A stretch of 28,084 bases of DNA, from the NCBI GenBank assembly GCA_030616165.1, contig JAUWXV010000022.1, positions 1 to 28,084 on the forward strand. Reading direction: 5' to 3'. Below the pieces are notes generated by a model. It saw only the letters and a program-made list of their open reading frames with translations, had not been told where the DNA came from and ran no database searches. A program made the position numbers and the translations under genes. The stretch comes from a bacterium. Lineage in GTDB: Bacteria > SM23-31 > JAUVVT01. This document shows positions 1 through 28,084 of this stretch, piece after piece (within the stretch, counting starts at the first letter, position 1; each line of letters starts with the position of its first letter).

Positions 1-49
1 TATCATTTTTATAATCCCCTTTGTCCCCCTTTTCTAAGGGTGAATCTGT

Positions 50-103
50 GATCGCCTCGGGTATCTTACCCGGGGCTCATGATAGTGTTCTTCATATCTC
101 ACT
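50..103 (+). repeat. GCCTCGGGTA palindromic repeat, copy 1
   Basis: The core reads GCCTCGGGTA, a TCT spacer, then TACCCGGGGC, which forms a hairpin with one mismatch. It is followed by a conserved tail (CTCATGATAGTG, TTCATATCTCACT) shared with the other copies at 186, 1607 and 2359. All copies lie in the same orientation. No T-run follows the stem, so it does not look like a simple terminator. Confidence 0.75.
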
Positions 104-118
104 CTAATTTTAATTTCT

Positions 119-143
119 CGTTCCCAAACTTAGTTTGGGAACG
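119..143. repeat. Palindrome with 12-base arms
   Basis: CGTTCCCAAACT and AGTTTGGGAACG are exact reverse complements around one central base. A second small palindrome, AGAAAC-TCT-GTTTCT, follows at 154-168. Palindromes with a GTTCCCA...TGGGAAC core are a common REP-like type in many genomes (general knowledge). Only one copy is present in this window. Confidence 0.6.
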
Positions 144-185
144 AAAATGAACAAGAAACTCTGTTTCTAAAAAACTACTATTCAT

Positions 186-240
186 GTTCGCCTCGTGTAT
201 CTTACCCGAGGCTCATAATAAATGGTCTTCACAGCCCACT
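186..240 (+). repeat. GCCTCGGGTA palindromic repeat, copy 2
   Basis: GTTCGCCTCGTGTA, TCT, TACCCGAGGC, then CTCATAATAAATGGTCTTCACAGCCCACT. It is the same element as copies 1 and 4, with one mismatch in the left arm and the full tail. Confidence 0.75.
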
Positions 241-347
241 TATTTACTTCTTTCTTATAATAGATAAAAAATATAGATGAAAAATATTTATATAATTGAC
301 ATTACTTTTGAAGGTGATCTGAATCAGTTAAAAGGTTCAGAAACTTG

Positions 348-1526
348 TCATTTACGATACTCTTTTCTTAATTCTTCCCATTCATCAGGATATAATTCCT
401 TAAATTGTTTCACAATCGTAGAATCCAGTTTAGCATCTTTTAATGTTGCCACTGTTAACAATGAATCAATTTTCAAATTTTTTGTTAATAAAAGATTAGC
501 CGCACTGAGATCAGCCTCATTGAGATTAGCCCAACTGAGATCAGCATTACTGAGATCAGCCCCTCTGAGATCAGCCCCACTGAGATCAGCCCAACTGAGT
601 CTAGCCCCACTGAGATTAGCGTTATATAGATTAGCGCTATCGAGATTTGCCTCCCAGAGATCAGCCCCACTGAGATCAGCCCAACCGAGATCAGCTCCAC
701 CAAGATCAGCCCCAATGAGTTCAGCCCCACTGAGATTAGTCCTACTGAGATCAGCTCCATCAAGATCAGCCCAAATGAGATCAGCCCCACCAAGATCAGC
801 CTTACTGAGATCAGCCAAATAGAGATTAGCCCTACCAAGATCAGCCCTACTGAGATCAGCCCAACTGAGATCAGCCTCACGGAGATTAGCCTCATGGAGA
901 TCAGCCCCTCTGAGATCAGCCCCACTGAGATAAGCCACTCTGAGATAAGCCCCTCTGAGATCAGCCCTACTGAGATCAGCCCCAATGAGATAAGTCCTAC
1001 CAAGATCAGCCCTACTGAGATCAGCCCCACTGAGATCAGCCTCATTGAGATTAACTCCGCTGAGTGAATCTTTCCATGTTTCGACTGCTTCTTTTAATAA
1101 GTCCACTGCTTCTGAATAAGTATCTATTTGAAAAGGAAATAATATAATGGAAACAGGTTTCCATATTTCTGGCTTAATAGGGCATTTCATTTGCTGAATT
1201 CTTGCAATTCGGCTGAATGCTTTTTTGTAATGAGGAGATTGCAGTTGAAGAAAAATAGCGTTAACTCTATTTTCAATAATGTCTATCCTGTTTTCATATC
1301 TTTGTGAGGCAATGGTAAACAATGCCACATATATGGTTACAATCCATATCAAAAAGGTTTGAGGTTTACGTTTCCCGGTTTCCGGGTCGATCGGTGTTTT
1401 TATTTTTAGATAAATAAAACGTAATCCAATAAAGTCTAAAAAAGTGCTAATAAACTTGGAAAGACGTCCCCTTTTGGCTCTTTTTTCTTTATTCTTTTTA
1501 CTAACTTCCTGTGATTCATTATTCAC
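348..1526 (-). CDS. Membrane-anchored pentapeptide-repeat protein
   Basis: This encodes about 392-396 residues. A basic N-terminus is followed by one membrane helix (about residues 61-77, numbered from the TTG at 1538), a short helical linker, and about 38 uninterrupted pentapeptide repeats of the A(D/N)LXX type (about 162-351). A short tail with no repeats ends the protein. Such repeats fold into a right-handed square beta-helix; this family includes DNA-mimicking gyrase protectors, but most members have no known role. The start is uncertain: the TTG at 1538 lies only one base after GGAG, while the GTG at 1526 lies 13 bases after it, and I chose the GTG. The array is so regular at the DNA level (15-base unit) that the other frames stay open too. 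It probably faces one side of the membrane as a rigid rod. A DUF1353 gene lies upstream on the same strand. Confidence 0.85.
   Translation of the reverse strand: MNNESQEVSKKNKEKRAKRGRLSKFISTFLDFIGLRFIYLKIKTPIDPETGKRKPQTFLIWIVTIYVALFTIASQRYENRIDIIENRVNAIFLQLQSPHYKKAFSRIARIQQMKCPIKPEIWKPVSIILFPFQIDTYSEAVDLLKEAVETWKDSLSGVNLNEADLSGADLSRADLGRTYLIGADLSRADLRGAYLRVAYLSGADLRGADLHEANLREADLSWADLSRADLGRANLYLADLSKADLGGADLIWADLDGADLSRTNLSGAELIGADLGGADLGWADLSGADLWEANLDSANLYNANLSGARLSWADLSGADLRGADLSNADLSWANLNEADLSAANLLLTKNLKIDSLLTVATLKDAKLDSTIVKQFKELYPDEWEELRKEYRK
486..1055 (-). repeat. 15-base tandem repeat encoding the pentapeptide array
   Basis: About 38 units of a 15-base motif (plus-strand form CTGAGATCAGCCCCA) run head to tail with few substitutions and no indel that breaks frame. 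Many units are identical over 12-15 bases, which suggests recent expansion or homogenisation by slippage or recombination rather than ancient protein-level repetition. Confidence 0.8.
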
Positions 1527-1538
1527 TTTTATAATCAA

Positions 1539-1836
1539 ACTCCTTTCTAATTTAGTTTTTTGTTATTTTCATATCAAGGCTCTTATTTCTGGCAAATGTT
1601 ATTACCATTACGGCTCATAATAAGTGACCTTCATATCCCACTAAATAAAGCCAATCAATGAAACGATATCGTATATACCCTGAAGAAACGTTATTTTATT
1701 ATGCCACATGTACTAACATCAATTGGTTACCCGTTTTTTCATGATTTCTTGAAAGAAGACATTCATCTTCAATGAAAGAATATGAATCAGGAAAAAAACT
1801 TTCGTTAGAGTTTTCATGTTTTTTACAGGATTCAGT
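1539..1836. other. Intergenic region with a partial repeat and a weak hairpin
   Basis: It holds a truncated copy of the GCCTCGGGTA repeat tail (1607-1647), the ribosome binding site of the pentapeptide gene, and an imperfect stem at about 1731-1803, in which a GTTTTTTC/TGATT arm pairs with AATCA/GAAAAAAAC. That stem lies inside a CTAAC (1713) ... GTTAG (1804) pair. This could be a degraded attC-like site, but the spacers are unequal. No gene was seen. Confidence 0.45.
1607..1647 (+). repeat. GCCTCGGGTA repeat, partial copy 3
   Basis: Only the right end and tail are present: CGGCTCATAATAAGTGACC then TTCATATCCCACTA. This matches the tails of copies 1, 2 and 4, but the left palindrome arm is missing. 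Confidence 0.6.
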
Positions 1837-2328
1837 TTATTTTTTCTCCGGTTCAGCTCTTGAATTCATATTTTTTCTATATTTGTTCCATGCCCAACAT
1901 CCAAATAAAAACAGGGCAATCCAGGCAGTGTAATTTATCAGGCGGAATCCATTTACCTGTATAGCAACGTCTCTAAACAATTCGTCCCAATAACGTCGTC
2001 CTGCGTTTTCATTGTACGGGATTAATTCTCCATTGTTGGGATTAATAGATATGAGTTTATTATGCACATAAGCATAATCATGTATAAGTGCCGGTATAAA
2101 TAATAACCCAACCGGTGAAAGTATAGACCAGAATAATCTGGGAATCGAAGCACCGTCAAATTTGAATCCTTTTTCAATAATTATTGTTGTTTTATCAGGT
2201 AATACAAATTGCCATTTATCCGTTAATTCCCATTTTCTTCTTGACATAATCCAGGTCCATATTGCTTTCCAACCCGACAACTCTTTTGTAGGTATCCTAA
2301 TCGGCTTTAATTCAGGCATCTTAAGCAT
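1837..2328 (-). CDS. DUF1353 family protein with C-terminal membrane helix
   Basis: The protein has about 163 residues. The central block FDGASIPRLFWSILSP followed by a LIHDYAY-type segment is the signature of DUF1353 (PF07087), a small family of unknown function often found in phages and mobile regions. A hydrophobic helix (TAWIALFLFGCWAW) sits near the C-terminus and is followed by a charged tail, so the protein may be membrane-tethered. The frame is also open from an ATG at 2343, but the GGGAG inside that ATG context is well placed as the ribosome binding site for the ATG at 2328, eight bases downstream, so 2328 is preferred. It sits between two pentapeptide-repeat genes, all on the minus strand, in a region of dispersed repeats. 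The family call is good; the function is unknown. Confidence 0.8.
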   Translation of the reverse strand: MLKMPELKPIRIPTKELSGWKAIWTWIMSRRKWELTDKWQFVLPDKTTIIIEKGFKFDGASIPRLFWSILSPVGLLFIPALIHDYAYVHNKLISINPNNGELIPYNENAGRRYWDELFRDVAIQVNGFRLINYTAWIALFLFGCWAWNKYRKNMNSRAEPEKK

Positions 2329-2358
2329 ATTTGCATCTCCCATTTTTTAATATATTAT

Positions 2359-2413
2359 GATCGCCTTGGGTATCTTACCCGAGGCGCGTAATAAGTGGTC
2401 TTCACAGCCCTAT
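2359..2413 (+). repeat. GCCTCGGGTA palindromic repeat, copy 4
   Basis: GATCGCCTTGGGTA, TCT, TACCCGAGGC, then GCGTAATAAGTGG and TCTTCACAGCCCTA. It is the same element as the copies at 50 and 186 and lies just upstream of the DUF1353 start. Confidence 0.75.
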
Positions 2414-2441
2414 ATTTACTTACATTAATTTCCACAACCAT

Positions 2442-2468
2442 GTAGGGACAGCCCTCGGGTTGTCCATG
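2442..2468 (+). repeat. GTAGGGGC-type palindrome, diverged copy
   Basis: GTAGGGACAGCCC followed by TCGGGTTGTCC: the same 5' GTAGGG head and stem layout as the copies at 4464, 7774 and 13748, but with A in place of the fifth G and a slightly mismatched stem. Confidence 0.55.
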
Positions 2469-2566
2469 CTAAATTTTTATTTTTTTTAATGATATTGATT
2501 ATATTGAACCGAAAAGTTTATCTTGCATTTTAGATTTTATGTTTGTTTGCAATAATTGATAATATG

Positions 2567-2699
2567 ATCTAACGATTGAAGCATGAGCTGCTGACGGCAT
2601 TAACTCACATAACTTGAATAAAAGAACAAAACATGAATAACAATCAAAACTTGATAAATACCACAGATCGAGGCGGACAGGTATAGCTAATGGTTAGGC
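2567..2699 (-). other. Putative integron attC-like recombination site (downstream of the broken gene)
   Basis: Read on the minus strand, the site begins with GCCTAAC (fits the R'' box RYYYAAC) and ends 133 bases later with GTTAGAT (fits the R' box GTTRRRY). The inner flanks are partly complementary (ATT, AGC, AT, A, CTG pair, with bulges), giving a long imperfect hairpin within the known attC length range. GCCTAAC is the exact reverse complement of the GTTAGGC at 4185-4191, at the other end of the unit, which is what a cassette's own 5' end and attC must show. No integrase gene is in the window. The boxes are short, so chance cannot be excluded. Confidence 0.45.
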
Positions 2700-2723
2700 A
2701 AAATTAGACAAAATATTTTAACA

Positions 2724-4166
2724 TCAAATAAGTCTATATTGTCTTTTAATAGATGCTAAAAAAATTGCTGCAAAAGAAATTACAAAAAAACTATTAATTG
2801 TAGCAATTAACTTAACTATAGTAAATCTTGAAACAATTATATTATTAATCTTAGCTATATAATTACTGCCCCATATTTTAAATGGATGCAAAATTTGATC
2901 TATTGTAAAAGAAAAGCAATTAAACAAATCGATATGAAAACTTTTGCTTAGATATGCTGATATTAAATAATATATTATAAAAAAACATATAGGTGTTATA
3001 ATTAAAAAACAAAAAGCTCTAAATGCATTGTATCCATAATTAGAGGTTATGTCGTCTAGTATTGAGGTAATCTTGTAAAAAAATGCTGTGTGTTTTTGTT
3101 TTCGTAAAGATATTTGTTCTAGAATATGAAATTTAATTGCTTCGTTTCTAAGGTATATTTCCATCATATTATTTTTCAAAATTTGATAGGATCTTGCGGA
3201 ACCCTCTGATTCAACATCAATGAATCGAGCACTATATATGTGAGTATTTTCATTAAACCTAACATTAAAAAAACTATGAGAAGATTTGAATACAGTATTG
3301 TTAAAGTCTGTTTTTTAACGAAAAATCCTGTTATTAAATGAAACATAATTATTAAATGTAGATCCATAAAAATTTACATTAAAAATATATTTTAAATTGT
3401 CGCCTACATTTGCTGCACAATTACAATAAAATGGTCCACCGAAAAAACAATTGGAAAAATTAATTGTTTTGTTAAATTCAGCACTTTCAAAGGACGTGTA
3501 ATTTTTTCTATTTTCAAAGGTACATCCTTCAAAATCAATATCAACTGTAAATTTACAATCCTTAAAATCAGCTCTTTCTTTAAACAATGCATTTTTAAAT
3601 ATTGATACGGTTTCTCCCTTCATTAGTGGAATTGTTTCTCCAAAAGTAGAATTTTTAAAATTGGCATAGTCATCGAAAATTACATCAGAGAAGTCTGTGA
3701 TAGCAAAAAAAGTAGCATATTTAAATCTGGCAAATTTATTGAAGCGAGTGTTGTGAAAATTTACAAAGCCTTCGAATCTTGTATTACCAAAATTTGCATG
3801 CTCTTTAAAGATTGCATAAGAAAAATCAGCGTTTCGAATTTTCGAATGGCTAATACTAAATTGTGCTTCAAAAATAGCGTGTGCTAAGCAAATCTCATCT
3901 ATCTCAACGTCTCTAATATTGATTTCACCAATGGCTTGAACTCCATAACATTGAAAACCATTTTTAATAGCATCTTTTAATTTGTTCTGAAAATCGTGAA
4001 TTTCATCTTCATCCAATAATTTTTTCTTTTCTTTAATAGGTAAGTGGTATAGGCAAAAGTCGCCTTGTGATGTTTTATAAATTTTGTCAACTTTATCGTT
4101 CTGACAAAAAAGACATGGAATTTCTCCATATAAAGATGGTGTTTTATAACAACAAAGATCTTTCAT
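2724..4166 (-). pseudogene. Pentapeptide-repeat membrane protein interrupted by one in-frame TAA
   Basis: A single frame of 480 sense codons runs across this span, broken only by TAA at 3317-3315. The first part (283 residues) has a Cys/His cluster (C18, C21, C38, H41; a possible zinc knuckle) followed by degenerate pentapeptide repeats of the aromatic type (NFxNTRF, DFSDVIF). Past the stop the same frame continues the repeats (DFNNTVF, FFNVRF, YSARF), then a helical linker and two or more membrane helices ending in a basic tail. This matches known pentapeptide proteins with a C-terminal channel-like membrane domain. The start ATG at 4166 has AAGG six bases upstream. The codon lost was probably Glu, Lys or Gln. 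The gene sits tightly between two attC-like sites. Either it is a recent pseudogene, a sequencing variant, or it is expressed as a soluble 283-residue fragment. Confidence 0.75.
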
Positions 4167-4184
4167 GGCTACCTTATTCTTTCT

Positions 4185-4247
4185 GCCTAACTAATTATTT
4201 ACCTAATAATTATTCACTTATCATACATTAGTAAACAAGTGTTAACT
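4185..4247 (-). other. Putative attC-like hairpin (upstream of the broken gene)
   Basis: On the plus strand GCCTAAC (4185-4191) is followed by an unpaired spacer, then TTTACCTAAT, a 19-base loop, ATTAGTAAA, a spacer CAAGT and GTTAACT (4241-4247). TTTAC pairs with GTAAA and TAAT with ATTA, leaving one unpaired C; the outer TAAC pairs with GTTA. Outer box, unpaired spacer, inner box with an extrahelical base is the layout of integron attC sites, and 63 bases is within their range. On the minus strand the R' box GTTAGGC is perfect and the gene's ATG follows about 18 bases later, as in gene cassettes. The R'' box (AGTTAAC) is off consensus. Confidence 0.4.
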
Positions 4248-4463
4248 CGATAAAAATTTACCATATTAATTTTGGAAAATCAAGTAAATTTATTATTTTA
4301 TTCATACTTAACAATCTCATATCTTAAAATAATTATAAGATTACTTTTTCTCCTATAAATTAATGCTAAATTTTAATTTTTTGCCGCTTCATTAATCAAT
4401 CCTACTTCTTCTTAGGATTTATGACAATAACAATTTATAGATGTCTTTATATTTTAACCAAAT

Positions 4464-4488
4464 GTAGGGGCGACCCGCCGGGTCGCCC
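4464..4488 (+). repeat. GTAGGGGC palindrome
   Basis: GTAGGGGCGACCCG, C, CGGGTCGCCC: the 10-base arms GGGCGACCCG/CGGGTCGCCC are exact reverse complements. This is the cleanest intergenic copy of a family also seen at 7774, 10841 and 13748 and, inside a gene, at 11294 and 11918. Confidence 0.8.
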
Positions 4489-4867
4489 TCTTTGTTTTGT
4501 TCCTCTTATCCTCGCTAAAAGCTAATAGCTAAAAAAAATATCTAAAAAAAATAGCCAAAAACAAAATAGTTCTTGATATTACGAATATTATTTCGTATAT
4601 TTACAATATAATATTATTATCAATAACAATTGATTAATTCGTTTATATATTAATGAGTTGTAAAATATGGATTTGCGGAAAAAATTTTCACCGGGACAAT
4701 CTCAACAATTATATATATTAATGATTTACACATTTTTCAGAAAAAAAATTATGGTTTTTTGTGTAAAAAGCAAATTTAATTATATTCATAAACTATTATA
4801 ATACAATGAATAATAAATGGTTCAAATATTTTTTAAAATGATAAAAATGATAATTTTTGGTCATATT

Positions 4868-4936
4868 TTATCACAAAATGACAAAATATTATCACAAAAT
4901 GATAAAATATTATCATAAAATGACAAAATTTTATCA
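4868..4936 (+). promoter_or_regulatory. Phased array of TCA-N5-TGA dyads
   Basis: Three consecutive 21-base units begin at 4868, 4889 and 4910, with a partial fourth at 4931. Each carries TTATCA, five bases, then TGAYAAAAT, an imperfect dyad with half-sites TTATCA and TGA(T/C)AA. Related TGATAA words lie just upstream at 4839-4852. A 21-base period puts successive dyads on the same DNA face. The array ends five bases before the -35 box, so it could be an activator or repressor site for the amidohydrolase gene. The regulator is not identified. Confidence 0.5.
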
Positions 4937-4941
4937 ACTTT

Positions 4942-4969
4942 TTGAAAAAAATTTTATTATATTTATAAT
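4942..4969 (+). promoter_or_regulatory. Sigma-70-like promoter for the amidohydrolase gene
   Basis: TTGAAA at 4942-4947 and TATAAT at 4964-4969 with a 16-base spacer, 31 bases ahead of the ATG at 5001. The match to the consensus is strong, but the region is very AT-rich, so chance matches are possible. Confidence 0.5.
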
Positions 4970-5000
4970 ATCTCAAATATAAAATTTAGAGAGGGCATTT

Positions 5001-6710
5001 ATGAAAAGAATTAAATATTTTTTTATATTTGCTGCTTTTTGTTTTCAAATAACAAACTGCGGAGGTAAAATGCCATCTGAATTAGCAGATATGGTGTTGA
5101 TAAACGGTAATATAGCAACTATGGACAGGAGTAATTCAAGAGCAGAAGCCGTTGCAATTAAAGGTGACATAATAATGGATGTCGGCTCTAATAGACAGAT
5201 TGACAGGTATGTTGATACAGATGTCACAAAAATAATAGACCTTGAGGAACGGCTTGTAGTTCCCGGGTTTATTGATGCTCATGTTCACTTCGAAGGGGGA
5301 GGCTCATCTTTAATGGAGGTTAGGCTTAATAGTGTTACCGAACTTGAAGAAATACAGAGAAGAGTTAAGGAAAAAGTGGATGAAGTTGGTGAGGGTGTGT
5401 GGATTGATGGTGGGAGATGGGACCACGAAATCCTTCCTGGAGGGAAATGGCCCACGAAGGAACTTATAGATGCTGTTGCTCCAAAAAATCCCGTGGTTCT
5501 CTCAAGGGTTGATGGACACAGTTCTCTTGTAAACAGCCTTGTTCTTAAAATTTCCGGGATAACAAAAGATACACAAGACCCACACGCTGGAAAAATTGTT
5601 AAAGACCCTATTACAGGTGAACCAACGGGAATTCTTAAAGAGACTGCAAGAAGATTAATTAAAAGACCAAGACTTTCAAAAGAGGAGCGGTATAATAATG
5701 AAAAGAAAGCAATTAAATTAGCTTTGCAGGAGGCAGCAAGATTCGGCGTTACGAGTTTACATAATTTAACTGGGAATTTCGAAATTTTTCAGGAACTGCT
5801 AAATGAGGGAGAACTGACAGTCAGAATTTATGCTTGTGCAAGCATAACAAAAAACTCGGAAACATTGACGATATATAAGCAGTGGCAAAAAAGATTTTCA
5901 AACAATAATCACATGATAAAATTTGGATTATTGAAAGGATTTATAGATGGAACGCTTGGTTCGGGAACAGCATCATTTTTCAAACCTTATAACGATGACC
6001 CGACTACAACTGGACTGCCGACTATGACTCAAAATGAACTTAATGACCTTGTTGCTTTTGCTGATAAAGAGGGTTTTCAGATTGGAATTCATGCAATAGG
6101 AAGCAAAGGAAATAATATGGTTCTTAATGCTTATGAAGAGGCGCTCAGGATAAATGGCAGAAGAGATAGCAGGCACAGAATTGAACATGCACAGGTTCTT
6201 GTCCCGGAGGATATTCCAAGATTTGCCGAACTTGGTGTTGTAGCATCTATGCAGCCTACTCACTGTATTACGGATAAGAGGTTTGCTGAAAAAAGAATAG
6301 GAAAAGATAGATGTAAAGGTGCTTACGCCTGGAAAAGTCTTTTGAATGCTAATGCTAAAATTGCTTTCGGAACGGACTGGCCTGTTGAACCCTTGAATCC
6401 TGTGGAAGGATTATATGCTGCTGTTACAAGAAAAGACCGTAAAGGAGAACCAGGTGATGGATGGTTTCCGGAAGAAAAAATTTCTATGGAAAAGGCAATC
6501 GAGTTATATACTCTTGAGTCTGCTTGTGCATCTTTTGAGGAGAATATTAAAGGTTCTATCGAAAAGGGAAAACTTGCCGATATAGTTGTTCTATCTCAAG
6601 ACCTGTTTGAAATACCAGAAGACAAAATTATGGACACAAAAGTTGTTTACACAATAATTGGAGGTAAAATTATTTATTCTTCTATTGCCGGAAGTGGTAG
6701 TAAAAAATGA
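5001..6710 (+). CDS. YtcJ-like metal-dependent amidohydrolase, probable lipoprotein
   Basis: The 569-residue protein belongs to the amidohydrolase family 3 (YtcJ-like) group, zinc-type hydrolases with a TIM-barrel core acting on imides, amides or similar bonds; the substrate cannot be told from sequence. The N-terminus has a basic start, a hydrophobic core and a Cys at residue 20 (ITNC-GG) that looks like a lipobox with an unusual Asn at -1, so it is probably a periplasmic or surface lipoprotein. Visible motifs: GFIDAHVHF (HxH, residues 94-96), an HAIGSKGN block, HRIEHAQVL and, near the end, FGTDWPVEPLNP. The length is normal for the family. GAGAGGG precedes the ATG by five bases. It is transcribed alone, behind the promoter at 4942, and converges with the GDPD gene, eight bases separating the two stop codons. 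Confidence 0.88.
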   Translation: MKRIKYFFIFAAFCFQITNCGGKMPSELADMVLINGNIATMDRSNSRAEAVAIKGDIIMDVGSNRQIDRYVDTDVTKIIDLEERLVVPGFIDAHVHFEGGGSSLMEVRLNSVTELEEIQRRVKEKVDEVGEGVWIDGGRWDHEILPGGKWPTKELIDAVAPKNPVVLSRVDGHSSLVNSLVLKISGITKDTQDPHAGKIVKDPITGEPTGILKETARRLIKRPRLSKEERYNNEKKAIKLALQEAARFGVTSLHNLTGNFEIFQELLNEGELTVRIYACASITKNSETLTIYKQWQKRFSNNNHMIKFGLLKGFIDGTLGSGTASFFKPYNDDPTTTGLPTMTQNELNDLVAFADKEGFQIGIHAIGSKGNNMVLNAYEEALRINGRRDSRHRIEHAQVLVPEDIPRFAELGVVASMQPTHCITDKRFAEKRIGKDRCKGAYAWKSLLNANAKIAFGTDWPVEPLNPVEGLYAAVTRKDRKGEPGDGWFPEEKISMEKAIELYTLESACASFEENIKGSIEKGKLADIVVLSQDLFEIPEDKIMDTKVVYTIIGGKIIYSSIAGSGSKK

Positions 6711-6718
6711 TGTTATAT

Positions 6719-7609
6719 TTATTTTTTATTCAATCTTTTAAGGACGTTATTTAGTCTTTCAGGATAATCGGTCATTATTCCGTCAGCTCCCATATTTAAA
6801 AATTTTTCCATATCTTTTTCATTATTAATTGTCCAGACATGAAACATCATCCCTTTTTTATGAGCGGAATTTACAATTGATGGCTGAAGAATATTTACAG
6901 GTTTAATTTTTGATGTTGGTTGTAAAGACTGATGTTTTGGTCTATAAAGAAAACCTAAGCCAGTTTTGTTTAAAATATAAAAAATTATAACATTCCATTT
7001 GTTGCAGAATGATGCAATCTCGGGTGCCAACTTTTTCAATTTTTTTGAAATAGAAACCTTGGAAGAACCAAGTATAACTTTATCTGTGAATCCTGCTTCC
7101 CGAATTAAATTTATTATATCCTCTTCTATGGGTGGATTTTTTTGTTTTACTTCTATATTAAATTTTAAATTCGGAAAACTTTCAAAAACCTCTTTTAATG
7201 TTGGAATTTTTACGCCCTTGCCCCTATAGGGAAATTCATTTTTTCCTTCGATTTTATACCAGTAACCGGCATCGAATTTTTCCAATTCCTCGTATGTATA
7301 ATCTTTTACATTTCCCTTTCCATTGGTAGTTCTATGAAGTGTGCGGTCGTGAATTACAACAATTACCTTATCATTTGTGGAGTGAACATCCATTTCAAGT
7401 ACATCGGTATTATATTTTTCAACAGCAATTCTGAACGCTAACAGTGTATTTTCTGGTGCTTCTCCTGATGCACCGCGATGAGAAATATGAGTATATTTTT
7501 CTTTTAATTCCAGATTTACAGGAATTGTGCCTGGTTTCCTTAATTGAATAATCGAGATTAGAGTAAAAACCAATATCAGAAAAAGTAATATGAAATATAA
7601 ATAAACCAT
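6719..7609 (-). CDS. Membrane-anchored glycerophosphodiester phosphodiesterase
   Basis: The 296-residue protein starts with a hydrophobic helix (residues 2-22), then a GDPD domain. Signature residues are present: HRG (44-46), EAPENT (50-55), ExD (E72, D74) and HD (87-88) in the metal and substrate site; the C-terminal half has HVWTINNEKD and GADGIMTDYPE, typical of the family. It would hydrolyse glycerophosphodiesters to glycerol-3-phosphate plus an alcohol, outside or at the face of the membrane. The N-terminal helix has no clear cleavage site, so an anchor is likelier than secretion. Part of the middle (about residues 205-235) is less typical. It is monocistronic and convergent with the amidohydrolase. 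Confidence 0.9.
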   Translation of the reverse strand: MVYLYFILLFLILVFTLISIIQLRKPGTIPVNLELKEKYTHISHRGASGEAPENTLLAFRIAVEKYNTDVLEMDVHSTNDKVIVVIHDRTLHRTTNGKGNVKDYTYEELEKFDAGYWYKIEGKNEFPYRGKGVKIPTLKEVFESFPNLKFNIEVKQKNPPIEEDIINLIREAGFTDKVILGSSKVSISKKLKKLAPEIASFCNKWNVIIFYILNKTGLGFLYRPKHQSLQPTSKIKPVNILQPSIVNSAHKKGMMFHVWTINNEKDMEKFLNMGADGIMTDYPERLNNVLKRLNKK

Positions 7610-7689
7610 TTCTTTTTAATTTATTGACAGAACTTTGGTAAATTTCTATTGTATATAATTCGAAACATTCTGAAATAAATGAAATTTAA

Positions 7690-7740
7690 CTGTCATCCTG
7701 AATCCTGTGCTGAACTTGATTCAGTATTATTTCAGCATCT
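7690..7740 (+). repeat. TCATCCTGAA dispersed repeat, copy 1
   Basis: CTGTCATCCTGAATCCTG, then CTGAACTTGATTCAG (imperfect palindrome CTGAA/TTCAG) and a TTTCAGCATCT tail. A second copy of the CTGTCATCCTGAA head is at 26885. Sequences of this kind are common between genes in many bacterial genomes (general knowledge). Confidence 0.5.
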
Positions 7741-7773
7741 AAGCAAACAATAAACAATAAATTCCGTCTCATT

Positions 7774-7798
7774 GTAGGGGCGGTTCGTGAACCGCCCT
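7774..7798 (+). repeat. GTAGGGGC palindrome
   Basis: GTAGGGGCGGTTC, GT, GAACCGCCCT: nine-base complementary arms GGGCGGTTC/GAACCGCCC. Same family as the copies at 4464 and 13748. Confidence 0.75.
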
Positions 7799-8022
7799 TA
7801 CCAGTTCTTTTGTGAATTAAGAAATCCAATATATTTATAAATAATATTATATTTAAAAATATATAAATTAATATTAAAAATGTCAAGAAGATGAGCCGAT
7901 AAAAAAGTATTTGACTTTTCTTATATATTAAAATAAATTAAATAAAAATAAAATACTTATCAATAGATAATGAAAAATTAAACAATTTTTTATATTTCAA
8001 TAAGAAGTTTTTAAAACATATA

Positions 8023-8280
8023 ATGAATGAAAAGGCTTTTGTAAAACTTAAAAGATTTAAAAAGTATAATTTCATCAAAGTCGAATATTATTGTAAAGAC
8101 TGCGGACACATTGTTTACAGAACTCTGGGGAAAGATGAAATAAACCATCTTATAAAAAATAAAGAAGATTTTGAGCCAATACTTTGTCCGGTTTGTGAGG
8201 AAGAAAAGATGATAATAAATGGAATCATTAGTGAAAAGGAATTTTATAAAAATTATCCGGATTTTATGAGTGGTGGTTAA
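8023..8280 (+). CDS. Small zinc-ribbon protein of unknown function
   Basis: This 85-residue protein has two CxxC pairs (CKDCG at about 24-28 and CPVCEEE at about 65-71) separated by about 40 residues, a classic zinc-ribbon spacing. The rest is charged, with no signal or membrane segment, so it is likely cytoplasmic. I do not recognise a family; small ribbons of this type bind nucleic acid or protein partners. No good ribosome binding site precedes the ATG at 8023, which lowers confidence in the start, but the composition and the cysteine pairs argue that the frame is real. It lies 64 bases ahead of the S8 peptidase gene with two palindromes in between, so they may not share a transcript. Confidence 0.65.
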   Translation: MNEKAFVKLKRFKKYNFIKVEYYCKDCGHIVYRTLGKDEINHLIKNKEDFEPILCPVCEEEKMIINGIISEKEFYKNYPDFMSGG

Positions 8281-8293
8281 TTTTAATTGAAAT

Positions 8294-8335
8294 ATATTTA
8301 GCGCTAAATATTTTAAGTTCTTAACCACAGGTTAA
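8294..8335 (+). promoter_or_regulatory. Two adjacent palindromes ahead of the S8 peptidase gene
   Basis: ATATTTAGCGCTAAATAT (8294-8311) is a perfect 18-base palindrome and TTAACC-ACA-GGTTAA (8321-8335) a perfect 6+6 dyad. They fill most of the gap between the zinc-ribbon gene and the ATG at 8345. They could be an operator pair, or the first could be a weak terminator (it is followed by TTTT). Confidence 0.4.
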
Positions 8336-8344
8336 AAATTTGTG

Positions 8345-10525
8345 ATGAAAAAATTATTAATTATTGTTTGTTTATTGTTTTTACAGAATCTTATTTTTGC
8401 TCAGATAATATATAGTATTGATGACAACAATTATAAAATTCCAAAATTAGAATATATCCTGACAAGGTTGTATAAAGATTTTCAATCAGTAAAGAAGGTA
8501 AGTAAAGGTTTTGTTGATGAAAAAAAATTAATAGTGGTAAACGAAAAGGTAAAAATAGAAGCGTTACTCAAAGATAAATATGATATTTCTAAACTTGATT
8601 TAGAATCCCTTGGAGTTGAAGAAGATGATTACTTTGGTGTATATGAAAATATCGTTCAAATGTTAATTCCCGTAGAAAATTTAAAAACATTGTCTGAAAA
8701 TCCTTTTGTAGCATATGTAAGAACTCCTGTAAATGGTATAGCAGATGTAGTCAGTGAAGGTGTTTCAAAGATAAATGCTGATGAATTTCACAATGCGGGC
8801 TATACTGGCAAGGGAGCAAAGATTGCAATAATCGACCTTGGATTTTATGATTATGAAAGTTTGCTTGAGACAGAACTCCCGAATAATGCAATTATAAAAT
8901 CGTTTTTCAACAGTGTTTCTGGAAATGGTAATATCAACGGTGATAATCAGAGTCACGGCACTGCGGTGGCTGAAATTGTGTATGATGTTGCATTTGATGC
9001 ACAATTATATTTTATAAATATGAATACAATAACTGAACTTGATAAGGCAGTTGATTACTGTATTGAACAGGAAGTGCATATTATAAATCATTCTGTTGCA
9101 TGGCTGCAAAATTCATTTCATGACGGAACTGGACTTGTTTGTTCGATAGCAGAGAAAGCATTCAATAATAATATTCTATGGATAAACAGCGCAGGAAATT
9201 ATAGAAAAAAACACTATTATGGAAAATTTTACGACCCGGATTTTGATAACTGGCACGATTTTTCTGAAAATAGTGAGTTTCTTGAAATCAAGAATGTTCA
9301 ATCTGAGGATACTATTGAGGTAATACTAACATGGAACGAGTGGGATAAGTCTTCAAATGATTATGACATCTTTTTGTATTACGATGATTCGGGAGATAAA
9401 ATTGAAAAAGAGAGAAGCAAAGAACGCCAGACTGGTACCCAACCACCGACTGAATCCATTTCTTATGGTGCATCTGTTGCAGGAATATATTACATTGCTA
9501 TAAAAAATATAGATGCCGATGGAAATGCAATTTTCAATATAATCAGCCCTTCTCACGAATTAGAATTTATTAGTCAGGAAAACAGTTATTCTTATAGTAT
9601 TGTGGACCCGGCAGCAGGATTTAATGTATTGGCAGTAGGCTCAACATTTAATACACAAGATTTTATTGCGCCATTCAGTTCTGAAGGACCAACAAGCGAC
9701 GAGAGAATAAAGCCGGATATATGTGCGCCGAGTGTTGTTTCTAATGCAACATACGGTACATTCGGCGGGACTTCTGCATCTGCCCCCCATGTTGCAGGGG
9801 CTGCCGCATTGTTATTTGAAGAAAATCCGAGCCTGACAAATTTAGACTTGAAAACCACACTCGAATTTTTAACAGTAGACCTTGGAGAACTGGGAAAAGA
9901 TAACGTTTACGGAAGCGGATTGTTGAGTTTATCTTTGTCAACTCCTGTTCCAGTTAAAATAACTTATTTTAATGTTTATGCTTATAATGAAAGTAAAATC
10001 ATACTTAAATGGGAAACCTTATCCGAAACTAACAATTTCGGATTTGAAATTGAAAAGAGCAAAGATAAATTAAACTGGCGAAAAGTCGGATTTATAAAAG
10101 GAAATGGAGTTAATTGTTCAGAGAATTTATATATATTCTATGATAATGAGAATTCAGCAGGAAAATATTATTATCGCTTAAAACAAATTGATTTCGATGG
10201 CAGTTATCAGTATTCGCAGATTATAGAGTTAAAGATTTTAATTCCAGAAAAATGGGAAATTGAGCAAAATTTTCCAAATCCATTTAATGCCGAAACTATT
10301 ATAAAGTATAAAATACCAAAAAATTTATTTGTATCATTAAAAATTTATGATATATTAGGTAAAGAGGTAAAAACCCTTGTTAATGAATTTAAACAATCCG
10401 GATATTATTATGTGAAGTGGGATGGGAAAAATGATGGTTTTATAAATCTCCCTTCGGGTATTTATTTTTATGAAATAAAAACAAAAGAATTTCATCAAAT
10501 AAAAAAGATGGTTTTACTACGATAA
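8345..10525 (+). CDS. Secreted subtilisin-like (S8) peptidase with T9SS sorting domain
   Basis: The 726-residue protein has a signal peptide (hydrophobic core 3-18, cleavage probably after LIFA, before Q20), a propeptide-like segment to about 140, then an S8 domain with the full triad: D164 (IAIIDLG), H204 (NQSHGT) and S477 (GGTSASAPH), with oxyanion-hole N285 (NSAGN). Between about 300 and 400 the domain is interrupted by a beta-rich insert (DTIEVILTWNE, NDYDIFLYY) resembling a pre-peptidase C-terminal domain. After about 510 comes an Ig-like module (WETLSETNNFGFEIEKS) and a type A sorting signal from about 640 (NFPNPFNAETIIKYKIP ... ends KKMVLLR). The protein is therefore probably exported by Sec, moved across the outer membrane by T9SS and released or anchored. 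The ATG at 8345 is preferred over the GTG one codon upstream. Monocistronic by its surroundings. Confidence 0.92.
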   Translation: MKKLLIIVCLLFLQNLIFAQIIYSIDDNNYKIPKLEYILTRLYKDFQSVKKVSKGFVDEKKLIVVNEKVKIEALLKDKYDISKLDLESLGVEEDDYFGVYENIVQMLIPVENLKTLSENPFVAYVRTPVNGIADVVSEGVSKINADEFHNAGYTGKGAKIAIIDLGFYDYESLLETELPNNAIIKSFFNSVSGNGNINGDNQSHGTAVAEIVYDVAFDAQLYFINMNTITELDKAVDYCIEQEVHIINHSVAWLQNSFHDGTGLVCSIAEKAFNNNILWINSAGNYRKKHYYGKFYDPDFDNWHDFSENSEFLEIKNVQSEDTIEVILTWNEWDKSSNDYDIFLYYDDSGDKIEKERSKERQTGTQPPTESISYGASVAGIYYIAIKNIDADGNAIFNIISPSHELEFISQENSYSYSIVDPAAGFNVLAVGSTFNTQDFIAPFSSEGPTSDERIKPDICAPSVVSNATYGTFGGTSASAPHVAGAAALLFEENPSLTNLDLKTTLEFLTVDLGELGKDNVYGSGLLSLSLSTPVPVKITYFNVYAYNESKIILKWETLSETNNFGFEIEKSKDKLNWRKVGFIKGNGVNCSENLYIFYDNENSAGKYYYRLKQIDFDGSYQYSQIIELKILIPEKWEIEQNFPNPFNAETIIKYKIPKNLFVSLKIYDILGKEVKTLVNEFKQSGYYYVKWDGKNDGFINLPSGIYFYEIKTKEFHQIKKMVLLR

Positions 10526-10999
10526 TAACTGTTCTTCGATAAATTCCAAAAATTTAAGAATAATTCGAAATTTCTTTATTCCTCTTTTAAAGGTATAAAA
10601 TATCGAAGGTTAAGTAGAATGTTTAATGAAAAATAAAAAGGGGAAATTCTTGATATGGGAGTTATCTGGTTTTCAGGTTAAAAGGAACAAAATTAAGTTT
10701 TTAATATTGCATATCTAATTTATTTTTAATACATTTAAAAATACATTTAATGTTCTAAAAGACAATCCTTCGAGTCTGGTTTTTCCCTCTTCCATATTGA
10801 CAGCATTTCGTGATGAATAATCATATTTCTATTGAGCGGCGTAGGGGCGAAGCATTCAACTTAAGAGTTTTTGAAAAATTTACAATATAGACCAAAAAAT
10901 GCTTCGCCCCTACTTAAATCTAATTTGCTAATATATTATTAACAATCCATTAAAATGCGATTTAGATAAAGAAAATCTAAAAAATTGGAGAGAAAATAC
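10526..10999. other. Intergenic region with a large inverted-repeat element
   Basis: This holds the 73-base GTAGGGGC inverted-repeat element at 10841-10913 and the ribosome binding site of the kinase gene. The rest is AT-rich with no gene or clear promoter that I can support. Confidence 0.55.
10841..10913. repeat. 73-base inverted-repeat element of the GTAGGGGC family
   Basis: GTAGGGGCGAAGCATT (10841-10856) is matched exactly by its reverse complement AATGCTTCGCCCCTAC (10898-10913), 16 perfect base pairs with 41 AT-rich bases between. The outer ends carry the same GTAGGGGC head as the short palindromes, so this looks like a longer form in which both ends keep the head, much like a miniature inverted-repeat element. 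It lies 86 bases ahead of the kinase gene. Confidence 0.75.
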
Positions 11000-13711
11000 A
11001 TGATTGGCGAAACTATTTCTCATTACAAAATCATCGAGAAACTCGGTGAAGGCGGTATGGGAGTGGTTTATAAAGCCCATGACACCAAACTCGACCGTTT
11101 TGTAGCATTGAAGTTCCTCCCAAAAGGAATCGAAGCAGACGAGACTGAAAAAGCTCGATTTATGCAGGAAGCAAGAGCTGCATCTGCATTAAACCATCCC
11201 AATGTCTGCATTATCTATGACATAGCGGAAGAAGACGACCAGCAGTTTATCGTGATGGAGTATGTTGACGGTGTAACTCTGAGGCAAAAAATTGTAGGGG
11301 CGATTCGCGAATCATCCCTGCCGCTAAAAGACGTAATTGAATGGGCTATTCAGATAGGAAGTGCCCTGCAGGCTGCCCACAGCAAAGATATTACACATCG
11401 GGATATTAAGTCTGATAACATTATGATCAACATTTCGAATCAGGTCAAGGTAATGGACTTCGGCTTGGCAAAACTCAAAGGTGCGCTCAAACTGACCAAG
11501 ACATCCAGCACGGTGGGGACGCTTGCATACATGTCCCCGGAACAGATTCAGGGGAAAGAGACCGATGCCCGAGTGGATATTTTTTCGTTTGGTGTAGTAT
11601 TCTATGAAATGCTGACCGCTCATCTGCCGTTTAAGGCAGAATATGAATCCGCCCTGATGTATTCGATACTTAATACTGAACCGGAGCCGGTTACGAAATA
11701 CCGACCAGAACTCCCATCGGGATTTTTATTTCTGCTTGACAAGGCACTTGAAAAAGAACCTGATGAACGTTATCAATCGATTAATGAAATGCTTGTCGAT
11801 TTACGCAGGTTAAAGCGAGATACATCAAGGGTCTCCAGAAAAGCCGTCGTGGAAATGCACCCGGCAGAGCCGTCAGAGCAACCAGCCGTTACTGCTGCGT
11901 TGCGCCCTAAAAAATTTGTAGGGGCAATCGGCCGATTGCCCTTATTCATCAGTGCTTCGGCACTTGTTATTCTCTTAGTGGTTGTGGGCTACCTTCTCTG
12001 GCGTGGAGAAGAAGTCCCTACAGTATCAACTTCAGTTCTGCGACTCACTAATGCCACACGTATCGCCACTTCCCTTGCTTTGGAAGGTTCCCCGACGTGG
12101 TCACCAGATGGCGGACGACTTGCATATCAATCAAATCAGAGCGGTAACATGGATATCTGGGTAACACAGTTGGGAGTGGGAAGCCCTGTAAACCTGACTG
12201 CCGACTATACTGGCTCCGATAGGTCTCCCAGATGGTCTCCTGATGGAAGTCAGATTGCCTTCCGATCAGATAGGGATGGTGGTGGGTGCTTCGTAATGCA
12301 AGCGATAGGGGGCACACCTTATAAAGTAAAGGCTGGCTCTGTAAGTTATCCCTGCTGGTCACCGGATGGACAGGAAATCGCCTATAGGGTGAGGGACACG
12401 GATTCCGCTGCCTACTTTGTTGAAATTGTTTCCCTGCAGGGTGGCACCCCACGACGCTTACAGTTGCAGGTTAGAGAGAACGAAGGTCCCATGCATTTGA
12501 GTTGGTCTCCCGACGGGCGTTACTTTGCTTATGTTTCTACCCGTGGTGCTTGGTTGTTTACGCTCACTTCACAGTTATGGCTACTGCGGGTAGCGGATGA
12601 AGAGTGTTTTCCGGTTACCGATGGGGAGATGAAGGACTGGCAAATGACCTGGTCTCGGAATGGGAGCACCCTCTACTTTGTTTCAAATCGTGGAGGGCTT
12701 TTTGACCTCTGGCAGCAGAGTCTAAGTGACGACGGTAAACCGGTTGGTTCTCCACAGCAGGTGACAACCGGGCAAGATATCAAAAATGCAAAGTTATCAC
12801 CCGATGGGACCAAACTGGCGTATGTGAAGGGTCCTTTTGCGGGTTTTGTGGCGAATATGTGGCGTGTGTCTATCCTTGATGACCGTCCTGCCACGTGGGC
12901 AGACGCACAGCAGCTAACTTTCGAGCAGGCGAACGTTCAGGCTGTTGATGTGTCTCCAGATGGGAAGCAGTTAGTCTTCCATTCGAATATCGATGGAATA
13001 ATCCACATCTGGAAGATGCCGGTCGAAGGTGGTGAGATTCAGCGGGTAACAATTAATCCAATGGAAGAACATATACCCAGATGGTCTCCTGACGGTAGAG
13101 AAATCGCCTTTCACTCCCTACCGGGTTTGGGGAACTCGGACATCTGGGTTGTGCCGGTGGGTGGTGGTCAAGCAAGCCGGGTGACACATCATGAGGCAAG
13201 AGACCAGAGGCTTGCGTGGTCGCCTAATGGCAGGGAGATTACGTTTGTTTCTAATCGTAGCGGAAACGACGACATCTGGATAATCCCTGCTCAGGGCGGT
13301 GAAGCCCGGCAGGTGACGGTTCACCCTGCAATGGACACGAGTCCCGATTGGTCGCCGGATGGTAAATGGATTCTCTTTACGTCTAATCGGACGGGATATC
13401 CGCAACTCTGGAGAGTACCGCCAGCCGGTGGGCGTCCCGAGCCCCTGACTGAGGAAATCTTCGGTCAATTTGGTTGGGGTATCTATTCGCTTAATGGAAA
13501 GAATGTCTATTTCAAAGCAGAGCGAGAGGGGGCACGGAACTTCTGGGAGGTTCCCGCTGAGGGCGGTGCCGAGCGTCAACTGACAGATTTTGCAGGGAAG
13601 TATGGCAGACTTTCAAGTGAATGTCATGCAACAGATGGAAAATATATCTATTTCACGTGGAGAGAGGATATATCAGACATCTGGGTAATGGATGTGGTGG
13701 AGAATGAATAA
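11000..13711 (+). CDS. Transmembrane Ser/Thr protein kinase with PD40/TolB-like propeller
   Basis: The 903-residue protein has an N-terminal PknB-type kinase: glycine loop GEGGMG (16-21), VALK lysine K38, HRDIKSDN (133-140, catalytic D135), DFG (153-155) and MSPEQ (178-182), so it should be active. A linker (about 275-305) leads to one membrane helix (about 313-335), then around ten PD40 blades (repeated WSPDGxxIAFxS), probably periplasmic ligand- or peptide-sensing. ATG 11000 is chosen over a TTG at 10985 because GGAG lies nine bases upstream. Two GTAGGGGC palindromes sit in frame within the gene: codons 99-107 (VGAIRESSL, in the loop after LRQKI) and 307-315 (VGAIGRLPL, just before the membrane helix). 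G+C is about 50 percent by hand count in sample lines against about 35 in neighbours, suggesting transfer. No obvious partner is adjacent. Confidence 0.92.
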   Translation: MIGETISHYKIIEKLGEGGMGVVYKAHDTKLDRFVALKFLPKGIEADETEKARFMQEARAASALNHPNVCIIYDIAEEDDQQFIVMEYVDGVTLRQKIVGAIRESSLPLKDVIEWAIQIGSALQAAHSKDITHRDIKSDNIMINISNQVKVMDFGLAKLKGALKLTKTSSTVGTLAYMSPEQIQGKETDARVDIFSFGVVFYEMLTAHLPFKAEYESALMYSILNTEPEPVTKYRPELPSGFLFLLDKALEKEPDERYQSINEMLVDLRRLKRDTSRVSRKAVVEMHPAEPSEQPAVTAALRPKKFVGAIGRLPLFISASALVILLVVVGYLLWRGEEVPTVSTSVLRLTNATRIATSLALEGSPTWSPDGGRLAYQSNQSGNMDIWVTQLGVGSPVNLTADYTGSDRSPRWSPDGSQIAFRSDRDGGGCFVMQAIGGTPYKVKAGSVSYPCWSPDGQEIAYRVRDTDSAAYFVEIVSLQGGTPRRLQLQVRENEGPMHLSWSPDGRYFAYVSTRGAWLFTLTSQLWLLRVADEECFPVTDGEMKDWQMTWSRNGSTLYFVSNRGGLFDLWQQSLSDDGKPVGSPQQVTTGQDIKNAKLSPDGTKLAYVKGPFAGFVANMWRVSILDDRPATWADAQQLTFEQANVQAVDVSPDGKQLVFHSNIDGIIHIWKMPVEGGEIQRVTINPMEEHIPRWSPDGREIAFHSLPGLGNSDIWVVPVGGGQASRVTHHEARDQRLAWSPNGREITFVSNRSGNDDIWIIPAQGGEARQVTVHPAMDTSPDWSPDGKWILFTSNRTGYPQLWRVPPAGGRPEPLTEEIFGQFGWGIYSLNGKNVYFKAEREGARNFWEVPAEGGAERQLTDFAGKYGRLSSECHATDGKYIYFTWREDISDIWVMDVVENE
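11294..11319 (+). repeat. GTAGGGGC palindrome inside the kinase coding sequence, copy A
   Basis: GTAGGGGCGATTCG, CGAATCATCCCT: an imperfect palindrome (arms GGGCGATTCG/CGAATCATCC, with two mismatches) with the same head as the intergenic copies. It is read in frame as V-G-A-I-R-E-S-S-L at codons 99-107 of the kinase, between the hinge region and helix D, a surface loop in this fold. Confidence 0.7.
11918..11942 (+). repeat. GTAGGGGC palindrome inside the kinase coding sequence, copy B
   Basis: GTAGGGGCAATCGG, CCGATTGCCCT: the core GGGCAATCGG/CCGATTGCCC is a perfect 20-base palindrome. It is read in frame as V-G-A-I-G-R-L-P-L at codons 307-315, directly ahead of the membrane helix. The GTA of the head falls in codon phase 0, exactly as in copy A. 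Confidence 0.75.
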
Positions 13712-13747
13712 ATATAATCTGCAAAACAATATCACAATACAATTTAT

Positions 13748-13774
13748 GTAGGGGCGACTCACTGTGGTCGCCCT
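13748..13774 (+). repeat. GTAGGGGC palindrome
   Basis: GTAGGGGCGAC, TCACTGTG, GTCGCCCTT: seven-base arms GGGCGAC/GTCGCCC around an eight-base loop, 36 bases after the kinase stop. It is followed by TTCCTCTATTTCTTTGG, so it could also act as a weak terminator. Confidence 0.7.
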
Positions 13775-13908
13775 TCCTCTATTTCTTTGGTTGATGGACT
13801 TAATATATATCCGGAATTATTACGGGGAAAAGGATATTTTCTGCTTCAGATGTTTTAAAAGAAATAAAAATTAAGAAAAAATATTTAAATATTTTTTAAT
13901 AATTGTGT

Positions 13909-14235
13909 ATGAAAACTCGAAAATATATTTCACAATTTGGAAAGGAATATGAAATTTCATTCAAGGTTAGAAAATATATTCCAGATGTGGAATCTTGTCT
14001 TTGCCGATTCCAGGTTTTTATGTCGGATGATGTATTTGGTTGTGACTTTACTAAAACTAATCAAAAGATTGAAAGGTATAATTTGAGTGAAAATGAAATA
14101 GTCGACCTCTGTTTCGATATGATTCGGGAAATCCTTGATAAACAAATAGAGGAATATTGTTCTATTAATATTGGAAAGAATAATGTTATAGAATATTTAA
14201 TAAGACAAAATGATTTGGGGAGAATTGAAAATTAA
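13909..14235 (+). CDS. Hypothetical protein, 108 residues
   Basis: I do not recognise this protein. It is a charged, soluble-looking sequence of 108 residues with four cysteines (two in ESCLCRF, one each in FGCDF and DLCFDMI/EYCSIN region) and no signal or membrane segment. The frame is open from a TTG at 13903, but the ATG at 13909 is a better start; no clear ribosome binding site is visible. The codon composition is AT-rich like the dGTPase that follows 72 bases later on the same strand, and unlike the G+C-rich kinase before it. It could be the first gene of a dgt-FapA operon. Function unknown. Confidence 0.55.
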   Translation: MKTRKYISQFGKEYEISFKVRKYIPDVESCLCRFQVFMSDDVFGCDFTKTNQKIERYNLSENEIVDLCFDMIREILDKQIEEYCSINIGKNNVIEYLIRQNDLGRIEN

Positions 14236-14307
14236 ATATAATGAATACAGAATAAAAATATTAGAACTAATTCAACTAAAAAGTAGTATAAATATAGAAA
14301 GGTTATA

Positions 14308-15441
14308 ATGGAGCATTCTGGCCTTGCTAATTATGCTTCAAGAAGCGAAAATTCAAAAGGAAGAAGATATGAGGAAAAATTCTATGATGACAGGTCTGAA
14401 TACGAACGTGATAGAGATCGAATTATTCATTCGGTTTCGTTTCGAAGACTTGAATACAAAACACAGATTTTTATAAATCATGAAGGGGATTATTATAGAA
14501 CGCGTCTTACTCACTCTCTTGAGACAGCACAGATAGCAAGAAGTATAGCAAGAAGATTGAATTTGAATGAGGAACTTGTTGAATGTTTAGCACTCTCACA
14601 TGATTTAGGACACACACCTTTCGGACATACTGGCGAGTATGTTCTTAACAAATTGTTGACCGGGTTTGGAGGTTTTGACCATAACATTCAGAGCCTTAGG
14701 GTTGTTGAAGAACTCGAAGATAGATATCCGCTGTTTAAAGGACTTAACCTGACCTGGGAAACACGAGAAGGTATTATTAAACACTCATCCTATCATGTAA
14801 ATTCTAATAATAATTACATTTACGAATATTTTCCCAATATAGTTCCTACAATTGAAGCACAAATTATAGACCCAGCGGATGAAATAGCATATATTAATCA
14901 TGACATAGATGATGGAATTGAAGCAGGTTTGATTTCTATTGATGATTTAATACATATACCTATATGGGGCGATATTTACAAAAAAGCAAAATCGACTTTT
15001 CCTAATGTCCAGAAAAAAAAGATAAAATTCAAATCTATAAGTTCATTAATTGGATTGTTAATAATTGATATTGTTGACAATACTATTAAAAATATTCACA
15101 AATATAATATTGATTCTGTTGAAAAATTAAGGAATATAAATAAGATTATTGTAGAATTCAGTGAACCTATTAAAGAGAAAAAAGAGAAGTTGAAAGATTT
15201 TCTTATGAATAATCTTTATTATCATCCGAAAGTGATGGAAATTGCCAGAAAGTCAGAAAAAATAATAAAATCCCTTTTTGTGTTTTATAATGAAAATTTC
15301 CATCTACTTCCTGAAAGATATAAACTCGGAATTAATGATGAACCAAAAGAAAGAATTATTTGCGACTATATTGCTGGTATGACAGACAGATTTGCTATTC
15401 AGGAATTTGAAAAATTTAATAAACAGTCAATTATTTTATAA
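14308..15441 (+). CDS. dgt: dGTP triphosphohydrolase (HD domain)
   Basis: The 377-residue protein is a clear member of the dNTP triphosphohydrolase family: SVSFRRLEYKTQIF (42-55), TRLTHSLETAQIARS (65-79) with H69, the HD pair HDLGHTPFGH (98-107; H98, D99) and the second metal motif AQIIDPADEIAYINHD (184-199; D191). It would cleave dGTP or other dNTPs to the nucleoside and triphosphate, acting on nucleotide pools. An AAAGG sequence lies nine bases ahead of the ATG at 14308. The length is that of the shorter, type 2 dGTPases rather than the longer E. coli Dgt. The next gene starts 19 bases after its stop, so the two are probably cotranscribed. Confidence 0.92.
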   Translation: MEHSGLANYASRSENSKGRRYEEKFYDDRSEYERDRDRIIHSVSFRRLEYKTQIFINHEGDYYRTRLTHSLETAQIARSIARRLNLNEELVECLALSHDLGHTPFGHTGEYVLNKLLTGFGGFDHNIQSLRVVEELEDRYPLFKGLNLTWETREGIIKHSSYHVNSNNNYIYEYFPNIVPTIEAQIIDPADEIAYINHDIDDGIEAGLISIDDLIHIPIWGDIYKKAKSTFPNVQKKKIKFKSISSLIGLLIIDIVDNTIKNIHKYNIDSVEKLRNINKIIVEFSEPIKEKKEKLKDFLMNNLYYHPKVMEIARKSEKIIKSLFVFYNENFHLLPERYKLGINDEPKERIICDYIAGMTDRFAIQEFEKFNKQSIIL

Positions 15442-15460
15442 ATTAACATTTAGGTAAAAA

Positions 15461-16933
15461 ATGGAGATAAAAGTAAATGTTTCAGAAGATGAAAGAGAGG
15501 CACAGTTAACCGTAATAAAAGATAAAGATGACCAAGAAATCCCCCTTGTTGAAGATTTAAAAGATGCTCTGACAAAGGCTGGAGTCACAGTAGGTATAGT
15601 TGAGACTCAGTTAACACTTATATGTTTTGACCAGAAATTTAATGAAGAAGTTGTTGTTGCGAAATGTATTGAACAAAAAATCGGAAAAGATGCTGAAATT
15701 AAAAAGGTTAACGCTCCTAAACCCTCTGAAAAAATTCAGCCGGTTGTAACTAAAGATGGTAAAATGGATTATTTTGCTCCTCGGGAGGGATTTGTTGTGT
15801 TTGTCAGAAAGGGGGATACTATTATAAAAAAGGTCCCTCCATGTGCTGGTGAAACTGGGAAAACTGTTCTTGGAAAAGAGATTCATGGGATAAAAGGAAA
15901 AGATATTTTTATTGGACAATTCAGTGGCAAAAATACTGAGGTTAAAGATGATTCAATCATTGCATCAATAGAGGGAATCGTTAAATTTGTTGATAATAGA
16001 TATGTTGTCGAAAAAGATTTTAAAATAGCCACTGATGTTGGTCTTGAGACAGGTTCTATAAAGATTCCGAGAGATTCAGATGTAGGAATATTTATTGATG
16101 GGGATATCAAGGTTGGGTATGAAGTTACCTGCCCAAATGTTAAGGTAAAAGGATGTGTTGAGGATGCAAAAATAGATGCAAAAAATTTGCAAATTGCTGA
16201 AGGAATTGTTGGGACATCTGATATAACTATAAATGCAGACATTATTAGAGTCGGATATATTAACGGTCCACGTAAGATATATGCAAACTTTATAAAAGTT
16301 TCACGGGAAATCAGTAATGGAGCTGTTGTAGCTGCTGATATAGTGCAGGCAAATATAATACAAGGGAGCACCGTTATGGCAAAAGAGGGAATTATGGTTG
16401 ATAATATTAATGGTTCGAATAATATTTATGTAGGTATTGATTACAAGGTTAAAGATGAATTTGATAAATTGTCTAAAGAAATTAATATTATGGAAAATGA
16501 AATCAGTGAAATGAAAGATGAATCATATCAAGTTGCTAAAAGAATGACAAAAATGAAACAACTGGCAAAAATAAATCCTAAGCATCCCCACTTGATTAAA
16601 GAAATGATAAAAATTAAAAAATTTAAGGAAAAACTTGATTCCAGTGTTGCATATTATAATGACCTTAAAAGGCAGAGAAGCAAATGTGTGGAGAAAATGT
16701 ATCTGTTGGAAAAAAATTTTTTAATGGTAAGATCTGGATTTTCTACCGATACCTCTTCCGAGAAGATTGTAGACCCTGACACAAAACTTCATATCTGCAG
16801 ACATTTAATGAAAATTATAGAGCCAAAATCAGGTGCCTTATTTAAGGCTGATGAAGGGAAAATCAACGTTTTCAGTAAATATGATATCACTGAAATTAAA
16901 AATATAATTGAAAATAAAATCAATTCTCTATAA
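15461..16933 (+). CDS. FapA/DUF342 family protein
   Basis: The 490-residue protein matches the FapA (DUF342) family: N-terminal alpha/beta part, a long stretch of beta-strand-like repeats with many short GSIKIPRDSDVGIFIDGDIK-type and GDIKVGYEVTCPNVKVKG-type turns (about 195-330, a right-handed beta-helix), then a coiled coil (about 335-410, EFDKLSKEINIMENEISEMKD...) and a short C-terminal part. FapA proteins are reported to act in polymer or flagellar-related processes and signalling in some species, but the role is generally unclear. No signal peptide is seen. TAGG lies ahead of the ATG at 15461. It follows dgt by 19 bases. Family assignment is good, function uncertain. Confidence 0.82.
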   Translation: MEIKVNVSEDEREAQLTVIKDKDDQEIPLVEDLKDALTKAGVTVGIVETQLTLICFDQKFNEEVVVAKCIEQKIGKDAEIKKVNAPKPSEKIQPVVTKDGKMDYFAPREGFVVFVRKGDTIIKKVPPCAGETGKTVLGKEIHGIKGKDIFIGQFSGKNTEVKDDSIIASIEGIVKFVDNRYVVEKDFKIATDVGLETGSIKIPRDSDVGIFIDGDIKVGYEVTCPNVKVKGCVEDAKIDAKNLQIAEGIVGTSDITINADIIRVGYINGPRKIYANFIKVSREISNGAVVAADIVQANIIQGSTVMAKEGIMVDNINGSNNIYVGIDYKVKDEFDKLSKEINIMENEISEMKDESYQVAKRMTKMKQLAKINPKHPHLIKEMIKIKKFKEKLDSSVAYYNDLKRQRSKCVEKMYLLEKNFLMVRSGFSTDTSSEKIVDPDTKLHICRHLMKIIEPKSGALFKADEGKINVFSKYDITEIKNIIENKINSL

Positions 16934-17442
16934 TAAAATCGATAAAATTAGAGTATCTATTTAGAATATCTGATTTTAAATTATATCATATCTTTGTCTG
17001 GTACAAGGTTTAAATATTGGCTGGGTTTACTGACGATATGATTAATTATAGCAATTCTATGGTCAGGGGAATCAACTTTGTATTTTAGAAAGGTTTTCAA
17101 ATGTAAAGAAAGACCATACAGCGAGAAAATTCCAGCCCCAATCAAACATTCTGCTGTTAAGGATTGAAATAATTTATCATGCGGATAGCTCTATAAAAGT
17201 AAAAATTAATAATATAATAAAAGACCTCTCCGAAAAAAGCCCTTCCACTGCAAAAACAATATCAAATACATTTTAAACTATTTTACCTCCTTTTATTTTG
17301 GATTATATAAAAAAAGGAACTTGCAATAATCAAAAAAATGTTTAAATTTAAAGATACTGCAAATTATTTATCTTGTTAATTCGTAATTTTTTAAAAATTT
17401 AAATGGCTTTTTAAAATACTAATAAATTGGAGGTTAAATTTT
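16934..17442. other. Intergenic region with a possible gene remnant
   Basis: These 509 bases separate the FapA gene from porD. They hold a possible minus-strand coding remnant (16981-17190) and an AT-rich leader ending in TTGGAGG ahead of porD. I see no gamma-subunit gene or remnant here. Confidence 0.55.
16981..17190 (-). pseudogene. Possible gene remnant, minus strand
   Basis: A 69-codon open frame on the minus strand, without an ATG, reads SYPHDKLFQSLTAECLIGAG and ends ...LNLVPDKDMI before TAA. It looks more like real protein than the flanking AT-rich DNA, with GC-richer codons and a sensible mix of residues. It is bounded upstream by TAG, and I do not recognise a family. It could be the C-terminal stub of a decayed gene, or a chance frame. 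Confidence 0.3.
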
Positions 17443-17730
17443 ATGAGCAAAGAATTAGGATGGAAAAAATTGCCGATGGGTGGTATAATCGAAGAAGCTG
17501 GGAATGCCAGTTCTTATGAGACCGGCACATGGAGGTCTTTTAAACCCGTTTTTCACCCGGAAATCTGCATTCAGTGTTTATTTTGCTGGATTTATTGTCC
17601 AGATGGAGCAATAATTGTTGAGGATAGCAAAGTCAAGGGGATTAATTTTTTTCACTGTAAAGGGTGCGGGATTTGCTCAAGAGAGTGCCCTACAAAAGTT
17701 AAATCAATAACTATGGAGCAGGAAATATGA
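17443..17730 (+). CDS. porD: 2-oxoacid (pyruvate):ferredoxin oxidoreductase, delta subunit
   Basis: The 95-residue protein is the ferredoxin-type delta subunit of a 2-oxoacid:ferredoxin oxidoreductase, which passes electrons from the TPP-bound intermediate to ferredoxin. Two 4Fe-4S motifs are present: C42-x2-C45-x2-C48-x3-C52-P and C72-x2-C75-x2-C78-x3-C82-P. The N-terminal part (GNASSYETGTWRSFKP) is typical of the subunit. A TTGGAGG ribosome binding site precedes the ATG. It is the first gene of the cluster, with the alpha subunit 76 bases downstream. The usual gamma subunit gene, often just upstream, is missing here. Confidence 0.93.
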   Translation: MSKELGWKKLPMGGIIEEAGNASSYETGTWRSFKPVFHPEICIQCLFCWIYCPDGAIIVEDSKVKGINFFHCKGCGICSRECPTKVKSITMEQEI

Positions 17731-17806
17731 AATCTGCTAATTTTAAAATATATTTTTATATTAATAATAAGAAGTTTAATCTTTAAGAGAATAGGAGGAA
17801 ATAACA

Positions 17807-18988
17807 ATGAGCAGTATTGTAGCATTAACCGGGAATGATGCAGTGGGGACGGCGATGAAGCAGATTAATCCGGATGTTGTTGCTGCTTTTCCGATTACTC
17901 CCCAGACAGAACTTATGCATAAGTTTGCAGATTTTGTTGCCAATGGAGAAGTGGATACAGAATTTGTGCTTGTTGAATCAGAACACAGTGCAATGAGTGC
18001 GGTTATAGGTTCATCCGCTTGTGGAGCAAGATCTATGACAGCTACATCTTCCTGCGGATTTGCTCTTATGTGGGAGCTTTTGTATGTGGCAGCATCTTGT
18101 AGATTTCCTATCGTTATGGCTGTTGTAAATAGAGCCTTGAGTGCAAATATAAATATACACTGTGATCATTCTGATACAATGGGGGGAAGAGATGCTGGGT
18201 GGATTCAGATTTACTCTGAAAATTCACAGGAAGCATATGATAATACAATTCAAGCAGTCAAAATCGCTGAAAATCCAAGCATTCTTCTACCAGTTATGAT
18301 TACTTTGGATGGATTTATTATAAGCCATACAACAGAAACTTTAAATATATTGGATGGGAAAGATGTGAGAGATTGGATTGGTGAATATAATCCAAAACGT
18401 TCGCTTCTCGATATTAAAAATCCGTTTACAATAGGTCCTCTTGACTTACAAGATTACTATTTTGAACATAAGAGACAGCAAGCAGAAGTTATTAACAATT
18501 CTTATGATGTGATTGTTGAAGTTGGAAAAGAATATGGAAAATTAACAGGTAGGGAGTATGATTTGATTGAAAAATATATGACGGAAGATGCAGAGATAGC
18601 AGTGATTGTTCTTGGTTCTACAGCAGGAACAACAAAAGAGGCAGTTGATATTTTAAGAGAAGAAGGAATAAAGGCGGGGATGATAAAATTGCGAGTTTTC
18701 CGTCCTTTTCCATATAAAGAGTTAAGAGAAGCACTTTCAAATTTTAAAGTTATTTCTGTATTGGACAGGTGCATTTCATTTGGAGCGTACGGTGGTCCAG
18801 TATTTAACGAGATTAAGGCTGCGTTATATGGTATTAGCAGCCCCCCGGAAATAACTAATTATATTTATGGACTTGGTGGTAGAGATGTAGGTATTGAGGA
18901 AATAAAATCTGTGTATTATGATATGAAAAGAATATCCGAAGGTGAAAAGGTGAAAGATTATATAAATTACTTGGGTGTTAGAGAATAG
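17807..18988 (+). CDS. porA: 2-oxoacid (pyruvate):ferredoxin oxidoreductase, alpha subunit
   Basis: The 393-residue protein is the alpha subunit carrying the pyrimidine-binding and C-terminal transketolase-like domains. Visible features: FPITPQTELM near 29-37, VESEHSAMSAVIGSSACGARS (56-76) with the catalytic-site glutamate, and the conserved TSSCGFALMWELLYVAASCR and HCDHSDTMGGRDAGWIQ blocks. The C-terminal part has GSTAGTTKEAVDILREEGIK and RPFPYKELREAL. The length fits the family. AGGAGG lies a few bases ahead of the ATG. The substrate is probably pyruvate, since the block matches pyruvate-type enzymes, but 2-oxoisovalerate-type cannot be excluded. It is followed by porB after 64 bases. Confidence 0.93.
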   Translation: MSSIVALTGNDAVGTAMKQINPDVVAAFPITPQTELMHKFADFVANGEVDTEFVLVESEHSAMSAVIGSSACGARSMTATSSCGFALMWELLYVAASCRFPIVMAVVNRALSANINIHCDHSDTMGGRDAGWIQIYSENSQEAYDNTIQAVKIAENPSILLPVMITLDGFIISHTTETLNILDGKDVRDWIGEYNPKRSLLDIKNPFTIGPLDLQDYYFEHKRQQAEVINNSYDVIVEVGKEYGKLTGREYDLIEKYMTEDAEIAVIVLGSTAGTTKEAVDILREEGIKAGMIKLRVFRPFPYKELREALSNFKVISVLDRCISFGAYGGPVFNEIKAALYGISSPPEITNYIYGLGGRDVGIEEIKSVYYDMKRISEGEKVKDYINYLGVRE

Positions 18989-19052
18989 TTTTAATTGAGA
19001 TTTATATATTTTTCGACAATAAAGAAAAATTTTTGAAATCTGGAGGTTCAAA

Positions 19053-19982
19053 ATGAAATTATTATTAAAAGAAATGGCTAAAAAGGAAGACCTTTTGTCT
19101 GGAGGTCATCGTGCCTGCACAGGATGTGTTCCCGCAGACGTTCTTAGACAGGTGTTGTTAGCTGCCGATAATCCAGTGGTAGCAACATGCGCAACAGGAT
19201 GTATGGAAGTTGTTACTACAATATTTCCATATACAGCATGGAAGGTACCTTTTATTCACAGCGCATTTGAAAATTCCGCTGCAACTATTTCGGGTATTGA
19301 AACAGCATATCGGGCACTGAAGAAAAAGGGCAAAATAAAAGATGAAATAGATTTCATAGCGTTTGGGGGAGATGGAGGAACTTATGATATTGGTCTGCAA
19401 GCTTTATCTGGGGCTATGGAAAGAGGACATAAATTTTTATATGTTTGTTATGATAATGAAGCATATATGAATACAGGTATTCAGCGTTCTGGTGCAACGC
19501 CTATGGGCGCTGCGACTTCTACCAGTCCTGCAGGTTCTGTGATACCTGGAAAAAGGGAATCTAAAAAGGACCTTACTACTATAGTAACTGCGCATAAGAT
19601 TCCTTACTCTGCACAGACAGCCCCCTACAACTGGAAAGACCTGGCACGAAAGGTCAAAACTGCACTTGCAGCCGAGGGTCCCTCATTTATAAATATCCTG
19701 TCACCATGTTACAGAGGTTGGCGTTTCCCAATGGAAGAAGGTATTGAAATTTGCAGACTTGCAGCAGATACATGTATTTGGCCCCTTTTTGAAATAGAAA
19801 ATGGCAACTGGAAACTTAACTACAAACCTAAAGTAAAAAAACCAGTTGAGGAATACTTGAAAATTCAGGGAAGATTCAGGCATCTTTTCAAGGAAGCAAA
19901 TAAACATATTATTGAAGAAATACAGACTGAAGTTGATGAAAATTGGGAAAATTTACTCCAAAAATGTGGTGAAACTCAATAA
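19053..19982 (+). CDS. porB: 2-oxoacid (pyruvate):ferredoxin oxidoreductase, beta subunit
   Basis: The 309-residue beta subunit binds thiamine pyrophosphate and a 4Fe-4S cluster. The cysteines that bind the proximal cluster are present: C22 and C25 (ACTGC), C50 and C219 (SPCYRGW). The TPP motif starts GGDGGTYDIG (105-114) and ends in YDNEAYMNTGIQ. TGGAGG lies seven bases ahead of the ATG. It is the last gene of the cluster and is followed by a clear rho-independent terminator. With alpha and delta it makes an oxidative decarboxylase (pyruvate + CoA + oxidised ferredoxin to acetyl-CoA + CO2); the gamma subunit must come from elsewhere. Confidence 0.94.
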   Translation: MKLLLKEMAKKEDLLSGGHRACTGCVPADVLRQVLLAADNPVVATCATGCMEVVTTIFPYTAWKVPFIHSAFENSAATISGIETAYRALKKKGKIKDEIDFIAFGGDGGTYDIGLQALSGAMERGHKFLYVCYDNEAYMNTGIQRSGATPMGAATSTSPAGSVIPGKRESKKDLTTIVTAHKIPYSAQTAPYNWKDLARKVKTALAAEGPSFINILSPCYRGWRFPMEEGIEICRLAADTCIWPLFEIENGNWKLNYKPKVKKPVEEYLKIQGRFRHLFKEANKHIIEEIQTEVDENWENLLQKCGETQ

Positions 19983-20018
19983 TTTTTATTTAAGATATAT
20001 TATTTGACTTTCTAAAGG

Positions 20019-20048
20019 GTCCGGAAATTTTTTATCCGGACTTTTTTA
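20019..20048 (+). terminator. Rho-independent terminator after porB
   Basis: GTCCGGA (20019-20025), nine-base loop, TCCGGAC (20035-20041), followed directly by TTTTTT. A seven-base perfect stem plus a T-run, about 37 bases after the porB stop, ends the porDAB transcript. Confidence 0.85.
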
Positions 20049-20235
20049 TTTTTATTGGAAACGAAAAATAAATAGGATATAAAAAAAATTCATAGAGAGA
20101 TTAAAAAATTCCTCTCAAGAACCTAAATAACTTATCTTAAATTTTATATTCAATTCCAATCAATTTTTCTTTTATTTAAAGAAAAATATCATATATTTTA
20201 TTTGGTAAAGAAATAGAACTGGAGGATAATCGAAA

Positions 20236-20712
20236 ATGGCAAAAATTTTAATAGTCTATTATTCGAGAACAGGAAATACCGAAAAGATGGCGAAACTTAT
20301 AAGAGACAGGGTTTTATCGGAAGGAGTTGAAGCAGAACTAAAAAAGGTAGAAGATACAACTGTGGAAGATTTACTTTCTTTAGATGGAATAATAATGGGT
20401 TCGCCAACTTATTATGGAACAATGGCAGCAGAATTAAAGAAACTAATCGATGACAGCGTCAGTCACCATGGAAACCTTGATGGTAAAGTCGGTGCTGCAT
20501 TTTCATCCTCTGCTAATGTGGGAGGAGGGAATGAAACCACAGTTCTCGATATTCTTAAGGCGATGCTTATACACGGGATGGTAATTCAGGGTGATCCAAA
20601 AGGAGACCATTATGGCCCTGTTTCTATTAATGCTCCTGACCAGAGAAGTGCATCAATGTGCACAAAACTTGGTGCAAGAACTGCTAAACTTGTAATAAAA
20701 CTACTTGCGTAA
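20236..20712 (+). CDS. WrbA-like flavodoxin-fold quinone reductase
   Basis: The 158-residue protein has a flavodoxin fold: FMN-phosphate loop YSRTGNTEKMA (9-19), the GSPTYYGTMAAELKKLID block (56-73), AAFSSSANVGGGNET (87-101) and GDHYGPVS, close to the WrbA pattern. WrbA proteins bind FMN and reduce quinones with NAD(P)H. At 158 residues it is shorter than E. coli WrbA (198), so a general flavodoxin/NADPH-quinone reductase call is safest. GGAGG lies ahead of the ATG. It follows the POR terminator and precedes a Mth938-domain gene, but cotranscription with the next gene is unproven. Confidence 0.85.
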   Translation: MAKILIVYYSRTGNTEKMAKLIRDRVLSEGVEAELKKVEDTTVEDLLSLDGIIMGSPTYYGTMAAELKKLIDDSVSHHGNLDGKVGAAFSSSANVGGGNETTVLDILKAMLIHGMVIQGDPKGDHYGPVSINAPDQRSASMCTKLGARTAKLVIKLLA

Positions 20713-20847
20713 TTATTTTATAATTTAAAAATTTATAATTCTTTGAGAATTAATGAAATTAAAAGTTTCTTGAGCAATTTTTCTTTGAAGAAATTGCAAT
20801 GTAATTAAACTTTGAAATTATACAAAATAATTGTTTTATATAATATT

Positions 20848-21189
20848 ATGTTGGTATCAAACTATAAATTCGGGCATATAACGATAAATAATGAAAATTA
20901 CAGTTCCGATTTAATAATATCTCAAGGTCAGGTAGTTCCCAATTGGTGGAGAGAAGAAGGACATCTCCTTCAGTTGTCCGATATAGAAGATATGTTAAGG
21001 ATTAAACCTGAAATTCTAATTGTTGGAACAGGATGTTACGGAGTTATGAAAATTGATGATACTTTAAGAAGATATTGCAAAAGTAATGAGATTATATTGG
21101 CTGATTTCCCTACCGGTAAAGCAATCGGTTATTATAACAATTTGAAGGATAAGAGCAAAGCAGTCCTTGCAGTCCATCTTACTTGTTAG
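20848..21189 (+). CDS. Mth938-like domain protein (DUF498/PF04430)
   Basis: The 113-residue protein reads YKFGHITINNENYSSDLIIS, then WWREEGHLLQLSDIEDMLR, a VGTGCYGVMKI block and PTGKAIGYYNNL, ending AVLAVHLTC, the full pattern of the Mth938 family. Members are small cytosolic proteins (the eukaryotic homologue NDUFAF3 aids complex I assembly); the bacterial role is unclear. The frame opens at TTG 20812, but the family begins near the ATG at 20848, which I use. The GTGCYG cysteine is notable. The gene's last codons overlap the frame of the next gene but not its likely start. Confidence 0.85.
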   Translation: MLVSNYKFGHITINNENYSSDLIISQGQVVPNWWREEGHLLQLSDIEDMLRIKPEILIVGTGCYGVMKIDDTLRRYCKSNEIILADFPTGKAIGYYNNLKDKSKAVLAVHLTC

Positions 21190-21277
21190 ATATGTTCCTT
21201 TGTCTGCTCGTTTCTTAACACCTGATAAAAAATATTGCGTGTTATTTAATTTTAAATATAAATTTCAGGTAATGATT

Positions 21278-23662
21278 ATGAAAAAAATACAAATTTTTAT
21301 AATAATGATAATTTCCTTTTTTCAAATTTTATATTCTGCGGAAAGTGAAAAAAAGAAACTTACAATAAGAGATGCACTGATATGGAAAGTTCCAAGCAGT
21401 ATTGCAGTTTCGCCCAGGGGAGATAGGATTGCGTTTGTGGTGACAAAGCCAGATTTTGAAAAAAGCATATACGAGCGAAATATCTGGATAATCAATATTG
21501 GAACCGGAATGGTAAGGCAATTTACATACGGTTCAAAAAATGAGTTTTCTCCCGAATTCTCACCTTATGGAAGATATATTTCTTTTATTGCGAAGAGAAA
21601 CGGAAAAGATGAAAAAGATGAAAAAAATCAGATTTGGCTGATTCCTGTTTCCGGTGGAGAGGCAAGAAAACTAACATCAGCCGAAGAGGGTATTATAAGA
21701 TATAAATGGTCTCCTGATGGTGAGAATGTTTTTTACATTACTAAAGAGGCACTTCCCAAAGGTGTTAAATCAAGAAAGGAAAAAGATAAAGAAATTAAAA
21801 ATGATGCTTATGTTGTTGATAAAGAAAACTATCGGATAGAAATATGGTCGATTAATATAACAACAAAGAACAGTCGAAGACTGTTTAAAGGTGATTATGG
21901 TTTGTCCGACATAGAGGTTTCACCGAATGGAGAGAAAATTTTATATACAACAAACTATACCGGAAAGCCAGACCACGGAAATAAATTCGATATATGGGCA
22001 TTATCAGTAGAAGATGGTAAGACAGTTCAACTTACAAAAAGAGAAGGGGGTGAACGTTCACCGAAGTGGTCTCCAGATGGTAAAAGTGTTGCCTTCCTTG
22101 CAGGAGAATATCCAGAAATTACATATTCACAAACAGACCTTTTTATTGTTCCTTCATCGGGTGGAGGAATAAAAAATATTACAACAGAGTTCGATAAAAG
22201 TGTGAGTAATATCCAGTGGTCAAAAGATGGTAATAATGTTTTCTGTAATGTGGCTGAGGGTTTTTATACCGGTATTTATAAAATCGGCGTTAAAACGGGA
22301 GGGGCTGAACCGGTAATGAAAGGGGATTTAAATATTACTCAGCATAAATTATCATCTAATGGGGAAAGTTTAATATACATTCTGGAAAACTCGGATAAAC
22401 TTCCTGATATCTTTATTTCTGATTCAGATGGTGCTTCTTCGAGACAGTTAACATATCTTAATCCTGAAATTGAGGAGTTTGATTTAGCGGTACAAGAGAT
22501 TATTAAGTATAATAGTAAGGATGGACTGAAGATAGAGGGTCTTCTGGTAAAACCGAGTAATTTTAAGGAAGGTGTAAAATATCCACTTATAGTCTCTATA
22601 CACGGCGGTCCTCATGGAAGAGTTAGGAATACACTTTTGTCATCGATAGAATTTCAAACTTTTGCTTCCGAAGGATATGTTGTTTTTTCTCCCAATTTCA
22701 GGGGAAGTTCCGGGTATGAAGGTTCTTTCGACATTGCAAATAAAGGTGACATCGGAGGTATGGATTATGAAGACATTATGAGTGGGGTGGATTATCTGAT
22801 AGATTCGGGTATTGCAGACCCGCAGCGAATGGGCATAACCGGTGGAAGCTATGGCGGATATATGACTAACTGGACAATTTCTCAAACTAAAAGATTCAAA
22901 TCTGCGATTTCAAAGTATGGAATTTTTAATTTAATTACCGATTTTTCAAATTCAAATATCCCATCCTGGGAAAAAAATTATCTTGAATATTATTACTGGG
23001 ACAATCTTGATATTTACCTAAAGCACTCCCCATCTAATTATGTTAAGAATATTGATACGCCGGTTTTAATAATGCACGGCGATGAAGACCCAAACACTTT
23101 TATAAGCAATTCAAAGGAGATGTATACGGCATTAACTCGTCTGGGGAAAACGGTTGAATTTGTCCGCTATCCAAGAGAAGGGCACGGAATAAGAGAACCA
23201 AATCATAGGCTCGACCTGATGGAGAGGTGTTTAAACTGGTTTGAGAAATATTTAAAAGGTATTCCTGAGGCTAAAAATGTCGGTGATATTGTTTTCTCAG
23301 GAGATTGGGGTATGAAAGTTACAGAGGTTAATAAAATCGAATCACATTCAGATAAGAAAGAGGTAACAATCGAGGTTAAACTTAATTTTACTGGTAAAAA
23401 TACAAAAAAGATAGAGATAGATATTGAATCTGATATATATATTGCCTTAGAAGGTGGTGATGAAATTTCTCCCGAGGGTCTTATGGCAAAAATTCAGGAT
23501 AAAGATGTTATTATTGAAGGAGGGAAATATACCATAAACCAAGTCTCTGATGAATCAAAGGGTAATATTATCCCATTAACATTAAGATTTAAAGTTCCAG
23601 AAGATATGAAGAAGGCAAAACTAAAAGTAAAGGACTTTCCATTTATTTTTATAAATCTTTGA
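21278..23662 (+). CDS. S9 prolyl oligopeptidase family serine peptidase (DPP-like)
   Basis: The 794-residue protein has a signal peptide (MKKIQIFIIMIISFF..., cleavage near ILYSA), a PD40-type beta-propeller (repeats such as RSPKWSPDGKSVAFLAG and IRYKWSPDGENVFYI), then an alpha/beta-hydrolase domain with S524 (GGSYGGY), D604 (HGDEDPN) and H636 (REGHG) as the triad, plus the HGGPHGR oxyanion motif. This is the layout of dipeptidyl-aminopeptidase/acylaminoacyl-peptidase relatives (S9). A beta-rich extension of about 110 residues follows the peptidase domain and is unusual for the family. ATG 21278 is preferred: AGGT lies about eight bases upstream, and the frame upstream of it (to 21167) does not look like protein. 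It is probably periplasmic. The next gene starts six bases after its stop. Confidence 0.93.
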   Translation: MKKIQIFIIMIISFFQILYSAESEKKKLTIRDALIWKVPSSIAVSPRGDRIAFVVTKPDFEKSIYERNIWIINIGTGMVRQFTYGSKNEFSPEFSPYGRYISFIAKRNGKDEKDEKNQIWLIPVSGGEARKLTSAEEGIIRYKWSPDGENVFYITKEALPKGVKSRKEKDKEIKNDAYVVDKENYRIEIWSINITTKNSRRLFKGDYGLSDIEVSPNGEKILYTTNYTGKPDHGNKFDIWALSVEDGKTVQLTKREGGERSPKWSPDGKSVAFLAGEYPEITYSQTDLFIVPSSGGGIKNITTEFDKSVSNIQWSKDGNNVFCNVAEGFYTGIYKIGVKTGGAEPVMKGDLNITQHKLSSNGESLIYILENSDKLPDIFISDSDGASSRQLTYLNPEIEEFDLAVQEIIKYNSKDGLKIEGLLVKPSNFKEGVKYPLIVSIHGGPHGRVRNTLLSSIEFQTFASEGYVVFSPNFRGSSGYEGSFDIANKGDIGGMDYEDIMSGVDYLIDSGIADPQRMGITGGSYGGYMTNWTISQTKRFKSAISKYGIFNLITDFSNSNIPSWEKNYLEYYYWDNLDIYLKHSPSNYVKNIDTPVLIMHGDEDPNTFISNSKEMYTALTRLGKTVEFVRYPREGHGIREPNHRLDLMERCLNWFEKYLKGIPEAKNVGDIVFSGDWGMKVTEVNKIESHSDKKEVTIEVKLNFTGKNTKKIEIDIESDIYIALEGGDEISPEGLMAKIQDKDVIIEGGKYTINQVSDESKGNIIPLTLRFKVPEDMKKAKLKVKDFPFIFINL

Positions 23663-23668
23663 TTAAGT

Positions 23669-24532
23669 ATGAATGATGAAATAGAAAAGTTGAAGATAGA
23701 GATTGAAGATTTAAGTGGGCAGATAGAAGAGATAAAGAGAAGATTAAAGTATATTGCAATTTCTGTTAAAAATGTTCTGAAGCGAAGAGGATTTAATTTT
23801 TTCAGCAGTTGTCCAACTGGGGAATTGATGATACCGCAAATTTCAGACCCTAAAATACTTGAAAAATTTTATAAATATTTTAAAAAATATTCATTCCGAT
23901 TGTTTCTTAGAGATATTATAAAGAATAAAGAAAAGATTAAATTGGAGGAATTGGTTCATTTTTGTTCGTTAGGAACTGCAAAAAAATATCTGAATTTCTT
24001 AAATAAAGCAGAAATAATTGAAAAACTTGAAGGAAATATTTTTCAGTTAAAAAATAGAAACATAAATACATTTGGAGTGACACTTGAATGGTTTATAACT
24101 CAGATTTTTGAAAGCGAGTTCAATTCAGTTGCGGACTGGAGAGTTAAAATATTAAATCTTAAAAGTGGTGGTGATTTTGATGTAATTGCTATTGTCGAAC
24201 AAATGATGGTTTTTGTGGAAGTAAAATCTTCACCGCCAAAACATATTCATCAAAATGTGGTCTCAGAGTTTTTTTTGAGAATTAATGACCTCAATCCCGA
24301 TATTTCTATATTTTTTGTTGATACTCATCTCAGGTTAAAAGATAAAATAAATGTGATGTTCGGATATGAACTCAATAGTAAGAACTGTAAATACGAAATA
24401 AAAAATTTTTTCGGTAAAATTTATTGTGTAAATAACAATATTTTTATTGTAAACAGTAAACCAGATATAATTACTAATTTTAGAGAATGTTTAAAATATT
24501 ATTTTAAAAATAGAACTTTTGTAAACTATTAA
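23669..24532 (+). CDS. PD-(D/E)XK nuclease-like protein with coiled coil and winged helix
   Basis: The 287-residue protein is unclassified by me. Residues 1-30 form a charged coiled coil; about 75-130 looks like a winged-helix segment (EELVHFCSLGTAKKYLNFLNKAEIIEKL). From about 135 there is a restriction-endonuclease-like core: E140, then D171 in GGDFDVIAIVEQ and E184-x-K186 in VFVEVKSSPP, the arrangement of the PD-(D/E)XK catalytic site (Mrr, HJC and similar). The C-terminal quarter is unassigned. It starts only six bases after the peptidase stop, so it is probably translated from the same mRNA, although the two functions are unrelated on present knowledge. It could be a DNA-repair or defence nuclease, or a nuclease-fold structural protein. 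No visible methylase or helicase partner. Confidence 0.7.
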   Translation: MNDEIEKLKIEIEDLSGQIEEIKRRLKYIAISVKNVLKRRGFNFFSSCPTGELMIPQISDPKILEKFYKYFKKYSFRLFLRDIIKNKEKIKLEELVHFCSLGTAKKYLNFLNKAEIIEKLEGNIFQLKNRNINTFGVTLEWFITQIFESEFNSVADWRVKILNLKSGGDFDVIAIVEQMMVFVEVKSSPPKHIHQNVVSEFFLRINDLNPDISIFFVDTHLRLKDKINVMFGYELNSKNCKYEIKNFFGKIYCVNNNIFIVNSKPDIITNFRECLKYYFKNRTFVNY

Positions 24533-24594
24533 AATTAAATTTATATTCTCATTTTCAGAAAGCAGTAGAAAAAAATTTATAACAAAAATTAGCC

Positions 24595-25707
24595 TTGTCT
24601 TATAAAAAATGTATAAATTGCGGTGATGTATATCCAGAAATATCCAGTTTTCTTGGAATATGCTTAAAGTGCATTAGAACAGATTTTGATAATGTTCTGT
24701 CAGTAATAAAAACTCGTCATTCTGAAAGCAGAAGGAAATTCAATCTGCCAGAACGTCCGCCCAAAAATCCAAATGGATTGTTATGTAAAATTTGTGGAAA
24801 TGAATGTAAAATTGGCGAAGGAGAAACCGGCTATTGTGGATTAAGACAGAATGTGAATGGAAAGTTGTATCATTTAGGTGGAACAAAATATAAGGGTCTG
24901 GCATATTGGTATTACGATTATCTTCCCACAAACTGCTGTGCGGACTGGGTATGCGCTGGGTGTAGTTACTCTGGATATCCGAAATATTCTTATTCAAAAG
25001 GTGCAGAATATCATAAGAAAAATCTCTCAGTATTTTATAAAGCATGCACTTTTAATTGTTTATTCTGTCAGAATTGGGATTTTCGTGTTAAGGATAAAAA
25101 TCCTGTGTTTTTGACTTCGGATGAACTTGCTAAAGCAGTTGATGAAAATACATCCTGCATCTGCTATTTTGGCGGCGACCCTACTCCGCAGTTATTACAT
25201 GCAATATCCACTACGAAAACTGTGCTTGCCAATAATAAAGGAAAAATCGTAAGAATATGCTGGGAAACCAATGGGAATATGAACAGGAATCTATTAAAGG
25301 TTATGGCAGAACTTTCTTTAGAAAGTGGTGGATGTATAAAATTTGACCTTAAATCGTTTGATGAGAGGATTAATATTGCTTTATGCGGAATGGGCAATAA
25401 AAAGACACTTGAAAATTTTAGATGGGTTTCCGAATTTATTTCTCAAAGACCCGATCCGCCTCTGCTGATTGCCAGTACTCTTCTTGTGCCAGGATATATT
25501 GATGCTGAAGAAATATCAAAAATTTCAAGGTTTATTGCAAGTTTAAATAAAGAAATTCCATATAAACTTTTGGCATTTCACCCGCAATTCTATTTTCGTG
25601 ATTTGCAGGTTACCTCAAATAAATTAGCATATGATTCATTAAGCGCTGCGAAGGATGCTGGGCTGAAAAATGCTGATATTGGGAATAAGCATCTCTTGAA
25701 AAATTAG
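24595..25707 (+). CDS. Cysteine-rich radical SAM protein, archaeal-like
   Basis: The 370-residue protein carries the radical SAM motif C151-x3-C155-x2-C158 (YKACTFNCLFCQNW) in a PflA/AmrS-like core (CYFGGDPTPQL, CWETNGNMN). Before it lie two cysteine clusters: a zinc-ribbon-like C6/C9/C23/C26, C64/C67/C71/C81 (CKICGNECKIGEGETGYCGL, an AmrS-type element) and the TNCCADWVCAGC segment (114-123). These match an uncharacterised radical SAM family best known from archaea. It would use SAM and a 4Fe-4S cluster for a radical reaction; the substrate is unknown. The start is TTG 24595, since the N-terminal cysteines begin there and no in-frame ATG precedes them; no ribosome binding site is obvious. It lies 62 bases after the nuclease-like gene. 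Confidence 0.82.
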   Translation: MSYKKCINCGDVYPEISSFLGICLKCIRTDFDNVLSVIKTRHSESRRKFNLPERPPKNPNGLLCKICGNECKIGEGETGYCGLRQNVNGKLYHLGGTKYKGLAYWYYDYLPTNCCADWVCAGCSYSGYPKYSYSKGAEYHKKNLSVFYKACTFNCLFCQNWDFRVKDKNPVFLTSDELAKAVDENTSCICYFGGDPTPQLLHAISTTKTVLANNKGKIVRICWETNGNMNRNLLKVMAELSLESGGCIKFDLKSFDERINIALCGMGNKKTLENFRWVSEFISQRPDPPLLIASTLLVPGYIDAEEISKISRFIASLNKEIPYKLLAFHPQFYFRDLQVTSNKLAYDSLSAAKDAGLKNADIGNKHLLKN

Positions 25708-25748
25708 TAGAGGCTCTTTTATTTATTTTCGAAAGGAGGTAAAATTTA

Positions 25749-26234
25749 ATGAAATACGCAACTATAATAATGTGGTTAATAGCGGTAACTCTTTTTATAA
25801 TCCTTTATAAACAGGGTAGAGAATTTAGTTTAAAAGGTCTTTCTGAAGGGTGGCATATGTTTTACACCATAATACCACTTCTATTGGCATCATTTATGAT
25901 AGCAGGAATGATTCAGGTTCTTATTCCAAGAGAATTCATCGTAAAGTGGCTTAGTGATGAGTCTGGATTGAAAGGGATATTTCTTGGGTGCTTTGCGGGA
26001 GCTATAACTCCTGGAGGTCCTTATATAAGTTTTCCGATAGTTGCCTCTCTTTACAAATCAGGCGCTGGAATTGGAACTATCATTGGTTTTGTAACTGCAT
26101 GGTCGCTGTGGGCGGTCTCAAGACTGCCTCTTGAAATTTCTCTTATCGGCACTAAGGTTACATTAATCAGACTTTTTTCCACGTTGATTTTCCCTCCAGC
26201 CGCCGGTATTATTGCAAGAATTGTCTTTAAATAA
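25749..26234 (+). CDS. Half-size permease (DUF318/ArsP_1-like)
   Basis: The 161-residue membrane protein has about four to five hydrophobic segments and the family motif TPGGPYISFP (87-96), found in DUF318 (PF03773, ArsP-type) permeases that export metalloid or other small compounds. Full-length members carry two such halves (about 300 residues or more); this is one half, as known for small members that probably dimerise. A strong GGAGGT ribosome binding site lies eight bases ahead of the ATG. The interrupted PfpI gene follows after 55 bases, so they may be one transcription unit. Substrate unknown. Confidence 0.85.
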   Translation: MKYATIIMWLIAVTLFIILYKQGREFSLKGLSEGWHMFYTIIPLLLASFMIAGMIQVLIPREFIVKWLSDESGLKGIFLGCFAGAITPGGPYISFPIVASLYKSGAGIGTIIGFVTAWSLWAVSRLPLEISLIGTKVTLIRLFSTLIFPPAAGIIARIVFK

Positions 26235-26289
26235 CTTAATTTTTAAAATATGTGTTTATTTTATTAAATAGTGAAAGGAGCAGTTTGAA

Positions 26290-26826
26290 ATGGGCAGAAT
26301 TCAAGATAAAAAAATATTGATGGTAATAGCCCCAAAAAAATTCAGAGATGAAGAATTGAATCATCCAAGAGAAATATTTATTAGAGAAGGAGCATCGGTT
26401 GAAATTGCATCTACCTCTTTTGGTGAAGCAGGGGGGATGTTTGGAGCAAAAACAAAAATCGATCTGCTGATAAAAGAGGTAAATTACGATAATTACGATG
26501 CTGTGGTGGTAGTCGGAGGAATGGGTGCACCTGAATATCTTTGGGGAGATACAACTCTTCAAAATATAATATCCAATGCCAACAAAAGTGGAAAAGTAGT
26601 AGCGGCAATCTGCCTTTCTGGTGTAGTCCTTGCCCGTGCAGGAATATTGAGAGGTATTTAAGCTACGTTCTATAAAACATCTGAATCTTTGAGTGAATAC
26701 TCAAAATGGGGAGCAAAATATACCACAAATAATGTTGTAAAATCTGGCAGTATTATAACAGCAGATGGACCTGCATCTGCAAAAAATTTCGGAAATGCTG
26801 TTGTCAATGCGCTGACTGGTATCTAA
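26290..26826 (+). pseudogene. DJ-1/PfpI family protein interrupted by one in-frame TAA
   Basis: A frame of 178 sense and stop codons is open from the ATG at 26290 to TAA at 26824, except for a TAA at 26659-26661 (codon 124). Before it: EEL near 21-23, the GGMGAPEYLWGD block and VAAICLSG with the nucleophile C108; after it the frame continues ATFYKTSESLSEYSKWGAKY ... GSIITADGPASAKNFGNAVVN, a perfect PfpI C-terminus. A lysine (AAA) or glutamine (CAA) codon is usual in place of this stop, so one substitution explains it. AGGAG precedes the ATG. The family contains proteases, glyoxalases and deglycases. Either a recent pseudogene, a variant, or a truncated 123-residue product. Confidence 0.85.
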
Positions 26827-27157
26827 TATACATGAATAATACATAAATCCTGTTATTGCTATTTTAAATATATTTCACCTTTTTCTGTCATCCTGAATTT
26901 ATTTTCACAAAGTGACCACTTCGTGGCAATATCTATCAACAAAAAACTCTGAAGATCCTGAACATATTTCGGGAACGAAATGACTACGGTATTATCACTG
27001 TAAGAGTGCTTCAGAAACAGTTTTGTTACAATTTTAATAATATCAATAATTTGGTTATTTAATAACAAAATTTATTAATAAATCAGGTCATAAAATGATT
27101 TAATATTTTCAGTAAAATTTTGGCAAATTTTAATGAAATTGTTCAAATTTCTGTGAA
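26827..27157. other. Intergenic region between convergent genes with a dispersed repeat
   Basis: Contains the second copy of the CTGTCATCCTGAA repeat and its long tail (26885-26987). A 69-residue minus-strand frame at 26859-27068 is repeat-derived and rejected. No terminator stem with a T-run was found for either flanking gene. Confidence 0.55.
26885..26987 (+). repeat. TCATCCTGAA dispersed repeat, copy 2
   Basis: CTGTCATCCTGAA head as at 7690, then a GTGACCACTTCGTGGCAA segment (palindromic CCAC...GTGG) and a GATCCTGAACATATTTCGG end that echoes the head (ATCCTGAA). The interior is unlike copy 1, so only the head and the end are the shared element. Confidence 0.45.
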
Positions 27158-27886
27158 TTATATTTTTCTGGAGAGTAATTTGTAGATTCTATCAAAAGAT
27201 GAGATTAAATCCTTATCAATTGTTTCTTCTTTTGCTTTTCTTTTTGGAGACTTCCAGAGGAGATAAGATAAAAATTTTTCAAGCCTTTCTTCATCTGGAA
27301 TTAAAATTTTATTTTTCGAGCTGACAATTTTTATTAAGTTAACAAAGTTGAATTTTTTCAGCCAACCATCTACTTCATCTGTTGAAATTCCAATAATATT
27401 GCTAATTTCCTGCCTCGCGAGAGTAAGATTGATACTCCTTCCCTTTTCTTCATTAATTCCATATTCTGATAATAGTAGAATGAGTGATTTTAATAAACTG
27501 TATTCAATATTCACTGGAAAATTTATCTTCACTCCTTTGCCAGTTTTAAGAATCCTTTGCGCAATTGTTTTAATCATAGTTACCAGCCATTCAGGGATTT
27601 TTTTAAATTGTGCATCCAACATATTTTTGTTCACTACGAGTAGTTCTGAATCGTCAACAGCCCTGACAGTTGCTGTGCGTTTGGAATCACCAAAAAGCGC
27701 CATCTCACCAAAGAATTCGTTTTCTACAAGATTGGCAAGAACTAACTCTCCATCTCCCATTTCTCTGATTATTTCAACTCTCCCTGATTTTATAATATAC
27801 ATTTCGTTTCCTAAATCCCCCTCAGAAAATATAACCGTACCTGCTTTATAACTTATTGTATTTTTTGTTGCTTCTTCTTTTTCCAT
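27158..27886 (-). CDS. Crp/Fnr-family cyclic-nucleotide-type transcription regulator
   Basis: The 242-residue protein has an N-terminal cyclic-nucleotide-binding domain (residues about 10-110) with FGEMALFGDSKRTATV (59-74), which keeps the Arg-Thr pair (R70, T71) needed for phosphate binding in the cAMP-type pocket, then a long helix and a C-terminal winged-helix region (about 155-205: LARQEISNIIGISTDEVDGWLKKF, then LIKIVSSKNKILI). No cysteines of an FNR cluster are seen. It would sense cAMP or a related nucleotide and control genes; targets are unknown. GAGGT lies three bases ahead of the ATG at 27886. It ends facing the PfpI gene and is transcribed from its own promoter. Confidence 0.9.
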   Translation of the reverse strand: MEKEEATKNTISYKAGTVIFSEGDLGNEMYIIKSGRVEIIREMGDGELVLANLVENEFFGEMALFGDSKRTATVRAVDDSELLVVNKNMLDAQFKKIPEWLVTMIKTIAQRILKTGKGVKINFPVNIEYSLLKSLILLLSEYGINEEKGRSINLTLARQEISNIIGISTDEVDGWLKKFNFVNLIKIVSSKNKILIPDEERLEKFLSYLLWKSPKRKAKEETIDKDLISSFDRIYKLLSRKI

Positions 27887-28084
27887 TTACCTCGAGCCTT
27901 TTAAATATTAAAATATTTTTCACATCTAAAATTTAAAAAATATTAAGCAAATTTACAATGGAATCTTGTAAAAATTATAAATGATTGAAGATTAAATGGT
28001 TAAATATGAATATTTTAATGGATAAATAGTTATGCTATGGAATACATAATGTTTGAGTTATATATACATATCGATTACTTTACC
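27887..28084. other. Upstream region of the regulator gene, window edge
   Basis: Very AT-rich DNA that should carry the promoter of the minus-strand regulator gene. I cannot single out a convincing promoter or operator. Confidence 0.35.

Follow-up and report, generated by a model that had tools for sequence, protein, structure and literature searches.

GTAG-tagged REP elements are defined by the GTAG tag, the hairpin and the association with RAYT (PMC3733652, PMC2817692), and TnpA-REP cleaves single-stranded REPs at a CT dinucleotide in vitro (PMC8266576). Di Nocera et al. (2013, PMC3733652) described intragenic GTAG REPs that lie in frame in functionally known genes, in some cases two to an ORF, and that were suggested to fall in loops or linkers; in two Xanthomonas species, recB was hit at approximately the same site. 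Of the Rickettsia palindromic elements (RPE), RPE-4 and RPE-6 correspond to CGTC-tagged repeats (PMC3733652). A sequence-only reading of the present locus had likened two palindromes within a kinase gene to the Rickettsia elements and knew of no report for this repeat family. As with the RPEs, a palindromic repeat is read in frame in many genes; however, the elements studied here are GTAG-tagged and shorter than RPE-1, and they do not belong to the RPE family. Events of the general kind were published in 2013, even with two GTAG REPs in one ORF (PMC3733652), and a literature search for the octamer GTAGGGGC returned unrelated sequence matches only.

The window, that is, the whole stretch of DNA analyzed, comprises 28,084 nt of the forward strand of contig JAUWXV010000022.1 (GCA_030616165.1), from a source genome of 3.74 Mb in 343 contigs that is 90% complete. 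There are seven exact matches of GTAGGGGC in the window (at 4464, 7774, 10841, 11294, 11918 and 13748, and at 10906 on the minus strand) against 0.11 expected, a count reached in no shuffle, and hairpin folding was found for all six elements. The features are as follows.

4464-4488, plus strand: intergenic GTAG-REP (exact match and hairpin)
7774-7801, plus strand: intergenic GTAG-REP (exact match and hairpin)
10841-10913, plus strand: 73-nt element GTAGGGGCGAAGCATTC...GAATGCTTCGCCCCTAC, upstream of the kinase (exact match and folding)
11000-13711, plus strand: host gene of 903 aa with a PknB-like Ser/Thr kinase domain, a transmembrane helix and a PD40/TolB-like propeller (domain search)
11294-11321, plus strand: in-gene GTAG-REP 1, GTAGGGGCGATTCGCGAATCATCCCTGC, codons 99-107, VGAIRESSL (hairpin, alignment, structure model)
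11918-11945, plus strand: in-gene GTAG-REP 2, GTAGGGGCAATCGGCCGATTGCCCTTAT, codons 307-315, VGAIGRLPL (hairpin, alignment)
13748-13773, plus strand: intergenic GTAG-REP, 36 bp 3' of the kinase stop codon (exact match and hairpin)

The palindrome is dispersed at six places, as had been read from the letters alone, but at 10841 it is not a short palindrome; the element there is 73 nt in length and has long ends that match, the minus-strand match at 10906 being its right end. At the far left of the window, a membrane-anchored pentapeptide-repeat-like protein is encoded on the minus strand (348-1538); its coding repeat is a 15-nt tandem array of 37 copies (493-1051), and the remaining open frames in that region are probably shadows.

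The source genome contains about 254 copies of GTAGGGGC, compared with 65 for a reversed-string control; 247 of them were located, and the DNA stretches around these were examined. Most of the located copies head hairpins, with many stem variants (GATTCACGAATC, GAATGGCATTC, AAACGGCCGTTT, TTGATTTATCAA and others); many show no outer-base pairing, and most of these have a stem starting at GGGC. The family is mostly extragenic, with 27 of the 247 copies contained in any ORF of at least 120 aa. GTAG is preceded by a pyrimidine (T or C) in 93%, and the 3' arm is followed by T in 71%; thus, there is a CT step at the stem base, which is present in both in-gene copies of the window as well. Furthermore, the in-gene copies are identical to, or resemble, intergenic stem variants, and RAYT/Y1_Tnp transposase genes are present in the genome. 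With a 5' GTAG beside a hairpin, a high and mostly extragenic copy number and a RAYT gene in the same genome, the GTAGGGGC palindromes are GTAG-tagged REP elements, non-autonomous hairpins recognised by RAYT (HUH tyrosine) transposases. Since GTAGGGGCG occurs frequently in several unrelated genomes, the family is not limited to the source lineage.

The ORF of the kinase is open throughout 11000-13711 and contains PF00069 and the PD40 propeller. As the earlier reading stated, both in-gene copies are read in the same codon phase, with GTA GGG GC at codons 99 and 307, in an intact frame, and yield VGAI peptides. Copy 1 encodes V99-L107 (GTA GGG GCG ATT CGC GAA TCA TCC CTG), and its hairpin shows slight decay in one arm; copy 2 encodes V307-L315 (GTA GGG GCA ATC GGC CGA TTG CCC TTA), and its hairpin, GTAGGGGCAATCGGCCGATTGCCC, has a perfect 10-bp stem. 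The tolerant places assigned to them were correct for copy 2, which lies at the membrane edge in the juxtamembrane linker just before the membrane helix, but copy 1 does not directly follow the hinge: in an AlphaFold2 model (mean pLDDT 87), residues 99-107 complete helix alphaD (94-102) and continue into the loop that leads to alphaE (109-127).

At this first site, the interval from Lys 97 to the acidic residue opening alphaE has 9 residues in homologous kinases (e.g. K-INSGPLKIK-E) and, by direct count, 13 in the window kinase. Paralogues C38 (TVGANGQSPFLSV) and C118 (IKERANSHSPLRV) have 13 by direct count and 14 by automatic count. The palindrome is absent from the 9-residue loop of the kinase of genome G005, which is 75% identical to the window kinase, and the REP is likewise absent from the 9-residue loops of the genome's own paralogues C262, C204 and C261 and of most other homologues. 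(A paralogous kinase gene, L067 at 1564-2895 of G000 C204, is interrupted by a single in-frame TAG.) The element thus lies in frame in a real gene and is missing from shorter homologues, but the net length is not that of the element: the gain is approximately 4-5 codons (12-15 nt), compared with the 9 codons (24-28 nt) of the palindrome. Homologues therefore lack the palindrome, as had been predicted, but not exactly its codons, and these loop lengths rule out exact-codon insertion at site 1. With a net gain of 4 codons, about 5 codons were replaced or there was later trimming. Judged from homologues at 60-75% identity, a REP appears to have been inserted into the window kinase.

We consider it highly probable that these observations reflect RAYT-linked insertion or replacement of REPs, which were kept where the kinase loop tolerates added residues. 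RAYT activity would spread GTAG REPs through the genome; by RAYT catalysis, one REP would have replaced part of, or been inserted into, the alphaD-alphaE loop with a net gain of approximately 4 codons, and a second would have entered the juxtamembrane linker. Both would have been kept if additional residues are tolerated at these places and the frame remains open (VGA...PL), the added residues being translated and presumably neutral. The earlier proposal that a mobile palindrome had become coding sequence holds in this outline, with the GTAG-REP identity, the RAYT genes and the absence of the palindrome in G005 and C262, but not in its exact-codon form.

In the DNA stretches around the copies, we scanned ORFs of 120 aa or longer for hairpins with perfect or near-perfect pairing; a few that lie close to the edges of short, doubtful ORFs were left out of the count, and the scan is blind to copies without a GTAGGGGC end that lie far from any intact copy. 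In the genome so sampled, in-gene hairpins were found in kinases and RAYT genes only. The RAYT genes with in-frame GTAG REPs are listed below; all four have their palindromes in the variable stretch that immediately follows the HUH strand.

L275 (C207), ORF 1440-2132
L322 (C108), approximately 2804-2833
L310 (C316)
L292 (C268)

The RAYTs C207 and C316 have two palindromes each in inverted order, an arrangement that resembles a REPIN within the transposase gene, and in the RAYTs C302 and C283 the palindromes are elsewhere in the gene. This genome resembles the REPtron, or RAYT-REP, systems (Nunvar 2010, PMC2817692; PMC8266576) in its RAYT genes, GTAG hairpins and CT step at the stem base, but differs in that several RAYT genes hold REPs inside their own coding sequence. 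A comparison of the C207 RAYT with plasmids gave distant relatives only, and one of the C108 RAYT with PDB gave no match.

The shared phase of the two window copies had been taken as evidence of insertion compatible with coding. However, the G|TAG frame contains a stop, so that a plus-oriented copy has two open frames and a shared phase is close to forced. Among 14 in-gene units, all in related genes and compiled by hand, 12 are in one frame (P approximately 0.0015 if they were independent; one more C316 unit, also in the common frame, is not in this figure), but most of the units share a target site, and thus counting by site, over five sites, leaves a weak signal (0.02-0.15). The orientation, also adduced earlier, is not uniform, since in paralogue C118 and the kinase of genome G001 the tag is on the opposite side.

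At site 1, GTAG REPs with a common codon frame are present in the window kinase, in C38 and C118, in the kinases L090 and L091, and in the kinase of genome G062, which belongs to another family and carries GTAGGGGCACGGCGCGCCATGCC; all of these loops read VGA (or AGA). The loop of L091, from a Calditrichaceae MAG, contains GTAGGGGCGAAGCATTC...GGAATGCTTCGCCC and is longer by 24 codons, and that of the near-identical L090, filed under Deltaproteobacteria, contains a complete 73-nt version and a second palindrome. The coding 73-nt element of L090 and the intergenic one of the window (10841-10913) have the same ends and length, whereas their middles differ. As L090 and L091 are near-identical, one of the two MAG labels may be wrong. 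In a kinase from Ignavibacteriales (L083), the same loop contains a different palindrome, CCCCCCTTACCAAGGGGGG, as coding sequence.

On a tree of the kinase domain built with the site-1 loop removed, four changes are required for the REP label (bootstrap range 4-4; the starred branches force at least three). A single clade of all site-1 REPs, and with it one origin, was rejected (AU p 1e-88), as was a clade of the window kinase, C38 and C118 (p 5.6e-5); C38 and C118 are a supported pair (100/99), and their REP probably derives from one shared event. Since a short conversion tract between the window gene and C38 is possible, three origins are the safe count. Our results show that the same kinase loop was occupied independently at least three separate times, other phyla included.

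This recurrence, with the shared codon frame and the rejected clades, would be expected if the kinase loop were a preferred target of RAYT and REP, hit repeatedly in paralogues and across phyla, and so would the confinement of the non-RAYT in-gene hairpins of the sampled genome to this kinase family, which makes up approximately 0.6% of the coding DNA. However, the loop is generally tolerant of indels, long site-1 loops without a REP being present in several kinases (L057, L064, L079, L080 and L128), and with such non-palindromic insertions in the same loop, general tolerance is a sufficient explanation. Furthermore, a pattern with the tag forward matched site 1 in one of 385 other genomes (G062); the kinases that it matched were the genome's own C38 and C211 and that of G062, the other places being unlike the kinase site in the matched text. 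A right-end pattern, searched in 386 genomes, found among kinases only the genome's own C118, and thus none in the 385 others. We regard a preferred target as unlikely. The wider form of the idea, in which the alphaD-alphaE loop of PknB-like kinases and the post-HUH-strand loop of RAYTs would both be recurrent, preferred GTAG-REP sites with a VGA...SPL frame, and REPs a repeated source of loop sequence across phyla, is doubtful to the same degree.

A somewhat less likely possibility is that the window gene received its REP from a paralogous kinase gene by gene conversion over short tracts. Although the proteins of the window kinase and C38 share approximately 59% identity, the two genes have almost the same left flank, GGCAAAAAA(T/C)TGTAGGGGCGA. 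However, the stems of the two copies differ and that of the window pairs with itself (GATTCGCGAATC versus GAATGGCCAATC), so that only the left half fits, and conversion leaves G062 and L090/L091 unexplained.

Another possibility, which we consider improbable, is that the hairpins were kept for a function, as mRNA structure, in regulation or as a functional loop peptide. At site 2, the G001 kinase, a member of the same family, has AAGGGCGATTAGCCAATCGCCCCTA before the membrane helix with the tag on the opposite side, and its spacing to the helix and to the following VP equals that in the window kinase. Two stem pairs differ between these copies on both arms with pairing kept (A-T/G-C and C-G/T-A), and such covariation would suit a selected structure. 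However, separate REP variants, or template-switch correction of the palindrome, give the same pattern, and other copies (window site 1 and C38) are decaying. A sister relationship between the two kinase domains is rejected (p 4e-50); thus, either the linker was exchanged or site 2 was hit twice. That the octamer is ordinary coding sequence and no repeat has next to no probability: in other genes of the genome, approximately a dozen GTAGGGGC are indeed plain codons with no hairpin, but both window copies have hairpins like the dispersed REP stems, against the chance expectation given above, and the genome-wide family refutes it.

RAYT-linked insertion or replacement in tolerant loops, the reading that we favor, makes the in-gene kinase REPs a known type of event. 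Like the GTAG REPs of Di Nocera et al., they are GTAG-tagged hairpins, in frame in genes and two in one ORF; here, however, the hosts are PknB-like kinases, the same loop was taken on three or more separate occasions, also in other phyla, and both the frame and the net length were assessed. The unusual feature is that one kinase loop was used recurrently. The locus adds a clear case of mobile hairpins supplying new protein sequence, and as one loop of one enzyme family was taken several separate times, it makes target choice versus tolerance testable.
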